Source: Halalkalibacter suaedae (GTDB taxonomy: Bacteria; Bacillota; Bacilli; Bacillales; Bacillaceae_D). Taken from it: DNA of 64,000 nt. The notes under the pieces are model-generated. The model searched no databases. It was not told the DNA's origin and saw nothing but the letters and a program-made list of their open reading frames with translations. Positions 1 to 64,000 of this stretch are shown here, piece by piece (positions within the stretch are counted from its first letter, which is position 1; each line of letters opens with the position of its first letter). Position numbers and translations under genes: made by a program. Location: contig NZ_JAGKSQ010000006.1 in NCBI RefSeq assembly GCF_017939705.1, forward strand, positions 1-64,000, given 5' to 3'.

Positions 1-84
1 CAAGCTCCCATTAGTCCGCTCGACTTGCATGTATTAGGCACGCCGCCAGCGTTCGTCCTGAGCCAGGATCAAACTCTCCATAAA
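1..84 (-). rRNA. 16S rRNA, 5' end only (partial)
   Basis: Read on the minus strand, the segment holds the canonical 16S 5' region, with the 27F primer site (AGAGTTTGATCCTGGCTCAG) followed by the universal GACGAACGCTGGCGGCG block. The mature 5' end is placed near position 84 by analogy with B. subtilis, whose 16S begins with UUUAU. The gene runs off the left edge. Upstream, the leader keeps the typical Bacillus TTGAAAACTGAAC string near 195-215. Confidence 0.97.
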
Positions 85-249
85 ATTGGTTTGAGTTTAA
101 ATAGCTCAATACTTGTTGCTGACTTTTAAAAAAGTCTAAATTGACGAGATATCCTCACTGTTGAAGTCAACAGTAAAATCTCTATTTCGCTTGGCTTTTG
201 TTCAGTTTTCAAAGAACTCATTTCGTCAACCTCTCAAGGCGACTTTTAG

Positions 250-279
250 ATCATAACATTTCTCAACTCATCAAGTCAA
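250..279 (-). promoter_or_regulatory. rrn promoter P2
   Basis: A second SigA-like promoter lies on the minus strand downstream of P1. It has TTGACT at 274-279, an 18-bp spacer and TATGAT at 250-255. Tandem P1/P2 promoters are usual for Bacillus rRNA operons. Confidence 0.65.
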
Positions 280-324
280 GTTGTTTTTTAAAAACGTTTG
301 CCGCGTGTTTCAGCGACAAGTAAT

Positions 325-353
325 AATATATCACCTGAGAGATCAATCGTCAA
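325..353 (-). promoter_or_regulatory. rrn promoter P1
   Basis: On the minus strand, TTGACG (348-353) and TATATT (325-330) are separated by 17 bp and point at the 16S gene. This is a near-consensus SigA promoter about 240 bp upstream of the mature 16S end, as expected for a Bacillus rrn operon. Confidence 0.8.
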
Positions 354-366
354 CACTTTAATAAAT

Positions 367-1233
367 TTATTTTAAAAGATATTTGATTTTATTAATTCCA
401 ACTGCCCTAGTATCTTCTGTTTCACTAGTAAGAATTCGCTTTTCAAGTAAATGTCGTACAAGCAATTCTATATCCAAACGATAATCAGAAAGCTCAGACA
501 AACCCATTAACTCAGACGCACTCCACTCTTTATTCATTGATTGAATAACAGAAAGAAAATGCTGGCTACCTACCTCGGTCTTTGAATGAATGGCTAATTC
601 AGTAGCCAATATTAATAATTCGATTCTTTTCTCTAATGATTCTTCACTATGTAAGAGCTCATGATATAACTTGTAAATTTGCGGCTCGATATACCTTACT
701 TGTTCCCAGACGATGACCTCGGGAAAAAGTCCATGATGAATAACAGACAGCCTTGCTAAGTGATGGAGGGAATGCATCATATTACTAAAGGCATCAAATA
801 AATGCCCACTACGAAAAAGAGTCTTCCCTTCTTCAAAGCGTCTGAGCATCTTCGTGAATTGTATCGTCATTTTCTTAGCTCGATCTCCTGGAGGGAAAAT
901 ATCGATCCTCTCTTTGACTTCCTGTAAGAACTCATTCCTATCAAACATAATTTTTCCATTGATAATCCAATCAATCAACCGGCGGTGATTTCCAATTATT
1001 AAGGTTTGATGTACCATAGCTTGGCTTAACGAGTGAAACGATACATACTTGTTTGCTACAGTATAATGTTTAACATCCCATGTAATATCTGTATTTTGAT
1101 TGACCAAAAGAATAATAACATCAAAACCATCCGTGATCGATAATGGATGGTACTCCTTTTCAACCACAACAATTGCTAATGTATCTCTTTCCCCTGCACG
1201 ATCTTGATATAGCTGCCTAATTAAATCTTCCAT
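367..1233 (-). CDS. ygxA: YgxA-like nucleotidyltransferase-fold protein
   Basis: A 288-residue protein of the YgxA family, annotated as nucleotidyltransferase-like, whose exact reaction is not known. The start at 1233 is chosen because GAGAGGGG sits 8 nt before that ATG; an ATG 24 nt further upstream lacks a ribosome-binding site. The N-terminal half is alpha/beta and the C-terminal half is helical with a winged-helix look. No signal peptide or membrane segment is visible. It lies directly beside the rRNA operon and two genes from perR, exactly as ygxA does next to rrnD in B. subtilis, so identification rests on synteny plus length. The biological role is unassigned. Confidence 0.85.
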   Translation of the reverse strand: MEDLIRQLYQDRAGERDTLAIVVVEKEYHPLSITDGFDVIILLVNQNTDITWDVKHYTVANKYVSFHSLSQAMVHQTLIIGNHRRLIDWIINGKIMFDRNEFLQEVKERIDIFPPGDRAKKMTIQFTKMLRRFEEGKTLFRSGHLFDAFSNMMHSLHHLARLSVIHHGLFPEVIVWEQVRYIEPQIYKLYHELLHSEESLEKRIELLILATELAIHSKTEVGSQHFLSVIQSMNKEWSASELMGLSELSDYRLDIELLVRHLLEKRILTSETEDTRAVGINKIKYLLK

Positions 1234-1395
1234 TATGTAATCCCCTCTCAACTTCAAGACCTACAATATCTATAAAAAATTCTGAACTTATATTTTCTAC
1301 AAAATATAATGAAGTCCTGCAAGATGTCGAACGAATCTCTTTTGTTCCGACTGATAATCTATGTGTTATAATATAGAGGTTAGGAGGAGACATTC

Positions 1396-1764
1396 ATGGC
1401 ATTGAAGTATACAAATAAAATAAATAAAGTACGTACTTTTGCTTTAGGTCTGGTCTTTGTTGGGATTTTAGTGATGTATATAGGAATATTCTTTAAAAGC
1501 TCTCAAGTAATTATGACTATTTCCATGCTGATTGGTTTCCTATGTATCATTGCGAGCACACTAGTTTATTTTTGGATTGGTATGCTTTCGACACGAACGG
1601 TCCAAGTGGTCTGTCCGAATTGCGGTGGTGCGACTAAGATGCTCGGCCGGGTTGATGCTTGCATGCACTGCAGTGAACCTTTAACAATGGACAAGTCATT
1701 AGAAGGAAAAGAGTTTAGTGAGCATTATAACAATAAAAAGAACATTAATAAAAAGCGCTCCTAG
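1396..1764 (+). CDS. ygzB: YgzB family membrane zinc-ribbon protein
   Basis: A 122-residue conserved Bacillaceae protein (YgzB/UPF0295-type). Two hydrophobic helices, about residues 15-33 and 40-63, anchor it in the membrane. A cytoplasmic-type zinc ribbon follows, with C73-x2-C76 and C89-x2-C92. The tail is lysine- and asparagine-rich. TAGGAGGAG lies 8 nt upstream of the ATG and a TATAAT box is present at 1367-1372. The gene is convergent with perR, as in B. subtilis, and shares a bidirectional terminator with it. Function is unknown; zinc binding is inferred from the four cysteines. Confidence 0.88.
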
Positions 1765-1786
1765 TTGGGCGCTTTTTATTAATGTT
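1741..1786. terminator. Bidirectional terminator between ygzB and perR
   Basis: A perfect 18-bp inverted repeat (1741-1758 and 1769-1786) has a 10-nt loop. The GC core GCGC is flanked by A-rich and T-rich arms, so it works in both directions. It overlaps the last codons of both convergent genes. Confidence 0.9.
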
Positions 1787-2216
1787 CCAATTTCTTTTGA
1801 CAAGAAGGACAATATCCGTATATTTCCATTCTATGATTATGAACTCTAAAACCCGTGACATGCTCAGCTAATGTTTCAACCTCATCAAGGCCGGGATAAT
1901 GAAAATCAACAATTTTCCCGCAATCACTACATATCACATGATAATGATCTGATGTTATTGAATCAAATCTACTTGACGAATCGCCATACGTTAACTCTTT
2001 TACGATACCAGCTTCCTTGAATACGCGTAAGTTATTATAAACTGTTGCGACACTCATGTTTGGAAAACGTCCCTCTAATGCTTTATAGATATCATCAGCA
2101 GTTGGATGGATCATTGATTCAAATAGGAATTCTAGAATCGCATGACGTTGAGGAGTCATACGCACGCGAGTACTTTTTAGAGCATCAAGTGCATCTTGTA
2201 AGCGATGAGTAGACAT
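1779..2216 (-). CDS. perR: Peroxide-responsive repressor PerR
   Basis: A Fur-family metal-dependent repressor of peroxide-stress genes, 145 residues, the same length as B. subtilis PerR. All diagnostic residues align at identical numbers. The regulatory Fe/Mn site is H37, D85, H91, H93 and D104; oxidation of H37 or H91 by peroxide inactivates the family. The structural zinc site is C96, C99, C136 and C139. The start at 2216 is chosen because AGAGGTG precedes it at good spacing and the protein then matches the family N-terminus; an upstream ATG adds ten unrelated residues. A near-perfect PerR box lies just upstream, implying autoregulation. Neighbours ygzB, ygxA and bcp match B. subtilis. Confidence 0.97.
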
Positions 2217-2253
2217 GTCATGCACCTCTCTTTCCGTAAAAACCATTCTTACT

Positions 2254-2268
2254 TTATAATAAGTATAA
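2254..2268. promoter_or_regulatory. PerR box upstream of perR
   Basis: The 15-mer TTATAATAAGTATAA matches the PerR consensus TTATAATNATTATAA at 13 of 14 defined positions. It lies 38 bp before the perR start, consistent with negative autoregulation as known in B. subtilis. Confidence 0.8.
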
Positions 2269-2286
2269 TATGCATTTGAAACGTTG

Positions 2287-2595
2287 TCAATTCAGATCAT
2301 TATTAAATCCAAGAATTGGGACAGCATCTTTTACATCAATTAGGAATGAGGTATACCTGTGGGCCTGCTTCGTTTTAAGCTGTTTGTTTTTTTCAATGTT
2401 TAGACACGCTGAGTGAAGTGCCCGCTTTAAATCCGGAACATCTACTTCCTCAACCCCAAACAGAAATGTTGTATTCCCCTTACGCCAGAACCCCCCAGAA
2501 CTTGCAAGTTCAGTCATTCGATAGCCCTGTTGTTTAAGCTGTTTTTCTACCCCATCCGCAAACACGTTATCGATAATACATATAAGTAATTTCAC
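2287..2595 (-). CDS. DarA/YaaQ-like PII-fold protein (cyclic-di-AMP receptor family)
   Basis: A 102-residue protein resembling DarA (YaaQ), the small PII-like protein that binds cyclic-di-AMP as a trimer. Shared features are the KLLI start, the turn [14 protein letters not shown] near residues 30-43 (DarA has ATTGGF and SGNTTF here) and the FGVEE strand. The start is taken as GTG at 2595, with GGAGGGG 6 nt upstream. The longer reading frame from 2724 has no good SD and adds a hydrophobic stretch foreign to the family. The C-terminal half is shorter and diverges from DarA, so ligand binding is not certain. It lies between perR and bcp as a single gene, where B. subtilis has no such gene. Confidence 0.7.
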
Positions 2596-2792
2596 CGGCT
2601 TCCCCTCCAACTTAAGGCTTTTATCTAGATTTATTCTAGTTAATATTATTATGTTCCTATTAATGTTTGATAAAGGAGGAGTAATTGAGAATTGTACTAA
2701 CCCATAAATTAATAGAGAGTACATTCATTCTTCAACTTTCCTCTTGCCTGACCAAGACACTTCATATTAAGATTAAAACAAATAGACTAGCT

Positions 2793-3266
2793 TTAATCTT
2801 CTACAACTTCTTTTACATAAGCTAGAGCTTCCTCTACATGATCCTTTACTTTGACCTTTCTCCATTCCTTCACTAAGACTCCATCTTTGTTAATCACAAA
2901 CGTTGATCGTTCAATCCCCATATACTCTTTACCGAAGTTCTTTTTCAATTTCCAAACACCATAGCTCTCAGCAACTTCATGATCGACATCAGCTAGCAAT
3001 AAGAAAGGTAAGTTGTACTTATCAATAAATTTCTCGTGCTTTGCAACAGGATCTGGACTTACACCAACCACAACTGTATTAAGGTCTGAGAAATCATCCG
3101 TTCGATCACGAAAATCACAAGCTTGGGTAGTACAACCAGGTGTCATATCTTTAGGGTAAAAGTACAAGATAACATTACTACCACGAAATTCCTCAAGGGT
3201 TACTATCTCTCCATTACTAGCAATAAGCTCGAAAGAAGGTGCAACTTGACCTATCTCAATTGACAT
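2793..3266 (-). CDS. bcp: Thioredoxin-dependent peroxiredoxin Bcp (YgaF)
   Basis: An atypical 2-Cys peroxiredoxin that reduces H2O2 and organic hydroperoxides using thioredoxin. Of its 157 residues, the motif PGCTTQAC carries peroxidatic C45 and resolving C50, the Bcp arrangement. The FYPKD strand before it and YGVWKLK further on are also family hallmarks. The start at 3266 (MSIEIG) is preferred over the ATG 9 nt upstream, which abuts the SD (AGGAAGG) with no spacing. B. subtilis ygaF lies in the same place next to perR and gsaB. Proximity to perR fits peroxide defence, but I see no clear PerR box in front of it. Confidence 0.92.
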   Translation of the reverse strand: MSIEIGQVAPSFELIASNGEIVTLEEFRGSNVILYFYPKDMTPGCTTQACDFRDRTDDFSDLNTVVVGVSPDPVAKHEKFIDKYNLPFLLLADVDHEVAESYGVWKLKKNFGKEYMGIERSTFVINKDGVLVKEWRKVKVKDHVEEALAYVKEVVED

Positions 3267-3546
3267 TACAATCATCCTTCCTCTGTTTTTCTTAAGCGTA
3301 GCCTAAGATATACAATATTACAACCATATCTGACAAGCCATTTTGTTTGTATTTATATTAGCAAAAGGAAATGACTTAACCTACCTCGCGAATAAAAAGA
3401 TTGAAAAAAGATCATAATGGTTCAGTAAAAGCACGGTGCGAGTAACTATAATGATCATTTATATCTATAGTCTTTCTATTTTTTTATTGATAAAATACTA
3501 CATGAACCATTTCTACATTTTAAGTATCAAGAAGGGAGTTAGTTGC

Positions 3547-3696
3547 ATGGATATTTTATCAAATGAACTTCTAATCCAAGCATACGAGCGGGCGATTAAA
3601 GAGGGCTTAAGCTCTGATTTTGTAGATTTACTTTTTCAGGAAATCTCAAAAAGAAACCTAAAGAACCAACTTAGTAAACCTCCAGTTCAGAAATAA
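3547..3696 (+). CDS. sda: Sporulation checkpoint protein Sda
   Basis: A 49-residue helical-hairpin protein matching Sda, which blocks autophosphorylation of the sporulation kinase KinA when DNA replication is perturbed. The pattern LSNELLIQAY near the N-terminus, then DFVDLLFQEI and the SKRNL segment, tracks the B. subtilis protein (LSDELLIESY, DFIELIENEI, RRSL). The start at 3547 is chosen for the GGGAG 9 nt upstream and because a longer frame from 3436 adds an unrelated hydrophobic leader. I see no exact DnaA box (TTATNCACA) upstream, although sda is DnaA-regulated in B. subtilis. In B. subtilis sda sits elsewhere, near yqeG. Confidence 0.85.
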   Translation: MDILSNELLIQAYERAIKEGLSSDFVDLLFQEISKRNLKNQLSKPPVQK

Positions 3697-3930
3697 TTTG
3701 TAGGATGTATAAAATAATACATAGTGGTTTCAACATAAAACAACTCTCTTCTACCGATCGATTGATCCCCACCTACTCGCTCTCCTATGATCCTTATTTA
3801 TCATTCTCAAATGAAGAGTTATATCCTAAATGCCTAGTTTGATTTTCCTTATTCCTATATTCTTACTTGCTCTCTCACTGGCACTGTGGTTGAATAACAA
3901 ACAAGTATGTGTAATATATAGGAGGCAATT

Positions 3931-5220
3931 ATGAAACGGGTACAATCAGAAGCATATTATAAAGAGGCACAAGAACATATTGTTGGCGGTGTCAATAGTC
4001 CATCACGAGCGTATAAAGGAGTCGGTGGTGGAACACCGGTGTTTATGGAAAAAGGAAATGGGGCATATTTCTGGGACGTCGATGGTAATAAGTATATTGA
4101 TTACCTCGCAGCCTATGGACCCATTATTACTGGGCACGCACATCCCCATATTACCAAGGCTATTCAGGAAGCAGTTGAAAATGGTGTACTTTTCGGAACA
4201 CCAACAAAGCTTGAAAATACATTTGCCAAAATGCTTAAAGACGCAATTCCTTCGTTAGAAAAGGTTCGCTTTGTTAATTCAGGCACAGAGGCTGTAATGA
4301 CAACAATTAGAGTGGCTCGTGCTTATACAGGACGGGATAAAATTATTAAATTTGCAGGTTGCTATCACGGACACTCCGACCTAGTCCTAGTAGCTGCTGG
4401 TTCAGGTCCATCAACTCTTGGAACTCCTGATTCAGCTGGTGTTACAAAAAGTATAGCCAAAGAAGTGATCACTGTTCCATTTAACGATATTGAAGCATAT
4501 AAGAAAGCTCTTCAAAAATGGGGAGACGAGATTGCCGCAGTTCTTGTTGAACCTATCGTTGGAAATTTTGGGATTGTTGAACCGAAAGAGGGCTTTTTAG
4601 AAGAAGTGAATCAATTGACTCACGATGCCGGTGCCTTAGTTATTTATGATGAGGTCATCACAGCTTTTCGTTTCATGTATGGCGGTGCTCAAAATTATTT
4701 AGGTGTTGAACCAGATATGACAGCACTCGGAAAAATAATCGGTGGCGGCTTACCAATTGGAGCTTACGGTGGTCGAGTTGATATAATGGAAAAGGTTGCA
4801 CCTCTTGGCCCTGCATATCAAGCTGGAACGATGGCTGGGAATCCTGCCTCGATGAGTGCTGGCATCGCTTGTCTAGAAGTCCTCAAGGAAAAAGGAATAT
4901 ACGAAGAACTTGATCGTTTAGGCCAAAGATTAGAAGAAGGAATCCTCTCACATGCGAAAAAGCACGGACAAACAATAACAGTGAATCGTTTAAAGGGAGC
5001 TCTTACCGTCTATTTCACCTCTGAACGAGTGACAAATTACGAACAGGCCGAACAAACAGACGGCGAAAAATTCGGGGTATTCTTTAAAGAAATGCTTGAA
5101 AGAGGAATTAATTTAGCTCCATCAAAATATGAAGCATGGTTTTTGACCACTGCTCATACTGATGAAGATATCGATAGAACACTAGAAGCAGTAGAGCAAT
5201 CATTTGCTGCCATGGACTAG
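3931..5220 (+). CDS. hemL: Glutamate-1-semialdehyde 2,1-aminomutase
   Basis: A PLP enzyme converting glutamate-1-semialdehyde to 5-aminolevulinate, the committed precursor of heme. Its 429 residues have the standard length. The PLP lysine is K268 in ALGKIIGGG. The NSGTEAV and CYHGHSD motifs of the class III aminotransferase fold and the [14 protein letters not shown] segment are intact. AGGAGG lies 6 nt upstream of the ATG. The gene precedes ygaE as in the B. subtilis gsaB (hemL paralogue) locus, so it is the GsaB-type enzyme outside the main hem operon. Confidence 0.96.
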
Positions 5221-5275
5221 AAAATTTGTCCCCTAAAAAAGGGTGGACGCGTCACAAAGGGGTTTTAATTTAGCT

Positions 5276-6361
5276 ATGAAACTTGGAGCTCGTATTTTTA
5301 AAACGGGTCTGGCAGTAATGCTTTCACTATACTTAGCCATTTGGCTTGGGTTTGAACCACCGACATTTGCTGCACTTGCTGCGGCATTTGCGGTTCAACC
5401 CTCTATTTATCGAACGTTCCAAACCATCTTAGACCAAGTTCAAGCAAATGTGATCGGTGCACTCCTAGCAGTTGTTCTAGTAATGACAATGGGTTCTGAT
5501 CCTTTTATCGTCGGACTGGCCGTTGTTTTGGCTATTGCACTAATACTAAAGTTTAAATTAGAGCCAACAACCATTCCGATTGCAGTCGTAACAATAATTA
5601 TTATCATGGAAAGTCCGAGTGTGGATTTCATTCAATTTGCGTCAAGCCGCTTTTTTCTAATCCTTCTCGGGGTTATTTCAGCCTTTATAATCAACTTAGT
5701 ATTCATACCACCACGCTATGAAACAAAATTATATCAAAAATTATTAAAGGCGACAGAGGATATTCACCAATGGATGATGCTTGTTATTCGCCATGATGCC
5801 GATCACCGTTCATTAAAAAATGACATTAGTCGTCTTGAAGAAAAGATGGTAAAGGTAGATAATCTTTATCTTCTTTATAAAGAAGAAAGAAATTATTTTA
5901 TGCGTAATAAATATGGTAAAGCTAGAAAGGTCGTTGTTTACCGACAAATGCTAGTCACGACCAAAAAAGCTCTATTTGTCTTAAAAAATCTTGAACATCG
6001 TTTTATTGATATCAATGACATCTCCGGACAAACACATAAGATGTTTGAAAAGCAATTATATGAATTAACCCGCTACCATGAACTTCTTTTTTTACGGTAT
6101 ATCGGCAAGGTCAATACCGAAAGAACAAGTGAACTAACCGAGGCATTAAGCGAGGGGAAGGAAGAGCTTTTAGCTGATTTTATCAACCTCCGGGAACAGG
6201 ATAAATTGAAGAATACTCAATGGCTTCATATCCTTCCAGCCATATCACAATTGATTGAATATCAGGAACAACTTGAGCATTTAGACCAATTGCTTGATAG
6301 CTTCCTCAATTATCACCAGGAAGAGAATGAAGTGAAAATCCAAGCAGAGGAAGACATTTAA
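5276..6361 (+). CDS. ygaE: YgaE-like aromatic acid exporter family (FUSC-type) membrane protein
   Basis: A 361-residue membrane protein. The N-terminal 150 residues hold five to six hydrophobic helices of the aromatic-acid-exporter (ArAE_1/FUSC) type, with FEPPTFAALAA and VQPS signature turns near the start. The C-terminal 200 residues are charged, helical and cytoplasmic (ArAE_1_C-like). The start is ATG 5276 behind AAAGGGG, giving the family N-terminus MKLGARIFKTG. A GTG at 5243 abuts its only purine run and is less likely. It is probably co-transcribed with hemL (55 bp gap), as in B. subtilis. The substrate is unknown. Confidence 0.85.
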   Translation: MKLGARIFKTGLAVMLSLYLAIWLGFEPPTFAALAAAFAVQPSIYRTFQTILDQVQANVIGALLAVVLVMTMGSDPFIVGLAVVLAIALILKFKLEPTTIPIAVVTIIIIMESPSVDFIQFASSRFFLILLGVISAFIINLVFIPPRYETKLYQKLLKATEDIHQWMMLVIRHDADHRSLKNDISRLEEKMVKVDNLYLLYKEERNYFMRNKYGKARKVVVYRQMLVTTKKALFVLKNLEHRFIDINDISGQTHKMFEKQLYELTRYHELLFLRYIGKVNTERTSELTEALSEGKEELLADFINLREQDKLKNTQWLHILPAISQLIEYQEQLEHLDQLLDSFLNYHQEENEVKIQAEEDI

Positions 6362-6381
6362 GTAAAAGATAAATCAAAAAA

Positions 6382-6426
6382 GGCGTGTCAAAGGTTGTAC
6401 TCTCACCTTCAGACACGCCCTTTTTT
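6382..6426. terminator. Terminator between convergent ygaE and ygaD
   Basis: GGCGTGTC (6382-6389) pairs with GACACGCC (6412-6419), with an inner AGGT/ACCT stem. T6 follows on the plus strand and A6 precedes it, so it can serve both genes. Confidence 0.85.
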
Positions 6427-8158
6427 ATAGTTTCTGTACTTCAAATAGTTTTTTATAGCTTCCATCCCTGCTCATCAACTGATTGTGGTTTCCAACTTCA
6501 GCAATTTCACCATTTTCAATAACGACAATTCGATCTGCATGAGTAATTGTTGATAATCTGTGAGCAACGATGAATGTTGTCCGGTCCTTTGCTAATTTCT
6601 CAAGAGCCTCTTGAATATAATGTTCACTTTCCAAATCAAGAGCAGATGTCGCTTCATCAAAAATTAGGATTGATGGGTTTTTGAGAAATACCCTAGCAAT
6701 GGCGACACGCTGCTTTTGACCACCAGATAGCTTAACGCCACGTTCCCCAACCTCGGTATCGTAACCATTAGGTAAGCTCATGATGAACTCATGTGCATTC
6801 GCAGCTTGAGCAGCAGCAATCACTTCTGCATCAGTTGCATTGGGATTACCCATCATAATATTTTGCTTAACAGAATCACTAAACAAAATATTATCCTGCA
6901 TGACCATCCCGATATTATCGCGTAGTGTTCGAACTTTGTAATTCCGTATATCTATACCGTCCAACACTATCCGACCTGTCGTCACATCAAAAAAACGTGG
7001 AATTAAACTAATAAGTGTACTTTTTCCTCCGCCACTCATTCCTACAAATGCAATCGTCTCACCAGGCTTAACGTCGAGATTTAAATCCTTCAACACCGGT
7101 TTATCATCATCGCTATATTGAAAACCAACCTGTTCAAATGATAATCGTCCTTCAGCCTTCGTTAAAGGAATCGTATTGGGTTCATCCTTTATATCATATT
7201 TCTCGTCAATAAATTCAAAGACACGGTCCATTGACGCAATAGCTTGGGTCAATGTAGTTGATGAATTGACTAGGCGACGTAACGGACCATACAATCTCTC
7301 CATATATAAGACAAACGCTGTCATAACCCCAACCTCAAGATTGTTTGTGATAACGAAATAAGCAGAGACAAAGATCACTAATAATGGAGCGATATCTGTA
7401 ATTGTATTAACAACAGCAAATGTTTTCGCATTCCATTTCGTATGGTCAATGGCCTTGTCTAAGAAATGACCATTTCTCTCAGCAAAGCGTTGCTGCTCAT
7501 AATCCTCAAGGGCAAAGCTACGAATAACACTCATCCCTTGAACTCGTTCATGAAGATGTCCTTGCACCTCGGCTAGTGCTTGAGATCTCACTCTCGTTAA
7601 ATGACGGAGGTGGGCATAGAAGTATTTCACGGAAAAACCGTAAAAAGGGAACATTGCAATCGCAACTAATGTTAGCCAGACATTTAAATTAAGCATAATT
7701 ATGATTGCAATAATAATGGTAGCTAGATCAAGCCAGATATTCATTAGTCCTGTAATAACGAAATTCTTCGTCTGCTCAACATCATGAATGACCCGAGAGA
7801 TGATCTCCCCGACTTTATGATTAGAGTAATAACGGAGACTCAGCTTCTGGATATGCGTGAACAGTTGATCTCGAATATCATAAAGGATTTTACTCGCTAT
7901 CCATTGTGCATAGTATTGTCTAAAATATTCAACTGGTGGTCTAATTATAATGAATAAAAAAGCCATTCCACCCATTATTTTAAATAATATCGATAGCTTC
8001 TCATCCTGTGTCATCATATCAACCATGATAATATCATCAATAACATACATCATGACAAGCGGTAACAAAAGCGGTATCCCAAACTTAAATAGTCCAATAA
8101 TAATAGTTATAATAATTTCTTTCCAATATGGCTTGACGAACGCCATATAGCGTTTCAT
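6425..8158 (-). CDS. ygaD: ABC exporter half-transporter YgaD
   Basis: A 577-residue fused membrane/ATPase exporter of the MsbA/LmrA type. The six-helix transmembrane domain covers about residues 1-310. The nucleotide-binding domain follows, with Walker [10 protein letters not shown] (K379), signature LSGGQ, Walker [10 protein letters not shown] and the switch histidine in VAHRLS. It probably works as a homodimer exporting lipids or drugs; the substrate is not deducible. The SD in front of 8158 is weak (GGA 5 nt upstream). In order and orientation it matches ygaD beside ygaC and ygaE in B. subtilis. Confidence 0.93.
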
Positions 8159-8200
8159 ACTATCCAGGTTCGTCGACCCCCTTTTTTCTCTAATAGTAAG

Positions 8201-8230
8201 GGGCCTGATCAGAGGAACAAGATCAGACCC
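8201..8230. repeat. Inverted repeat between ygaC and ygaD
   Basis: GGGCCTGATC (8201-8210) pairs with GATCAGACCC (8221-8230), with one mismatch and a 10-nt loop. No T-run follows on the minus strand, so it could be a weak terminator or an RNA processing or attenuation site in the ygaC-ygaD transcript. Confidence 0.5.
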
Positions 8231-8236
8231 TTCAAT

Positions 8237-8764
8237 TTAGCGATATTGTAGGAAACGTTCGTACCAATTTTCAATAAATTGAGGAGCAAACGGTCCTTTA
8301 CGCTGGTGAATCCACGAAATAAGCTCATCGACACTTCTCTTTAGTATGTCATCAACAGCTGGTGGATAATTCATTAACTTGCTATGGAGATCATATTCAT
8401 CCTCATCTAAGAGCTTAAAGGTCATGTCAGGGAACACCTTAATATCAAGGTCATAGTCAATGTATTTTAATGCTTCTTGATCCCATGTAAAAGGTGAGCC
8501 AAGATTGCAATAATAATAAATGCCGTCCGATCGTATCATACCGATTGTATTAAACCATTGTTCAGAATCAAAATAGCATATCGCAGGTTCTCTAGTTCTC
8601 CAATTTCGACCATCCGATTCCTTAACTAATATCCGATCATTCCCTCCAATGACAACCTTTGACGTCCCTTTAAGCACGATTGTTTCTTCCCAAATGCGAT
8701 GAATTAATCCATTATGCTTATAACTATGGATTTCAATATTGCTTCCTACTTTGGGAAAGTTCAT
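8237..8764 (-). CDS. ntdP: Nucleoside di/triphosphate phosphatase, DUF402 family (YgaC)
   Basis: A 175-residue DUF402 protein. The S. aureus homologue Ntdp hydrolyses nucleoside di- and triphosphates with divalent metal. The beta-rich core and the acidic run with [10 protein letters not shown] followed by LLDEDEYD near residues 104-124 are the metal-binding hallmarks. Length equals the family standard. AAAGGAG lies 6 nt before the ATG at 8764. It is upstream of ygaD on the same strand, as in B. subtilis ygaC. The physiological substrate is uncertain. Confidence 0.85.
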
Positions 8765-9010
8765 ACTTTACTCCTTTCTGTTCAATTTTGCAGACGTCGG
8801 TAGGTAGAGTAGTCCATATTCGTGATACTTGTCCGAAAAATAAAGGCCTCTACTCTATTCTCTACTTTTTTTACACGTTTATCACTTTTCTTTATCTCTT
8901 CTATTATAACGCTTTACGAATTGTTTTGAAACGCTTTGACCTTCATTTATGTATGTAATTAATTAAAGTGCCTATTTAGTCCTTATCAGAAAGGTACTTT
9001 CACAAAGAAA

Positions 9011-9044
9011 AAGCACCCTCTAAACGAAAAGTTAGAGGGTGCTT
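9011..9044. terminator. Terminator of the SASP gene
   Basis: A perfect 13-bp stem AAGCACCCTCTAA / TTAGAGGGTGCTT has an 8-nt loop. On the minus strand it is followed by a T-rich run, immediately after the spore-protein gene. Upstream, 8765-9010 shows no gene or conserved site that I can identify. Confidence 0.85.
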
Positions 9045-9059
9045 CTTCTTTTGCTAAAA

Positions 9060-9239
9060 TTATTGTTGTGAAGAGTTTTGTTGCTTACGTGCTTCAGACT
9101 GAGCGTTTTGTTGACGAACCTCTTGTGCATTCGTTTCGCTAGCAAACTCAGTGTTATAGCTTTGACCTTGAGCAGAAGCAGCGTTTTGCTTTCTTACTTC
9201 TTGCTTATTTGTTTTAGATGCTTGTTGTTGGTTATCCAT
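9060..9239 (-). CDS. sspE: Gamma-type small acid-soluble spore protein
   Basis: A 59-residue protein made of two repeats rich in Q, N, A and S, with the recurring pattern Q-E-V-R-x-Q-N-A and a TEFA/TEFASET core. This is the signature of gamma-type SASP, the amino-acid reserve of the spore core that is degraded by Gpr on germination. The SD GGAGGTG lies 6 nt before the ATG at 9239; a GTG nine bases upstream overlaps the SD and is rejected. A SigG-like promoter lies upstream. The place between ygaC and yfhS/fabL matches sspE in B. subtilis. Confidence 0.9.
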   Translation of the reverse strand: MDNQQQASKTNKQEVRKQNAASAQGQSYNTEFASETNAQEVRQQNAQSEARKQQNSSQQ

Positions 9240-9261
9240 GTGTATCACCTCCCACGACTAT

Positions 9262-9292
9262 TAAGATGTCCGTTGCGGGAGAGTTTTATTCA
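9262..9292 (-). promoter_or_regulatory. Putative SigG promoter of the SASP gene
   Basis: On the minus strand the -35 TGAATA (9287-9292) is exact for forespore sigma G. The -10 CATCTTA (9262-9268) matches CATACTA at five of seven positions, with an 18-bp spacer. Forespore control is expected for this gene. Confidence 0.6.
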
Positions 9293-9300
9293 AAGAAATT

Positions 9301-10101
<801 letters not shown>

Positions 10102-10147
10102 TTACGAACAGGAACACTAAACATAAATGAATAAGGGAGGTCTTTTT

Positions 10148-10372
10148 ATGTATGTAGGAAGAGATATGACCGAATTATCAATGATGTCGATTGACCAATG
10201 GACTGAAAAAGAACTTGCTTATTTTCATCATAGTCTTCAGCAGATGACACCATATTTAAACGCTGAGGGTGCTTCGATTCACCGAGAGATCATCCTTGAA
10301 ATAGAAAATAGAGGTGGCTTGAAACACCCTGAAGCGACTTGGACACAAGGCACCGAAGTTCACCCAGATTAG
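10148..10372 (+). CDS. yfhS: YfhS-like conserved small protein
   Basis: A 74-residue soluble protein, identical in length to B. subtilis YfhS as I recall it, and located as there beside fabL. The sequence is helical, with GRDMTELS near the start and the conserved-looking YFHHSLQQM segment. The start at 10148 follows AGGGAGG by 6 nt; the ATG at 10127 would place this SD inside the gene. No catalytic motif is visible. Twenty bases separate it from the next gene on the same strand, suggesting a small operon. Function is unknown. Confidence 0.75.
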   Translation: MYVGRDMTELSMMSIDQWTEKELAYFHHSLQQMTPYLNAEGASIHREIILEIENRGGLKHPEATWTQGTEVHPD

Positions 10373-10392
10373 CAGAAAGGAGTTTGTTCACA

Positions 10393-10728
10393 ATGGAAAA
10401 GGAATTATTCTATGTTAATTTAAACCCAATAAGTATGGAAACGATAAGTCCAATTAAAGTAGATGATGGCCAATTGATTGAGTATGAAATTTCTGCTACA
10501 CCTGAAGAGAAGAAAGAATTTGAGAAACTCCTTCATGAGGTACAAGCCCATGATGTAGAACTCGGTAACTTATTTACATTTCGTCATTTTGATGACAAGA
10601 AAATCGACCGAGATCACAATGAATATCAGCGTGGGTTGAATGATGTATTTGATGAATTGTATCGATTAGGTACAGAGGAGACAAAGGAAAAAATAAAAGA
10701 AATTCATCTCGTTAATGACGATATGTAG
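10393..10728 (+). CDS. Hypothetical acidic protein downstream of yfhS
   Basis: An 111-residue protein I do not recognise. It is acidic and helical in its second half (residues 40-110), with the charged stretch ATPEEKKEFEKLL and the repeated EKIKEIH pattern, and has no membrane helix or cysteine. AAAGGAG lies 10 nt before the ATG at 10393; a longer frame from 10339 would overlap yfhS. It is followed at once by a tandem array of terminator hairpins. It probably shares a transcript with yfhS. Confidence 0.65.
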   Translation: MEKELFYVNLNPISMETISPIKVDDGQLIEYEISATPEEKKEFEKLLHEVQAHDVELGNLFTFRHFDDKKIDRDHNEYQRGLNDVFDELYRLGTEETKEKIKEIHLVNDDM

Positions 10729-10730
10729 AG

Positions 10731-10953
10731 TCGAGCCACTAATCAGGAAGTTCACCTGATTTAAAACATGAAGCGGAGAACTTCTCTCCGCTTTTCGAGC
10801 CACTAATCAGGAAGTTCACCTGATTTAAAACATGAAGCGGAGAACTTCTCTCCGCTTTTCGAGCCACTAATCAGGAAGTTCACCTGATTTAAAACATGAA
10901 GCGGAGAACTTCTCTCCGCTTTTCGAGCCACTAATCAGGAAGTTCACCTGATT
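10731..10953 (+). repeat. 64-bp tandem repeat, 3.5 copies, each with a terminator hairpin
   Basis: Three identical 64-bp units start at 10731, 10795 and 10859, and a fourth of 31 bp runs to 10953. Each full unit contains a 7-bp hairpin (AATCAGG/CCTGATT) and then a 9-bp GC-rich hairpin (AAGCGGAGA/TCTCCGCTT) followed by TTTT, an intrinsic terminator on the plus strand. The array therefore provides three consecutive terminators behind the yfhS operon. Confidence 0.95.
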
Positions 10954-10961
10954 AGTGGCTC
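10925..10961. terminator. Hairpin at the end of the SDR gene
   Basis: A perfect 15-bp inverted repeat, GAGCCACTAATCAGG and its complement, has a 7-nt loop. It overlaps the stop codon of the minus-strand SDR gene and forms the truncated fourth unit of the tandem array. No long T-run follows on either strand. Confidence 0.6.
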
Positions 10962-11707
10962 TTCGATTGTCCTCCGTCAACATTGATCGTGGCTCCTGAG
11001 ATCCAGCTTGCTTTTTCGGATGCGAGGAAGAGGACTACGTTTGCTACTTCTTCGGGTGTTCCAAAACGACCAGCAGGTATTTCGTCTTTGACGAATTGGT
11101 TTATTTTTTCAGGATTTTCTTCTAACCTACGTTGCCAATTGCCTGAGGGGTGTAAGATTGAACCTGGTGCGACGCTATTTACTCGAATTCCGTCTTTTAT
11201 TACTTCATCCGCTAAGGCCTTAGTAAAACTGATCATTGCGGCTTTTGCATTGTTGTATGTAATCTTTCCACCCGATTCTCTACCAAAGACAGAGGAAATA
11301 TTAATTATTGCTCCCGCTTGTTTTGCTTTTAGGATCGGCAATACGAGCTTACTAAAATGGACAGCAGAAAAATAATTTAGTTCCAATGCTTCTCTAAAGA
11401 TGTCCATCGTTGTTTCATCGGCAGTTGAACCATTGCTTCCACCAACATTATTAATTAAAACGTCTATTGTACCAAAATGATGAACAACCTCTTCAACCGT
11501 ATTGGCACGTTCTTGCTCATTTAAAAGGTCAGCTTGAATCGTTAAAATGTCACCTAGCCGGGCCTTTGCTTCACTTAATGCCTCTTTTCCACGAGCAACA
11601 ATGGCTACTCTTGCACCCTCCTCTAGAAAAGACTTGGCAATCTCAAAACCAATCCCTTTTGAACCACCTGTAATTAAAACGACCTTATTCTTCATATTTA
11701 AATCCAT
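10952..11707 (-). CDS. SDR family oxidoreductase, co-transcribed with mutY
   Basis: A 251-residue classical short-chain dehydrogenase. It has nucleotide-binding TGGSKGIG (residues 13-20), NNVGG, catalytic serine in NISSVFG (138-139), and Y151/K155 in YNNAK (YX3K spacing). The C-terminal SGATINVDGG is typical of 3-oxoacyl-ACP reductase-like enzymes, but the substrate cannot be told. Its SD (AGGTG) consists of the last codons of mutY and the two genes are 5 bp apart, so translation is probably coupled. B. subtilis lacks this gene here, so it is an insertion or a paralogue beside fabL. Confidence 0.88.
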   Translation of the reverse strand: MDLNMKNKVVLITGGSKGIGFEIAKSFLEEGARVAIVARGKEALSEAKARLGDILTIQADLLNEQERANTVEEVVHHFGTIDVLINNVGGSNGSTADETTMDIFREALELNYFSAVHFSKLVLPILKAKQAGAIINISSVFGRESGGKITYNNAKAAMISFTKALADEVIKDGIRVNSVAPGSILHPSGNWQRRLEENPEKINQFVKDEIPAGRFGTPEEVANVVLFLASEKASWISGATINVDGGQSKSH

Positions 11708-11712
11708 TTTAC

Positions 11713-12795
11713 TTACACCTGCCTTCTTTTTATCTCTTCAATAATTTTTTGATGTGAGACTGGAAAAGGGTACTGCTCCAACTCACTCACCTTGACCCAT
11801 CGTCCTTCCCGGTTAAAATTGGTATTCCCGACCGTATTTGCTTCATATACTGATATCGACCAAATTAAGTGTGAGAATACATGCTCAACCTGTTGAACCT
11901 TTTCCCCAATATTGACTGGCACATTGTCTTCGGCAAGGGCCTCTTTTAATTCCTTCGGTTGAGTTTCTATCTTCGTCGTCTCAATATTTGGGAATTGCCA
12001 CATTCGGGCAAGTAGACCTTTGTCTGGCCGTTTTTCAATTAGAACTTCTCCAGCTTGATTTCTAATGATAACTGCAGCCATTTGTTTTGCCTTTGCCTTT
12101 TTCTTTTTACTTTTAACTGGTAAGCTTTCTTGAATACCAGCTTGATTTGCCTGGCAATATTCTCTAACAGGACATAGAAGGCATCCTGGTGACGTCGGTG
12201 TACATATGAGGGCACCTAACTCCATTAAACCTTGATTGAAAGCGGACGGGTCTTTTTTTGAAACCAAGTCATACAGTATGGCTTCGAATAACTTCCTCGT
12301 CGACACCTTAGCAATATCAGCATCAATCATGAGAACTCTAGAAAGCACCCTCATCACATTTCCATCAACTGCTGGTTCTGGTTTTCCGTAGGCGATGCTT
12401 AGAATTGCGCCAGCTGTATAAGGACCAACACCTTTTAATTTTGATATTTCAGCTAAGCTCGATGGGACTTGTCCAGCATATTCTTCAACAACCTGTCTTG
12501 CTGCCGTTTGGAGATTACGCACACGAGAGTAATATCCGAGCCCTTCCCATGCCTTAAGGATTCGGTCCTCCTCTGCGTACGCTAGCTCCTCAAGCGTTGG
12601 GAATTCTCTCATAAATGCTTGGTAATATGGGATAACCGTATCAACCCTTGTTTGTTGGAGCATAATCTCTGAAACCCATACCCTGTAAGCATCCTTCGAT
12701 TCTCGCCACGGTAATGATCTCTGGTGCAATGTAAACCACGACACTAAATTGTCTTGGAATCCATCTATATTAAATTCTCTAAGTTGTTCATGCAT
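11713..12795 (-). CDS. mutY: A/G-specific adenine glycosylase MutY
   Basis: A base-excision repair enzyme removing adenine opposite 8-oxoguanine. Its 360 residues contain the catalytic E43 (SEIMLQQT), helix-hairpin-helix KGVGPYTAGA with nearby D144, and the [4Fe-4S] ligands C198, C205, C208 and C214 in C-X6-C-X2-C-X5-C spacing. A C-terminal NUDIX-like domain (about 235-360) recognises 8-oxoG. The SD AAGGAG lies inside the last codons of the upstream gene. The order mutY next to yfhP and fabL matches B. subtilis yfhQ. Confidence 0.96.
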   Translation of the reverse strand: MHEQLREFNIDGFQDNLVSWFTLHQRSLPWRESKDAYRVWVSEIMLQQTRVDTVIPYYQAFMREFPTLEELAYAEEDRILKAWEGLGYYSRVRNLQTAARQVVEEYAGQVPSSLAEISKLKGVGPYTAGAILSIAYGKPEPAVDGNVMRVLSRVLMIDADIAKVSTRKLFEAILYDLVSKKDPSAFNQGLMELGALICTPTSPGCLLCPVREYCQANQAGIQESLPVKSKKKKAKAKQMAAVIIRNQAGEVLIEKRPDKGLLARMWQFPNIETTKIETQPKELKEALAEDNVPVNIGEKVQQVEHVFSHLIWSISVYEANTVGNTNFNREGRWVKVSELEQYPFPVSHQKIIEEIKRRQV

Positions 12796-12798
12796 TTT

Positions 12799-13110
12799 TT
12801 ATAACTCCTTACGTTGGAATGCCCAGCAATGGATTTTAGCGGCTCCCCCTTCAATAAAAGGAATGATTCTACTGAATACAGGGTGATTAGAGGATTTTCT
12901 TAATTCCTTTAGAACATGGTAATGAGACCGAGTAGGTACCTCACACATTTCAACGTATAAGTAAGGCTGATCCTCAGCAACGTACCACTCTACTTGTGTT
13001 GCTTCATATTCAGGTAGTACAGTCTTAATATGTTTCATTGCCTGTTCATATTCATGTATTTTATTTGGATAAACTTTGTATTCCATGAAAATTTGTAAAG
13101 GTTTCGTCAT
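12799..13110 (-). CDS. Hypothetical protein upstream of mutY
   Basis: A 103-residue protein with an alternating strand-helix-strand pattern (FMEYKVYP, then a long helix, QVEWYVAEDQPYLYVEMCEV) that resembles small ferredoxin-like or dimeric alpha/beta-barrel proteins. I do not recognise the family. GGGAG lies 11 nt upstream. Its stop codon is 3 bp from the mutY start and its last codons provide the mutY SD, so the two are expressed together and coupled. A repair or oxidative-stress role is only a guess from this coupling. Confidence 0.75.
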   Translation of the reverse strand: MTKPLQIFMEYKVYPNKIHEYEQAMKHIKTVLPEYEATQVEWYVAEDQPYLYVEMCEVPTRSHYHVLKELRKSSNHPVFSRIIPFIEGGAAKIHCWAFQRKEL

Positions 13111-13195
13111 CTTTTTAGGGTCTCCCTTTTTATTCTCGTGTGATTCGGGTATAAATAAACTATAACCATAATAACCGAAAAGGAGGTTCTTGGCG

Positions 13196-14176
13196 ATGGA
13201 TACAGGTACTCACGTTGTAATGGGCATCGCATTGGGAGGACTCGCAACAATCAGTCCTACTATCGCAAATGACCCGTTACTATCAACTTCGGTTATGGCT
13301 GCGACGATTATTGGCTCTCAAGCTCCAGACTTCGATACGGTATTAAAACTGCGTAACAATGCAGTGTATATTCGAAATCACCGAGGGCTAACTCACTCTA
13401 TCCCCGCGGTTTTGACATGGCCTATCTTAATTACAGCAGGAATAACCATTTTCAATCCTGAGGTAAACTGGCCTATCGTATTACTTTGGTCATTTATTGC
13501 CGTCTTTTTACACGTCTTTGTTGATATTTTCAATGCGTACGGAACACAGGCTCTCCGACCAATTTCTAACAAATGGATCGCCTTAGGAGTCATTAATATA
13601 TTTGACCCATTTATCTTTGTTAGTCATTTAGTTGCGATTTTGCTTTGGACGGTAGGCTTTGCAGCTGGACCGACAATGCTTACATTGTATGGCATTCTGA
13701 TCTTGTATTACGGATGGCGCATTTATGAGAAGGAACAAATCGTCAAACTAGCAAGAGAACAACATCCAGATGCAACCCATGTATTTGTTTCACCAACGAT
13801 TCGTTGGTACCAATGGCATGTAGTTATCAGAACACCAAAGGTTATGTATGTAACGGAGTCGTTCCGAAGAAAGTTCGAATACTTTGAACAGTATTCATTT
13901 GACCCAATTCCTGATACTAAGGTCATTAATGCTGCACGTAAAGATTCAAATCTAGATGCATTTCTGTCCTTCTCACCATCCTATCGTTGGGAAATTGAAG
14001 AAAAGGATGACATTACAGAGGTACGATTTGTGGATCTTCGCTATCGCAGCAAAGGACATTACCCCTTCGTAGCAATCGTTCAATTGGACCAACAGTTAGA
14101 GATTATTAGCTCCTATACAGGCTGGGTATTCAGTGAAGAAGCACTCCAAAAGAAACTTAATATAATTCTTCAATAA
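13196..14176 (+). CDS. yfhP: YfhP-like membrane metal-dependent hydrolase (DUF457/YdjM type)
   Basis: A 326-residue protein of the LexA-binding/YdjM (DUF457) membrane hydrolase family. The N-terminal conserved histidines and aspartates (TGTHVVMG near residue 3, QAPDFD near 45, NHRGLTHS near 62-69) form the presumed metal site, among four hydrophobic helices up to about residue 180. The remainder is a soluble domain. The start at 13196 has AGGAGG 9 nt upstream; a TTG two codons earlier is less likely. Divergent from mutY as in B. subtilis. The substrate is unknown. Confidence 0.88.
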   Translation: MDTGTHVVMGIALGGLATISPTIANDPLLSTSVMAATIIGSQAPDFDTVLKLRNNAVYIRNHRGLTHSIPAVLTWPILITAGITIFNPEVNWPIVLLWSFIAVFLHVFVDIFNAYGTQALRPISNKWIALGVINIFDPFIFVSHLVAILLWTVGFAAGPTMLTLYGILILYYGWRIYEKEQIVKLAREQHPDATHVFVSPTIRWYQWHVVIRTPKVMYVTESFRRKFEYFEQYSFDPIPDTKVINAARKDSNLDAFLSFSPSYRWEIEEKDDITEVRFVDLRYRSKGHYPFVAIVQLDQQLEIISSYTGWVFSEEALQKKLNIILQ

Positions 14177-14206
14177 CAATAAGGCTAGAAAAGGTGAAAA
14201 AACCAT

Positions 14207-14230
14207 GAGGCCACTTAAAAAGGCCTCTTT
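14207..14230 (+). terminator. Terminator downstream of yfhP
   Basis: GAGGCC (14207-14212) pairs with GGCCTC (14222-14227), with a 9-nt A-rich loop, and TTT follows. The short stem makes it modest. Confidence 0.55.
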
Positions 14231-14335
14231 AGCAGATTCGAGGCAGCAGCAATGGCTCCACACGTTGCACGCCTGCTATGAAAAACCCACTCATAGCAAG
14301 ACTTAAGACATTGCAACGGTTTCGCTCATTGCTTA

Positions 14336-14380
14336 AAGGCCACTGCAAAAGGTAAAAATCATACCTTTTGCAGTGGCCTT
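14336..14380. terminator. Strong perfect-palindrome terminator for yfhJ
   Basis: A perfect 19-bp stem (14336-14354 with 14362-14380) with a 7-nt loop lies between yfhP and yfhJ. Plus-strand TTATTTT follows. The stretch between it and the yfhP terminator contains a further 8-bp inverted repeat TGCTATGA/TCATAGCA (about 14272-14299). Confidence 0.8.
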
Positions 14381-14383
14381 ATT

Positions 14384-14650
14384 TTAATGCTTCATGTGAT
14401 CATCCTGGTTTAAGTGTGAAAATTTATCTTTTGTTGGTTCATACATATGTAAGTGTGGACCATACTGCACAATCCATTTCATGACTATTTGTTCAGTAAC
14501 GTCCTGTCCTTTATACGTCCACCCACCTTTGGCTCTAGAGGTTTCAAAATCCTCCCAAAGGCTTTCAACCCAAGTTCTAGCCTGGTTCGCAGTAATTTTT
14601 TGATTCACAGCAATTAATTGCTCCGTTAAACGCTGAAAACGATCTTCCAT
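14384..14650 (-). CDS. yfhJ: YfhJ family (WVELL-type) protein
   Basis: An 88-residue conserved Bacillaceae protein. The central TWVESLWEDFETS corresponds to the W-V-E-L-L/W motif that names the family, and GGWTYKGQDVTEQIV follows, with two conserved tryptophans. No membrane segment is present. GGAGG lies 7 nt upstream of the ATG. It is divergent from sspK, as in B. subtilis. Function is unknown. Confidence 0.88.
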   Translation of the reverse strand: MEDRFQRLTEQLIAVNQKITANQARTWVESLWEDFETSRAKGGWTYKGQDVTEQIVMKWIVQYGPHLHMYEPTKDKFSHLNQDDHMKH

Positions 14651-14745
14651 CTTAATTCCTCCATTGTCAAAGTTTACTCATCATAATAAAAATGACAGTG
14701 TCTATACTATTTAATGAACACATGTTGGAAAGGGGGAAGCAACTC

Positions 14746-14901
14746 GTGAGAAACAAAGCAAAAGGCTTTCCAAATCATATTAAGTTCCAGGGGAACTCAC
14801 CTAAAGATCATAACAAACATGAATCCTTACGTGCAGATGGGACTATTAATACACACCCAAGAGAACGTATGAGAAACAGTGATGGAGACACAAACAGCTA
14901 G
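14746..14901 (+). CDS. sspK: Small acid-soluble spore protein K
   Basis: A 51-residue basic spore-core protein. [15 protein letters not shown] and RADGTIN..HPRERMR reproduce the SspK pattern (RNK-KGFP, KFQGE, RADGSIN-HPQERMR in B. subtilis). The start is GTG at 14746 with AGGGGG 9 nt upstream; the longer frame from 14692 would add 18 residues foreign to the family. SspK is expressed in the forespore from a SigG promoter in B. subtilis; no convincing SigG boxes could be placed here. Confidence 0.9.
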
Positions 14902-14934
14902 TTAATACATTTAACTATCGTGGAGGTGCCTGTT

Positions 14935-15087
14935 ATGGGTAAGGAGAAAAATACAGAATTTGATTACAAGAGTCCTTTTGATTCACCACGAGCTAACCCT
15001 AAGCACGCTTCTCACCAAATTGGTGGAGAAACACAAATGAGCCAACATGATATAAAGTTCAGAATAAATAGACGTACGCAAAGATAG
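14935..15087 (+). CDS. YpzG-like small protein
   Basis: A 50-residue hydrophilic protein starting 33 bp after sspK, with GGAGG 10 nt before the ATG. The block SPFDSPRANPKHA and the following QIGGETQMSQHD resemble the YpzG family of small Bacillaceae proteins. The family is probably spore-associated, but I rate the name as tentative. It is likely in the sspK transcript, which supports expression late in sporulation. Confidence 0.65.
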   Translation: MGKEKNTEFDYKSPFDSPRANPKHASHQIGGETQMSQHDIKFRINRRTQR

Positions 15088-15106
15088 TATGTTTAGGGAG
15101 GGGGAT

Positions 15107-15427
15107 TTACTCCTCCCCTTCTTCTTCAAGTAATGAGATAGGCACTGCTTCTAACACTGTTCCACCATCCCGATACCCCCATGCAAAATATCCATTTAAA
15201 TAAGAAAGCGAAAAACGCGAATCCCCTTCTTTTAAGCGGTAGGTTGTTCCCTTCTTAAAATCTTTTGGGTTTAGCAAATAAGCCTTTGCCATTAAAACTC
15301 GTCTTTCATATACAGCAAATTCGTTCATCATTCCCATTTGCTCCGCCTTTTTTGCCTTTTCATTTAAGGTGGCAATTGCTTGTCTTAATTCATATTCAGT
15401 CATCTCACTAAATCGCTTTTCTTCCAT
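15107..15427 (-). CDS. yfhH: YfhH family protein (DUF1811)
   Basis: A 106-residue conserved protein downstream of recX. An N-terminal two-helix region (SEMTEYELRQAIATLNEKAKKA) is followed by a small beta-domain with KGTTYRLKEGD and YFAWGY, the DUF1811 architecture. The start at 15427 has AAGGGGAG 8 nt upstream; an earlier ATG overlaps the recX stop but lies before the SD. Operon with recX, as yfhG-yfhH in B. subtilis. Function is unknown. Confidence 0.87.
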   Translation of the reverse strand: MEEKRFSEMTEYELRQAIATLNEKAKKAEQMGMMNEFAVYERRVLMAKAYLLNPKDFKKGTTYRLKEGDSRFSLSYLNGYFAWGYRDGGTVLEAVPISLLEEEGEE

Positions 15428-15444
15428 AGTAAATTCTCCCCTTA

Positions 15445-16251
15445 TCATAGTTTCTGATCAATATAGCGTTCAATTAATTCTGCCGCAAACCCTTTTCGGT
15501 ATAATGCCTGTTTAAACCGCTGGACATACTCCCATCTTTCATATTTGCCCTGGTATTTCTTTTCGACCTTTTCCGCTTGGTAGCATAAAGCTTCCCACTC
15601 ATCGTCACCTTCCTTTTCAATCTCGACATGATGAAGGGCTTCATTAATAATCGAATGTGAATATCCTTTTGACTGAAGCTGAATTGCAAGCTTATCCTTG
15701 TACGCACGATTTGAATGCTTTGTACTTTTATTCGCTTGCTTTTCAAGCCATTTCCTCGCTTCGTTTATCTGTTCTTCTTTTGGAATCGTTTGTATGACTT
15801 CTTCTATGTCAGTTTTACTAACCCCTTTTTGCATAAGCTCCTGCTTCAATTTCAGAGGCCCTTTCACTTGAGTGAGTCGTTTTGTTTGAACAAAGGCACG
15901 TGCAAACTCATGATCATCAAGTAATTTTTGTTCAATTAAGGTTTGAATAACCTCGTCTATATGTTCTTCAACTCTTTCCTTCTTCAGTAAATACTTTTTG
16001 ATTTCATCTATAGAACGCATCCTGTAAGACAAATAGTTCAACGCTAGATGGTATGTTTTCTTTTTCTCGTCTTCCTCAATTAATGTCTTGAGATACTCTT
16101 CATCAAGCTCTAAGCCCTTTTTCAGCTGGTATTTAATCAGAACATCCTCATCAACACTAAAAGCATATTCTTCTCCTTGCCCTCTATCAAGAAAAATATT
16201 GTATCTGCCCTTATTTCGTTTTTGTAAAGTAATTTTTGTTATTTTGCTCAT
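15445..16251 (-). CDS. recX: Recombination regulator RecX
   Basis: A 268-residue RecX, a helical three-helix-repeat protein that binds RecA filaments and modulates their activity. The motifs AFVQTKRLTQVKGPLKLKQEL and LQSKGYSH are typical, and the length matches the long Bacillus form (264 in B. subtilis YfhG). The start at 16251 (MSKITKI) has AAGGTGG 5 nt upstream; an in-frame GTG nine bases earlier lies against the SD. It is divergent from yfhF and followed by yfhH. Confidence 0.93.
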   Translation of the reverse strand: MSKITKITLQKRNKGRYNIFLDRGQGEEYAFSVDEDVLIKYQLKKGLELDEEYLKTLIEEDEKKKTYHLALNYLSYRMRSIDEIKKYLLKKERVEEHIDEVIQTLIEQKLLDDHEFARAFVQTKRLTQVKGPLKLKQELMQKGVSKTDIEEVIQTIPKEEQINEARKWLEKQANKSTKHSNRAYKDKLAIQLQSKGYSHSIINEALHHVEIEKEGDDEWEALCYQAEKVEKKYQGKYERWEYVQRFKQALYRKGFAAELIERYIDQKL

Positions 16252-16335
16252 TTCATCCACCTTCTTGCTTTATTTTGGAAAAATAATAATAAAAGAACTA
16301 CAATTAACTTAGTTAGCCTAAAAGGAGGTCTTCTA

Positions 16336-17241
16336 ATGAAAATTGCAATTGCTGGTGGTTCTGGTTTAATCGGAACGAAATTGACAAATTACTTTGTAAG
16401 CAAAGGTCACTCTGTCTTCATTTTAACAAGAGATGCCACAAACAAACCAGTTAAAGATCATGTTCATTATATCGAATGGTTAAAAGATGGGACAAAACCT
16501 GAATTAGATTTAGAAGGAATTGAGGCATTTATTAATTTAGCAGGGGAATCAATTGGTGATGGACGTTGGACAAAGAAGCGTAAAGAAGCTATCTTAAATA
16601 GCCGCATCACGTCAACAAGAACAGTCATTGACTTACTTTCAAAGCTTAAATCAAAACCTGAGGTTCTCGTTAATGCATCAGCCATAGGGTATTACGGAAA
16701 TTCGTTAACTGAAACATTTACTGAATCTTCACAGCCTATTGAAACGAACTTCCTATCAACTGTCGTTCAACACTGGGAAAAAGAAGCTGAGAAAGCATCA
16801 AATCTCGGAGTACGTGTTGTGTATTGTCGCTTAGGAATTGTTCTAGATGCGTCTGAGGGTGCCCTTCCGCAAATCGTCTTACCATATCGCTTATATGTTG
16901 GTGGACCTCTTGGCAAAGGATCACAATGGGTCAGTTGGGTCCATATTGATGACGTTGTTGGAATGTTTGACTTAGCGATTGAACAAACAGAAATTATCGG
17001 ACCACTGAATGTTACAAATCCAGTTCCTATACAAATGAATGATTTTGGAAAAACGGTTGCGACAATTTTAAACAAACCGCATTGGATTCCTGTACCTGCA
17101 TTCGCTCTCAAATTACTGCTTGGAGAGATGAGTACACTTGTCCTCGATGGAAATAAAGTGCTGCCAGAAAAGGCGAAAAAATATGAATATTCTTATCGTT
17201 TCGAGTCACTTTCTGTCGCTCTTAATCATATTTTAAAGTAG
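16336..17241 (+). CDS. yfhF: TIGR01777-type NAD(P)-dependent epimerase (YfhF)
   Basis: A 301-residue extended-SDR protein. Rossmann motif GGSGLIG (residues 7-13), NLAGESIGDGRW and the YG..LTE segment mark the TIGR01777 (SulA/YfcH) subfamily, with a C-terminal DUF1731 domain (about residues 245-301). The substrate is unknown. AAAGGAGG lies 7 nt before the ATG. Divergent from recX, same as B. subtilis yfhF-yfhG. Confidence 0.92.
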   Translation: MKIAIAGGSGLIGTKLTNYFVSKGHSVFILTRDATNKPVKDHVHYIEWLKDGTKPELDLEGIEAFINLAGESIGDGRWTKKRKEAILNSRITSTRTVIDLLSKLKSKPEVLVNASAIGYYGNSLTETFTESSQPIETNFLSTVVQHWEKEAEKASNLGVRVVYCRLGIVLDASEGALPQIVLPYRLYVGGPLGKGSQWVSWVHIDDVVGMFDLAIEQTEIIGPLNVTNPVPIQMNDFGKTVATILNKPHWIPVPAFALKLLLGEMSTLVLDGNKVLPEKAKKYEYSYRFESLSVALNHILK

Positions 17242-17353
17242 ATAATTTTTTCTTAATAATTGGTAGACTTTTTCACATAAAATTTATAAAAAAGAGGTAT
17301 CTTTTTTGTAAAAAAACATTTAATATAAGAAAGGATTCAAGAGCAAATAAGCG

Positions 17354-17359
17354 TATAAT
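17354..17359 (+). promoter_or_regulatory. Putative -10 box for the GNAT leader transcript
   Basis: A consensus TATAAT lies about 220 bp upstream of the GNAT start. No good -35 box is seen (AGGATT at 17332-17337, 16-bp spacer, is the nearest), so it may need an activator. Transcription would start near 17,366, just before the structured leader. Confidence 0.45.
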
Positions 17360-17365
17360 ATATAA

Positions 17366-17581
17366 AACAAGAACTAATATTAAGGTGAAGACGTTACAAG
17401 ACCCTAGAATCCACTATATCGCTAAATAGCCAATTTTATAAGCATTGGGAAGGCAATTGGTGCGCCATCAGCAAAGCTGGTTCTAGTGGGTTCGATTCCC
17501 ACCCCGAATTTGATACGTTTTTACATTAAATTCGAGGGTGGATCTATTTATCTGCCCTCATTATGACAAGGAGGGTTTTTT
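17366..17581 (+). promoter_or_regulatory. Candidate riboswitch or attenuator leader of the GNAT gene
   Basis: A leader of about 215 nt holds five pairings in which each excludes the next. They are P1 17407-17416/17484-17493 (10 bp, one GU); a tRNA T-arm-like hairpin GTGGG-TTCGATT-CCCAC 17486-17502; P4 17499-17511/17528-17541 (13 bp, one bulge); an antiterminator-like hairpin 17534-17543/17550-17559 (10 bp); and a terminator CCCTC/GAGGG 17555-17575 followed by T6. The last stem contains the SD (AAGGAGGG) of the GTG start at 17582, so it could act on both transcription and translation. Additional small hairpins sit inside P1 (17430-17435/17455-17460; 17467-17481). I do not recognise a known riboswitch class. 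Structure is hand-derived. Confidence 0.6.
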
Positions 17582-18136
17582 GTGATTTTAAAGAAACGAG
17601 ACGTTGCAGATTGTCATGCTCTTTATGAATTATTAGTTGATCCGGCTGTGTTCCCTTTTGTACGTCAAAAAGCATATTCGTATGATGAGTTTGTATTCAT
17701 GACGAAGCAGACAATTGAAGCTGAAGAGCGCGGCGAGCTCATTTCACGTACGATTGTTGATGAGTGGGGATCACCAATTGGGACTATCAATTTATTTGAT
17801 ATTTCAGAGCGAAGTGGTTTTTTAGGAACTTGGATTGGCAAGCCTTATTTTGGTAAAGGCTATAATAAGCTTGCAAAAGACGCCTTTTTTGAAGAACTAT
17901 TTTTTTCATGTGACATCCAAACAGTTTTTATGCGTATACGTAAGGAAAATATACGTTCATATATGGCAGCTGCAAAATTAGAGTATTGTACGTTAGCGAA
18001 TGAGATTCGCCGTGATGTGTATGAGCAACTCAATCAGCAAGCCGATGTGTATAATCTATTTCAAATTGAAAAAGACCAATACCACCTGCACTTAATGAGA
18101 ACGGTTCATGAAGATCTAGAAATAAAAGAAGCTTAG
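17582..18136 (+). CDS. GNAT family N-acetyltransferase behind a structured leader
   Basis: A 184-residue acetyltransferase of the RimJ/RimL-like GNAT type. Strands carrying GTINLFDIS, then GTWIGKPYFGKGYNKLAKDAF, correspond to motif A (the acetyl-CoA pyrophosphate loop, G-K-G-Y-N/G). VFMRIRKENIRSYMAAAKL corresponds to motif B, with the N-x-x-S-x-x-x-x-x-K pattern. The substrate is unknown. The start is GTG 17582, with AAGGAGGG 6 nt upstream inside the leader's last hairpin, so expression is probably conditional. It lies between yfhF and yfhE, which are adjacent in B. subtilis, so it is an insertion in a conserved block. Confidence 0.85.
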   Translation: MILKKRDVADCHALYELLVDPAVFPFVRQKAYSYDEFVFMTKQTIEAEERGELISRTIVDEWGSPIGTINLFDISERSGFLGTWIGKPYFGKGYNKLAKDAFFEELFFSCDIQTVFMRIRKENIRSYMAAAKLEYCTLANEIRRDVYEQLNQQADVYNLFQIEKDQYHLHLMRTVHEDLEIKEA

Positions 18137-18198
18137 GAGATTAAACTTTTTAATTATTGACCACACTTAAACTATCCTAATAGAAAGTGGTGGTTAAT

Positions 18199-18321
18199 AT
18201 GGAAAGCAAAAAACGCCGAGCACAAGAAGAACGAAGCACGTTACGTAAAGCCCAAGAAGTTAATTTTGCTTCTGAGTTTAAGGCCGCTGATCGTGCTGCT
18301 AGAAGAAGTAACGAGAAATAG
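18199..18321 (+). CDS. yfhE: YfhE-like small basic protein
   Basis: A 40-residue, very basic and charged protein with the pattern KAQEV-NFASEFKAADRAA. This fits the YfhE family of tiny Bacillaceae proteins as I recall it (T-L-x-K-A-Q-E-V, then E-F-K-x-A-D). The SD is weak (AGTGGTGG, 5 nt before the ATG). Its place in the yfhEFG block supports the name. It is followed by a strong terminator that closes the block. Function is unknown. Confidence 0.7.
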   Translation: MESKKRRAQEERSTLRKAQEVNFASEFKAADRAARRSNEK

Positions 18322-18363
18322 ATTTCCGAGCTTTAAAAGCATCAGAACAATGAAGCAATAATG

Positions 18364-18403
18364 AGCAGACAAAAGGACAGTTGCCCTTTTGTCTGCTTTT
18401 TTT
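18364..18403 (+). terminator. Terminator after yfhE
   Basis: AGCAGACAAAAGG (18364-18376) pairs with CCTTTTGTCTGCT (18385-18397), loop 8 nt, then a T-run to 18403. From here to the ectA promoter (about 220 bp) I see no gene or other conserved element. Confidence 0.9.
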
Positions 18404-18628
18404 AATCTTTTTATGAAAAATTATGTGTATTTTTTCATAAAAACTAGTTTTTTAATATTATCTTCAATCCCTTACCATTACTAGTGTTAGATTACTTCAC
18501 CCTAAACAGGCTTTTTTCAATTCGTAAGAAATCATCACCATTTAGTAGCATTTACAGCAATGATTGCCCTTACTTCTCTTAACCCTTTCTAATGGTGTCT
18601 CAGCACGATTAATCCCCTCATACCTCAG

Positions 18629-18657
18629 TTGCGTTTAAATTTTGATCACCTTATGAT
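18629..18657 (+). promoter_or_regulatory. Promoter of the ectABC operon
   Basis: TTGCGT (18629-18634) and TATGAT (18652-18657) are separated by exactly 17 bp, a SigA-type promoter. Transcription would start near 18,664. That is the position of the first in-frame GTG of ectA, which therefore could only act as a leaderless start. Confidence 0.65.
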
Positions 18658-18696
18658 AATTAAGTGATTAAAACAAGACGTAAGGGGGACACCGAC

Positions 18697-19215
18697 ATTA
18701 AAAGTCAAACGGCTCCTGCTGCTGTTAAGTCAAAGTCAGTTGTTTTTAGTAAACCGACCGTTGAAGATGGTGCAGGAATGTGGGAATTAGTAAATGAATC
18801 AACACTCGATCAGAATTCTGCTTACAAGTACATTATGATGTGTGAGTTTTTCGCAGAAACGTGTGTTGTCGCAAAAGAAGACGACAAGATTGTTGGCTTC
18901 GTCACAGCTTTCATTCCTCCAGAGCGACAAGATGTTGTATTTGTATGGCAAATTGGAGTCCATTCAACGCAGCGAGGTAAAGGTCTAGCATCTAAGTTAT
19001 TAAAAGAGCTTGTCAGCCGACCTGGTTGTAAGAATGTAGAATTCGTCGAGGCGACGATCACTCCATCCAATGAAGCATCTCAAGCCTTGTTCCGTCGATT
19101 AGCTAAGTCTTATGATACTAAATGCGAAGTAAAAGAATGTTTCTCTGAGGATCTATTTCCAGAAGAAGGACATGAGGAAGAACTCACATTCAGAGTCGGT
19201 CCTATTAAACATTAA
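18697..19215 (+). CDS. ectA: L-2,4-diaminobutyrate N-acetyltransferase EctA, probable AUU start
   Basis: A GNAT enzyme acetylating diaminobutyrate with acetyl-CoA, the second step of ectoine synthesis. FSKPTVEDGAGMWELV, SAYKYIMMCEFFAETCVVA and the acetyl-CoA loop HSTQRGKGLASKLL are EctA hallmarks. The start is unusual. The only well-spaced SD is AAGGGGG at 18682-18688, and the codon 8 nt behind it, in frame, is ATT at 18697 (172 residues). The GTG at 18664 has no SD and coincides with the predicted transcription start; the next ATG lies deep in the conserved domain. The choice of ATT is an inference. First gene of ectABC. Confidence 0.85.
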   Translation: MKSQTAPAAVKSKSVVFSKPTVEDGAGMWELVNESTLDQNSAYKYIMMCEFFAETCVVAKEDDKIVGFVTAFIPPERQDVVFVWQIGVHSTQRGKGLASKLLKELVSRPGCKNVEFVEATITPSNEASQALFRRLAKSYDTKCEVKECFSEDLFPEEGHEEELTFRVGPIKH

Positions 19216-19295
19216 GCATTATGAATATGACATCATTATCAGGAACGCCAAAACAATATTACCTATAGATTAGGTAACAGGAGGAGAATGAGAAG

Positions 19296-20579
19296 ATGAG
19301 TCAAACAGATATGAGTATTTTTGAAAAGCTAGAGTCAGAGGTTCGTAGTTATGTACGTAGTTTTCCAACCGTTTTTACTAAAGCAAAGAATTATAAAATG
19401 TGGGATGAGCAGGGTAAGGAGTATATAGACTTTTTCTCTGGTGCTGGTGCATTAAATTATGGCCATAATGATCCTCATATGAAATCGAAATTAGTTGATT
19501 ATATTTTAAGTGATGGAATTACTCATTCACTTGATATGGCAACAACTGCAAAAGCAGAATTTTTAACTACATTTAACGATGTAATTCTAAAACCAAGAAA
19601 TTTAGACTATAAGGTGATGTTTCCTGGACCAACTGGAACAAACACTGTTGAAAGTGCATTAAAGCTTGCACGTAAAGTAACAGGTCGTACAGAAGTTATT
19701 AGTTTTACAAACGGGTTCCACGGTATGACAATTGGTGCATTATCAGTAACTGGTAACGCCTTTAAGCGTAAAGGTGCAGGTGTTCCATTACAAAACGTAA
19801 TAACGATGCCATATGATAGCTTTGTCAATGACAACCTCGACACTCTGGAGTATCTCGAGCGTTTCCTAACGGATGGAGGTAGTGGGGTAGAAATTCCTGC
19901 TGCGATGATCCTCGAGACAGTCCAAGGTGAAGGCGGTATTAATGCTGCAAGATTCGAGTGGCTACAACGTGTAGAAGATATTTGTAAGCGTTGGGGTATC
20001 CTATTAATTATAGATGATGTTCAAGCAGGTGTTGGTCGTACTGGAACATTCTTCAGCTTTGAAAAGGCTGGAATTAAGCCAGACATCGTTTGTATGTCTA
20101 AGTCAATTGGTGGTATGGGGCTTCCACTTGCCATTACATTGATTCGTCCAGATCTTGATATTTTCGCACCTGGTGAACACAATGGTACATTCCGTGGAAA
20201 TAACCATGCATTTGTTACAGCAACAGCTGCACTTTCTTACTGGGAAGACCCTAATTTCGAAAAAGGAATTGAGACTCGTTCAAAACGCATGTTTGCTTTC
20301 CTAGAGCGTTTAGTTGCTGATTACCCTGAATTAAAGGGTGAAGCTAAAGGGCGTGGCTATATGGTAGGTATTTCTTCAGAAGTAGACGGCTTATCTCCAA
20401 AGATTGCTGCAGAAGCGTTCAAACGCGGTTTAATCATGGAGACATCTGGTCCAAAGGATGAAGTATTCAAATTATTCCCGCCACTAACAATTGATGATGA
20501 AGGTCTAGAAAAAGGCTTTGCAATTATTGAAGATAGTATTAAAGCAGTTCTTGGTGCAAAAGAACTTGTAACATCTTAA
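19296..20579 (+). CDS. ectB: Diaminobutyrate-2-oxoglutarate transaminase EctB
   Basis: A class III PLP aminotransferase making L-2,4-diaminobutyrate from aspartate semialdehyde and glutamate, the first step of ectoine synthesis. Of its 427 residues, the PLP lysine is K269 in [34 protein letters not shown] and [13 protein letters not shown] are the substrate and cofactor segments characteristic of EctB. GGAGG lies 11 nt before the ATG at 19296. There are 80 bp between ectA and ectB with no terminator, consistent with one operon. Confidence 0.97.
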
Positions 20580-20643
20580 TCTAAGGGGAGACCGACTCCC
20601 CTACATATTGTAAAAAATTTCTTAACATACGGAGGTAATATCG

Positions 20644-21030
20644 ATGAAAGTTGTTAAATTACAAGATGTCCTAGGTACAGAGCAAGAAGTAGATGGTGGA
20701 AATTGGATTAGCCGACGTCTAGTCCTAAAGAAAGATGGCATGGGCTACTCTGTACACGATACAATCATTAAAGCAGGTACAGAAACTCATATCTGGTACC
20801 AAAATCACTTAGAGTCTGTTTATTGTATTGAAGGCGAAGGTGAAGTTGAAACAATTGCAGATGGAAAAGTATGGCCAATTAAAAAAGACGAAATCTATGT
20901 ACTAGATAAAAACGATGAGCATCTTCTACGTGCAACAACTGACATGCGCATGGTTTGTGTATTCAACCCACCAATCACAGGTAGAGAAGTACATGATGAG
21001 AACGGTGTTTATCCGGTAGATGAAGACTAA
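20644..21030 (+). CDS. ectC: L-ectoine synthase EctC
   Basis: A cupin-fold cyclase converting N-gamma-acetyl-diaminobutyrate to ectoine, 128 residues as usual. [23 protein letters not shown] carries the presumed iron-binding and substrate residues, and [13 protein letters not shown] completes the second cupin motif. CGGAGG is 8 nt upstream. No ectD hydroxylase follows, so only ectoine, not hydroxyectoine, is predicted from this locus. The operon ends at the hairpins directly after it. Confidence 0.97.
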
Positions 21031-21063
21031 AAAAGTGTCCCTCGGGACACTTCAAGCATTAAC

Positions 21064-21103
21064 AAAAGGCTTTTGAGATTCATTTCTCAAAGGTCTTTTA
21101 TTT
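21064..21103 (+). terminator. Terminator of ectABC
   Basis: A 15-bp stem (21064-21078 with 21085-21099, including GU pairs) with a 6-nt loop ends in TTTTATTT. A smaller hairpin, AAGTGTCC/GGACACTT (21033-21052), lies just after the ectC stop. Confidence 0.75.
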
Positions 21104-21318
21104 CGTCTACATAAATTGATAAAAATAAAAAAGCTAATTAAATGGCGACATAAATAGGTTTGAAACTACCTTTCCAGTACAGAGCAATTAATTGGCACCA
21201 CGCTTATTTAAACATATTGCCATTCACCGTAGACTTGTAATCACTATATTACAGAAAGAACCCTTTCTAAAGTTCTATGAGTATAACAGTTATAAATAGA
21301 TTCCCATTTCTCATCTTA

Positions 21319-21453
21319 CAAAGCGGACGGAATGGGCGGGTCGACTCCTGCAGGAAGAAAGGACAGGTTGAAATCCACCGGCGTAGCCGGTTAGTTCAAC
21401 GCCCGCCTGCGGAAAGCGTACCCCCCATTCCGGTAGCGGAGTCGCAGCATCTT
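21319..21453. repeat. Covarying 135-bp hairpin repeat, copy 1
   Basis: First of three copies (see also 25694 and 56408). It begins CAAAGCGGACGG and ends near CGGTAGCGGAG. The outer stem is GGAATGGG/CCCATTCC and then GGGT/ACCC. The inner stem is GTTGAA/TTCAAC, capped by ACCGGC/GCCGGT. Bases differing from the other copies change in pairs. The rest of the 21,104-21,537 gap shows only an AAGTGTCC-type hairpin at 21,479-21,506, probably the terminator of the next minus-strand gene. Reading frames through this repeat are artefacts. Confidence 0.9.
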
Positions 21454-21537
21454 AACATGGCAATTTTACTACTACAAAAAAAGTGTCCCTCTGGACAATT
21501 TTTTGTTTGTTCTTATGGTGTTTTACCAAAACCTGCC

Positions 21538-21834
21538 TTAATGTAGGTAAAGTGGTTGAAAAGAAAGGTCCTCTTTCTTTATACCTAATTTGCCCAAAAA
21601 TTCATAAACGTCACCAAACGTATCAACAGGGTACTGTGTTTTACATAGATGGTTTGTTTGACTTATATTTTGTAAGAACTTTTTATCTTGAGCTAAATCC
21701 TTTTGCAGCTGTAACAGTAGTTCAAGCACCTCATTATCCTTTTCAAACGTGACATGACCATCACTTTCATTAAAATAAACAATTAGAGGTACTTGTGTGT
21801 TCGGATGAACAATATGTGCCTTAAAGAGGTTCAT
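21538..21834 (-). CDS. Hypothetical protein, 98 aa
   Basis: A 98-residue soluble protein that I do not recognise. It has a beta-strand-rich start (FKAHIVHPNTQVPLIVYFNE), a central charged helix (DNEVLELLLQLQKDLAQDKKF) and a C-terminal DTFGDVYEFLGKLG segment. GGAGGAGG lies 3-6 nt before the ATG, an unusually close but strong SD. It stands alone between the ectoine operon and the EAL-domain gene. The ORF is credible from its SD and codon use; function is unknown. Confidence 0.6.
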   Translation of the reverse strand: MNLFKAHIVHPNTQVPLIVYFNESDGHVTFEKDNEVLELLLQLQKDLAQDKKFLQNISQTNHLCKTQYPVDTFGDVYEFLGKLGIKKEDLSFQPLYLH

Positions 21835-21890
21835 GCTCCTCCTCCTTTAATCCTTAGTACACTAACTATATACAGTAGTTGAAAAAAATA

Positions 21891-23813
21891 TCAAGAATTT
21901 TCACTTAACATTAAAGAACGATTATATTGATTAGTCATTTTTCGAAGCCTCATTTGTAAAATAGTTATCTGCGATGTCAGCTCTTCTGGAGGAAGTGGCT
22001 TACTTATTAGATATCCTTGAATGATCTCACACCCATTGCTGTATAGTAATCTTAGTTGCTCTTCTGTCTCGACTCCTTCGACAACCGTTTCCAATTTGAG
22101 GTGCTGAGTCATCTTAATGATCGAGGAGATTAGTGTCGCTGCTTTATCATCAAAGGTGATCTCAGAAACAAATGATCGATCTACCTTTACTATATCAATA
22201 GGTAAATTATTTATTTGATGAAGCGAACTAAATCCTGTACCAAAATCATCAATACTTATTTTAAGTCCAATTTCTTTTAAGCGTGTCACACTTTTAATAA
22301 TATTGCCCTTATCCATTGCCATTGTTTCTGTAATTTCAATTTCTAGACTTTCTGCAGGTAGGTTGTTCAGTCTGAGAGACAATTCAATCTTCTCCGCCAG
22401 ATTTTGCTGGAACAGTTGGCTAACAGAGAGATTAATCGATACAGAAGGAATATTTATTCCTGCATCTAGCCACTTCCTTAACTGCAAACACGCTTCTTGA
22501 ATAACCCATTCCCCAATCGGAAGAATCAAACCCGTACTCTCAGCAAGCTGGATAAAGCCAGGAGGATAAATCATACTTCCATTAGGATGTGCCCAACGAA
22601 TTAATGCCTCGACCCCAACTAACTTCCCAGTTCTAAGGTTCATTTTAGGCTGATAGTGTAACAGAAGCTCATGATTCTCAATTGCCTTTCTTAAATCAGA
22701 TTCAATTTGGACTTGTTTTCCTTGTTCTGTCTTCATTGAATGCTGATAGAAAGCCAGCGGTTCATGATTTTCCCTGGCGTGCTCAAGGGCGTACTGAGCA
22801 TTTTGCTGTAAATCCGTATGACTTTCCCCTTCATTATAGAAATGAGTTATACCAATTGTTGCAGTAAGGAAAAATTCATATTGCTCAACATGAATTGGTC
22901 TTTCCACTAAAAGAATGAAACGTTTCAGTAGTTTACTCATTTGTTTCGATGTCCTCAGTTGCCCATCAATGACCGCAAATCGACTATCACTTATTTTAGC
23001 AACACTCATCTTGTCACTGAGTATCGGTCTTATTCGGTCCGCTAGAACTGTAACAACTTCCTCTGCAATAGGCTGTCCAATATGCTTCCTAATGAAGTTC
23101 AACCTATTTACCTTAACAATATAAAATGCAAATGGCTGTCCGACCTTTACTTTATGTGATAAAGTATCTTTTAATCCCTCATAATTTGCAAATTTTGAAA
23201 TCGGATCGTTAAAATACAAATAACGAGCCTGCTCTGCAGCTTGTTCTTGTTTTGTAATATCCGTGATAACTCCACCAATATTCGTTAACTCGCCATTTTC
23301 GGAAAAGATCGGATAAATCTGGTCTTGAACCCATCTAACCTCCCCATCCCTCCGAATAATTCGATATTTCCTTGTAATATTATCCTTAGCTAAGAATGAC
23401 TGCTCACAATTATCTATGGTTAACCTTCCTTTGTCATTTGGATGAATAATTGATTCCCACAATGCAGAATGCTGTAGCATCTCTTCTTTCGTATAACCGA
23501 AAAGATCATACACATAATCTGAAACCCGGATCATTTTCTTTGTTTTAATTTCCTGAAGCCAGACAACCGAATGCACAGCCCCATACATACTTTCAATTTG
23601 GTTTTGTGCTTCATTCCGCTCTCTTATCCTCTTCACAAATAATATATAAAATGGCACAAATGCACTAATAAAAATACCATCAAATAGTAATCGAATCCAA
23701 TTTTGATAAAATGAAAAAAGTGGTAAAATATAATGGTATAATAAATGTAATATTAGTATACCTACTATTAATATGAGCATACGATTAATAGTAAATAAGT
23801 ACTTTTTCTTCAT
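21891..23813 (-). CDS. Membrane PAS-GGDEF(degenerate)-EAL protein, probable c-di-GMP phosphodiesterase
   Basis: A 640-residue signalling protein. Two transmembrane helices occupy about residues 8-60. A PAS domain follows (about 70-195, with YDLFGYTKEEML and RRDGEVRWVQD), then a GGDEF-type domain (200-360), then EAL (370-625). The GGDEF motif is replaced by SDSRF, so cyclase activity is unlikely. The EAL domain keeps GVEALIRW, INLSVSQL, EITET, DDFGTGFSS, KVDRSFV, ETVVEGVET and the final QGYL, so hydrolysis of c-di-GMP is expected. A cre-like 15-mer (23839-23853, one mismatch) lies upstream. No partner genes lie nearby. Confidence 0.92.
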   Translation of the reverse strand: MKKKYLFTINRMLILIVGILILHLLYHYILPLFSFYQNWIRLLFDGIFISAFVPFYILFVKRIRERNEAQNQIESMYGAVHSVVWLQEIKTKKMIRVSDYVYDLFGYTKEEMLQHSALWESIIHPNDKGRLTIDNCEQSFLAKDNITRKYRIIRRDGEVRWVQDQIYPIFSENGELTNIGGVITDITKQEQAAEQARYLYFNDPISKFANYEGLKDTLSHKVKVGQPFAFYIVKVNRLNFIRKHIGQPIAEEVVTVLADRIRPILSDKMSVAKISDSRFAVIDGQLRTSKQMSKLLKRFILLVERPIHVEQYEFFLTATIGITHFYNEGESHTDLQQNAQYALEHARENHEPLAFYQHSMKTEQGKQVQIESDLRKAIENHELLLHYQPKMNLRTGKLVGVEALIRWAHPNGSMIYPPGFIQLAESTGLILPIGEWVIQEACLQLRKWLDAGINIPSVSINLSVSQLFQQNLAEKIELSLRLNNLPAESLEIEITETMAMDKGNIIKSVTRLKEIGLKISIDDFGTGFSSLHQINNLPIDIVKVDRSFVSEITFDDKAATLISSIIKMTQHLKLETVVEGVETEEQLRLLYSNGCEIIQGYLISKPLPPEELTSQITILQMRLRKMTNQYNRSLMLSENS

Positions 23814-23913
23814 GACATGACCCCCAGAGTCAAGCGGAATAAAACGCTTACATATTCTTTTTCAACAATTATCATCAAATTCCTCTATTCTCGCATAAAT
23901 TAGGAGGCAAAAA

Positions 23914-24657
23914 ATGCATTATATTATCCTTACTGGACATTCAAAAGGCTTAGGTCAAGCAATTACACAAATTTTAGCTACTGACACGAATACAACCGTT
24001 ATTTGTATTTCAAGAACAAAGGATCCTGAATTCGAACATGAGCGATGTATTGTACATCCATTTGACTTAAGTCGACATGATCTAATTTTAACACTTATGA
24101 ATGATATTTTCTCAACTATTCCATTAGAAACAGCTGAAAGCATTCATTTAATTAATAATGCTGGCATTCTGGAGCCGATAAAGCCAATCCAGCGTACAAA
24201 TACAGAGGACATGACAAAGAACATTCATGTTAATTTACTTGCTCCGATTCTATTAACAGCTGAATTTATTAGACATACAGAAAGCTTTTCGGGTAATAAG
24301 AGAATTATTAATATCTCTTCTGGGGCTGGAAGTCGACCTATTTTCGGTTGGAGTGGATATGGTGCTGCAAAAGCTGGATTAGATTTGTTTAGTCAGAATG
24401 TCGCAGTCGACCAAGAACAAGCTGATCACCCTGTTCAAATCTGTTCATTTCTTCCAGGCATAATGGATACCAACATGCAGGCAACAATCCGCCAAACATC
24501 TAGTGAAGATTTTGTTGAACTGAAGAAATTTCAGAGCTTTAAAGAAGACGGTCAATTGCTTTCTCCTACTACAGTCGCTAACGTGATCATTAATCTATTG
24601 GTGACTGAAGACTTTCCTAATGGTCAAATTGTGAATGTTCATAACTATATTAATTAA
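23914..24657 (+). CDS. yueD: (S)-benzoin-forming benzil reductase-like SDR (YueD family)
   Basis: A 247-residue short-chain reductase. The N-terminus YIILTGHSKGLGQAI, the block LINNAGILEPIKP and the catalytic SGYGAAKAGLD (YX3K) place it with B. subtilis YueD, an NADPH-dependent benzil reductase related to sepiapterin reductase. The physiological substrate is unknown. AGGAGG lies 7 nt upstream of the ATG. It is a single gene, divergent from the EAL protein and closed by its own terminator. Confidence 0.82.
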   Translation: MHYIILTGHSKGLGQAITQILATDTNTTVICISRTKDPEFEHERCIVHPFDLSRHDLILTLMNDIFSTIPLETAESIHLINNAGILEPIKPIQRTNTEDMTKNIHVNLLAPILLTAEFIRHTESFSGNKRIINISSGAGSRPIFGWSGYGAAKAGLDLFSQNVAVDQEQADHPVQICSFLPGIMDTNMQATIRQTSSEDFVELKKFQSFKEDGQLLSPTTVANVIINLLVTEDFPNGQIVNVHNYIN

Positions 24658-24692
24658 TCCCTAAGTAGTCTCGTTCCTTTCCAAGATAAAAG

Positions 24693-24726
24693 CAGACCAA
24701 ATCTCATATGATTTGGTCTGTTTTTT
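24693..24726 (+). terminator. Terminator after yueD
   Basis: A perfect 11-bp stem CAGACCAAATC/GATTTGGTCTG has a 6-nt loop and is followed by T6. Confidence 0.92.
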
Positions 24727-24766
24727 ATCGATAAATCAATATGAAGCACTGTAATGGAAATATTTT

Positions 24767-25414
24767 TTGACAGCTAACATATTGTCATCCTTTTTTCGTC
24801 AAACTAAAGGTAGAATAAATTCGACAAAATTATATTATGTGAAAGGGCTGAGTAATAATTTGCAAGAACAGATGCTTACTAATATTAATAATCTTGAAGA
24901 TGACCTAACCAAAGCAATAAATCAATATTGGAAGGCTTTTTCTTCATTTGATACATGGCAATTTTGGTTGGCTTGTTTGATGCTTGTTTTACCTTTGATT
25001 GCCTTTTACTTTTTTGTAGATCGAAAGAAATTATTTATCATATGTTTTTTTGGTTACACATACCATGTCTTTTTATCTTATTTTGATGCTTTTATGAACA
25101 GGCATAATTTTTGGGAGTACCCATATTTTTTATTCCCGTTTTTAACCTCAAATATTGCAATTGATGCTGCTTTATTACCTGTTTCATACCTATTATTGTA
25201 TCAATATGTTATAAATAATAATAAAAATTTCTACCTATATAGTTTGTTATTAAGTCTTCTATTTGCATTTGCTTTTGCTGGAGCACTTCAATTGTTAGGG
25301 TTATTTAGACTAACGAATGGTATGAATAATTTCTATCTTCTATTAGTAGATTACGGATTAGCACTACTATCTTACTGGCTAACAAGCATTTTCATTTTCT
25401 TTAGTAAACAGTAA
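24767..25414 (+). CDS. CBO0543-type integral membrane protein, start unresolved
   Basis: A membrane protein of up to 215 residues. About five to six hydrophobic helices follow an amphipathic N-terminal part. The segments FWEYPYFLFPFL, DAALLPVSYLLLYQY and the W-x-F-W start resemble the CBO0543 family of conserved Firmicutes membrane proteins with no assigned function. The 5' end is uncertain. The frame opens with TTG at 24767 without an SD; GTG 24839, TTG 24860 (AAAGGG 12 nt upstream) and ATG 24872 are alternatives, and the conserved part begins only after 24,930. The coordinates give the outer limit. The sequence is AT-richer than its neighbours. Confidence 0.65.
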   Translation: MTANILSSFFRQTKGRINSTKLYYVKGLSNNLQEQMLTNINNLEDDLTKAINQYWKAFSSFDTWQFWLACLMLVLPLIAFYFFVDRKKLFIICFFGYTYHVFLSYFDAFMNRHNFWEYPYFLFPFLTSNIAIDAALLPVSYLLLYQYVINNNKNFYLYSLLLSLLFAFAFAGALQLLGLFRLTNGMNNFYLLLVDYGLALLSYWLTSIFIFFSKQ

Positions 25415-25693
25415 ACAGAACACTAAAGAATAAGGAGTTAACAAAAAAAAAACGCTTGGAATTATTTTTTTGTACCACAAGACAATCGATTCCATATGTG
25501 ACTTAAAGTTGTTTGTTCTTGATTTCTAGCTTCGGACCCACCCTATAAGACTAAAGAGGGGTTCGAAGTAGACTTTTGTGATGAGAACAATATAAATAAA
25601 TCTCGTATACTCGACTACTTCTTTTCTACCAAAAAGTCTTCATATTCTCTTGATATTCACTGTAAGAGAAGATAAAACCATCTTTCCTTTCAT

Positions 25694-25828
25694 CAAAGCG
25701 GACGGGATGGGCGGGCCGACTCCTGCAGGAGGAAAGGGCAGGTTGAAATCCACCGGCAGAGCCGGTTAGTTCAACGCCCGCCTGCGGAAAGCGTGCCCCC
25801 CATCCCGGTAGCGTGTTCGAAGCGACTT
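25694..25828. repeat. Covarying 135-bp hairpin repeat, copy 2
   Basis: Second copy of the element also found at 21319 and 56408. Stems are GGGATGGG/CCCATCCC, GGGC/GCCC, GTTGAA/TTCAAC and ACCGGC/GCCGGT. The 3' end (GCGTGTTCGAAGCGAC) departs from the other copies. It lies in a 650-bp gene-free gap (25415-26064). Confidence 0.9.
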
Positions 25829-25856
25829 TTTACGGCCATTCTCTTTAAATGCCAAT

Positions 25857-25899
25857 AACCTGTCGTCCGTCTCGCTTCACGAGACCTGGTCGACAGGTT
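25857..25899. repeat. Strong hairpin in the 25.4-26.1 kb gap
   Basis: AACCTGTCG (25857-25865) pairs with CGACAGGTT (25891-25899). Inside it GTCTCG (25869-25874) pairs with CGAGAC (25880-25885), loop CTTCA. There is no T-run. It may belong to the degenerate element beside it. Confidence 0.75.
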
Positions 25900-25958
25900 C
25901 AAAATTTGATGCTATCCACTTTTAACTGCTTAAAAATGAGCACCTTTTTACCTTTAGG

Positions 25959-26001
25959 TTCTGCATCCCGCAGTAATCTAAGTATATTACATCCGCTATT
26001 T
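25959..26001. repeat. Degenerate fragment of the MITE-like palindromic element
   Basis: About 43 bp (TGCATCCCGCAG, then TATATTACATCCGCTA) align with the right arm of the element at 46,981-47,228 with roughly 20% differences. It looks like a decayed relic, and no left arm is apparent. Confidence 0.6.
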
Positions 26002-26064
26002 CAAATTTTAGTCAGCGATTTTAGTTCTGTCTCAGCCTCTTTCCCTTTTTGGAACTACAGCTAA

Positions 26065-27012
26065 TTAATTAGTAACTCTTTTAGATAGATATTCATGTAT
26101 AAGTGAAAATACTTGTTTCCTAATGACATCAGATTCATTTAAAAGCTGATGATGTCCTTTGTCGATTAAGATAAGGTCACTAGTTGGAAATTGTTTCTGA
26201 GCTCGTTTTAGGCCGACTACAGGATCTACTGTTCGATCTTTATTTCCTTGTAGCATTAAGAAGGAGAGCTCTGGCGTGGTTGATCTTGAAACTCCTTTGT
26301 TCATCCAGTCATTGAGAGCATTCAACCAGCTTATCGGTAAGTTCGTTTCTTGCAATGGATCATTAGCGGTAAACGTCAAGTATGCTTGATCTCCTGAATT
26401 CCTTGTAAACTTTCTCGGGTATCTCCTGAGAATTCGTTTAGTCAATCGTAAACCCAGTTTAGCTAGATTCCACGAATGAGGTTGAAATAATGGTGCAACA
26501 AGTACAAGTCGGTCTATTGCATTCTGATGTTCCTGAACAAAATCCAATCCAATACTAGCTCCGGTACTGTGACCAACGATATGGATCGGTAAAGGGCTTG
26601 AGTGTACCAGTTCATAAACTACTTTCAATGCCTCAACATACTGTGTGAAGCTTTTTAAAGTTACCCTTTCTCCACTAGATAAACCATGACCAAGCAAATC
26701 AAAACAAGTAGTGTCATATCCTAAGCTGGTGAGGTGACCGATAAATGATGAAAATGATCCCGTATGATCTAAATAACCATGAAGAAAAATAACGATGCCC
26801 GTTGCATGCTTAGGCGTAAACCGTTGGATGAAAATTCGATCTTTCTTCAAACTAGCATATCCGAAATGATAGTCACAAGCATCGATATCTAAATGATAAT
26901 AAGACTTATATATATCAATTGCCTTCGCTAAATCTAGAGAGGTTATCCCAAAGTCTGGATCGGCTTGTTGGATTTGTTGAACAGCATTTAGCAGTGAATC
27001 TTTCCCATGCAT
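26065..27012 (-). CDS. Alpha/beta hydrolase, monoacylglycerol lipase-like
   Basis: A 315-residue serine hydrolase. Oxyanion HGYLDHTGSF, nucleophile elbow GHSTG with S149, the acid in LQGNKDRTVDP and the histidine in KGHHQLLNE give a full catalytic triad, in the order of monoacylglycerol lipase/lysophospholipase (Hydrolase_4) proteins. The start at 27012 has GGAGG 7 nt upstream; an ATG nine codons earlier does not. It has no signal peptide, so it acts in the cytoplasm. It follows rlmD on the same strand with a 55-bp gap. Confidence 0.88.
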   Translation of the reverse strand: MHGKDSLLNAVQQIQQADPDFGITSLDLAKAIDIYKSYYHLDIDACDYHFGYASLKKDRIFIQRFTPKHATGIVIFLHGYLDHTGSFSSFIGHLTSLGYDTTCFDLLGHGLSSGERVTLKSFTQYVEALKVVYELVHSSPLPIHIVGHSTGASIGLDFVQEHQNAIDRLVLVAPLFQPHSWNLAKLGLRLTKRILRRYPRKFTRNSGDQAYLTFTANDPLQETNLPISWLNALNDWMNKGVSRSTTPELSFLMLQGNKDRTVDPVVGLKRAQKQFPTSDLILIDKGHHQLLNESDVIRKQVFSLIHEYLSKRVTN

Positions 27013-27067
27013 TTCACTTCCTCCTAGACTCAATATCACAACGGTTAGCCTGCTCTTCGCATAAAAA

Positions 27068-28480
27068 CTACTTCACTAGCTCCGTTACACTCTCTACCTG
27101 TGATGTCCAAGGAAACATGTCAACAGGTTGAATCGATTGGATTTTATATCCCTTTTTCGTTAATTGATTCACATCTTTAGCAAGTGTTGATGGATTACAG
27201 GAGACATAGACAATTCGTTTTGGCTGAACCTTGAGGATCGTTTGAAGTAATTTATCATCACAGCCGGTTCGAGGCGGATCAACAATAACGACATCCGGCT
27301 TCCATCCTTCATTAACCCATTTAGGCATCCATGACTCTGCTTTTCCAACCTCATATAGCATATGCGAGTAGCCATGGCGTTTGGCATTCTCACGTGCATC
27401 TTCAACTGCTTCTTCTATGACATCCATTCCCCGCACCTCAGCTGCTTGATCTGCAAGCCAAAGTCCGATTGTCCCAACACCACAATAAGCATCGACAATC
27501 TTTTCTTTTCCAGTAAGTGAGGCAGCTCGTTTCGCTTCATTATACAGCTTCACTGTTTGCTCTGGATTTAATTGAAAGAATGCTCTAGCTGATAATGAAA
27601 AGGAATATTCACCTAGTCTTTCTTCAATCGTTTCATTTCCTTCTAGATGAAGGGTGTCATCACCGAAAATTAATGATGTCTTTTTCCCATTAATATTTTG
27701 GATAATCGAAGTCACCTCTGGTAATCTTCTTTGGATCTCGTTGACAATCGCTTCTTTGCGTGGAAGCTCCTCATTCTTCGTAACAAGAACAACTTGAACT
27801 TCTCCTGTTGCAAAACCAACTCTTGTTACGATCGTTCGAACATCCCCCTTATGCTTACGTTCATTGTAGATGGAGACATTCAAATCTTCTAAAATCTGTT
27901 TAACTACCTGGGTCACCTTATTCGTTGATTTATGTTGAACATGACACTCAGATAAATCAATTAATTGGTGTGAATTACTAGCATATAGACCTGCTGTTAC
28001 CTTACTACCCTTTTTAGACACTTGGAGCTGACTCTTATTTCTATAGTTCCATGGATTTTCCATTCCTAGCGTATTCTCGATACGTAGCTTTTCTACAGGT
28101 AATTGGGTGTGACGCTCAAATGCCTGCTTAATAATATCTCTTTTCTCTCTTAATGTTGCTTCATATTTCATATGCTGCAGCTGACAGCCACCGCATTGAT
28201 CATAAATTGGACAAGGAGGTGTAATCCGTTCACTTGAGCGTTTTCGAACTTTTACCACTTTGGCTTCTGAAAAACGAGGACTTACCTTGACTACTTCTGC
28301 GACCACTTCCTCATTAGGAAGTGCACCCGGAACAAAGACAACCTGTTTTTTGAAGTAGCCGACCCCTTCTCCATTAATTCCGAGACGTTTAATCGTCAAA
28401 GGAAATTGTTGACCTATCTTGATTTCTAGCGTTTTCTGATCCTGTTTTCGATTCACTTCACTCAACTCCGTCCATAACAT
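27068..28480 (-). CDS. rlmD: 23S rRNA (uracil-5-)-methyltransferase RlmD/RlmCD
   Basis: A TrmA/RumA-type SAM-dependent RNA m5U methyltransferase. An N-terminal TRAM domain (about residues 22-80) is followed by the [4Fe-4S] motif [11 protein letters not shown], the SAM-binding [20 protein letters not shown], and the nucleophile cysteine in [11 protein letters not shown]. The B. subtilis orthologue YefA (RlmCD) modifies two 23S uridines. The ATG at 28480 has only AGGA 4 nt upstream. GTG at 28456, behind GGAG at 9 nt, is a good alternative, so the true start is uncertain by eight codons. Confidence 0.93.
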
Positions 28481-28588
28481 GAATTCCTATTATAGCATGT
28501 TCCCACAGTTCTTCCTAAACTTACTAGCGCGAAAATAGGTCTTCCTCTGGTAGAATAGAACAAGGATAATGAGTAAAGGAGAGATCAT

Positions 28589-28951
28589 GTGTCAATACCA
28601 ACTGATGTTGCATCCCTACAAATTATGGCTCACGTCTACAAACGTGAAAGCCTACAAACGATCTTTAATATAACTGTTGAAAGTCTAGTAGAGCAGGTAC
28701 TCTATATTGATTGGGTAGGTATTTATATGTATGAAAACCTAGACCATAAGCTAGTCGCAGCTTCCAACTATGATGATGACTTGCGCTGGGAATGCAATGG
28801 TGAATTGAAGTTCCCGATCACAAACTCGATGAAAGAGGAAATCGGAATGATGGTTGTAAGAAGCCGCCAGCCAATTGCCTTTGATGTGACGGATATTAGT
28901 ACTCTTGAAACAATAGCAGCTGCAATTGGACAACAAAGCTACTCTAATTAA
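28589..28951 (+). CDS. Small GAF-domain protein
   Basis: A 120-residue protein consisting of a single GAF-like fold. An N-terminal helix (SLQTIFNITVESLVEQV) is followed by YIDWVGIYMYEN, a variable strand region and GMMVVRSRQPIAF. It has a single cysteine, so it is not a methionine-(R)-sulfoxide reductase of the GAF type, and no output domain is present. The start is GTG at 28589 with GGAG 7 nt upstream. It is divergent from rlmD and probably binds a small ligand or partner; function is unknown. Confidence 0.75.
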   Translation: MSIPTDVASLQIMAHVYKRESLQTIFNITVESLVEQVLYIDWVGIYMYENLDHKLVAASNYDDDLRWECNGELKFPITNSMKEEIGMMVVRSRQPIAFDVTDISTLETIAAAIGQQSYSN

Positions 28952-28967
28952 AGATAGGTTAAAGGTT

Positions 28968-29007
28968 AAAGACTAAAGCTAGGGCAATTCCTATCTTTAG
29001 TCTTTTT
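28968..29007. terminator. Terminator between the GAF gene and pdaA
   Basis: AAAGACTAAAG (28968-28978) pairs with CTTTAGTCTTT (28995-29005), followed by TT, between two convergent genes. A-rich and T-rich flanks allow use from both sides. Confidence 0.85.
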
Positions 29008-29018
29008 CATTAAAAAAC

Positions 29019-29819
29019 CTACGGAAACGGAATATCTGCTAATTGTTTTTCGAGCATTAGATCATCTAAGCTTTTGAATACATACCCTTGTTTTCTTGCA
29101 TCATCAATGACACGTGGAAGAGCTTCTGCATTATCACTTGAGACAGAATGGATAAGCATGATCGCACCTGGATGAATTCGTTTCATGATTTGATCGTATG
29201 CATATTGACCACCCTTCTGATTATCAACCTCCCAGTCCTTATAAGCCATCGACCAAAACACATTCGTATAGCCTAATTTCTCAGACAAGGCCAAAGAGCG
29301 CTCGCTAAACTGACCACGAGGTGGACGCAAATAATTCATTTCCTTCACACCTGTTAGTTCAGTGAATCGTTCTTTTACTTTATTTAACTCCCTTACTAGT
29401 CGTCCATCACCGACCTCTGGTAAACTTGGGTGATGCCATGAGTGGTTTCCTACTATATGTCCTTCCTCGACCATACGCAGCACGAGATCAGATGATTTGT
29501 CCAAATAATGACCTGTGACGAAAAAGGCTCCAGGTACTTTTTTTTCTTTTAGTACATCAAGTACCTTCTCTGTATAGCCATTCTCATACCCATTGTCAAA
29601 TGTTAAATATAGTTCCTTTCTTGACGTATCACCGATAAAAAATCCATTGGCCTTCTCTAACATCTCAAGAAAATGTGGCTCTGTTGTTGCTGGTTTATTA
29701 TCCTTCTGCGGCTTAAAGCTCCAATTGTATGTTGTATTATCGTACGCATGAACAAAAGTTGTGCAGACACTTAAACTAAAGATAAGAATCGAGGTAAACA
29801 AAAGTAATCTTTTTATCAT
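29019..29819 (-). CDS. pdaA: Delta-lactam-biosynthetic de-N-acetylase PdaA
   Basis: A polysaccharide deacetylase that removes acetyl from N-acetylmuramic acid, producing the muramic delta-lactam of spore cortex needed for germination. Its 266 residues are close to the B. subtilis protein (263). A signal peptide covers about 1-25. Motifs of carbohydrate esterase family 4 follow, with LTFDNGYEN (the PdaA variant of TFDDG), HSWHHPSLP and RPPRGQFS. GAGGGG lies 11 nt before the ATG. Expression is probably forespore-specific, but the SigG boxes are not clear. The region upstream (29,820-30,050) shows no gene. Confidence 0.95.
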   Translation of the reverse strand: MIKRLLLFTSILIFSLSVCTTFVHAYDNTTYNWSFKPQKDNKPATTEPHFLEMLEKANGFFIGDTSRKELYLTFDNGYENGYTEKVLDVLKEKKVPGAFFVTGHYLDKSSDLVLRMVEEGHIVGNHSWHHPSLPEVGDGRLVRELNKVKERFTELTGVKEMNYLRPPRGQFSERSLALSEKLGYTNVFWSMAYKDWEVDNQKGGQYAYDQIMKRIHPGAIMLIHSVSSDNAEALPRVIDDARKQGYVFKSLDDLMLEKQLADIPFP

Positions 29820-30051
29820 TTCGCAATCAGTCCCCTCTTTTTTTCTTTAGTTTCTCTACATTGAGTTTTATTTATGTAATCTCACTAACCGTTTCATATG
29901 AACAAGGAAATATATCATTAGCTATTTCACGCTAAATACCTAGTTACCGACGTCTTCTCAGATCCTTTTTAAGAAGAAAAAAAAGACCACTGAAAAAGAT
30001 TCTGTAGCTGAACCCTTCCAGTAGCCTATACAACATTTTTAATCAATAATT

Positions 30052-31596
30052 TTACTTGAATACAGCTTCCTTAAATTCAAATAGCTTCTCAAGTGAGCTT
30101 TTAGCAACATCTGCATGTAAACTGTTTCCATGCGAATCCATTGTCACAATTGCTTTAAACCCCTCTACTTCTAAATGCCACATTGCCTCTGGTATACCAA
30201 ATTCCATTAAGTCGACACCTTTTACACCTTTAATACAGTCTGCATAATATTGAGCTGCACCACCAATAGCATTTAAATACACACCACCGTGCTCCCCTAA
30301 TGCTTTTAAAGTTTTTGGCCCCATTCCACCCTTACCGATCACGGCACGAATACCAAATTTCTTCATAATATCTCCTTGGTACGGTTCCTCGCGAATACTT
30401 GTTGTTGGGCCAGCAGCTTTAACATGCCATTGCCCCTCTTCATCCTTCAGCATAACCGGTCCACAGTGATAAATAATTTGGCCATTCAAATCAATCGGAG
30501 CATCATGGTCAATTAAATGATGGTGAATCGCATCACGCCCTGTATGCATCATGCCATTAATTACGACAACGTCACCAACTTGTAACTCGCGAATTTGTTC
30601 CTCTGTAATCGGTGCTTCCAAAACAACCTCACGCACTTCCTGCTTTTCCTCAGTCGTTGCAGCTACTTCCTCAGATGCAGAATTCAGGTCGACAGTTTCA
30701 TCATCCTTATAAAGCCACTCTTGAATTGATCCCGTCGACTGATCTAGAACGACTCCTAATCTGCGATATGCCCAGCAATTATAAGCTACGGAAACAAAGA
30801 AACTTGCCGGTAAACGATTCATTGCTCCGATTTTACAGCCTAGTAATGTTGCCTCGCCACCAAATCCCATTGTCCCAATACCCAACTTGTTAGCGTTTTC
30901 CATAACATACGCTTCAAGCTTACTTAAATCTTCTACCTCATTCACATCATCAACGGTTCGGAATAATTGTTCTTTCGCAAGTGAGTAGCTAGTCGTCCGA
31001 TCTCCACCGATTCCGACTCCGATAAAGCCAGCACTACAGCCCTGACCTTGAGCTTGATGGACCGAATGCATAATACACTTTCTAATTCCGTCTAAGTCTC
31101 GTCCAGCTCGACCTAAACCTTCTAGCTCTGTTGGTAGGCTATATTGAATATTCTTATTTTCACAGCCACCACCTTTAAGAATTAATCGAATATCAATAAC
31201 ATCTTTCTCCCATTGCTCAAAATGGATCACAGGTGTCCCTTCGCCTAGGTTGTTCCCACTATTTTGGCCTGTTAGTGAATCAACAGAGTTAGGACGCAGC
31301 TTACCATCAGCTGTAGCCTGCTCCATTGCAAGATAAATTGCCTTCTTCATTTCTATTTGGTTCACACCTACTGGAACTTTAATTTCAAACGTTGGCATCC
31401 CCGTATCCTGACAGATTGGCGATACATTCACATCAGCCATTCCAATATTGTCTGTAATCGTTGTCAAAGAAAGGGCTGCTCTTGTTCCTGCATTTTCCTT
31501 GGCTTTAGCCGATACAATCGCCCGACGTACATCGTTTGGTAGATTAGTAGATGTTTCAACAATTAATTTATACACACTTTCTTGAAGCTTCTCCAT
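30052..31596 (-). CDS. Class I (iron-sulfur) fumarate hydratase
   Basis: A two-domain class I fumarase, 514 residues. The alpha-type catalytic domain covers about 1-290, and the beta-type domain, with HTGRDAIHHHLI and the CGPVMLK segment, covers about 315-514. Cysteines C62 (SPICQDTGMP), C187 (QGQGCSAGF) and C274 (AYNCWAYRR) are the likely [4Fe-4S] ligands. The enzyme interconverts fumarate and malate and is oxygen-sensitive in the family. The start at 31596 has GGGAG 9 nt upstream. The class II enzyme CitG of B. subtilis is unrelated in sequence; whether it also exists here cannot be told. Confidence 0.93.
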   Translation of the reverse strand: MEKLQESVYKLIVETSTNLPNDVRRAIVSAKAKENAGTRAALSLTTITDNIGMADVNVSPICQDTGMPTFEIKVPVGVNQIEMKKAIYLAMEQATADGKLRPNSVDSLTGQNSGNNLGEGTPVIHFEQWEKDVIDIRLILKGGGCENKNIQYSLPTELEGLGRAGRDLDGIRKCIMHSVHQAQGQGCSAGFIGVGIGGDRTTSYSLAKEQLFRTVDDVNEVEDLSKLEAYVMENANKLGIGTMGFGGEATLLGCKIGAMNRLPASFFVSVAYNCWAYRRLGVVLDQSTGSIQEWLYKDDETVDLNSASEEVAATTEEKQEVREVVLEAPITEEQIRELQVGDVVVINGMMHTGRDAIHHHLIDHDAPIDLNGQIIYHCGPVMLKDEEGQWHVKAAGPTTSIREEPYQGDIMKKFGIRAVIGKGGMGPKTLKALGEHGGVYLNAIGGAAQYYADCIKGVKGVDLMEFGIPEAMWHLEVEGFKAIVTMDSHGNSLHADVAKSSLEKLFEFKEAVFK

Positions 31597-31667
31597 TTTC
31601 CACATCTCCCTGTTAATTCAAATTAATACTCATTCTATTATATAGCTAGTCTAAACATTCGGAAAGA

Positions 31668-31704
31668 CAAAAAAGGCATGGCTCTTGGGTACCTTAAGCC
31701 ATGC
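31668..31704 (-). terminator. Terminator after the histidine phosphatase gene
   Basis: GCATGGCT (31676-31683) pairs with AGCCATGC (31697-31704). On the minus strand it is followed by T6. Confidence 0.85.
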
Positions 31705-31712
31705 ATCCTATT

Positions 31713-32351
31713 TCAGAGTACTCCTTTTTGAGTACTCTTCCATTCATTTTCTAAATGAATCGTTTGATTTGTGTAGTGAATAAGTGGTGATTGACGATGT
31801 TCCTTCCACTCAACTCTTGAAACACTTGTATTATTAATTTGAAAAGGTCGATCGTACTTTGACCAGTCATCTCCCAAGAAAAGATACATTAGAAACACAC
31901 TAATGAAGCCTCCATGTGAGACAAGAGCAACATTTTCATTCATATGTTTATTTCGAAGCTCTGTAACGACGTCATTGCATCTAAGTGACAGTGCATTTAT
32001 GCTTTCTGTTCCCTCTATTCCAGACGTCAAAATCGACGTTTCTAGTACCTGTGGATAGGTTTGGTAGATTTGGGCTTTTGTCTTATTTTGAAGCGGTCCT
32101 AGATTGACTTCCCTAATCTTCTCCCATGGTACAGGAGCAATATCTAGCGAGGATGAGGCAATCTCCGCTGTAGCAAAAGCTCGCAATAAATCACTACTGT
32201 ACAAGTAATCGATTTCTAGGTCTTTTAAATAGGAACCGAGGAATTCGGCCTGCTTTCTACCTTGAGCTGTTAACACATAATTAGCATGACCTTGGATTCT
32301 TCCTAAAAGGTTCCCCTCTGACTCACCATGTCTAATTAAATAGAGATTCAC
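31713..32351 (-). CDS. Histidine phosphatase family protein (PhoE/GpmB-like)
   Basis: A 212-residue phosphatase of the phosphoglycerate-mutase superfamily. The phosphoaccepting H8 lies in LIRHGESEGN and the second histidine in ALVSHGGFI, with E near residue 80 as the likely proton donor. The substrate is unknown. The start is GTG at 32351. Its SD (GGAG) lies in the last codons of yfjT, and the genes are separated by no bases, so translation is coupled. Encoded between fumarase and yfjT. Confidence 0.88.
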   Translation of the reverse strand: MNLYLIRHGESEGNLLGRIQGHANYVLTAQGRKQAEFLGSYLKDLEIDYLYSSDLLRAFATAEIASSSLDIAPVPWEKIREVNLGPLQNKTKAQIYQTYPQVLETSILTSGIEGTESINALSLRCNDVVTELRNKHMNENVALVSHGGFISVFLMYLFLGDDWSKYDRPFQINNTSVSRVEWKEHRQSPLIHYTNQTIHLENEWKSTQKGVL

Positions 32352-32552
32352 TTAATTAGCTCCTTGTTCAGACCAATCAATACGAAATTGTTTACATTTT
32401 AGTTCAATATCATCGAGCATCTTTAGCAGGCTGTCAATTTCCTCAACTCCAGCTTGTTCGGGGTCCATAGAATCAAGCACAGTTAACACCATATCTAATC
32501 TATTTTGTAAATATTTCATTTGTTCTTTTTTGTCATGTATTGCTCCACCCAT
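32352..32552 (-). CDS. yfjT: YfjT/SE1561-like small protein
   Basis: A 66-residue acidic coiled-coil-like protein. The pattern YLQNRLDMVLTVLDSMDPE and LKMLDDIELKCKQF resembles B. subtilis YfjT, which is likewise located between pdaA (yfjS) and yfkA. AAGGAG lies 9 nt upstream. It overlaps functionally with the next gene through a shared SD. Function is unknown. Confidence 0.8.
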   Translation of the reverse strand: MGGAIHDKKEQMKYLQNRLDMVLTVLDSMDPEQAGVEEIDSLLKMLDDIELKCKQFRIDWSEQGAN

Positions 32553-32703
32553 TAATGTTCGCTCCTTTTTAGCATACAGTATTAAAATAACTTCTAAATT
32601 GTACCAAACTTAAATGATTGAAACAAATTAGCTTACTTCCCCTCGTCAACTTAGTCTATTTACGTTATGATTAATGAGATTATACAAAAGGAGTCCGATT
32701 TTT

Positions 32704-33816
32704 GTGATACATACTCAACCAGCAATTACACCTTCTTATGACCCATGGGAAGCGTATGAAGATATAAAGGAATATGGCAAGCTCACGTTAACAAATATTG
32801 AGTTTACGACAACTACACTTTGTAATATGCGTTGTGAGCATTGTGCTGTTGGCTACACTCTTCAATCAAAAGACCCGGACCCTTTACCGTTAGATCTTTT
32901 AATTAAGAGACTAGATGAAATACCAACACTGCGTTCATTCAGCATAACGGGCGGGGAGCCAATGCTCTCAATGAAATCGGTTGATCAGTATGTTGTTCCT
33001 CTTTTACAATATGCCCATGAAAGGGGTATACGTACTCAAATTAATTCAAATTTAACTCTTGATTTAAAACGGTACAAAAAGATCATTCCATTCCTCGACG
33101 TACTTCATATCTCTCACAATTATGGAAGTGTCGACGATTTTGCCGAAATTGGATTTGCTGTAATGGATCGAAAACCAAGCCACTTACAACGAGCAGCCCT
33201 GTTTAATCGCATGATAGACAATGCCAAGGCATTAACAAGCGAGGGTGTCTTAGTATCAGCAGAAACAATGCTTAATAAACGAACATTGCCACATATTGAA
33301 AAGATTCATGAACAAATCGTTGAGATGGGCTGTCAAAGGCATGAAATTCATCCAATGTATCCAAGTGACTTCGCAAGCAAGCTAGAAGTTGCTAGTCTTG
33401 ATGAGATCCGTCAAGGCATTCATCGCTTGCTTGACATACGTAACCCAAATGTTTGGATGCTGTTTGGCACACTGCCCTTTTATCCTTGTAACTCTAATGA
33501 AGAAGATCTTCTTCTCCAAAGACGGTTATATAATTCAGATAACGTCACTGTTCGTAATGACCCTGATGGTCGATCAAGATTAAACGTTAATATTTTTGAC
33601 GGCAATATTATTGTGACCGACTTTGGTGATACACCACCACTTGGAAATATTAAGGAAACAAATCTGTTATTAGCCTATGACAGATGGATGGACACAAATC
33701 TAGCTAATTCTCTTAACTGCCATTGTCCGTCTGTTAAATGTCTCGGGCCTAACGTGCTCGTGAAAGATGCCTACTACAAGAATATTGATTTCAGTAAACG
33801 ACAATCGAATATTTAA
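32704..33816 (+). CDS. yfkAB: Radical SAM protein YfkAB
   Basis: A 370-residue radical SAM protein. C40, C44 and C47 in CNMRCEHC form the CX3CX2C site for the SAM-binding [4Fe-4S] cluster, and SITGGEPM follows. A C-terminal cysteine group in NCHCPSVKC (about 340-350) is the CxC motif that defines the YfkAB subfamily and probably holds a second cluster. The substrate is unknown. The start is GTG 32704 with AAGGAG 9 nt upstream; an earlier ATG at 32674 precedes the SD. In B. subtilis the gene is near yfjT and yfkD, as here. Confidence 0.9.
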   Translation: MIHTQPAITPSYDPWEAYEDIKEYGKLTLTNIEFTTTTLCNMRCEHCAVGYTLQSKDPDPLPLDLLIKRLDEIPTLRSFSITGGEPMLSMKSVDQYVVPLLQYAHERGIRTQINSNLTLDLKRYKKIIPFLDVLHISHNYGSVDDFAEIGFAVMDRKPSHLQRAALFNRMIDNAKALTSEGVLVSAETMLNKRTLPHIEKIHEQIVEMGCQRHEIHPMYPSDFASKLEVASLDEIRQGIHRLLDIRNPNVWMLFGTLPFYPCNSNEEDLLLQRRLYNSDNVTVRNDPDGRSRLNVNIFDGNIIVTDFGDTPPLGNIKETNLLLAYDRWMDTNLANSLNCHCPSVKCLGPNVLVKDAYYKNIDFSKRQSNI

Positions 33817-33821
33817 TATAA

Positions 33822-33858
33822 AAAAGGTGTCATAGGCTAAAACCCTATGGCACCTTTT
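33822..33858 (+). terminator. Terminator after yfkAB
   Basis: AAAAGGTGTCATAGG pairs with CCTATGGCACCTTTT with one GU pair and a 7-nt loop. It is bidirectional in form. Confidence 0.85.
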
Positions 33859-33930
33859 AACATTATTGACTAGTTGAAGCAGTCAATTTCTCAATTGTTT
33901 TATGTGCTTCACAGATTGTTTCCGTTTCAA

Positions 33931-34737
33931 TTATTTAGGCTGCTTTGCGGCAATAAATGAGAAGGAGAGATGATCTTGAACTGGAATCCATGCTCCAATT
34001 CCTTGTTGTGTTACATTCTTAATTTCAAGCTTTCTTTTTCCACCTTTAACGGTCAAATACACTTCTCCATATGTTACTTTCCCTTTTTCATTAGCTGCCG
34101 GTACGAAGCTGTTTAAATAGCCTACCTGCTTGGCTGCGACATTGTATTCATTATTCTTGCGAGTACCTTGTCCGATAACTGTTTCAAATGATAATGGTAA
34201 GTTTGTATGCTCTGTTGCTTTGATCATCATCATTTTCTTAACTGCATCGCTATTTGGAATTTTCGCTGATAAGCCACCATTGACCTTCTTCTGTTGTTCT
34301 TGTATATACGATAGCTTCTTGGAATCTTTTCCGCCTCGGTTATCAATATAATTTGTGTTTACTTTTTGGTACTCCCAGTTAACCTCTGTTCCCTCTGATT
34401 GATAAGACAGTGGCCATTCACCAAGATAGATTGATGCTCTAAACCCAATGGCTAATTTAGATGAATTCATTGTCGATTCATTTAGAATTTTTATTAGATC
34501 GGGATTTTCAATCCGAATATCTGTTGACTGTATCAATTCATCAGCTAACTCACTTGGCTGTAAATAAGGTAAATCCTGTGTTGGATTTGTATATGTGTTT
34601 TCTTTACCAATTTTCACAACTGAGTCTGGTACTATAAAGTCTTTCTTTTTCTCTTCTTTGTCATCATCTGCAAATACATATAAAGACGATGTCATCATTA
34701 AGAAAACAGCCATCAATGCCACAATTTTTCGTTTCAT
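33931..34737 (-). CDS. yfkD: YfkD-like secreted protein
   Basis: A 268-residue exported protein. A signal peptide covers about residues 1-24 (KRKIVALMAVFLMM core, cleavage near VFADD), with no lipobox cysteine and no other membrane helix. A lysine- and glutamate-rich linker precedes a beta-rich body. Length and neighbourhood match B. subtilis YfkD (264 residues), which is of unknown function. GGAGG lies 7 nt before the ATG. Monocistronic. Confidence 0.85.
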   Translation of the reverse strand: MKRKIVALMAVFLMMTSSLYVFADDDKEEKKKDFIVPDSVVKIGKENTYTNPTQDLPYLQPSELADELIQSTDIRIENPDLIKILNESTMNSSKLAIGFRASIYLGEWPLSYQSEGTEVNWEYQKVNTNYIDNRGGKDSKKLSYIQEQQKKVNGGLSAKIPNSDAVKKMMMIKATEHTNLPLSFETVIGQGTRKNNEYNVAAKQVGYLNSFVPAANEKGKVTYGEVYLTVKGGKRKLEIKNVTQQGIGAWIPVQDHLSFSFIAAKQPK

Positions 34738-34857
34738 TTTTCTTCCTCCTCTTAATCATAATCAATTTACTATTTAGTTTGAGCACTCATTAAAATATTA
34801 TCCATCTACCTAAAAGAGTTGTTTTCTGGTAACGTTATAAGAAAAGGAGTGGGACAA

Positions 34858-35655
34858 ATGAATATTCTTTTTATTGGTGCTGGACGAATGGCTGAGGCAA
34901 TTTTTTCTGGATTATTAGAAAAAGACCAAACACTGTCTATTACCATTTCAAACTTTTCCAATCAGCAAAAGCTTCAAAAACTTCAAGAAAAATACGCAGT
35001 ACATACGACTTTAGAATGGGAGAATGTTGTAAAATCACAAGATGTCATTTTGCTTGCATGTCCTCCACATGAACACTCATCAGTCTTAGCGAAATTGCGA
35101 CCACTAGTATCAGAAGGTCAGCTTGTTATTACTGTTGCTGCTGGAATTGGACCGTCATACTTAGAGGAACACTTACCGAGTGAAACGGCTGTTGCGTGGT
35201 TAATGCCTAATACAGCTGCTGCTGTCGGTAAATCAATGTCAATCTACGCTTATGGTCAGCATGTAACAGACAGTCAAAAACAGAGGTTCTCAGCAATTGT
35301 TTCAGCAATTGGGCCATCAGAGGAGTTAAATGAGGAACAAGTGCACCAGTTAACAGCAATAACTGGAAGTGCTCCTGCATTCTTATATTATTTCACCGAA
35401 GCCCTTGAGAAAGCAGCATTAAATTATGGTATTTCCTCTGAACAAGCAAGAAAACTTGTCATTGAAATGATCATCGGTAGTGCAGCAATGTTAGATGTCC
35501 ATAGAGACCCATCGCTATTAAGAGAACAGGTTACATCACCAGGCGGAGCAACTGCAGCTGGTATAGCCTCACTTGATCATGATCACTTCAGCCTAGCATT
35601 GCAGCGAGCTATTGAAGCCACAAATAATCATGCAAAAAAGCAAGGGCAGAATTAA
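34858..35655 (+). CDS. proC: Pyrroline-5-carboxylate reductase
   Basis: A 265-residue P5C reductase forming proline from pyrroline-5-carboxylate with NAD(P)H. The Rossmann motif FIGAGRMAEAI is at residues 4-14. The C-terminal dimerisation domain carries the family signature LREQVTSPGGATAAG and the TAITGSAPAFLY segment. The start at 34858 has AAAGGAG 8 nt upstream, preferred over the frame opening at 34819. B. subtilis has several paralogues (proG, proH, proI), so the precise orthologue is not assigned. Proline is an osmolyte, which fits the salt-adapted lifestyle suggested by ectABC. Confidence 0.93.
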   Translation: MNILFIGAGRMAEAIFSGLLEKDQTLSITISNFSNQQKLQKLQEKYAVHTTLEWENVVKSQDVILLACPPHEHSSVLAKLRPLVSEGQLVITVAAGIGPSYLEEHLPSETAVAWLMPNTAAAVGKSMSIYAYGQHVTDSQKQRFSAIVSAIGPSEELNEEQVHQLTAITGSAPAFLYYFTEALEKAALNYGISSEQARKLVIEMIIGSAAMLDVHRDPSLLREQVTSPGGATAAGIASLDHDHFSLALQRAIEATNNHAKKQGQN

Positions 35656-35709
35656 AAAAGAGGATGTCACTTTATAAAGGGTTTCTCCCCCATAGTGACA
35701 TCCTCTTTT
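35656..35709. terminator. Bidirectional terminator between proC and the YczE-like gene
   Basis: A 16-bp perfect stem, AAAAGAGGATGTCACT and its complement, has a 22-nt loop between convergent genes. Confidence 0.9.
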
Positions 35710-35718
35710 ATTCAGACC

Positions 35719-36348
35719 TTATCCTTCATTTTGATTCTCAACTTCCTGCCAGTGAATTCGTTTCTCTATTATAGGATAAAACCATTGAATGAGAGGTCCT
35801 ATTAAGAATGTAACGATAACGGTTCCTATACCGATTGGGCCACCGACAATAAAAGCGAAAATTAATGCTAATAATTCAGTTGCTGTCTTAGCCACAAGGA
35901 AATTAACTTGAAATCGATCCCTCACAACGAGCATCAATCCATCGATTGGAATTACCGCAAATTTCGCTTGTAAGTATATCGCTGCACCAAAGGCAATAAT
36001 CACCGTTCCAAGGCAAAGAATCGATAATTGCAAGAAAAACTCACCAAACAGTACATTTCTAAAAACAACAAGAAGCCAAAAATCAATAAAGTATCCTATT
36101 AAAACCACAGTTATAATCGATAGGAATTGCGGACGCGATTTAGATAGTAAACCATTAATAAAAATTAATAAAACCCCTATAATAATAACCCAATTTCCTA
36201 CAGTGAACTGAGTTAAGTTAGCTAGTCCAACATTTAAAGCGTCCCAAGCACCAACGCCGAGACCAGCAATAATTGTTAATGACACTCCAAATGAAACGAT
36301 CGCTAGCCCTCCAAGGTAGCTAAGTATCCTTATGATTACAGGATTCAT
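35719..36348 (-). CDS. YczE/YyaS/YitT-like integral membrane protein
   Basis: A 209-residue protein with about five hydrophobic helices. The start ILSYLGGLAIVSFGVSLTIIAGLGVGAWDALNVGL contains the conserved G-x-G-A-W-D turn of the YczE-type membrane family, and PIDGLMLVVRDR is the second hallmark. In B. subtilis yczE influences surfactin production through an unknown mechanism. GAGG lies 7 nt upstream of the ATG. Single gene, convergent with proC. Confidence 0.82.
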   Translation of the reverse strand: MNPVIIRILSYLGGLAIVSFGVSLTIIAGLGVGAWDALNVGLANLTQFTVGNWVIIIGVLLIFINGLLSKSRPQFLSIITVVLIGYFIDFWLLVVFRNVLFGEFFLQLSILCLGTVIIAFGAAIYLQAKFAVIPIDGLMLVVRDRFQVNFLVAKTATELLALIFAFIVGGPIGIGTVIVTFLIGPLIQWFYPIIEKRIHWQEVENQNEG

Positions 36349-36454
36349 TCAATTTCCTCATTTCTTTTCTTTAATTTAGCAGTACTGCTTTTTCTTTATT
36401 TTTTTCAGCAATTTCTTCACTAAGCATTCGTCAATTTCCGAGGAAATAGTATCT

Positions 36455-36835
36455 CTATTTCTGTTCTATACTCTCGGTAATATTAATACTATTATGTACT
36501 GATTGAACAATCGGACAGTTTTTTCGAGCGACTTCTAGTGATTTTGCTAGCTTTTCTTTAGAGGCATTCCCACCAATGATGATAAAATCAAGATGAATAT
36601 CTGTAATCTCCTGTGCTCCCCCTGCATTTCTCTTGATATCAACGTGAATCGTTATATCATCAAATTTTATCCGTTTTTTTAGGAGAATCTTCTTAAGTAC
36701 ACCGCCACTACATACTGCAACAGAGGCTGCTAATAACTGATACGGACGAAATCCGTATTTATCGTCACCAGAAACATCAAGTGTTCCGAAATTAAATTCA
36801 CCTTGAAAACCATGTTCCTTCATTCTAAATTCCAT
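36455..36835 (-). CDS. OsmC family peroxiredoxin-like protein
   Basis: A 126-residue OsmC/Ohr-fold protein. The two conserved cysteines appear in SVAVCSGGVLKK (helix) and KNCPIVQSV (second helix), the pair that reduces hydroperoxides in OsmC/Ohr proteins. The PYQLLAA segment is typical of the YhfA/YcbQ-like OsmC subgroup, so activity could be narrower than Ohr. GGAG lies 8 nt upstream. Adds to the peroxide-defence genes of the window but has no visible PerR or OhrR box. Confidence 0.85.
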   Translation of the reverse strand: MEFRMKEHGFQGEFNFGTLDVSGDDKYGFRPYQLLAASVAVCSGGVLKKILLKKRIKFDDITIHVDIKRNAGGAQEITDIHLDFIIIGGNASKEKLAKSLEVARKNCPIVQSVHNSINITESIEQK

Positions 36836-36949
36836 ATATCAATCTCCTTTACTCTAATTGTAACAGGCTCTGCCTCACCAGTCATTCCCTATCTCTCTTT
36901 TTCTATCCAAGCATAACTATGTTATAGTATTACAGAAATGGGGGATAAA

Positions 36950-38113
36950 ATGAATCGATTACAATTCTGGATTTTAATTAGCATCGTTGCAATCAGCGGC
37001 TTCAGTCAAGGAATGCTTTTGCCATTAATTTCAATCATCTTTGAACAGGATGGTATATCTTCAACAATGAATGGATTGAACGCAACTGGACTTTATATTG
37101 GAATACTTATAATTTCTCCATTTATGGAATACCCGTTAAGAAAATACGGCTATAAACCTATTATTCTTTTAGGTGGTCTACTAGTCATTGTTTCCTTGGC
37201 CTTTTTCCCTTTGTATAAATCATTTTGGTTTTGGTTCTTCCTGCGTCTTTGTATTGGTATTGGTGATAACGCACTACATTTTGGTACACAGACCTGGATC
37301 ACTTCCTCAACACTAAAGGAACATCGTGGGCGTAATATAAGCTTATATGGTTTATTTTTTGGGATTGGTTTCGCTGCAGGACCTCTGATGACACCTCTCG
37401 TCACCATTTCAGAAAGCCTTCCTTTCATCTTATCAGCTTGCATGTGCCTAATTTCCTGGCTCTTTCTCTTTTTATTAAAGAACGAGAAGCCTGTTCAAGA
37501 TGACACGGAGGAAGTCGCAATAAATTCATTTAAAGAAACAGCATCAAGATTTAAAACAACTCTTAGCTTTTGCTGGGTGGCATTATTACCAGCTCTTTGC
37601 TATGGCTTTTTAGAAGCCTCGCTAAATGGAAGCTTTCCCATTTATGGTTTACGAATTGGTCTAGATGTCAGCTACATATCGATTGCATTAGCCGCATTTG
37701 CGGTTGGTGGTGTCATCACCCAGCTTCCTTTAGGCATGCTCAGTGATCGCATTGGGCGAAGACGACTTCTAACATACATACTTTTCTTCGGAAGTCTGAC
37801 TTTTTTCGCAGCTAGTTTTCTTGAGTCCTCTGCGCTTGCACTGACCATTTGTCTGCTATTTGCTGGTATGCTGGTCGGCTCCACCTTTTCACTTGGAATT
37901 AGCTATATGACCGATGTCACACCTAAGTCGTTATTACCAACCGGGAATTTACTCTGTGGAATTGCCTTTAGCCTAGGCAGCTTACTTGGGCCATATTTAG
38001 GTGGTGTCTTTATTCAAGTATTTACATCGATTAGTTTCTTTGTCGTGATAGGCTCTATTCTATTCATGATCTTCGTTATTATTTCTACGAGGAAGCAAGA
38101 AATAACTTATTAA
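36950..38113 (+). CDS. yfkF: MFS transporter (YfkF-like)
   Basis: A 387-residue major-facilitator transporter with twelve predicted helices. The signature loop LGMLSDRIGRRRLL is in the second half, and EYPLRKYGYKP is its counterpart between helices 2 and 3. B. subtilis yfkF, an uncharacterised MFS member, is in the same neighbourhood. The start at 36950 has GGGGGA 5 nt upstream; the in-frame ATG at 36938 overlaps that SD. The substrate is unknown; sugar or drug efflux are both possible. Confidence 0.88.
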   Translation: MNRLQFWILISIVAISGFSQGMLLPLISIIFEQDGISSTMNGLNATGLYIGILIISPFMEYPLRKYGYKPIILLGGLLVIVSLAFFPLYKSFWFWFFLRLCIGIGDNALHFGTQTWITSSTLKEHRGRNISLYGLFFGIGFAAGPLMTPLVTISESLPFILSACMCLISWLFLFLLKNEKPVQDDTEEVAINSFKETASRFKTTLSFCWVALLPALCYGFLEASLNGSFPIYGLRIGLDVSYISIALAAFAVGGVITQLPLGMLSDRIGRRRLLTYILFFGSLTFFAASFLESSALALTICLLFAGMLVGSTFSLGISYMTDVTPKSLLPTGNLLCGIAFSLGSLLGPYLGGVFIQVFTSISFFVVIGSILFMIFVIISTRKQEITY

Positions 38114-38117
38114 AAAA

Positions 38118-38148
38118 AGAAGGTGGCACACGAATGTGGCCACCTTCT
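38118..38148 (+). terminator. Terminator-like hairpin after the MFS gene
   Basis: AGAAGGTGGC (38118-38127) pairs with GCCACCTTCT (38139-38148), loop 11 nt. The following CTAATC lacks a T-run. The rest of the 315-bp gap to 38,428 shows no credible gene or conserved site. Confidence 0.65.
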
Positions 38149-38428
38149 CTAATCACCTTACACCTTTCAATGATCCTTATTCATCGAACAATCTGGGGTC
38201 GAAACGATGTATATCTTTTGGAGACACCTTCTTTTTCAGTCATGTTAGTAACATTCTTGAAAATTCTTGTCTTTCTCCAACGCAACCACCTCATTTAAGG
38301 TACTTACTGCAATATCGTTACTTTTCCTATTGTATCTTTGAACAATCTTGATCGGTTCTGGTGATGAGTAACAGCAACTTGCTGCTCCTCGTTTATTATA
38401 TTGTCCCGTAAAAAAGGTTCTATACATT

Positions 38429-38791
38429 TTATTTCTTTAAATTTTTCATTTCCTCTGCAGCTTCCTTTGTTACCTTTACAAATTCCTCAGAGCTATCCTT
38501 TAGATGTGAAGCTGTTTGCCCAATTGTCTTTAGATCAGCTGAGATTCCCTTAATTGATTCAGTGATATCTGTAGTTGCTTGTTTAAATTGGTATTGAAGC
38601 TCTTCACGATTATCACGCAAAAAGAGCATAGCTTCCTTTGTGTTATTCGTTGCTTTTTTGCAATTATTTAGAAGCCTTGTTCTCCATTCTTTTCTTGAAA
38701 GAATGATTCCAAAAGCAATTCCGCCACCAATCCAAAGTCCATTTCTTAGTGACTGACTTTTTTTCTCTTTTTTCTCTTCCTTCTCTTCCAT
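38429..38791 (-). CDS. YtxH-like small membrane-associated protein
   Basis: A 120-residue protein. A very charged N-terminus (K and E runs) is followed by a single glycine-rich hydrophobic segment, NGLWIGGGIAFGIILS (about 17-32), and a long amphipathic helix region suitable for coiled coil. This layout is that of YtxH-domain stress-associated proteins. GGAGG lies 8 nt upstream. Function is unknown; a general-stress role is inferred from relatives. Confidence 0.7.
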   Translation of the reverse strand: MEEKEEKKEKKSQSLRNGLWIGGGIAFGIILSRKEWRTRLLNNCKKATNNTKEAMLFLRDNREELQYQFKQATTDITESIKGISADLKTIGQTASHLKDSSEEFVKVTKEAAEEMKNLKK

Positions 38792-38869
38792 GATCCATTC
38801 CTCCCTGACATTGTTTTTTCTATTTTAACAATAAAGAGTCGAAAATGAAAAGTATTGTTACTATGTAAA

Positions 38870-38910
38870 AAAGTGTGTCTAAAAGGCCCCTTGCCTCTCC
38901 AACACACTTT
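38870..38910 (-). terminator. Terminator of the 48-aa gene
   Basis: AAAGTGTGT (38870-38878) pairs with ACACACTTT (38902-38910), with an inner pairing of AGGCC-type bases. T-rich on the minus strand beyond the stem. Confidence 0.75.
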
Positions 38911-38915
38911 CTTTC

Positions 38916-39062
38916 TTAATTATAGGCTTGAGTCAAAAAATCGTCAGTATCTAATGGTTCAAAACCTTCTCTTGTTCCTTTTTTTAATTCATTTAACTCA
39001 CTAGCCAATCTTTCTAATTTCTTTTGCATTTCATCAATCATCTTCTTCTCTGAAACAGTCAT
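38916..39062 (-). CDS. Small coiled-coil protein, possibly SE1832 family
   Basis: A 48-residue protein with an N-terminal charged coiled coil (EKKMIDEMQKKLERLASEL) and a conserved-looking acidic tail (TREGFEPLDTDDF). GGGAG lies 8 nt before the ATG at 39062. It resembles the SE1832 family of tiny Firmicutes proteins, but I hold that name loosely. Own terminator follows. Function is unknown. Confidence 0.65.
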   Translation of the reverse strand: MTVSEKKMIDEMQKKLERLASELNELKKGTREGFEPLDTDDFLTQAYN

Positions 39063-39212
39063 TTTCTACACTCCCTTTATTCTTCATTTTCTCCCGATTG
39101 AGCACTCGCTCAGTTTCTATTTAAAAAAATATTTGATTTGATTTTTAATGTTAAAAATATTCTAACAATAATATCTGTCTTTGTAAATAGGATATTAATC
39201 ATTTTTCTTTGT

Positions 39213-39638
39213 TTAGTTTGTACCAATTTGTTCTAATAAATTCTCTTCGTATTCAATCATGCCAATTAAATTATTTATTGTCTCTAGCGTATTCGGATCT
39301 TCCGCTTCATTTTTTAATTTTAATAATTTTTGTTCTCTGTTCTTATGCCGTTGCAACTGGTTCTCTACACCTTCTTGGTAACTACCAGGAGGCTGGAAAA
39401 TCTCTTGGTTCACCTTTGGCTTGCTTGATGTTAAATCTGTGTACAGCCTTTTAAGCGTCTCATACTCATCTTTTCGTAATTCAAGGATCTGACTCCAAAT
39501 TCGACGTTCCTCTCTTCGCTTTGCTAATAATGACAGAAAATCAATTTCTAATACATCTGCACTTTCCGTATTAATTAATGATAAAAGGTCTTCAGGATTT
39601 ATATTTCGTTGAAACGGCCGAAAATACAAGTCATTCAC
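39213..39638 (-). CDS. Hypothetical helical protein, 141 aa
   Basis: A 141-residue charged, helical protein without cysteine or membrane helix. The N-terminal third (FQRNINPEDLLSLIN) and a C-terminal helix (LETINNLIGMIEYEENLLEQ) bracket a long coiled-coil-like middle. I do not recognise it. The start is GTG at 39638; the preceding AAGAAG is a poor and close SD, and no better start exists downstream. Credible from uninterrupted length and Bacillus-like codon use. Confidence 0.6.
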   Translation of the reverse strand: MNDLYFRPFQRNINPEDLLSLINTESADVLEIDFLSLLAKRREERRIWSQILELRKDEYETLKRLYTDLTSSKPKVNQEIFQPPGSYQEGVENQLQRHKNREQKLLKLKNEAEDPNTLETINNLIGMIEYEENLLEQIGTN

Positions 39639-39788
39639 CTCTTCTTTTCCTTTGTTATAAATTATGTCAAATGAAAGTGCGATATCACTTTCTATTCAAA
39701 AAATTGTTACAATTCTTATATTTATTTTTGGCGTACATCTGGTACAATTAAAATATCAAAATTTTCTTAAAAAGGTGGTGCCGTTTTA

Positions 39789-39932
39789 ATGAGAAGACAA
39801 ACCACATCATTTAAAGAACTAATGCAGCAAAATAAAAACCAATTACTAAATGATCCAAAAGCAATGGAAGCCATTGATAAACGTTTAGACGATCGTCAAA
39901 CAAAGACGAATGATAATCAAAATAATAAATAA
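39789..39932 (+). CDS. FbpB-like small basic protein
   Basis: A 47-residue protein matching the FbpB family. An R-R start is followed by SFKELMQQNKNQLLND and a MEAIDKRLDDR segment (B. subtilis FbpB has SFEELVMENKQQIMND and a similar ER-K-E-R helix). FbpB cooperates with the FsrA small RNA to spare iron by repressing iron-rich proteins. AAAGGTGG lies 10 nt upstream. No clear Fur box was found. A 7-bp palindrome, GAAAGTG/CACTTTC (39675-39694), lies about 100 bp upstream. Followed by a strong terminator and then cydAB. Confidence 0.7.
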   Translation: MRRQTTSFKELMQQNKNQLLNDPKAMEAIDKRLDDRQTKTNDNQNNK

Positions 39933-39935
39933 TAT

Positions 39936-40017
39936 AGAAGCTCTGAAGATTAAAGGAAATCGAGATGGGGAGAAAATCCTAAATCACTTTCCTTGATCAA
40001 TGGGGCTTCTTTTTTTT
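39936..40017 (+). terminator. Long-stem terminator after the FbpB-like gene
   Basis: AGAAGC (39936-39941) pairs with GCTTCT (40005-40010). A nested GATTAAAGGAAA/TTTCCTTGATC stem lies inside, and T7 follows. Confidence 0.8.
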
Positions 40018-40110
40018 ATGGACTTGGAAGATATAGTGAATAGAACCAATCATGTTTACGCAAAGTATAAACGCACAATCATCTGTTACATATCCGAAAG
40101 GAAGGTTCAT

Positions 40111-41445
40111 ATGGATACTGTTATGCTTGCACGCATGTTATTTGGTTCGTCGATGGCTTTTCATATTATCTTTGCTACTCTTGGTGTTGGAATAACTTTG
40201 ATGATTTTGTTAGCAGAGGTGATGAGGCTAATTAGTAAGGATCCGGATTACGGGACACTTGCCAAGCGCTGGACAAAGGGTGTCGCCATCTTATTAGGTG
40301 TTGCCATCCCCTCTGGAACAATTGTTGGGGTTATGCTCGTGCTTTTATGGCCTGGTTATATGGAAATTGTTGGGCAAGTGATTGCACTTCCATTTCAGGT
40401 TGAGATTTTTGCCTTCTTCCTTGAAGCCTTATTTCTATCTATTTATGTGTATGCCGCTGATCGACTTTCGGCAACCATGCGGATTGTTAGTGTGTTCTTT
40501 GTTGCATTAGGTGCATCGGCATCAGCCATTTTAATTACGGATGCACATGCTTGGATGAACACACCGAGAGGCTTCGATATAACAGCTAATGGGCAAGTAA
40601 CCAATGTCGATCCGATTGCCGCGGTCTTTAACCCTAGTGTTTACGTAACGGCATTGCACGTCATCGGAACTGCCTATATGGCAGGAGCATTTGTCTTAGC
40701 TGCTGTTGCCGCTTATAAATTATTCCGAGGCGGGCTTAGCGAAAGAGAAACAGCTTATCACCGTAAAGGTATGATGCTTTCACTTGGGGTTGCTCTAGTG
40801 ATGTCAATCTTCACCGCAAATAATGGTCATGACACGGCGAAAATGTTACATGAGTATCTCCCGGTAAAACTTGCAGCAGCAGAAGGGCTATTTGAAACCC
40901 AGTCAAATGCACCTCTGGCGATTATGGGGACTCCTGATCCTATCGCAGGTAGAGTTGTAGGAGGTATTGAAATACCAGGAATGCTAAGCTGGCTCGCTAC
41001 CGGGTCTACAGATGGTGTTGTAAGAGGACTATATGATTATCCACAGGATGAATGGCCACCTCTATTTGTCCACACTTTATTTAATGTGATGGTTGGGATC
41101 GGCTTTTCACTACTTGGCTTAGCAGCTATTGCATGGCTATTCTGGTTTATTCTTCGAAAAAAAGAGAAACCATTCCCACGCTGGCTCTTAGCAGGAATTG
41201 TTGCTTCAGGACCATTAGCTATGATTGGAATTGAAACGGGCTGGATCTTCAGTTGTACAGGGAGACAGCCTTGGACTATCTATGGTATTCAACGTACAGG
41301 GGAAGCTGCAACGAACTCGGGCAACTTAGGAATGTTACTAGTTCTATTCCTCTCCCTTTACCTAGTGCTTCTCGTCATTACAGGTCTTGTTATGCATTTC
41401 TATTTCTACAGAAACCCTGTCTCGAAGGAATTAGGTATAAACTAA
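40111..41445 (+). CDS. cydA: Cytochrome bd-type quinol oxidase subunit I
   Basis: A 444-residue heme-bearing subunit of a bd-type terminal oxidase reducing O2 with menaquinol. H18 in AFHIIF is the axial ligand of a b heme near the N-terminus. Around nine transmembrane helices are present. The Q-loop is short, and GTPDPIAGR with GGIEIPGML resembles the YthA/cyanide-insensitive-type subunits rather than E. coli CydA. The start at 40111 is chosen for AAAGGAAGG 5-8 nt upstream; the frame opens 111 nt earlier inside the preceding terminator. Forms an operon with cydB (28 bp gap). Confidence 0.94.
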   Translation: MDTVMLARMLFGSSMAFHIIFATLGVGITLMILLAEVMRLISKDPDYGTLAKRWTKGVAILLGVAIPSGTIVGVMLVLLWPGYMEIVGQVIALPFQVEIFAFFLEALFLSIYVYAADRLSATMRIVSVFFVALGASASAILITDAHAWMNTPRGFDITANGQVTNVDPIAAVFNPSVYVTALHVIGTAYMAGAFVLAAVAAYKLFRGGLSERETAYHRKGMMLSLGVALVMSIFTANNGHDTAKMLHEYLPVKLAAAEGLFETQSNAPLAIMGTPDPIAGRVVGGIEIPGMLSWLATGSTDGVVRGLYDYPQDEWPPLFVHTLFNVMVGIGFSLLGLAAIAWLFWFILRKKEKPFPRWLLAGIVASGPLAMIGIETGWIFSCTGRQPWTIYGIQRTGEAATNSGNLGMLLVLFLSLYLVLLVITGLVMHFYFYRNPVSKELGIN

Positions 41446-41473
41446 ACTCGACTTATAGAAAGAGGTTAGAACA

Positions 41474-42511
41474 TTGCAGGACGTCTATTTAGCGATCATC
41501 ATCCTCTGGGTCATCCTATTTATTTATGCCGTTGCCGGGTCGATTGATTTTGGTGCTGGCTTCTGGGCAATGTATTACCGAAAACGAACAGATACAAAAG
41601 CGGCAAGTGTAGCGAATCGGTATTTATCCCCTTCCTGGGAAGTCACAAACGTCTTTTTAGTATTACTTGTCGTTGCTTTCGTTGGCTTTTTCCCGTACGG
41701 GGCATCATCCTTAGGCACAATTATGATTGTTCCGTTTTGTCTCGTTTTATTTTTCCTGGCAATTCGCAGTGCTTTCATGGTTTACTCCTATTCGGTTCAA
41801 AAGTATACGAATATGCTCGTTCTTATTTCAGGGATTACTGGCTTACTTATTCCAGCTCTGCTGATAAGTATTTTGCCTGCTGCGATCGGCGGATTTATCG
41901 AGGTGGTTGGTGATCGACAATATGTTCTCCTCGATCAATTGTTCTCAAGTCCAACATTTTACACCCATATCGGATTTGGACTTAGCACTGAATTATTTCT
42001 CTCTTCCTTACTGTTAAGTGACTATGCGAGGGAATCTGGTTCTGAAGAGACGTACCATGTCTACCGAAAAAATGCGATTATTTTAGGACCGATCACTCTT
42101 GTTTTTGCAGTTAGTGCTATCTTCACACTTATTCCTAATGCCTTTTGGATGTTTGAGAATATGGCTAATGAGTGGCATTGGTTCACTTTATCATTATTCG
42201 CTTTTGCTGCAGGCTATAGCGCACTATGGTGGCCATCAAAGAAAGTATCGATCGGTCAACCTCGTGCTGCGGTACTCCTGATCGCCTTGCAGTTTGGTCT
42301 TGCTAGCTTCGCTTATGGCTCAGCCCATATGCCTTATTTTCTCTATCCTGATGTGACAATCTATGATGCCTTTACGAATGAGACCATGTTCCATTCACTA
42401 CTTATTGGCTATGGCATCGGAATGGCGGTCCTCGTCCCAGTATTCATTTGGTTCTGGAGATTATTTATGAAGGACAAACGATACTTACGTCAAGAAAAAA
42501 CAACACATTAA
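41474..42511 (+). CDS. cydB: Cytochrome bd-type quinol oxidase subunit II
   Basis: A 345-residue membrane partner of CydA, with eight or nine helices. SIDFGAGFWAMYYR near residue 20, SPSWEVTNVFLV and the FIPNAFWMF-like LIPNAFWMFE segment are typical of subunit II. The start is TTG at 41474 with AGAGG about 9 nt upstream. No cydCD exporter genes follow, as in other YthAB-type loci. Ends at a strong terminator shared with pepF. Confidence 0.93.
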   Translation: MQDVYLAIIILWVILFIYAVAGSIDFGAGFWAMYYRKRTDTKAASVANRYLSPSWEVTNVFLVLLVVAFVGFFPYGASSLGTIMIVPFCLVLFFLAIRSAFMVYSYSVQKYTNMLVLISGITGLLIPALLISILPAAIGGFIEVVGDRQYVLLDQLFSSPTFYTHIGFGLSTELFLSSLLLSDYARESGSEETYHVYRKNAIILGPITLVFAVSAIFTLIPNAFWMFENMANEWHWFTLSLFAFAAGYSALWWPSKKVSIGQPRAAVLLIALQFGLASFAYGSAHMPYFLYPDVTIYDAFTNETMFHSLLIGYGIGMAVLVPVFIWFWRLFMKDKRYLRQEKTTH

Positions 42512-42551
42512 AAAAGATGGCACTGGTTTTTCAACCAATGCCATCTTTTTT
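42511..42551. terminator. Terminator between cydB and the oligopeptidase gene
   Basis: AAAAGATGGCACTGGT pairs with the complementary arm with one mismatch, loop about 6 nt, T7 on the plus strand and A-run on the other side. Works for both convergent genes. Confidence 0.9.
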
Positions 42552-42554
42552 TAG

Positions 42555-44336
42555 CTATTTCACTTTGCTTGTTAACGCCATAAATTCGTCAACATCTGCA
42601 AGAACGACGTCAATCGCTTCCTGCCAGAAGTCTGGTTTTGTAAGATCGACATTTAAATGCTTCTGTGCCAGATCTTCAACTGTCATACTTGCCGTATCTT
42701 GAAGTAAGGCAATATAATCATCTTCAAATGAACTTCCCTTTTCAAGTGCTTTTTTATAAATACCAAGACTAAATAGGTAACCGAATGTATACGGGAAGTT
42801 ATAAAATGGAACACCTGTAATGTGAAAATGAAGCTTTGATGCCCAGAAGGTCGGTGAGTAATTTGAAAGTTGGTTTCCATATGCTTCTTTTTGGGCTTCG
42901 GTCATTAGGCTATTTAGCTCTTCAACTGAAAGGAGCTTTTCTTTGCGAGCCTCATAAAATCGTGTTTCAAACAAGAAACGAGAATGGATATTCATGAAAA
43001 ATGCTAATGATCTTGAGATCTTGCTCTCAAGAAGAGCAATCTTCACGTCTTCTGTCGGAGCCTCTTTCACGAGTGCATCACCAATTATATTTTCAGCAAA
43101 TGTTGATGCTGTTTCTGCAACATTCATTGCATATTGCTGTGCAAATGGCTCCATATCCTTTAGGCAATGGCTATGGTATGCATGTCCTAGCTCATGGGCT
43201 AATGTAGCAACATTGGCCATAGTCCCGTCGTACGTCATAAAAATTCTTGATTGCTTTGTTAATGGAAATGAAGTACAGAATCCCCCCGGACGCTTACCAG
43301 CACGATCTTCTGCTTCGATCCAGCCATCACGCAGTGCCCCCTCTGTGAAGGTAGCAAGCTTCGGGCTAAGTGGCTTAAAGTGCTTAATAATTAAATCACA
43401 AGCATCCTCATAGCTGATCGTTGCATCACCTTCAACTGGAAGAGGTGCCGACACATCATGCATCGCAAGCTTATCCACACCTAGAAGACTTGCTTTTCTA
43501 GCCATGAAATCATAAAATTTAGGCTTATTTTCAGTAATCGTATCCCACATTGCTGATAGAGTCTTTTCCTGCATCCGGTTAATTTGAAGTGGTTCCTTTA
43601 AAACTTCTTCCCACCCTCGTGCTTTGTACAAATTAAGTCTAAATCCAGCTAAGTGGTTTAATGTTGATGCGAAAAGATCGGATTCTTTTGCCCAAGCCTG
43701 CTCAGACACATCGAATGCTTTCTCACGTACAGCGCGGTCATCACTATTTAGACGATTTTGCAATTGTCCTGCAGAAAGCAGCTTCTCTTCACCGTTTTCT
43801 TCAAATGGAACTTGCATACGTCCAACTGCTTCGTTATAGACATTACCCCAAGCATGATACCCATCGATCGCTAATTGACCAGCTAATTTCTCCTCTGCAG
43901 GTGGTAGCTTCTCCATTGCCTGTTGTCGACGTTCTTCCAAATTAAAGGTTACTCCATTTAACGCAGGTCTTGAGATTAATTCGTTCCACTTTTCTGCAGA
44001 CAGAGCAGCCAAATCTTCCTCAATCGAACCCCAGATTGCACTCAGCTTCGTTCTCTGCTCAGTCATTTTACCTTGCCATAATGTTGCTTGCTTATCCTTA
44101 ACATCCTGTGCAGTTAAGCAACTAATGAAGGCACCGGCTTGTCTTGTTCGCTGCATATAGCTTTGGATTTCAACAATAGTTGCCTCTAAATGTTCAATTG
44201 TGGCTTCCTGCTCTCCTATTTTAGCTTCCAACTTTTCTAGCAATTCGTCTGTTTCCTTGACAAAAGCTTTAAATTCTTCAGATTCACTTCCTCCTTTAAA
44301 AATCGAAGAAAGCTCCCATACCTCTGGATATTTCAT
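42555..44336 (-). CDS. pepF: Oligoendopeptidase F family metallopeptidase (M3B)
   Basis: A 593-residue zinc oligopeptidase that degrades short peptides in the cytoplasm. The HEXXH site is H381-E382-L-G-H385 in LAHELGHAYH. The downstream glutamate lies in NVAETASTFAE, as in M3 peptidases. The N-terminal 200 residues are the helical oligopeptidase-F domain. GGAGG lies 9 nt upstream of the ATG. Single gene; substrate range is not deducible. Confidence 0.95.
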   Translation of the reverse strand: MKYPEVWELSSIFKGGSESEEFKAFVKETDELLEKLEAKIGEQEATIEHLEATIVEIQSYMQRTRQAGAFISCLTAQDVKDKQATLWQGKMTEQRTKLSAIWGSIEEDLAALSAEKWNELISRPALNGVTFNLEERRQQAMEKLPPAEEKLAGQLAIDGYHAWGNVYNEAVGRMQVPFEENGEEKLLSAGQLQNRLNSDDRAVREKAFDVSEQAWAKESDLFASTLNHLAGFRLNLYKARGWEEVLKEPLQINRMQEKTLSAMWDTITENKPKFYDFMARKASLLGVDKLAMHDVSAPLPVEGDATISYEDACDLIIKHFKPLSPKLATFTEGALRDGWIEAEDRAGKRPGGFCTSFPLTKQSRIFMTYDGTMANVATLAHELGHAYHSHCLKDMEPFAQQYAMNVAETASTFAENIIGDALVKEAPTEDVKIALLESKISRSLAFFMNIHSRFLFETRFYEARKEKLLSVEELNSLMTEAQKEAYGNQLSNYSPTFWASKLHFHITGVPFYNFPYTFGYLFSLGIYKKALEKGSSFEDDYIALLQDTASMTVEDLAQKHLNVDLTKPDFWQEAIDVVLADVDEFMALTSKVK

Positions 44337-44474
44337 TAATAATTACCTCCAAGTTATAATTGTAGTAACATATAGATTATGACTATTTCTATGACTAGTA
44401 CAAAGAAGACCTATTCCCTGCTACTAGGATTGTTTATAATAGAAAAACAACGATACTAAAGGTGTGATGACAAA

Positions 44475-44924
44475 GTGAAAATAGATGCAACAGATCGTCG
44501 AATTCTAGAGCTACTTACGGTAAATGGTCGCATGTCCTATGTCGATATCGCTAAAGAACTAGGCTTATCTAGAGTCGCCATTAGAGAACGTATCAATCAA
44601 TTAATTGACGAAGAAGTCATTGAAAAGTTCAGTGTCGTGATTAATTCCGATAAGATCGGAAAAAAGGTTTCTGCCTTTTTTGAAGTTGATTGTGAACCAA
44701 CGTCCCTCGTCTCCGTTGCAGAGACATTAGCTGAAAACCAAAAAGTCGCAAGCTGTTATCAAATGACTGGTCCAAGCACATTGCATATGCATGTTCTTGT
44801 TGAAGACTTTGAACAGCTCGAACATTTTATTAACGAAGAACTTTACGCTCTAAAAGGCATCACCCGTGTCGAAAGCCATATCCTTTTACGCCGCTTCAAG
44901 AGTAGAACTGGCTTGAAGTTGTAA
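44475..44924 (+). CDS. Lrp/AsnC family transcriptional regulator
   Basis: A 149-residue regulator. The N-terminal helix-turn-helix (SYVDIAKELGLSRVAIRERINQL, residues 20-42) is followed by an RAM (AsnC_trans_reg) ligand-binding domain with the MTGPSTLHMHV strand. It starts at GTG 44475, with AAAGGTG about 10 nt upstream. Neighbours are a peptidase and a gamma-glutamyltransferase, so control of peptide or amino-acid metabolism is conceivable but not shown. The target is unknown. Confidence 0.9.
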   Translation: MKIDATDRRILELLTVNGRMSYVDIAKELGLSRVAIRERINQLIDEEVIEKFSVVINSDKIGKKVSAFFEVDCEPTSLVSVAETLAENQKVASCYQMTGPSTLHMHVLVEDFEQLEHFINEELYALKGITRVESHILLRRFKSRTGLKL

Positions 44925-44947
44925 TTCAAACATAATACTAATTAGCA

Positions 44948-45001
44948 GGGCTGCTGCAACCACTGTAGGACTTATACGAACTACAGAATTGCAGCACTTT
45001 T
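44948..45001 (+). terminator. Terminator between the Lrp gene and the gamma-glutamyltransferase
   Basis: TGCTGCAA pairs with TTGCAGCA, with an inner CTGTAG/CTACAG stem; TTTTT follows on the plus strand. Confidence 0.8.
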
Positions 45002-45008
45002 TATTCAC

Positions 45009-46622
45009 CTACCAAACCGCGATATGACCATCCGTTCTCGACTCAGTACCCCCAGACATGACGCCTGTTTCAGGATCACGCCAAATGATCTGCCCACGGC
45101 CGAACGAGCCTCCTTCAAGTGCCACTTTAATATCATGACCAATACCTGCTAGTTGCTCAGCAATATGGGCTGGTAAGTGACGCTCAACATGTACCGTCTT
45201 ACCCTCTGACCACATCCATCTAGGTGCATCTAGAGCCGATTGTGGATTAAGTCCAAAATCAACAGTATTAACAACAACCTGCAGATGACCTTGTGGTTGC
45301 ATGAATCCACCCATAACACCGAATGGACCAACAGCCTGATCACCCTTTGTTAAAAATCCTGGAATAATGGTATGGTACGTCTTCTTGCCCGGCTTTAAGG
45401 CATTATCATGACTTGGATCTAGCGAGAAATTATGACCTCGGTTTTGCATTGCAATCCCTGTACCAGGCACGACAATACCAGAGCCAAAGCCCATATAGTT
45501 GCTTTGAATAAAGGAAACCATATTGCCATCACCATCTGCTGTTGCGAGATAGACCGTCCCTCCACTTGGCGGAGTTCCAGGCTCTGGCGTAATTGCTTCA
45601 TCACCAATCAAGCTGCGACGCTCACTTGCATAGGCATCTGAAAGCAAATCCTCCACCTTTACCTTCATCTCACTCGGATCTGTGATGTATTTCATTCCAT
45701 CAATAAAGGCAAGCTTTGTCGCTTCAATCTGCTTATGATATGTTTCGGTTGCTTCCTTTTCAGTCAATTCAAATCCTTTTAAAATATTTAAGGCTTCTAA
45801 AGCAATAAGTCCTTGACCGTTTGGTGGGATTTCCCAAACATCATAGCCGCGATAGTTTATACTAATTGGTTCAACCCATTCAGGCTCATATGCTGCCAGA
45901 TCTTCCTTGTTAAGAAAGCCGCCATATTCGTTAAAGAACGAATCAATTTCTTCAGCTAATTCACCTGTATAAAAAGCTTCTGCATTCGTTTCAGCGATCA
46001 AACGGAGTGTTCTTGCATGGCCAGGCGATTTCCATATGTCACCTACTTGTGGAACCTTTCCTTCTGGAGCAAATGTTTCAAACCAATGCTTGAACTCTTC
46101 TCCTTTAAATACTTTTGAATAGCCCTTATAAGCACGATTCCAATAATTCGCTAATGTCGGCGAAAGAGGAAATCCATTTTCAGCGTACTCAATTGCTGGA
46201 GCTAAAACCTCTGTCAAAGGTAATTTACCGAATTTTTTCGATAATTCAGCCCATGCCTTCGGAGTTCCAGGAACGGTTACGGGGACCATTCCAAACTTAG
46301 GTAATTCCTTCTCATGACCTAATTGCTTCACTGCTTCAATAGTAAGTGCAGCCGGTGCTTGGCCACTTCCATTAAGTCCGTGCAATTTACCATCTACCCA
46401 TACAAGTGCAAAGCAATCAGAACCAATTCCGTTCGAGGTCGGTTCAACTACAGTTAAACAAGCCGCCGTAGCAATGGCTGCATCAATTGCATTTCCACCT
46501 TTTTTCAAAATATCTAATCCAGCCTCAGCAGCCAAAGGTTGAGATGTCGCGACCATTCCCTTTCTGCCATATATAACATTACGTTTAGAGGGATATGGAT
46601 ATGTTTGACCATCAAGTTTCAT
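45009..46622 (-). CDS. Gamma-glutamyltransferase family protein (YwrD-like)
   Basis: A 537-residue Ntn-hydrolase of the GGT family, which cleaves or transfers gamma-glutamyl groups. The predicted autocatalytic nucleophile is T356 in SGGTVYLAT. GIGSDCFALVW in the large subunit and MQPQGHLQVVVN in the small subunit are family motifs. It has no signal peptide, unlike the secreted Ggt of B. subtilis, and so resembles the cytoplasmic paralogue YwrD. The sequence SGGTVYL replaces the usual histidine-rich HTTH-type site, again as in YwrD-like members. GGAGG lies 7 nt upstream. Confidence 0.88.
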   Translation of the reverse strand: MKLDGQTYPYPSKRNVIYGRKGMVATSQPLAAEAGLDILKKGGNAIDAAIATAACLTVVEPTSNGIGSDCFALVWVDGKLHGLNGSGQAPAALTIEAVKQLGHEKELPKFGMVPVTVPGTPKAWAELSKKFGKLPLTEVLAPAIEYAENGFPLSPTLANYWNRAYKGYSKVFKGEEFKHWFETFAPEGKVPQVGDIWKSPGHARTLRLIAETNAEAFYTGELAEEIDSFFNEYGGFLNKEDLAAYEPEWVEPISINYRGYDVWEIPPNGQGLIALEALNILKGFELTEKEATETYHKQIEATKLAFIDGMKYITDPSEMKVKVEDLLSDAYASERRSLIGDEAITPEPGTPPSGGTVYLATADGDGNMVSFIQSNYMGFGSGIVVPGTGIAMQNRGHNFSLDPSHDNALKPGKKTYHTIIPGFLTKGDQAVGPFGVMGGFMQPQGHLQVVVNTVDFGLNPQSALDAPRWMWSEGKTVHVERHLPAHIAEQLAGIGHDIKVALEGGSFGRGQIIWRDPETGVMSGGTESRTDGHIAVW

Positions 46623-46774
46623 TAAGAGACCTCCTATTATGTACTCTATTATTTATTTCGTAAAACTAAATAAATAGACTTCTTTATTATAGTCTAACCC
46701 AAATTTACTGACAACACTGAAACTTATTAGATTTTCATTCGTATAAATAAGCAACACAGATTGGAGGGATTTAA

Positions 46775-46981
46775 ATGAGCAAAAAAGGTTGTTTGAAATG
46801 TGGTCATACCGAAGCGAAAACGAAGGAGATTGCTACGACAGGGACGGGACTCTCTAAAATGTTTGACGTCCAAAACAATAAATTTCTTGTCGTCTACTGC
46901 ACAAACTGCGGTTATTCCGAGCTTTATAATAGTCAAATGTCTAAAACATCAAATGTGATTGACTTCTTTTTTGGAGGATAG
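46775..46981 (+). CDS. Small zinc-ribbon protein
   Basis: A 68-residue protein with two CXXC knuckles, C6-x2-C9 and C43-x2-C46 (KGCLKCGH and VYCTNCGYSE), a nucleic-acid-binding zinc-ribbon type annotated in many Firmicutes as DUF-type zinc ribbon. GGAGGG lies 6 nt upstream. It is a single gene. Its 3' end is abutted by a large palindromic element that may have replaced or provides its terminator. Function is unknown. Confidence 0.82.
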   Translation: MSKKGCLKCGHTEAKTKEIATTGTGLSKMFDVQNNKFLVVYCTNCGYSELYNSQMSKTSNVIDFFFGG

Positions 46982-47228
46982 AAAAAGGCCTGGACAAATG
47001 TGACTCAATTAAATGAAAAGCCCCAAAATCATAGACTGTGTAGCAACACCGCTCCTGAAATATACTTCGCTTTCCGCGGGAAGCCGGTGAGCCTCCTCGT
47101 GCTTTGCACTGCGGGGTCTCACCTTTGGCTTTTGCATCCCGCAGGAGTCTACGTATATTTCATCCGCTAAGTCACTGATTTCTTCGGTATTTTCATTTAC
47201 ACACTTAGTTATGTCCCGACCTTTTCTT
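46981..47228. mobile_element. MITE-like palindromic element, about 250 bp
   Basis: A nested imperfect inverted repeat covers the whole gap between the zinc-ribbon and aldehyde dehydrogenase genes. The outer arms are GAAAAAGGCCTGGACA (46981-46996) against TGTCCCGACCTTTTC (about 47212-47226). Then come TAAATGAAAA/TTTTCATTTA, TGAAATATAC (47056-47065)/GTATATTTCA (47153-47162) and an inner GTGAG/CTCAC hairpin. There is no ORF. A relic of its right arm occurs at 25959. No clear target-site duplication. Confidence 0.6.
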
Positions 47229-47250
47229 CTATTAATAACTAAACAAACGC

Positions 47251-48609
47251 TTATTTCATAAACAATTTCCTAAGTAGCTTCATCACAAGCGGCCCTTGCT
47301 TATAGCGTAGGGGTAAATCAAATTTAGTCGTTTGTTTCAAAATACTTTTTTTCACTGTAAATGATCGAAAGCTTTCATGCCCATGGTAGGCTCCCATTCC
47401 ACTTGTACCCTTACCTCCAAATGGGAGATAAGGAGTAGCCAAATGCATAATTGTATCATTTACGCAGCCACCACCAAATGGTAGCTGATGAATACATCTT
47501 TCTTCTACGTCCTTAGATTCTGTAAACACATAAAGTGCTAAAGGACTCGGCATCTCTCTAATTTTCACAATCACATCATTTAAGTCTGAGTAAGAAAAGA
47601 GTGGAAGAATCGGACCGAAGATTTCCTCCTGCATTACAGGTGCTTCCCAGCTAACACCAGTCACTACTGTTGGCATGATTGCGAGCCTTTCCTCCTGAAC
47701 GCCTCCACCAATTTCGATATGACCATCATCTAAAAAACCAACAAGTCGCTCATAATGTCGTTTGCTAACGATCGTCGGGTAACGCTCTTTGTCCCAGCTT
47801 TGATCGTACAGTTGTTTGATATGTTTTTTTAACAATCTCATGAATTCCTGCTCGACCTCTTGATGGACATAGACATAATCAGGAGCTACACAAGTTTGGC
47901 CTGCATTTATAAATTTCCCCCATGCAATACGTTTTGCCGACAAATGTAAATCAGCAGTCTTGTCGACAATTGCTGGACTTTTCCCACCTAATTCTAGCGT
48001 GACAGGAGTCAAATGCTTAGCTGCGGCTTCCATCACCTTTTTACCAACCGCCACACTTCCTGTAAAGAAAATATAATCAAACGGTTGTGCTAACAGGGCT
48101 TGACTCGTCTCGGCATCGCCTTCAATCACTGTAATATATTCTTCATTAAAATGTTCTTTTAGCATTTTAGAAAGAACTGCCGATGTATGAGGGGTTAACT
48201 CCGATGGCTTCAACACAGAACAATTGCCACCACCAATAGAACCAATAAGTGGGGCAACAGCTAGTTGAAACGGATAATTCCACGGTGAAATAATTAAGCA
48301 CACACCATGGGGTTCGTGATAAATATACCCTTTTGAGCCGGTATGAGAATGAGCTGTTTTCACCTTTTCTCTTTTCGCCCAATCTGGTAAATGCTTAATC
48401 ATATGAGTAATTTCTTGATAGACGGGCCCGATTTCCGTCAAAAAAGCTTCTTCCGATGTCTTATTTAAATCATTTTTCAGAGCCTCTAACAGTTGATCCT
48501 CATATGAATTTATTGCTTTTTTCAGCATCTCTAATTGTTCTATTCGAAAATCAATGTTTCTCGTTTGACCTTTTTCAAAAAAGAATTTCTGGATTTCAAG
48601 AATGTTCAT
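47251..48609 (-). CDS. Aldehyde dehydrogenase (YwdH-like)
   Basis: A 452-residue NAD(P)-dependent aldehyde dehydrogenase of the class-3 (short, membrane-associated or YwdH) subfamily. FTGSVAVGKKVM is the cofactor loop. The catalytic glutamate lies in LELGGKSP and the cysteine in NAGQTCVAPDY. The C-terminal PLRYKQGPLVMKLLRKLF tail is basic and hydrophobic, as in family members that touch membranes. The start at 48609 has AGGAAG 8 nt upstream; a GTG nine bases earlier is too close to it. The substrate is probably a long-chain or aromatic aldehyde. Confidence 0.92.
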   Translation of the reverse strand: MNILEIQKFFFEKGQTRNIDFRIEQLEMLKKAINSYEDQLLEALKNDLNKTSEEAFLTEIGPVYQEITHMIKHLPDWAKREKVKTAHSHTGSKGYIYHEPHGVCLIISPWNYPFQLAVAPLIGSIGGGNCSVLKPSELTPHTSAVLSKMLKEHFNEEYITVIEGDAETSQALLAQPFDYIFFTGSVAVGKKVMEAAAKHLTPVTLELGGKSPAIVDKTADLHLSAKRIAWGKFINAGQTCVAPDYVYVHQEVEQEFMRLLKKHIKQLYDQSWDKERYPTIVSKRHYERLVGFLDDGHIEIGGGVQEERLAIMPTVVTGVSWEAPVMQEEIFGPILPLFSYSDLNDVIVKIREMPSPLALYVFTESKDVEERCIHQLPFGGGCVNDTIMHLATPYLPFGGKGTSGMGAYHGHESFRSFTVKKSILKQTTKFDLPLRYKQGPLVMKLLRKLFMK

Positions 48610-48687
48610 CCTATTCACTTCCTAACAAGAATGACTTGAATGAAGACAGTTAGAAAATTATTTCACTATATTTTTTCAGAAGAGACA

Positions 48688-49311
48688 TTATTTTCTACCA
48701 TAGTCAGCCTTAATTTCTCCCCATTCAACTGTTTGCCATTTTTCAATTTTGTTTGAATAGCGATTTGTCTGAAGCCACTGCTCTGCACGGTCCATTAACG
48801 ACCATATGTATTCTGTTTTCGCATTTCGCTCTAACGTAGATTTTGCCTTTTTCTGCTTGACCCATTTTATCGCGGTCATTGAATCAGAATAGATTGTTCT
48901 CGAGCTGTCTTGTTTCTGAAGATAAGCTAATCCGTGAACAATTGCTAGAAATTCACCCATATTATTTGTACCAATTTCAATTTCATCATGTGAAAAAAGA
49001 ATTTCTCCTGTCTTTGTGTCTACACCCTTGTACTCAACAATTCCAGGATTTCCCCTGCATCCAACATCTACGGAAATGCTATCCCATTCAATTTCGTCCG
49101 TTGATTTCGCTTCTGTTGTCACACTCTTTGCTTTCTTTGTTGATGATGCTGGCTTCCCGTCTGAAAATGCTTGTTCTGCTTCTTCTTTTGTAGGAAATGA
49201 TTTAAATCTCGCCCCAGTAAAACCCTTCACCTGAGCTTCACACTCAGCCCATGTTGTATATATTCCGTTTTTACGACCATTCCAAACAACGTAATACTTC
49301 TTTTTAGCCAA
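48688..49311 (-). CDS. rnhA: Ribonuclease HI with N-terminal RNA:DNA hybrid-binding domain
   Basis: A 207-residue RNase H1 that hydrolyses RNA in RNA:DNA hybrids. Residues 1-50 are the hybrid-binding (caulimovirus viroplasmin-type) domain, with YYVVWNGRKNGIYTTW and the FTGARFKSF motif. The catalytic domain carries D82, E120, D143 and D203, equivalent to the four carboxylates of the well-studied B. halodurans enzyme, to which the sequence is strikingly close. The start is TTG at 49311 with GAGGTG about 5 nt upstream; the longer frame from 49377 adds 22 residues absent from the family. Single gene. Confidence 0.93.
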   Translation of the reverse strand: MAKKKYYVVWNGRKNGIYTTWAECEAQVKGFTGARFKSFPTKEEAEQAFSDGKPASSTKKAKSVTTEAKSTDEIEWDSISVDVGCRGNPGIVEYKGVDTKTGEILFSHDEIEIGTNNMGEFLAIVHGLAYLQKQDSSRTIYSDSMTAIKWVKQKKAKSTLERNAKTEYIWSLMDRAEQWLQTNRYSNKIEKWQTVEWGEIKADYGRK

Positions 49312-49395
49312 AGTGACACCTCTTGAATATATTTTTCCTTCTAATGAAATAGTAACAGTGAAACGTTTTATAGACAATAATAGGAGGGATTAATT

Positions 49396-49533
49396 ATGAA
49401 GAAACGTCAACCACAAAAAGACAAAGCTCTTACAAATAACCAAACTCCAACTGAGACATTGTTCAACGAAGGTGTAGCAAGTGAAATGATTGATAATGGT
49501 TCCAATCGTGCAAACCACAAAAACAAAAAATAA
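49396..49533 (+). CDS. Small hydrophilic protein, 45 aa
   Basis: A 45-residue protein with an excellent SD (AGGAGGG, 7 nt before the ATG). It is rich in N, K, Q and T, has an ETLFNEGVASEM centre, and lacks cysteine and hydrophobic segments. In size and composition it is like minor small acid-soluble spore proteins, but I cannot match it to a named family, so a spore role is only a guess. Divergent from rnhA. Confidence 0.6.
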   Translation: MKKRQPQKDKALTNNQTPTETLFNEGVASEMIDNGSNRANHKNKK

Positions 49534-49620
49534 GCAATTTCCAACTGTTGAAATTACGTTTAACGCAGAGAATAAGTAAGTTGATAAACGAATTCAGCAG
49601 CCACCAAAAATCAAGTCATA

Positions 49621-49666
49621 TAAAAAGGCCTGTCGATTGTCTCATTTCAACGAGATCGTCTACAGG
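49621..49666. terminator. Hairpin upstream of the 83-aa gene
   Basis: GCCTGT (49627-49632) pairs with ACAGGC (49661-49666), with GA/TC and GTCTC/GAGAT inner pairs. The minus strand continues in T5. It may end the 45-aa gene transcript in one direction. Confidence 0.6.
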
Positions 49667-49745
49667 CTCAACTATATTTTTCTTCTTAATAGCGAATAAA
49701 TCTCTGCTCTTTTTCCGATAATGGAAGAAAAAAGAGGTGATTGGC

Positions 49746-49997
49746 ATGAATATTACTATTAATCGAAAACGCTCTGTGCAAGAACCGGGAGATCTGATTA
49801 GTACAAAAGGCAACAAACTTTATGCCCTTATCGAAGATCTCGGTGAAAAATACCCATACCACCTTTTATGTCTCCAATCATTTAAGATCGTAGAGAGCTA
49901 TGATTCTCTACCAACAACATCAGAAATTGAAGAGGATATTGGTGACAAATTAGACGGCATTTATCAGCACAAGGATTCACACATAACCGTTAACTAA
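49746..49997 (+). CDS. Hypothetical protein, 83 aa
   Basis: An 83-residue soluble protein with a basic start (NITINRKRSVQEPGDLI), a middle resembling a small alpha/beta domain (KLYALIEDLGEKYPYHLLCLQSF) and an acidic end. AGAGGTG lies 6 nt before the ATG at 49746; a GTG 9 nt upstream coincides with this SD and is rejected. I do not recognise it. Single gene. Confidence 0.6.
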   Translation: MNITINRKRSVQEPGDLISTKGNKLYALIEDLGEKYPYHLLCLQSFKIVESYDSLPTTSEIEEDIGDKLDGIYQHKDSHITVN

Positions 49998-50054
49998 GAA
50001 TTCAATTCGTAGCTTAGTTGTTATCATATTGAATCAGATCATCATATAAAAAAA

Positions 50055-50084
50055 ACTCGTTCAGTCTGTAACTACTGAACGAGT
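50055..50084 (-). terminator. Terminator of the 111-aa gene
   Basis: A perfect 11-bp stem ACTCGTTCAGT/ACTGAACGAGT has an 8-nt loop. The minus strand continues in a T-run (A8 on the plus strand). Confidence 0.92.
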
Positions 50085-50091
50085 CGATATA

Positions 50092-50427
50092 TTATTCATT
50101 TTTTGATTCAGCTTCTTCAAATTTTTCTTGTTCTTCATACCAATCATCTAAGACTTTCGCATCTAAGACTCTTTGTTTTACAAAATCTGCTTGCTTCTCT
50201 AGAAAGATACTCTCCCAAGAGACATCCATATCTTCAGCAGTTTGAACAACCGTCAGTAATTCCTGCCATGCCACATATCGTTTATACCAAAAGAATTGTG
50301 GTTGTTCGGTCATATATGGGTAGAGATCATCAAATTCAGTATGCTTACAATCAACCGTACGCTCAAATTGACGTTTGGCCTCCTGCACTCGTTTTTCAAA
50401 ATAAGCCTCAACTTGTTTCTTTTCCAT
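50092..50427 (-). CDS. Hypothetical protein, 111 aa
   Basis: An 111-residue charged, aromatic-rich helical protein (FFWYKRYVAWQELL near the middle, DWYEEQEKFEEAE at the end), with one cysteine. GGGAGGG lies 9 nt before the ATG and a strong terminator follows, so it is a real monocistronic gene. I do not recognise the family. No signal peptide or membrane helix. Confidence 0.65.
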   Translation of the reverse strand: MEKKQVEAYFEKRVQEAKRQFERTVDCKHTEFDDLYPYMTEQPQFFWYKRYVAWQELLTVVQTAEDMDVSWESIFLEKQADFVKQRVLDAKVLDDWYEEQEKFEEAESKNE

Positions 50428-50598
50428 CTAATGATTCCCTCCCTAAATATGTTTCTATCTTTTCTACCATAGCCGTTCATTTCGTTCTTATTCTTATAAT
50501 ATGCAAACCGGCTATAAGAAAGAATAACAATTTCGACTACCCTTATCATAACACGTCGAATGTTCAGACTAAAATGAAAAATACTAACATTTATTCAA

Positions 50599-51012
50599 TC
50601 AACCTAAAAATCGCATTCTCTCTTCTTTCTTTGGTAAACGACAAGTCTCTCTCTTTCCAAAGAAGCGATACCGATTTTTTGCAATTAGTTTATAACCAGC
50701 AATCAATAGGTTATTTGGAAGGATTTTGAACACTTTTATTATTCTAAAATACCATGGCAATACATCTAATACTTGAAAAACAGCATTCGCGTGACAGTAT
50801 GCGGAACCACTCTTAATTACGATTACAGAATCTATATCTTTAGAAAGATGATATTTCTCTGTTAATTCTTTCCCTTTATCTGATTGTAATGAAGCAAATA
50901 AAAAGCGTGAATCTACCTCATATCGTAAAATAAAATCGACAACAACATTACAAAGATTACAGACACCATCAAAAAGTAAAATAGGACGATCTCCTTGATT
51001 AGAATGATCCAT
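50599..51012 (-). CDS. yuxK: DCC family thiol-disulfide oxidoreductase-like protein (YuxK)
   Basis: A 137-residue DUF393 protein. The N-terminal FDGVCNLC gives the DxxCxxC motif (D15, C18, C21) of a thioredoxin-like fold that defines the DCC family. The RYEVDSRFLFASLQSDKG segment is also typical, and the length equals B. subtilis YuxK. The start at 51012 has GGGGAAG 5 nt upstream; a GTG two codons earlier is less well spaced. Redox activity is inferred, and the physiological partner is unknown. Confidence 0.9.
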   Translation of the reverse strand: MDHSNQGDRPILLFDGVCNLCNVVVDFILRYEVDSRFLFASLQSDKGKELTEKYHLSKDIDSVIVIKSGSAYCHANAVFQVLDVLPWYFRIIKVFKILPNNLLIAGYKLIAKNRYRFFGKRETCRLPKKEERMRFLG

Positions 51013-51274
51013 AAACACTTCCCCTTCTGTAACAGTACAACAACAATCTAGTTAAAATTATATAGCTTTCATCTCAGGAAAACCATTTGTTTAGGCTGTT
51101 TTTATCTGATCCAATCTACGACAATGACCGGAATCGAAGCTTTGAGATAAGTCACTTCCGTTTTATTCACAAAATCCCCTAAAGATCAAGGTTATAATCA
51201 TTGACGCTTTCATGCTTTCTGGCTATCATATAAATTAGTGAAATTTCGACATAAAATGCGGAAGGAGGGTCTTC

Positions 51275-52105
51275 ATGTTATCTGTTAAAAAGGTGTTAAA
51301 TAACAATGTTCTTGTCGCAGATGACTCCCAGTACGGTGAGGTTGTATTAATTGGCAAGGGAGTCGGCTTCGGGAAAAAAATAGGTGAAACAGTTTCAGAA
51401 ACACTTGCTGAGAAGTTCTTTGTACTAAAGGAAACGAAGGAGCAGGAGCAATATAAGCAGCTGCTTGATTATATTGATGAATCGTTTATTGGTATCATGG
51501 ATGATTTAATCAAAATTGTCGAAGCAAGATTCTCAGTTACTCTATATGAACATATCCATATCGCACTAACTGATCACTTATTTTATGCTGTCAAAAGAGT
51601 CAAACAAGGACTGGATATAACGAATCCCTTCTTAAAAGAAACAGAGCTCGCCTATCCGAAAGAATATGCAGTTGCTACTGAACTTATTGCGTATATCAAT
51701 CGCGAGTTAAATATTTTAATTCCATCAGGAGAAATCGGCTTTGTTACTTTGCATATTCATAGTGCATTGTCGAGGCGTTCATTGCAAGAAGTAAACAAAC
51801 ACACTCGATTAATTGGTGAATTGATTCAGGTTGTTGAAGAGTCGTTGAAATTATCAATTGATCCTAACGATATTAACTATCTACGCTTAGTTCGTCATCT
51901 TCACCATGCAATTGAACGTATTGAAACTGAGGATTATATTGACAACCAAGAATTATTAAAAAAGGTATTGCAGACCGAATATCCACTGTGCTACAATTTG
52001 TCGTGGAAACTGATGAAGATCATGCAACAGACTCTGCGGAAAGCGGTTCCAGATGCGGAAGCAGTATACTTAACACTACATCTACAGCGTCTGTCGAAAA
52101 AATAA
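51275..52105 (+). CDS. glcT: Transcription antiterminator GlcT
   Basis: A 276-residue BglG-family antiterminator that binds a ribonucleic antiterminator in the ptsG leader and prevents termination when glucose is transported. RNA-binding domain about 1-58 (KKVLNNNVLVADD start), PRD1 about 65-170 (histidines in EHIHIALTDH and TLHIH), PRD2 175-276 (histidines in VRHLHHAIE and LTLHLQRL). GAAGGAGG lies 7 nt before the ATG. It stands directly in front of ptsG with a terminator between, the arrangement known from B. subtilis. Confidence 0.95.
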   Translation: MLSVKKVLNNNVLVADDSQYGEVVLIGKGVGFGKKIGETVSETLAEKFFVLKETKEQEQYKQLLDYIDESFIGIMDDLIKIVEARFSVTLYEHIHIALTDHLFYAVKRVKQGLDITNPFLKETELAYPKEYAVATELIAYINRELNILIPSGEIGFVTLHIHSALSRRSLQEVNKHTRLIGELIQVVEESLKLSIDPNDINYLRLVRHLHHAIERIETEDYIDNQELLKKVLQTEYPLCYNLSWKLMKIMQQTLRKAVPDAEAVYLTLHLQRLSKK

Positions 52106-52117
52106 TATACTATCAAT

Positions 52118-52230
52118 CATTCTTTTACCGTGTGACTGGTTATGCAGGCATGAGAGGAAGAGAGATTGCACATGTTAAGGAGAGGATTCTCCTGTTATTT
52201 GTGCTAATCTCTTCCACTCATGCCTTTTTT
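52118..52230 (+). promoter_or_regulatory. ptsG leader: GlcT-controlled terminator and probable RAT
   Basis: A large terminator (52146-52230) has outer arms AGGCATGAG and CTCATGCCT, inner GGAAGAGA/TCTCTTCC-type pairing and T6. The segment just upstream and overlapping its 5' arm (52118-52165, GTGTGACTGG and following) is the likely RNA antiterminator bound by GlcT, as in the B. subtilis ptsG leader. The exact RAT boundaries are inferred. Confidence 0.75.
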
Positions 52231-52276
52231 GTTGCATTTTTATCAAATTCCAAAATTTTAATAGGAGGGAAAAAAC

Positions 52277-54307
52277 ATGTTTAAACAATCTTTTGGAGTT
52301 CTCCAACGTGTTGGTAAAGCATTAATGCTTCCTGTCGCATTATTACCAGCTGCAGGTATTCTTTTAGCATTTGGAGATGCTCTTCAAAATCCTGATATCA
52401 CTTCAGCCATCCCTGCTTTAGAAGCAACTTGGGTTGTGATGCTAGCAAGCATCATGCAAAATGCGGGGGATATCGTTTTCGCAAACCTACCACTGTTATT
52501 TGCAGTTGGGGTTGCAATCGGTCTTGCTAATGGGGATGGTGTTGCAGGTCTTGCCGCAATCATCGGATATTTAATTATGAATGTTACGATGGGAGTTACA
52601 GGAGGAATCACAGCGGAGATGATTAACGCTGAAAATCCTCAATATCAGTTAGTACTCGGAATCCCAACACTGGGTACCGGGGTATTCGGTGGGGTTCTTG
52701 CCGGGTTACTGGGTTCCTATATGTATAACAAATACTTTAATATTGAGTTACCTTCTTATTTAGGGTTCTTTGCAGGGAAACGCTTTGTTCCTATTGCAAC
52801 TGCATTTTTCGCTCTATTACTAGGTGTGCTTCTACATTTTGTCTGGCCAACAGTTCAATTAGGAATGAACGGTTTATCTCATATCATGGTTGATTCAAAC
52901 CGTACGTTAGCAGCATTTATTTTTGGTGTGATTGAACGTTCGTTAATTCCATTTGGTTTGCATCATATCTTCTACTCACCATTCTGGTTTGAATTCGGTA
53001 CGTATACAAACGCAGCTGGAAACCTCGTTCGTGGGGATCAACAAATCTTCTTTGCTCAAATTCGAGATGGAGCAGAATTAACAGCTGGTACCTTTATGAC
53101 TGGTAAATTCCCATTCATGATGTTCGGTCTTCCAGCAGCTGCACTTGCTATTTATCATTGTGCTCGTCCAGCTCAAAAGAAGGTTGTTGCTGGGATCATG
53201 CTTTCAGCAGCCCTCACTTCATTCTTAACTGGTATTACAGAGCCACTTGAATTTAGTTTCTTATTCGTTGCACCAGTCTTGTTTGGTATCCATGCTATTT
53301 TTGCTGGGTTATCATTTATGATCATGCATATGCTTGATGTTAAAATCGGTATGACATTCTCTGGTGGGGTCATTGACTTCTTACTTTATGGTGTCTTACC
53401 AGGTCGAACCGATTGGTGGCTTGTTATTCCAGTAGGTTTAGTGTTCGCCCTTATTTATTACTTCGGTTTCCGCTTTGCGATCAAGAAATTCAATTTAATG
53501 ACTCCTGGACGTGAAGAAGTTGCAGAAGACGAAACGGGAGAAGTTGCTCAAGCTGGTTCAGTTTCTGACCTACCTTACGACGTCTTAAAAGCGTTAGGCG
53601 GAAAGGAAAATCTTTCTAATCTAGATGCTTGTATCACTAGACTTCGTATTAGTGTGAATGATGTCTCAAAAGTTGAAAAAGATACACTGAAAAAATTAGG
53701 TGCTTCTGGTGTCATGCAAATGGGGAATAACATCCAAGCAATCTTTGGTCCACGTTCGGATCAAATTAAAACACAGATGCAAGATATTATTAGTGGACGT
53801 ACTCCAGCTAGAGTAACTGAGGACGTTAAACAAACAGAGGCAGTTGCAGGAAATATTGCTTTTAATGCACCACTTGAAGGGAAAGTCCTTCCAATTACAG
53901 AGGTTCCAGACCAAGTTTTCGCTGGCAAAATGATGGGTGATGGATTTGCAATTGAACCAACAGCAGGAAAGGTTGTCTCACCTGTTAATGGAGAAATTGT
54001 TAACCTATTCCCTACGAAGCATGCAATTGGAATCCTTTCTGAAGAAGGAAAAGAAATCTTAATTCATGTTGGTCTTGATACAGTCAACTTAAAGGGAGAA
54101 GGCTTTGAAACACTTGTTGAACAAGGAGATAAAGTCAAACAAGGACAAGAGCTTTTAAACTTTAACCTTGATTATATTAAAGAAAATGCAACATCAATTA
54201 TTACACCGATCGTCTTCACAAACTTAGCTGAAGGTGAGTTTGTTGAAATCCTTAACAGAAATGCAAAGCTAAACGATACGAACATCATTTCCATTAGTCA
54301 AAAGTAA
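52277..54307 (+). CDS. ptsG: Glucose-specific PTS transporter EIICBA
   Basis: A 676-residue glucose permease. EIIC membrane domain about 1-410, with the family loop [10 protein letters not shown]-like [10 protein letters not shown] and the ITEPLEF motif. EIIB about 425-505 has phospho-cysteine C452 in [13 protein letters not shown] about 530-676 has the phospho-histidine H597 in LIHVGLDT. The order C-B-A is the one of B. subtilis PtsG. AGGAGGG lies 8 nt upstream. Expression is controlled by the GlcT-dependent terminator in front, which also makes it glucose-inducible. Confidence 0.97.
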
Positions 54308-54352
54308 TTTCGTATCATTTTTTTCACCCTTTTGCATAAGATGAAATAAGTA

Positions 54353-54386
54353 ACGAGTGAGCAGATATATTGCTCACTCGTTTTAT
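54353..54386 (+). terminator. Terminator of ptsG
   Basis: AACGAGTGAGCA (54353-54364) pairs with TGCTCACTCGTT (54371-54382), followed by a T-rich end. Confidence 0.92.
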
Positions 54387-54411
54387 TATTTATGCTGAAA
54401 GGGTGAGCTTA

Positions 54412-54540
54412 ATGTACGTTGGAACGAAGGGCTGGTATGTTCAGAAATTAAAAGACTTAGGGATTCGCTATATTGAAGGTCGGAAAATCGAACGATATAA
54501 AGCACATGTTCTGGCCAATTTATATTTTGAAAATAAATAA
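54412..54540 (+). CDS. yflJ: YflJ-like small protein (DUF2639)
   Basis: A 42-residue protein. The pattern YVGTKGWYVQKLKDLGIR, then a second helix ending in LANLYFENK, matches the YflJ/DUF2639 family of tiny Bacillaceae proteins (G-x-K-G-W-Y-V at the start). The SD is AAAGGGTG, 6-10 nt upstream. Two overlapping and mutually exclusive hairpins follow it at 54,541-54,597. Function is unknown. Confidence 0.75.
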   Translation: MYVGTKGWYVQKLKDLGIRYIEGRKIERYKAHVLANLYFENK

Positions 54541-54597
54541 GGACTTACAAGGTGGGGTTGTTGCAAAAAGGTCGAAGTCCTTTTTACGACAACCCTC
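54541..54597 (+). terminator. Alternative hairpins after the yflJ-like gene
   Basis: AAGGACTT pairs with AAGTCCTT (about 54540-54582), ending in TTTTT. The longer GGGTTGT/GCAAAAAGG arm (about 54556-54571) pairs with 54579-54597. The two cannot form together. The first is an ordinary terminator. Confidence 0.6.
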
Positions 54598-54703
54598 TAA
54601 TTATTTATAAGCGATATCTTCAAATGCATAGACAAATATTATACATGATGTACAATTAGATAAACGTTCTTACGACACTGAACGATCATGAATGGAGGAA
54701 TTT

Positions 54704-54862
54704 ATGTCGAATATAGTGAAGCAAATAGCGAAATTCGCATCTAATCAGGGAATAAAGGTTGCTTTCTATAGGAGATTTAGACATAACAAATATAGTTCCT
54801 ACATCAGTACTCTCCAACCATACAATCAACATCCATCCCTTTTCAGCAAGGAAAGGATATGA
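54704..54862 (+). CDS. Small ORF overlapping the following gene by ATGA
   Basis: A 52-residue basic protein (SNIVKQIAKFASNQGIKVAF, then FYRRFRHNKYSSY), with GGAGG 5 nt before the ATG. It looks amphipathic at the start, but I do not recognise it. Its stop overlaps the next start by 4 bases (ATGA, 54859-54862), so the next gene probably depends on translation of this one. It could be a protein in its own right or a leader peptide. Confidence 0.55.
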   Translation: MSNIVKQIAKFASNQGIKVAFYRRFRHNKYSSYISTLQPYNQHPSLFSKERI

Positions 54863-55374
54863 CCACATCGTTAGAGACTATTTTTTCGATGAGGAAGTAC
54901 AAGCATTTAGATTTGTTAAGACTTCATAAACAAGGATATGTCGATAAAGATGTTAAGGGCTTTTTTCTTAATGAGGAACCTCAATTTTTTTATAAGCTAT
55001 ATCGCACCCGTAAATTTTATATAAATGAGGAATTCGACAAAATGGAGGAAGCACTCCAACAGCTTGGCTCGCATTCAATTAAAATGAAAGACACTCTCCA
55101 AACTAAACTACATATAGACTCTATTGGATTTGCAAATGACTTGCTACAAATTGATTTTACATTTCTACTAATCCAACATTATTATCAAGGAAAAACGAAT
55201 TTACCACTTATCTCTTATCGTCAGCTTTTGGCTTGGATTCTCCATGAAAAGAAAAAGAAAAAAATGCTCAATGAAATAAAAAAAAATAGGCCTACGATGA
55301 TTGATAGTCTCAAAACAATACAACAGCTTCTTACTACTGAAGAGTTTTTCAAATGGGTTATTAGTCATCAGTAA
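54859..55374 (+). CDS. Hypothetical protein, 171 aa, coupled to a small ORF
   Basis: A 171-residue soluble, mostly helical basic protein (RKYKHLDLLRLHKQGYVDKD, later a KKKKKM run), with no recognisable domain, cysteine or membrane helix. It starts at 54859, overlapping the stop of the 52-codon ORF by ATGA, and GAAAGGA 4-5 nt upstream lies in that ORF. No orthologue in the B. subtilis neighbourhood is known to me. Followed by the convergent nitrilase-family gene. Function is unknown. Confidence 0.65.
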   Translation: MTTSLETIFSMRKYKHLDLLRLHKQGYVDKDVKGFFLNEEPQFFYKLYRTRKFYINEEFDKMEEALQQLGSHSIKMKDTLQTKLHIDSIGFANDLLQIDFTFLLIQHYYQGKTNLPLISYRQLLAWILHEKKKKKMLNEIKKNRPTMIDSLKTIQQLLTTEEFFKWVISHQ

Positions 55375-55450
55375 AACCATTTCAAATGATGGACATGATC
55401 TCGCCTTTAGAACACCTTACAAAAGACGAGATCTTTCAAGTCCATCAAGA

Positions 55451-56245
55451 TTATTGATGCTTATACAAGCTTGGGACACGACTATTGAAAACTGGGACCT
55501 CACTTCGAATTTTTTTGACAGTACTCATATCCAAGCTGGTAGTTAAGGTTTCTTCCGTAGAACTTGAACCAACAGATAGGCTTTCTCCCCATGGTGTGAT
55601 CACTTGTGATTGACCAGCAAATTCGACCCCATCATATATTCCAACCCGATTACAGCTAGCAACAAACACTTGATTCTCAATTGCCCTTGCCTTTTGTAGG
55701 ATGTTCCAGTGAAGCTCACGTGCTGATGGCCATTCTGCAACAACAAAAATAATTTCTGCACCTTGTAATGCGAGCGAACGTGCTAATTCTGGAAAACGAA
55801 GGTCATAACAAATCATGAGGCCCATTTTGTATCCATCCAACTCAAATACGGTTCCAGCTTCCTTTCCACCATCAAGATAGAGATGCTCCTTTAGCATTGG
55901 AACGAGGTGAATTTTGTCATATTGATATATTAGCTCACCATGACGATCAATAACCAACGCACGATTATACACCTTTCCATTCTCCTTAACAGCAATAGAA
56001 CCCGCAACTAAATTCACCATATGCTTCTTAGCAATCCCCTGAAGGAACAAGACAATATCTGTATCCAGCTCTTGAATAATCGTTTCTAACTCAGTAAGAG
56101 TATAAGCCGTCGTCCACATTTCAGGTAAGACAAGTATATCTGGATTTACACTATTACAGACCTCCTCCGCCCAGTTCTCTACCTTCTTACAATTTTCCTC
56201 TGGCTTCCCAGGAATAATATCCATCTGATACATTACAACCTTCAT
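55451..56245 (-). CDS. Carbon-nitrogen hydrolase (nitrilase superfamily)
   Basis: A 264-residue amidase-like hydrolase. The Glu-Lys-Cys triad is E42 (LVLPEMWTT), K111 (YDKIHLVPM) and C146 (LMICYDLRFPE). The size and motifs are those of omega-amidase/MtnU-like members that act on short amide substrates such as 2-oxoglutaramate; the exact substrate is unproved. GAGGTG lies 5 nt before the ATG. Single gene without neighbouring methionine-salvage genes. Confidence 0.9.
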   Translation of the reverse strand: MKVVMYQMDIIPGKPEENCKKVENWAEEVCNSVNPDILVLPEMWTTAYTLTELETIIQELDTDIVLFLQGIAKKHMVNLVAGSIAVKENGKVYNRALVIDRHGELIYQYDKIHLVPMLKEHLYLDGGKEAGTVFELDGYKMGLMICYDLRFPELARSLALQGAEIIFVVAEWPSARELHWNILQKARAIENQVFVASCNRVGIYDGVEFAGQSQVITPWGESLSVGSSSTEETLTTSLDMSTVKKIRSEVPVFNSRVPSLYKHQ

Positions 56246-56407
56246 CTTCTCACCTCTGTATATATATTAATTTATTTAATTGTATCAAAAAGTCAGATAC
56301 TCCGGTATTTATAATACAGCATCCACTAATCCCCCAAACTCCAGCAGTATTCAGTCACCTGAGTAAGAAGATGTTAAAAAGGAAGTAAACTACAATTCTT
56401 CCTCTTT

Positions 56408-56542
56408 CAAAGCGGACGGGATGGGCGGGCCGACTCCTGCAGGACATAAGGGCAAATGGAAATCCACCGGCAAAGCCGGTTAGTTCCATGCCCTCCTGCG
56501 GAAAGCGTGCCCCCCATCCCGGTAGCGGAGTCAAAGCATCTT
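56408..56542. repeat. Covarying 135-bp hairpin repeat, copy 3
   Basis: Third copy of the element seen at 21319 and 25694. Its inner stem reads ATGGAA/TTCCAT where the other copies read GTTGAA/TTCAAC: both arms changed together. Outer stem GGGATGGG/CCCATCCC and ACCGGC/GCCGGT are kept. It fills most of the 370-bp gap 56,246-56,615; nothing else is visible there except the terminator of fruA. Confidence 0.9.
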
Positions 56543-56579
56543 ACCAATAGCAATATAAGCAGTCATTACCAAAAAACTA

Positions 56580-56609
56580 AGGGGCTCCTCATAACAATGA
56601 GAAGCCCCT
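56580..56609 (-). terminator. Terminator of the fruRKA operon
   Basis: AGGGGCTCCTCAT pairs with ATGAGAAGCCCCT with one C-A mismatch and a 4-nt loop; the minus strand continues with a T-rich run (A6 at 56571-56576). Confidence 0.88.
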
Positions 56610-56615
56610 CGTTCA

Positions 56616-58484
56616 TTAGTCTACTTTCTTTTTCCAAAAACCTAACATCAACGCCGTTACAATTGACCCAGCTAATATTGCGACAATATATAGGAATGCA
56701 CTTCCATATACTAATGGAATAACAAATGCTCCGCCGTGTGGAGCAGGTAATCCTACACCAAATAATGCTGTTAATCCACCGGCAATCACTGAACCAACTA
56801 CAACGGATGGAATCACTCGTCCTGGATCTGCTGCAGCAAAAGGAATTGCACCTTCTGTGATGAACGAAAGACCTAGAACATAGTTTGTCTTTCCTCCTTC
56901 ACGCTCTTGCTTTGTGAATTTATTTTTAAAGAATGTTGTGGCTAAGGCAATTCCTAAAGGAGGAGCCATCCCGCCTGCCATAACAGCAGCATGCGGACCG
57001 AAGTTTCCTGCATCAATCATGGCGATTCCGAATGTGAAGGCAGCCTTATTAATCGGCCCACCCATATCAATTGCCATCATTCCACCTAGGATAATACCGA
57101 GTATGACCATGTTTGCAGTACCCATACCTGCTAACCAAGTTTCAAGACCTGAATTAAATGTCGAAAGTGGTTGAACCATAAGTAACATAATAATACCTGT
57201 AAGGAAAATATTAAAAACTGGATAAAGTAACACTGTCTTAATTCCTTCAAGGAAGTCAGGTAATCCTTGTAAGACATACTTAACAAGTAATGCAAGATAA
57301 CCAGCTAAGAAACCAGCAATTAAACCACCTAAGAAACCAGCTCCACCTGTGAATGCAATTAGTCCACCAACCATACCTGCTGCAAAACCAGGACGGTCGG
57401 CAATACTCATTGCAATGAATGCAGCTAATACAGGAATCATCAGATTAAACGCATTTCCGCCACCAATTGTATTCAGCATTGCCGCAAATTCATTATATTC
57501 TGGATGACCTGGTTTAGCTGAATTAATTCCGAAGATGAATGAAATTGCGATTAAGATACCACCACCGACAACGAATGGGAGCATGTTTGAAACACCATTC
57601 ATTAAATGCTTGTAAAATCCGCTTTTCCCACCAGATCCAGCTTCTTCTCTTCTCCCAGAACCAGAACCACTATATACTGGTACCTCTCCTGAGATCGCTT
57701 GAGAGATTAACTCTTTCGGTCTTCGAATTCCGTCAGTGACACCTGTCTGAATCACTTTCTTTCCACTGAAGCGGTCCATTTCAATTTTTGTATCTGCTGC
57801 GACAATAATTGCAGAGGCATTTTCAATTTCAGCATCTGTTAAGCGATTTTTCACGCCACCAGAACCATTTGTTTCAACCTTAATTGTAACACCTTGATTC
57901 TTTGCCTCATCCTTCAACGCATCTGCTGCCATATACGTATGAGCAATCCCTGTTGGACATCCAGTAACGGCTAACAATGTGAAACCGTCTTGCTTTTCTC
58001 CTTGCTCTGCCTTTTCTTTCGCTACTTGTTCTTCCTCTTTTATATCAATTGCTTTCACAATTTCAGCTTCAGTTGTCGCTTCTAGTAGCACTTTTCTAAA
58101 TGCATCATCCATTAAAAATGTTGATAATCTCGAAAGTGTTTCTAAATGTGCTTCATTCGCTCCTTCTGATGCTGCAATCATGAAGAACAAATGAGTTGGC
58201 TGACCATCTAATGATTCATAATCTAGACCTTCAGTTGAACGTCCAAATGCAATGGCTGGCGTCTTAACAGCAGCTGTCTTTGCATGTGGAATCGCAATCC
58301 CATCACCAAGTCCAGTTGTCGTTTGTTCTTCACGCTTCCAAATTGCTTTTTTATATTCTACAGGATCCTTTAACTTTCCTGCTGAATCTAATTGTCTAAC
58401 AAGCTCATCAATAGCCGATGACTTGGATGTTGCTTTCATATTTAATACGATCGTATCTTTTTTCAATAGATCAGAAATTCTCAT
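56616..58484 (-). CDS. fruA: Fructose-specific PTS transporter EIIABC
   Basis: A 622-residue PTS permease transporting fructose and producing fructose 1-phosphate. EIIA about 1-145 has phospho-histidine H67 (IAIPHAKT). EIIB about 165-265 has phospho-cysteine C176 (VTGCPTGIAHTYMAAD). EIIC about 285-622 has many glycine-rich helices. The order A-B-C matches B. subtilis FruA. The start at 58484 has GAGGGTG 6 nt upstream; a GTG 9 nt earlier lies inside the end of fruK. Last gene of fruRKA. Confidence 0.96.
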   Translation of the reverse strand: MRISDLLKKDTIVLNMKATSKSSAIDELVRQLDSAGKLKDPVEYKKAIWKREEQTTTGLGDGIAIPHAKTAAVKTPAIAFGRSTEGLDYESLDGQPTHLFFMIAASEGANEAHLETLSRLSTFLMDDAFRKVLLEATTEAEIVKAIDIKEEEQVAKEKAEQGEKQDGFTLLAVTGCPTGIAHTYMAADALKDEAKNQGVTIKVETNGSGGVKNRLTDAEIENASAIIVAADTKIEMDRFSGKKVIQTGVTDGIRRPKELISQAISGEVPVYSGSGSGRREEAGSGGKSGFYKHLMNGVSNMLPFVVGGGILIAISFIFGINSAKPGHPEYNEFAAMLNTIGGGNAFNLMIPVLAAFIAMSIADRPGFAAGMVGGLIAFTGGAGFLGGLIAGFLAGYLALLVKYVLQGLPDFLEGIKTVLLYPVFNIFLTGIIMLLMVQPLSTFNSGLETWLAGMGTANMVILGIILGGMMAIDMGGPINKAAFTFGIAMIDAGNFGPHAAVMAGGMAPPLGIALATTFFKNKFTKQEREGGKTNYVLGLSFITEGAIPFAAADPGRVIPSVVVGSVIAGGLTALFGVGLPAPHGGAFVIPLVYGSAFLYIVAILAGSIVTALMLGFWKKKVD

Positions 58485-58485
58485 T

Positions 58486-59409
58486 TTACACACCCTCTTC
58501 TAAGTTGATAATATTGATTTCTTTCATTAATTCTTCTACATCTTCTCTTTGACAAAAACCTTCCGAAAAGGCGGTTGCACTTCCGGCGGCAACTGAAAAC
58601 TTAAAGGCATCTACGGTTGACTTATTTTCCGATAGTGCCGCTAAAAACCCAGCTACAACGGAATCACCAGCCCCAACTGAATTTTTCAACTCTCCCTTTG
58701 GTGTGTTAGCAAAGTAAATACCTTCCCTTGTTCCTAAAACTGCCCCTTCTCCTGCAAACGACACTAGCACATACTTAATATCTTTTTTTAGGAGTTCTTT
58801 TACATATGGGAGAGATTCTTTTGGTGTAAGTGGTCCTGTCTCGAATAACTCCGCCAGCTCATGATGATTTGGCTTGATAAAGGTTGGGGCTGCTTTGATT
58901 GCGTATTCGAAAGCACGACCACTTGAATCAATAAAAACATCAGCCTTCCGCTTTCTTGCTTCCTCTGTCAATGTCATATAAATCGTATCTTTGATCGTTT
59001 CGGGAACACTTCCAGCTAAAACGAGTTGATCACCAGCTTTTAATCGCTCAAGCTGTGTAATCAAATTCTTCAGATCTTCCTCCAGAATTCTTGGAGAAGC
59101 ACCATTTATTTCAGTTTCTTGGTCAGCCTGAATTTTGATATTAATTCTTGTATCACTAGCAATCTCAGTAAAATTAGCTGTAATGCCTTCCTGCTCAAGT
59201 GTTTCCTTGATGAAGCGTCCAGTAAAACCACCAATGAATCCCATTGTCTCACTTGGATGTCCAAGTCTTTTCAACACCTTAGAAACATTAATTCCTTTCC
59301 CCCCAGCTACCTTTTGATCACTACTTGCACGGTTAACAGTTCCTAGTTCGACTCTGTCAAGACGAACAAAGTGATCAATGGCGGGATTTAGTGTAACGGT
59401 AAAAATCAT
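58486..59409 (-). CDS. fruK: 1-phosphofructokinase
   Basis: A 307-residue PfkB-family kinase converting fructose 1-phosphate to fructose 1,6-bisphosphate. The N-terminal TLNPAIDHFV and GGKGINVSKVL are PfkB signature 1, and the C-terminal GAGDSVVAGF contains the catalytic aspartate (signature 2). The start overlaps the fruR stop by 4 bases (ATGA) and uses AGAGGTGG in the fruR end. Middle gene of the operon. Confidence 0.97.
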   Translation of the reverse strand: MIFTVTLNPAIDHFVRLDRVELGTVNRASSDQKVAGGKGINVSKVLKRLGHPSETMGFIGGFTGRFIKETLEQEGITANFTEIASDTRINIKIQADQETEINGASPRILEEDLKNLITQLERLKAGDQLVLAGSVPETIKDTIYMTLTEEARKRKADVFIDSSGRAFEYAIKAAPTFIKPNHHELAELFETGPLTPKESLPYVKELLKKDIKYVLVSFAGEGAVLGTREGIYFANTPKGELKNSVGAGDSVVAGFLAALSENKSTVDAFKFSVAAGSATAFSEGFCQREDVEELMKEINIINLEEGV

Positions 59410-60161
59410 AATGTAACCACCTCTAAGTTGGTATGCTTTATTAATTCCTGACTATATTCCTTCTCAATTAATGAACTAGTGATCACTGTTACGTCTTCTA
59501 CTTTGGCAAAGGTTGAAAACGATACTTCACCGAACTTCGAGTGATCGGCTAGCAGAAAACTTTGCTTTGATCTTTCAATTGTATATTCTTTAATGAAGGC
59601 CTCTTGTGGATCCGGTGTCGTGCAATCACCATTAATACTAATTCCATTTACACCTAGAAACGCTTTATCAAATCGAAATGTCTCCAATGTCTTAATTGCA
59701 CTGCGACCAATAAATGCCCCTGTTCCAGATTTCACATAACCACCAATGACATGTGTCTCGACTTCTAGCTCCATCAATAGCGGAATATTCATTAATCCGT
59801 TTGTTACTACAACCACATCTTTCCCTTTTAGATAAGGAATTATTTCAATGGTACTAGTACCAGCGTCTAAAAAGATACAGTCACCATCCTCAACAAACTC
59901 TGCGGCCTTTTTGGCAATTTGATGTTTTTCATGACTGTTTTTGGTTGTTTTCTCTGCTATTGTTGGTTCATCTAATTTCTTTTGCAATATTGTAGCCCCG
60001 CCGTGTAAACGCTTTAATTTACCTGCACGTTCAAGCTTTTGCAAATCTCTACGAATCGTTGACTCGGAAGCCCCAGTCTCATCAATTATGTCTTGCATTT
60101 TTATTGTATTTCTTGCAATTAGTAAGGCTAGGATTTTTTGTTGACGTTCAAGATCCAACAT
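59406..60161 (-). CDS. fruR: DeoR family repressor of the fructose operon
   Basis: A 251-residue DeoR-type repressor. The helix-turn-helix is near residues 20-45 (QDIIDETGASESTIRRDLQKLE) and the sugar-phosphate sensing domain follows, with FLDAGTSTIE and the D/K active-like residues. Fructose 1-phosphate is the expected inducer from the family. The start at 60161 (MLDLERQQKI) has AGAGGTG 6 nt upstream and gives the usual DeoR N-terminus; the longer frame adds 21 extra residues. First gene of fruRKA, probably autoregulated through the boxes upstream. Confidence 0.94.
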   Translation of the reverse strand: MLDLERQQKILALLIARNTIKMQDIIDETGASESTIRRDLQKLERAGKLKRLHGGATILQKKLDEPTIAEKTTKNSHEKHQIAKKAAEFVEDGDCIFLDAGTSTIEIIPYLKGKDVVVVTNGLMNIPLLMELEVETHVIGGYVKSGTGAFIGRSAIKTLETFRFDKAFLGVNGISINGDCTTPDPQEAFIKEYTIERSKQSFLLADHSKFGEVSFSTFAKVEDVTVITSSLIEKEYSQELIKHTNLEVVTL

Positions 60162-60185
60162 AACAATCACCTCTTCTATGAATGT

Positions 60186-60278
60186 AGTATACTTTGAAAA
60201 ACAATCAATTTCAACTATTTTCAATCAAAAACGATCAATATTTTTCAAAAAAAGTGACAACCACTCAAAAACGGTCAT
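60186..60278 (-). promoter_or_regulatory. fruRKA promoter with three FruR-like direct repeats
   Basis: On the minus strand TTGAAA (60209-60214) and TATACT (60186-60191) are spaced by 17 bp. Three related motifs lie on the plus strand as GAAAAACAATCAA (60196-60208, inside the spacer), TCAAAAACGATCAA (60225-60238) and TCAAAAACGGTCAT (60265-60278). These fit direct-repeat operators of a DeoR-type repressor. Confidence 0.7.
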
Positions 60279-60290
60279 CACCTTTCTTTA

Positions 60291-62177
60291 TTATTCCAAT
60301 TCTTCAACTAAGATGGAAAGTTCTTCCCAGCGTTCCATTGTTTCTTCGAGTTGTTTCTCAATTGCTTCTTTTTCACTCATACACTGCTGAATAATCGAAT
60401 AATCACTACCTGCTTTTGAAATCTGTTCATCAAGCTCAGTTATTTTTTCCTCTAGATCAGTAATTTTGTTTTCAATCCCATTCCATTCAAGCTGATCCTT
60501 ATAGGAAAGCTTTTTCTTTGGGCCTTTCTTATCGACTGGCTTAGCTATTGTTTTTTCAGCTTCCTTCAACTGATCATTAATCATTTCTTGCTCACTTAGA
60601 TAATCTGAATAATGACCTTGGAATCTCGATACAACCCCATTACCTTCAAATACAAGTAAGTGATCGACAACACGATCCAAGAAATAACGATCATGGGAAA
60701 CGGTAATAACAACTCCAGGAAACTGGTCTAAATAATCTTCTAGTACAGAAAGCGTTTCTGTATCAAGATCATTAGTTGGCTCATCTAAAAACAAGACATT
60801 CGGTTCCGACATTAGCACCCGTAGCAAATAGAGTCGACGACGCTCTCCGCCGGACAAACGTCTAATATACGTATGCTGAGCAGAACGTTGGAACAAAAAT
60901 CGTTCTAGCATCTGCTCTGCTGTTATGACGGATCCATCAACAGTATAGACGATTTCAGCAACTTCTTTTATGTAATCAATTACCTTTAATTCGCCATTTA
61001 TTTCTTTGTCCTCTTGAGTATAGTACCCAATATGAACCGTCTCACCCGTAATAATTTCACCCTCATCTGGTGAGATTCGTCCTGCAAGCATATTGAGCAG
61101 TGTTGTTTTCCCACTGCCATTTGGTCCGACGATACCGAGCCGCTCACCGCGAACAAGTAAATAATCTAAATCCTTTACTAATGTTTGGTGATCGTACTGT
61201 TTTCCAACTTTCTTCAACTCAATCACCTGTGTACCAAGTCTCTTTGAGCCGATAGAGAAATCGAAGTCTTCTCGTTTCGCAGCTCCTTTCTCTTCCTGCA
61301 ATTCCTCAACGCGGCCAATTCTCGCCTTTTGTTTCGTTGATCTTGCCTTTGCACCTCTACGTAACCAAGCCAACTCTCTTCGCAGTATATTCTGTCGCTT
61401 TTGATCACGCTGTGCCTCTTGCAGCTCTCGTTCCGCTTTCTTCTCTAGAAACGATTCATAATTACCTTCATATTTAAATAACCGACCGTGGTCCAACTCA
61501 TACATCTGATTTGTCACACGATTTAAGAAGTAACGATCATGAGTTATCAAGATAATTGCACCCTTATATGTAGATAAATAACCTTCTAACCATTCAATTG
61601 TCTTATGGTCAAGATGGTTTGTCGGTTCATCTAATAGCAAGAGATGTGCTGGTTGAATCAATGCTTTAGCAATAGCTACACGTTTTTTCTGTCCTCCGGA
61701 TAATTGTCCGATCTGTGCAGAGAAATCCTTTACACCAAGCTTTGTCAAAATCATTTTCGCAACTGTATTCGCTTCCCACGCGTCAACCTCATCCATCTTC
61801 TGCTGCCACTTCATAAACTCGTTCTGAAACGTCGCATTATTTGGATCACTTTCAAACTCTTGGAGACTTTGCTCATAACCTCTTATTGTCTTCATGACAA
61901 TTGAGTCACCAAAGTAAATTTCATCAATGACTGTGCCCTCTTCATTAAGATCGGGCTGTTGCGGTAAGTATTCAATTTTGAAGTCATTTGCATGATGAAA
62001 CTCACCTGCATCCGCTCCTTCAATTCCCGCTAAAATTTTTAGAAATGTCGATTTCCCCGTTCCATTTACACCAATTAGTCCAATTCTTTGCTTTTCTTCA
62101 ATTGCAAAAGAAATATCTTGGAATAATGTCTTATCACCGTATGTTTTTGTTAACCCTTCAATCTGTAAAATGCTCAT
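60291..62177 (-). CDS. yfmR: ABC-F family ATPase YfmR (Uup-like)
   Basis: A 628-residue ABC-F protein, with two ATPase domains and no membrane segment. Walker A motifs are GVNGTGKST (near 37) and GPNGSGKTT; signatures are LSGGQKKR and LSGGERRR; Walker B motifs are LLLLDEPTNHLD and VLFLDEPTNDLD. A linker of about 80 residues and a C-terminal coiled coil (about 545-628) follow the Uup layout. In B. subtilis YfmR resolves ribosomes stalled at proline stretches together with EF-P. The length is equal to that protein (629). AAGGA lies 10 nt upstream. Confidence 0.92.
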   Translation of the reverse strand: MSILQIEGLTKTYGDKTLFQDISFAIEEKQRIGLIGVNGTGKSTFLKILAGIEGADAGEFHHANDFKIEYLPQQPDLNEEGTVIDEIYFGDSIVMKTIRGYEQSLQEFESDPNNATFQNEFMKWQQKMDEVDAWEANTVAKMILTKLGVKDFSAQIGQLSGGQKKRVAIAKALIQPAHLLLLDEPTNHLDHKTIEWLEGYLSTYKGAIILITHDRYFLNRVTNQMYELDHGRLFKYEGNYESFLEKKAERELQEAQRDQKRQNILRRELAWLRRGAKARSTKQKARIGRVEELQEEKGAAKREDFDFSIGSKRLGTQVIELKKVGKQYDHQTLVKDLDYLLVRGERLGIVGPNGSGKTTLLNMLAGRISPDEGEIITGETVHIGYYTQEDKEINGELKVIDYIKEVAEIVYTVDGSVITAEQMLERFLFQRSAQHTYIRRLSGGERRRLYLLRVLMSEPNVLFLDEPTNDLDTETLSVLEDYLDQFPGVVITVSHDRYFLDRVVDHLLVFEGNGVVSRFQGHYSDYLSEQEMINDQLKEAEKTIAKPVDKKGPKKKLSYKDQLEWNGIENKITDLEEKITELDEQISKAGSDYSIIQQCMSEKEAIEKQLEETMERWEELSILVEELE

Positions 62178-62262
62178 TTGACACTCGTCCTTTTTTTCTT
62201 TTTCTTATCTCTATCTTATACGATCTTAAGCAACACTGCACGTATACAGTTGAAAGGATTAA

Positions 62263-63354
62263 TTAATATAATCGTTCCTGATAAAAGTAATTCGGTTTTA
62301 AGACTTGATCGTTAAAGTGAGAATGAAAGATCTTAGTCGTCGCAGGTGCGAGCGGTGGAATAAGCCAAGACCACTTCCCATTCACTTCACGTCCAGCAAT
62401 TTCCTCTTTTTCACGAAACCGTTCAAACTGTTTGGCTGCTGTATGGTGATCAACAATGCTAACTCCAGCCTGCTTAAAGGAACTGAGTACAGCCAGATTT
62501 AATTCAAGTAATGCCCTGTCCTTCCAAAGAGTCGAGTCTCTCATACGCTCAAGATTCATACAATCAGCAATGTCTGGTAAGAGATCATAGCGATTGTCGT
62601 CAGCTAAATTCCTAGCTCCAATTTCTGTGCCCATATACCAGCCATTAAAAGGGGCTGCTGGGTACGTAATCCCACCAATCTCTAGCTTCATATCTGAAAC
62701 GAAAGGAACCCCGTACCATTTTATTTTCAAGTCGTCAAAACTAGTAATCGTTGGATGAACGATTTCCACTTCCAACACACATCGTTCTGGTATCGAAAAC
62801 CATTTCGGCTCCTTCCCATCAACGTGAATGACTAGTGGAAGAATATCATAGTTTGTTCTAGCTCCCCGCCAGCCTAATGATTGACAATACTTTGTGAATT
62901 GAATCGAATCTGGATCTCCTACTACTCCTCCATCAGCTTCATAACCAGCATATCTAACTAATTGATGATTTAAGATACGGACAGGGTCACCGTTCTCTTT
63001 TCTTTGTTTAAAGATAGAAATCGTTGGGATTACCTTTCCTTTATTCGTCGCATACTCAATATGATCAAAGATTGCCTCTGCAATCTCATCCTCCGATGAT
63101 AACTGGCGCTGATCTAGCACATGCATCGATTCCCAAAACAGTCTCCCAATACAGCGGTTGCTATTTCGCCACGCCACTCTAGCCCCGTGCGAAAGCTCTT
63201 CATATGTATGAGTATATGTACCAGTCTCGTTTATCTCTTTGCTAATCTCCGCTAATCTTCTCTTGCATTCTGCTTCACTTTTTTCTCCTTCATCATAAAA
63301 AAGTCGGATAAATTCTTCTGCTGCTTGATATAGTTCTTCCATCTGAACTGTCAC
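62263..63354 (-). CDS. nos: Bacterial nitric oxide synthase oxygenase
   Basis: A 363-residue stand-alone NOS oxygenase domain oxidising arginine to citrulline and NO with electrons from cellular flavodoxins. C68 in WRNSNRCIGRLFW is the heme thiolate. The E in the substrate site lies in the GWYMGTEIGARNL block, and the C-terminal WLIPPLAP is the pterin region. The length is identical to B. subtilis Nos (yflM). The start is GTG at 63354 with GGGAGG 5 nt upstream. Bacterial NO protects against oxidative stress and some antibiotics. Confidence 0.97.
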   Translation of the reverse strand: MTVQMEELYQAAEEFIRLFYDEGEKSEAECKRRLAEISKEINETGTYTHTYEELSHGARVAWRNSNRCIGRLFWESMHVLDQRQLSSEDEIAEAIFDHIEYATNKGKVIPTISIFKQRKENGDPVRILNHQLVRYAGYEADGGVVGDPDSIQFTKYCQSLGWRGARTNYDILPLVIHVDGKEPKWFSIPERCVLEVEIVHPTITSFDDLKIKWYGVPFVSDMKLEIGGITYPAAPFNGWYMGTEIGARNLADDNRYDLLPDIADCMNLERMRDSTLWKDRALLELNLAVLSSFKQAGVSIVDHHTAAKQFERFREKEEIAGREVNGKWSWLIPPLAPATTKIFHSHFNDQVLKPNYFYQERLY

Positions 63355-63407
63355 TGCCCCCTCCCTTCATAGTTTAGACTTCTCAATTCAAAATAAACAA
63401 CAATAAA

Positions 63408-63431
63408 AGCATGTCAAAATTATGACATGCT
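63408..63431 (-). terminator. Terminator of the glutathione peroxidase gene
   Basis: AGCATGTCA (63408-63416) pairs with TGACATGCT (63423-63431), loop 6 nt; the minus strand continues TTTTATTG. It overlaps the last codons of the gene. Confidence 0.85.
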
Positions 63432-63902
63432 AAGTAGTGATTTAATATCTTCTTCAATATCAGCTGGGTCTACATTGGGACCATACCGTTTGACTACATT
63501 ACCATCCTGATCAACGAGAAATTTAGTGAAATTCCACTTAATTTCCGAGCTCAATAACCCTTTTTTCTCTTTTTTCAAAAATTTATAGAGTGGGTCTGCA
63601 CCAGAACCATTGACTTTAATTTTCGCAAATAAAGGGAACGTTACACCGAAATTAATTTGACACGCTTCAACCATTCCTTCATTATCAACAGGCTCTTGAT
63701 TCATAAATTGATTACTCGGAAAACCTAGAACAGAGAGACCTTCATCTTTGTACTTTTGGTGGAGCTTCTCTAAGCCTTCAAATTGTGGTGCTAGTCCACA
63801 CTTCGTTGCTGTGTTGACAATTAACAACACACGATCCTTATATGTTTCTAGGTTAATTTCTTCTCCAGATGGCTTTTTAACGACGAATTCATGAACACTC
63901 AT
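63420..63902 (-). CDS. gpx: Glutathione peroxidase family protein (BsaA-like)
   Basis: A 160-residue Gpx-type peroxidase, probably thioredoxin-dependent. Catalytic C35 (TATKCGLAPQ) replaces selenocysteine. Q65-related GFPSNQF, W123 (KWNFTKFL) and resolving C81 (CQINFGV) complete the active-site set. The start at 63902 has GGGAGG 8 nt upstream; the longer frame from 63935 lacks one. Reduces H2O2 and lipid peroxides. Next to nos, giving a small redox-defence pair. Nothing is visible from 63903 to the end of the window. Confidence 0.94.
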   Translation of the reverse strand: MSVHEFVVKKPSGEEINLETYKDRVLLIVNTATKCGLAPQFEGLEKLHQKYKDEGLSVLGFPSNQFMNQEPVDNEGMVEACQINFGVTFPLFAKIKVNGSGADPLYKFLKKEKKGLLSSEIKWNFTKFLVDQDGNVVKRYGPNVDPADIEEDIKSLLSMS

Positions 63903-64000
63903 TTTTAACGCCTCCCTATAATTACCTACAACCATTATTATATTGTTAGTTAGGAGATAAAACGAATAATCTGCTCATGCAGTTACTGTTTATAATAAAC

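Follow-up and report, generated by a model that had tools for sequence, protein, structure and literature searches.

Comparison of homologues indicates that the DNA in front of a GNAT N-acetyltransferase gene of Halalkalibacter suaedae encodes a real, widespread and strongly conserved leader RNA, which stands outside the families of Rfam 15. In the window (the whole stretch of 64,000 nucleotides that was analysed), the 5' part of this leader, 17447-17505, folds as a small tRNA-like cloverleaf supported by covariation. We consider it probable that the leader is a cis-acting switch RNA of a class absent from Rfam, in which the folding of the cloverleaf is coupled to a strand-exchange switch, whatever the effector may be. 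It has the attributes of a cis-regulatory leader or riboswitch candidate, namely a covarying structure, a fixed downstream gene and mutually exclusive helices that reach the Shine-Dalgarno sequence or a terminator, with some exceptions described below.

The region 17366-17581 (216 nt, forward strand) has a predicted folding energy of -57.7 kcal/mol, which is 2.75 standard deviations better than that of dinucleotide shuffles and was equalled by 2 of 200 of them. All helices named in the original prediction can form where they had been placed, both by reading of the sequence and by folding of the region. The presumed regulated gene follows on the same strand (17582-18136, GTG start, PF13302), and the ectoine genes ectA, ectB and ectC come directly after it (18664-21030); we take the names ectA and ectB from the family and the gene order. 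Consensus scans of the region gave no clear promoter or start site. The hexamer TATAAT (17354-17359, forward strand) may be a -10 element, with a poor -35 element and a putative start near 17366. An alternative -10-like hexamer, TAGAAT (17405-17410, forward strand), is present in the congeneric loci L002-L007, L010 and L011. Upstream of the leader, a block AGGATTCAAGAG...GCGNAT (17331-17359) is conserved in the window and in the congeners L002-L011, and resembles what we take to be the consensus of sigma-H-type promoters; a second conserved block includes TAGAAT. At 1-84 (reverse strand) the edge of the window truncates a 16S rRNA gene, of which the start remains.

The leader had originally been described as carrying a mimic of a tRNA T-arm. 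This arm is real (GTGGG-TTCGATT-CCCAC, 17486-17502), but the mimicry extends to a whole small cloverleaf that had been missed. All of its parts lie on the forward strand. An acceptor-like stem of three base pairs joins GGG (17447-17449) to CCC (17503-17505) and encloses the junction linker AA (17450-17451), a D-arm (17452-17466) with the stem GGC/GCC and a loop AATTGGTGC that has the tRNA-type GG, a hairpin in the position of the anticodon arm (ATCAGC-AAA-GCTGGT, 17467-17481), which lacks a 7-nt anticodon loop, the linker TCTA (17482-17485) and the T-arm with its UUCGAUU loop. The helix P4 (17506-17533, with 17506-17514 paired to 17525-17533) comes next and fits both states of the proposed switch. 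When the loci L001-L039 are compared, the aligned core reads GGGAAGGCAAWTGGTGMGCC, a variable hairpin, YCTA, GTGGGTTCGATTCCCAC and CCC, followed by P4. The arm in the anticodon position varies in length among homologues, and its loop differs in both length and sequence.

An alignment of 36 sequences (A3) has 98.1% of its cells paired in the cloverleaf and P4, with two-sided changes at 10 pairs vs 4.7 in shuffles, and 97.0% paired in an alternative with a longer P4 (P4-long, see below). This alignment and A2 comprise 36 of 38 core loci, leaving out L009, a near-copy of L008, and L036, which has a long insert in P4; L039 lacks the cloverleaf. The larger alignment A6, which was fitted to the structure of our covariance model R1 and whose counts lean towards that structure, contains 84 distinct homologues: 98.2% of the cells are paired in the cloverleaf and P4, two-sided changes occur at 14/26 pairs vs 6.1 in shuffles, and double-change cells number 155 vs 48.5, with six slid controls all lower on every measure. 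Its rows were drawn from 85 chosen loci found by BLAST and R1 searches, which would miss very divergent copies. They include L036 and omit L009, duplicates of included genomes and all loci from a pattern scan, the latter because the pattern demands the T-arm. It is mainly the evidence from these homologues, and less the fold of the single sequence, that places the leader above chance.

Compensatory changes were seen in four helices. In the D-stem, 2 sequences have an AU pair in place of GC; in the T-stem, one GC pair has become AU in 4 sequences, giving GTAGG/CCTAC. The anticodon-like stem is affected as well, and P4 carries most of the covariation. The acceptor pairs show no compensatory change among the 84 homologues, so this stem is without covariation support; its first two G are present in 84/84. 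The unpaired bases AA, AA.TGGTG, TA (the end of the TCTA linker) and TTCGATT are identical in all 84 sequences, and the G-C pair closing the T-loop is invariant too. Since the elbow residues do not vary, their tertiary contacts are beyond the reach of covariation. For comparison with these invariant loops and linkers, the GNAT proteins of 36 relatives are 49-78% identical to that of the window. The covariance search that had been proposed, with a lack of homologues as its adverse outcome, thus found covarying homologues upstream of similar GNAT genes.

A BLASTN search with the 216 bases matched 39 of 60 genomes, that of H. suaedae included, and the part shared furthest (approximately 17447-17511) extends beyond the hairpin alone. 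At the level of the class, R1 (E 1e-3) matched 39 of 398 genomes; 34 of the matches were strong, at 75-114 bits, and 7 were weak, at 31-40 bits. The four weak matches examined all overlap tRNA genes (three tRNA-Gly and one tRNA-Glu). Among 199 genomes of the order, R1 matches were found in 160 (E 1e-3), the GNAT in 161 (E 1e-20) and both in 158. Three genomes have the GNAT and no leader match (G249, G484 and G547), and two have marginal leader matches and no GNAT (G502 and G528). Strong matches occur in 78 of the 97 sampled genera of the order (80 minus two with marginal matches only). Of the 299 genomes sampled across the phylum, 10 had an R1 match: 4 were strong, all within the order or the class, and 6 were marginal. 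The pattern scan of named genomes gave at least 120 stretches; Priestia, Neobacillus, Cytobacillus, Rossellomorea, Halobacillus, Virgibacillus, Oceanobacillus, Anoxybacillus, Parageobacillus, Kurthia and Jeotgalibacillus are among the matches listed.

The GNAT gene lies directly downstream of the leader in 38/38 loci of one set and 150/150 of another, a few genomes being common to both. The upstream neighbours vary across 120 loci (58 have what we take to be an amidohydrolase-like gene and 37 a presumably YfhF-like gene), which indicates that leader and GNAT form the unit. Because this clustering required open reading frames of at least 70 amino acids started by M, its GNAT cluster covers only 110 of the 120 loci; the separate search for the downstream gene found the GNAT in all. 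We also considered a mobile element and set it aside: the pattern was not matched in viral contigs, BLASTN gave no match in phages, and the single plasmid match, on a Cytobacillus replicon, is the leader-GNAT unit. The sole leader seen apart from the gene is a third copy (L199, genome G485, contig C23, reverse strand, 2146-2243) with no GNAT in the 5 kb examined; the gene after it is presumably UPF0316-like. Conversely, a second GNAT gene in G577 (L206) is not preceded by the leader.

The sequence 3' of the cloverleaf offers, as originally proposed, the mutually exclusive pairings expected of a switch-like leader, and most homologues conserve them. The strand GAGGGTGG (17534-17541, forward strand), hereafter the invader, can pair with 17499-17505, which would displace the T-arm and the acceptor stem (OFF), or with 17552-17559 (ON). 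The former pairing gives P4-long, in which 17499-17505 is joined to 17534-17541 around the bulged A17535 and the helix extends as 17506-17514/17525-17533. Within it, GGGTGG (17536-17541) pairs with CCACCC (17499-17504), i.e. the 3' strand of the T-arm and part of the 3' strand of the acceptor. For the latter, the partner of GAGGGTGG is CTGCCCTC, the end of an anti-Shine-Dalgarno strand (17550-17559, forward strand) that forms either an antisequestor with 17534-17543 or a sequestor with 17570-17575. The Shine-Dalgarno sequence indeed lies inside the last stem, with GGAGGG (17570-17575) paired to GCCCTC (17554-17559), and is followed by six T (17576-17581). The element 17570-17581 (forward strand) may therefore include an intrinsic terminator in this genome; a terminator scan with a loop limit of 8 did not flag this stem.

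These strands were studied in 164 usable leaders, after removal of 12 among 176 distinct elements for which automatic placement of the start codon or the Shine-Dalgarno sequence failed. Of the 164 leaders, 134 have GGGTGG, vs 0.86 expected from mononucleotide shuffling, and 30 lack it. Literal GAGGG or CCCTC is missing in 64/164. In all of the 100 leaders with both, antisequestor and sequestor form when the segments are folded separately; the antisequestor has more than 5 bp in 99, surpasses the sequestor in stability in 98 and has a mean z of -1.70 vs shuffled interiors. Among 134 homologues selected from 163 leaders for literal GGGTGG and CCACCC, accessibility of the Shine-Dalgarno sequence is higher with a forced T-arm than with a forced invader in 121. 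The effect is modest, with a mean unpaired value of 0.33 under the forced T-arm vs 0.19 under the forced invader and a difference above 0.2 in only 38/134. Of four example folds, only L001 fits the model; the distant L023, L028 and L031 retain the stem between CCCTC and the Shine-Dalgarno sequence even under a forced T-arm, so that in those predictions T-arm formation alone leaves this sequence captured, against the simplest model. We infer switching itself from mutually exclusive pairings kept in most, not all, homologues, and some of this evidence is weak in distant ones.

The two states are close in predicted energy. For 17447-17581, the free minimum (-40.4 kcal/mol) corresponds to the cloverleaf, P4 and the antisequestor with the Shine-Dalgarno sequence unpaired (ON), and the OFF fold has -39.8 kcal/mol. 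The OFF fold wins when the transcript is taken from 17417 (-45.4 vs -42.8 kcal/mol) or from 17366 (-57.7 vs -53.6 kcal/mol, with P1 then part of the fold). Over the 134 homologues its mean advantage is 5.2 kcal/mol, which is what one would expect if the ON state needs to be stabilised. The suggested direction of control, ON when the T-arm forms, agrees with the pairing logic, and we adopt it on that ground.

Two other elements of the original prediction fared less well as general features. The helix P1 (5' strand 17407-17416, forward strand, overlapped by TAGAAT, paired to 17484-17493) had been taken as a part of the switch. It does exist in the window, but its 5' strand is not conserved across the family: the longest helix between the 80 nt upstream and the 5' region of the T-arm averages 7.13 bp in 164 homologues vs 7.46 bp in shuffles (the bins are rough, one row having used the upstream sequence of the whole locus), and close congeners reach 8 bp. 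As helix length in homologues is no better than in shuffles, we rejected P1 as a switch element of the family. The second concerns dual control of transcription and translation. The T run of the terminator (at least 5 after the Shine-Dalgarno sequence) is found in only 42/164 homologues, which suggests that control of translation by capture of the Shine-Dalgarno sequence is the more general mode and that termination is optional.

Natural variants separate the components of the leader. Two congeneric loci, L039 (G007) and L210 (G011), lack the cloverleaf and keep P4 and the three switch strands, approximately 120 bases before the GNAT start. In both, GAGGG, CCCTC and GGAGGG have changed together, to G5, C5 and G5. 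In the family f36, the T-stem GTAGG/CCTAC replaces GTGGG/CCCAC in four of the seven aligned loci (L204, L205, L224 and L225). None of the seven has GGGTGG, their 3' strand retaining GG to GGGG, which implies that the long invader is not universal. The f36 loci may combine the tRNA-like domain with another expression platform.

From these data we propose the following mechanism. The segment 17447-17505 folds as the small tRNA-like cloverleaf, whose elbow would form, by analogy with tRNA, between the GG of the D-loop and the UUC of the T-loop. Once transcribed, GGGTGG would invade from a toehold in P4 and displace the acceptor and the T-arm, after which GCCCTC would capture the Shine-Dalgarno sequence, with a T-run terminator in a minority of cases (OFF). 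If the cloverleaf resists invasion, the invader would instead pair with the anti-Shine-Dalgarno strand and leave the Shine-Dalgarno sequence free (ON). An effector fitting the elbow or the four-way junction could then stabilise the cloverleaf and switch on the acetyltransferase; it would most likely be a small molecule, otherwise a protein that binds tRNA elbows. The acetyltransferase would deal with this effector or be needed together with it.

The view that no known class has this shape agrees with our searches, as no family of Rfam 15 matches the leader above its cut-off. When 501 bases (17200-17700) were scanned permissively, with E up to 10 and one match per clan, only tRNA-Sec came up (18.9 bits, cut-off 47), and ARAGORN found no tRNA in the window. 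No earlier description of such a leader was found in the accessible text of the open-licence literature, including PMC9788692 and PMC8632094. A tRNA gene was rejected on the two search results and on the 3-bp acceptor-like stem and variable arm. Among 42 distinct tRNAs of the same genome, the most similar to the leader is tRNA-Gly(UCC), whose score of 50.8 is just above the best among 200 shuffled leaders (48.1); between these tRNAs and tRNAs of other isotypes the scores are far higher (at least 63.2). In some genomes tRNA-Gly(UCC) has the T-arm GTGGGTTCGATTCCCA, AATGGT within the D-loop and CAGC or CAGCC/GCTG within the anticodon stem in common with the leader, but the tRNA-like element lacks a 7-bp acceptor, CCA and an anticodon loop and is embedded in an mRNA leader. 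In the own genome, tRNA-Gly differs in its T-stem and resembles the leader only weakly overall. Descent of the leader from a tRNA is possible on this evidence.

T-boxes are characterised by a GGGUGG strand at the base of the antiterminator, the involvement of tRNA and a terminator alternative. The leader shares with them (RF00230) a GGGUGG strand at the base of an antiterminator, an involvement of tRNA features and a terminator alternative. It differs in carrying the tRNA-like part in cis, in having UGG base-paired in the ON as well as the OFF fold modelled for the window and in preceding a GNAT; Stem I was judged by the lack of an Rfam match alone. We rejected membership since there is no covariance-model match to RF00230. 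A relic derived from a tRNA, or a degenerate T-box, with no part in regulation is another explanation, close to a caveat raised with the original prediction. It could account for the match to tRNA-Gly(UCC) and for AGGGTGG, which recalls the T-box core. Against it stand the much higher similarity of tRNAs to one another, the negative ARAGORN and T-box searches and the compensatory changes in homologues. Strong matches in so many genera, beside one gene in every examined locus but L199, are also unlike a relic, and we regard this explanation as extremely improbable. The guanidine-IV riboswitch and its Gd4v variant are leader RNAs that control a GNAT, but the accessible text of their description does not mention a tRNA-like fold (PMC9788692), and the present leader has no Rfam match.

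The closest known system is the yjdF riboswitch (RF01764), which is alike in layout and logic. According to the accessible parts of the sources, a tRNA-like fold with D-loop- and T-loop-like loops in a four-helix layout was proposed for it from SAXS and probing (PMC9142559), and a T-loop-like P2b, rather than an elbow, is described in a crystal structure (PMC10987639). Activating azaaromatics turn translation ON, and in the OFF state the T-loop arm is paired with the Shine-Dalgarno sequence (PMC9142559, PMC10987639); the riboswitch almost always precedes one gene of unknown role (PMC4793209). As far as these sources go, both systems are leader RNAs with four helices and D- and T-loop-like loops, turned ON by a stabilised fold and OFF by capture of the Shine-Dalgarno sequence. 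The present leader differs in having no match to the RF01764 covariance model at E up to 10 (17200-17700), a T-loop that is the canonical one of tRNAs, the additional extension helix P4 and, in place of yjdF, a GNAT gene downstream (188 loci). It also differs in the modelled capture of the Shine-Dalgarno sequence, which is assigned to a separate strand by three-strand exchange rather than to the T-loop arm: in the OFF fold of the model GGGTGG pairs with the 3' strand of the T-arm and CCCTC with the Shine-Dalgarno sequence. Four weak RF01764 matches (best E 0.476) are listed for the own genome, none of them on the contig of the leader, and a true yjdF leader in the relative G050 (L213) looks unrelated by eye. 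Membership was rejected on the missing match, the GNAT downstream in every locus of the two sets and the different modelled capture. A divergent yjdF (azaaromatic) riboswitch, with a common ancestor and the same type of ligand, would explain the shared layout, fold and ON logic, but is largely refuted by the covariance model and in our view very improbable.

Other explanations accept the cloverleaf and differ on what sets the switch. The canonical tRNA T-loop motif UUCGAUU with its closing G-C pair is what certain tRNA-binding proteins read, and both are invariant in the leader. A protein might thus take the place of the small molecule in the last step of our mechanism; RNase P, TruB or TrmFO (T-loop), the CCA enzyme or the GNAT itself, as an autoregulator, are candidates. 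In a profile search the GNAT is nearest to MccE (E 1.5e-7), which ranks ahead of a RimJ/RimL-type enzyme, a further GNAT and SpeG, and this provides a loose link to translation. The structure model of the GNAT is confident (mean pLDDT 93.5), but the fold search is generic, since SpeG, FdhC, RimJ and MccE all match and no substrate can be assigned. The leader also lacks an acceptor end and an anticodon loop, and binding of the elbow would give no obvious reason for the invariance of the linkers AA and TA and of the D-loop bases other than GG. We consider protein sensing unlikely, without dismissing it. A device without effector, in which the bistable leader alone sets the GNAT output as a sensor of folding rate, temperature or salt, would fit the nearly isoenergetic states of 17447-17581 and the osmolyte genes ectABC that adjoin the GNAT here. 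A thermosensor, however, needs no invariant bases in loops and linkers, yet these are kept across genera that include the thermophilic Anoxybacillus and Parageobacillus, and no ectoine gene was recognised in the 15 largest neighbour clusters of the 120 loci, judged by eye from the first residues of one member each. Such a device seems to us quite improbable.

According to the accessible text of PMC4964394, MccE is an acetylating enzyme of microcin C, in which a peptide is linked to a modified AMP and which blocks aspartyl-tRNA synthetase; MccE also acts on aminoacyl-sulfamoyl adenylates, and Salmonella RimL shares the microcin C-acetylating activity. The likeness to MccE and RimL makes a role of the GNAT near translation an attractive guess. 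A wider reading, which we hold only tentatively and think somewhat less probable than its negation, is that the leader is a true tRNA mimic in an mRNA, where tRNA-recognising machinery or a metabolite fitting the elbow or junction would be sensed in cis through the competition between T-arm and invader. It would then control a RimL/MccE-like acetyltransferase in translation or in detoxification of aminoacyl-nucleotides, and represent a second, independent and more faithful class of tRNA-like switch beside yjdF, widespread in Bacillales.

The leader may have been overlooked, we would guess, because its constancy makes covariation scarce and its core can resemble a stray tRNA. The near-equal energies of the two folds and the natural variants without the domain make the cloverleaf switch easily testable. 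If it is true, 158 of the 199 genomes sampled in the order, or about four in five, carry a regulatory RNA absent from Rfam 15, one that mimics the tRNA elbow almost without variation and would provide, beside yjdF, a second case of the tRNA-like fold itself as a gene switch. Its study may also reveal the role of an uncharacterised family of acetyltransferases.
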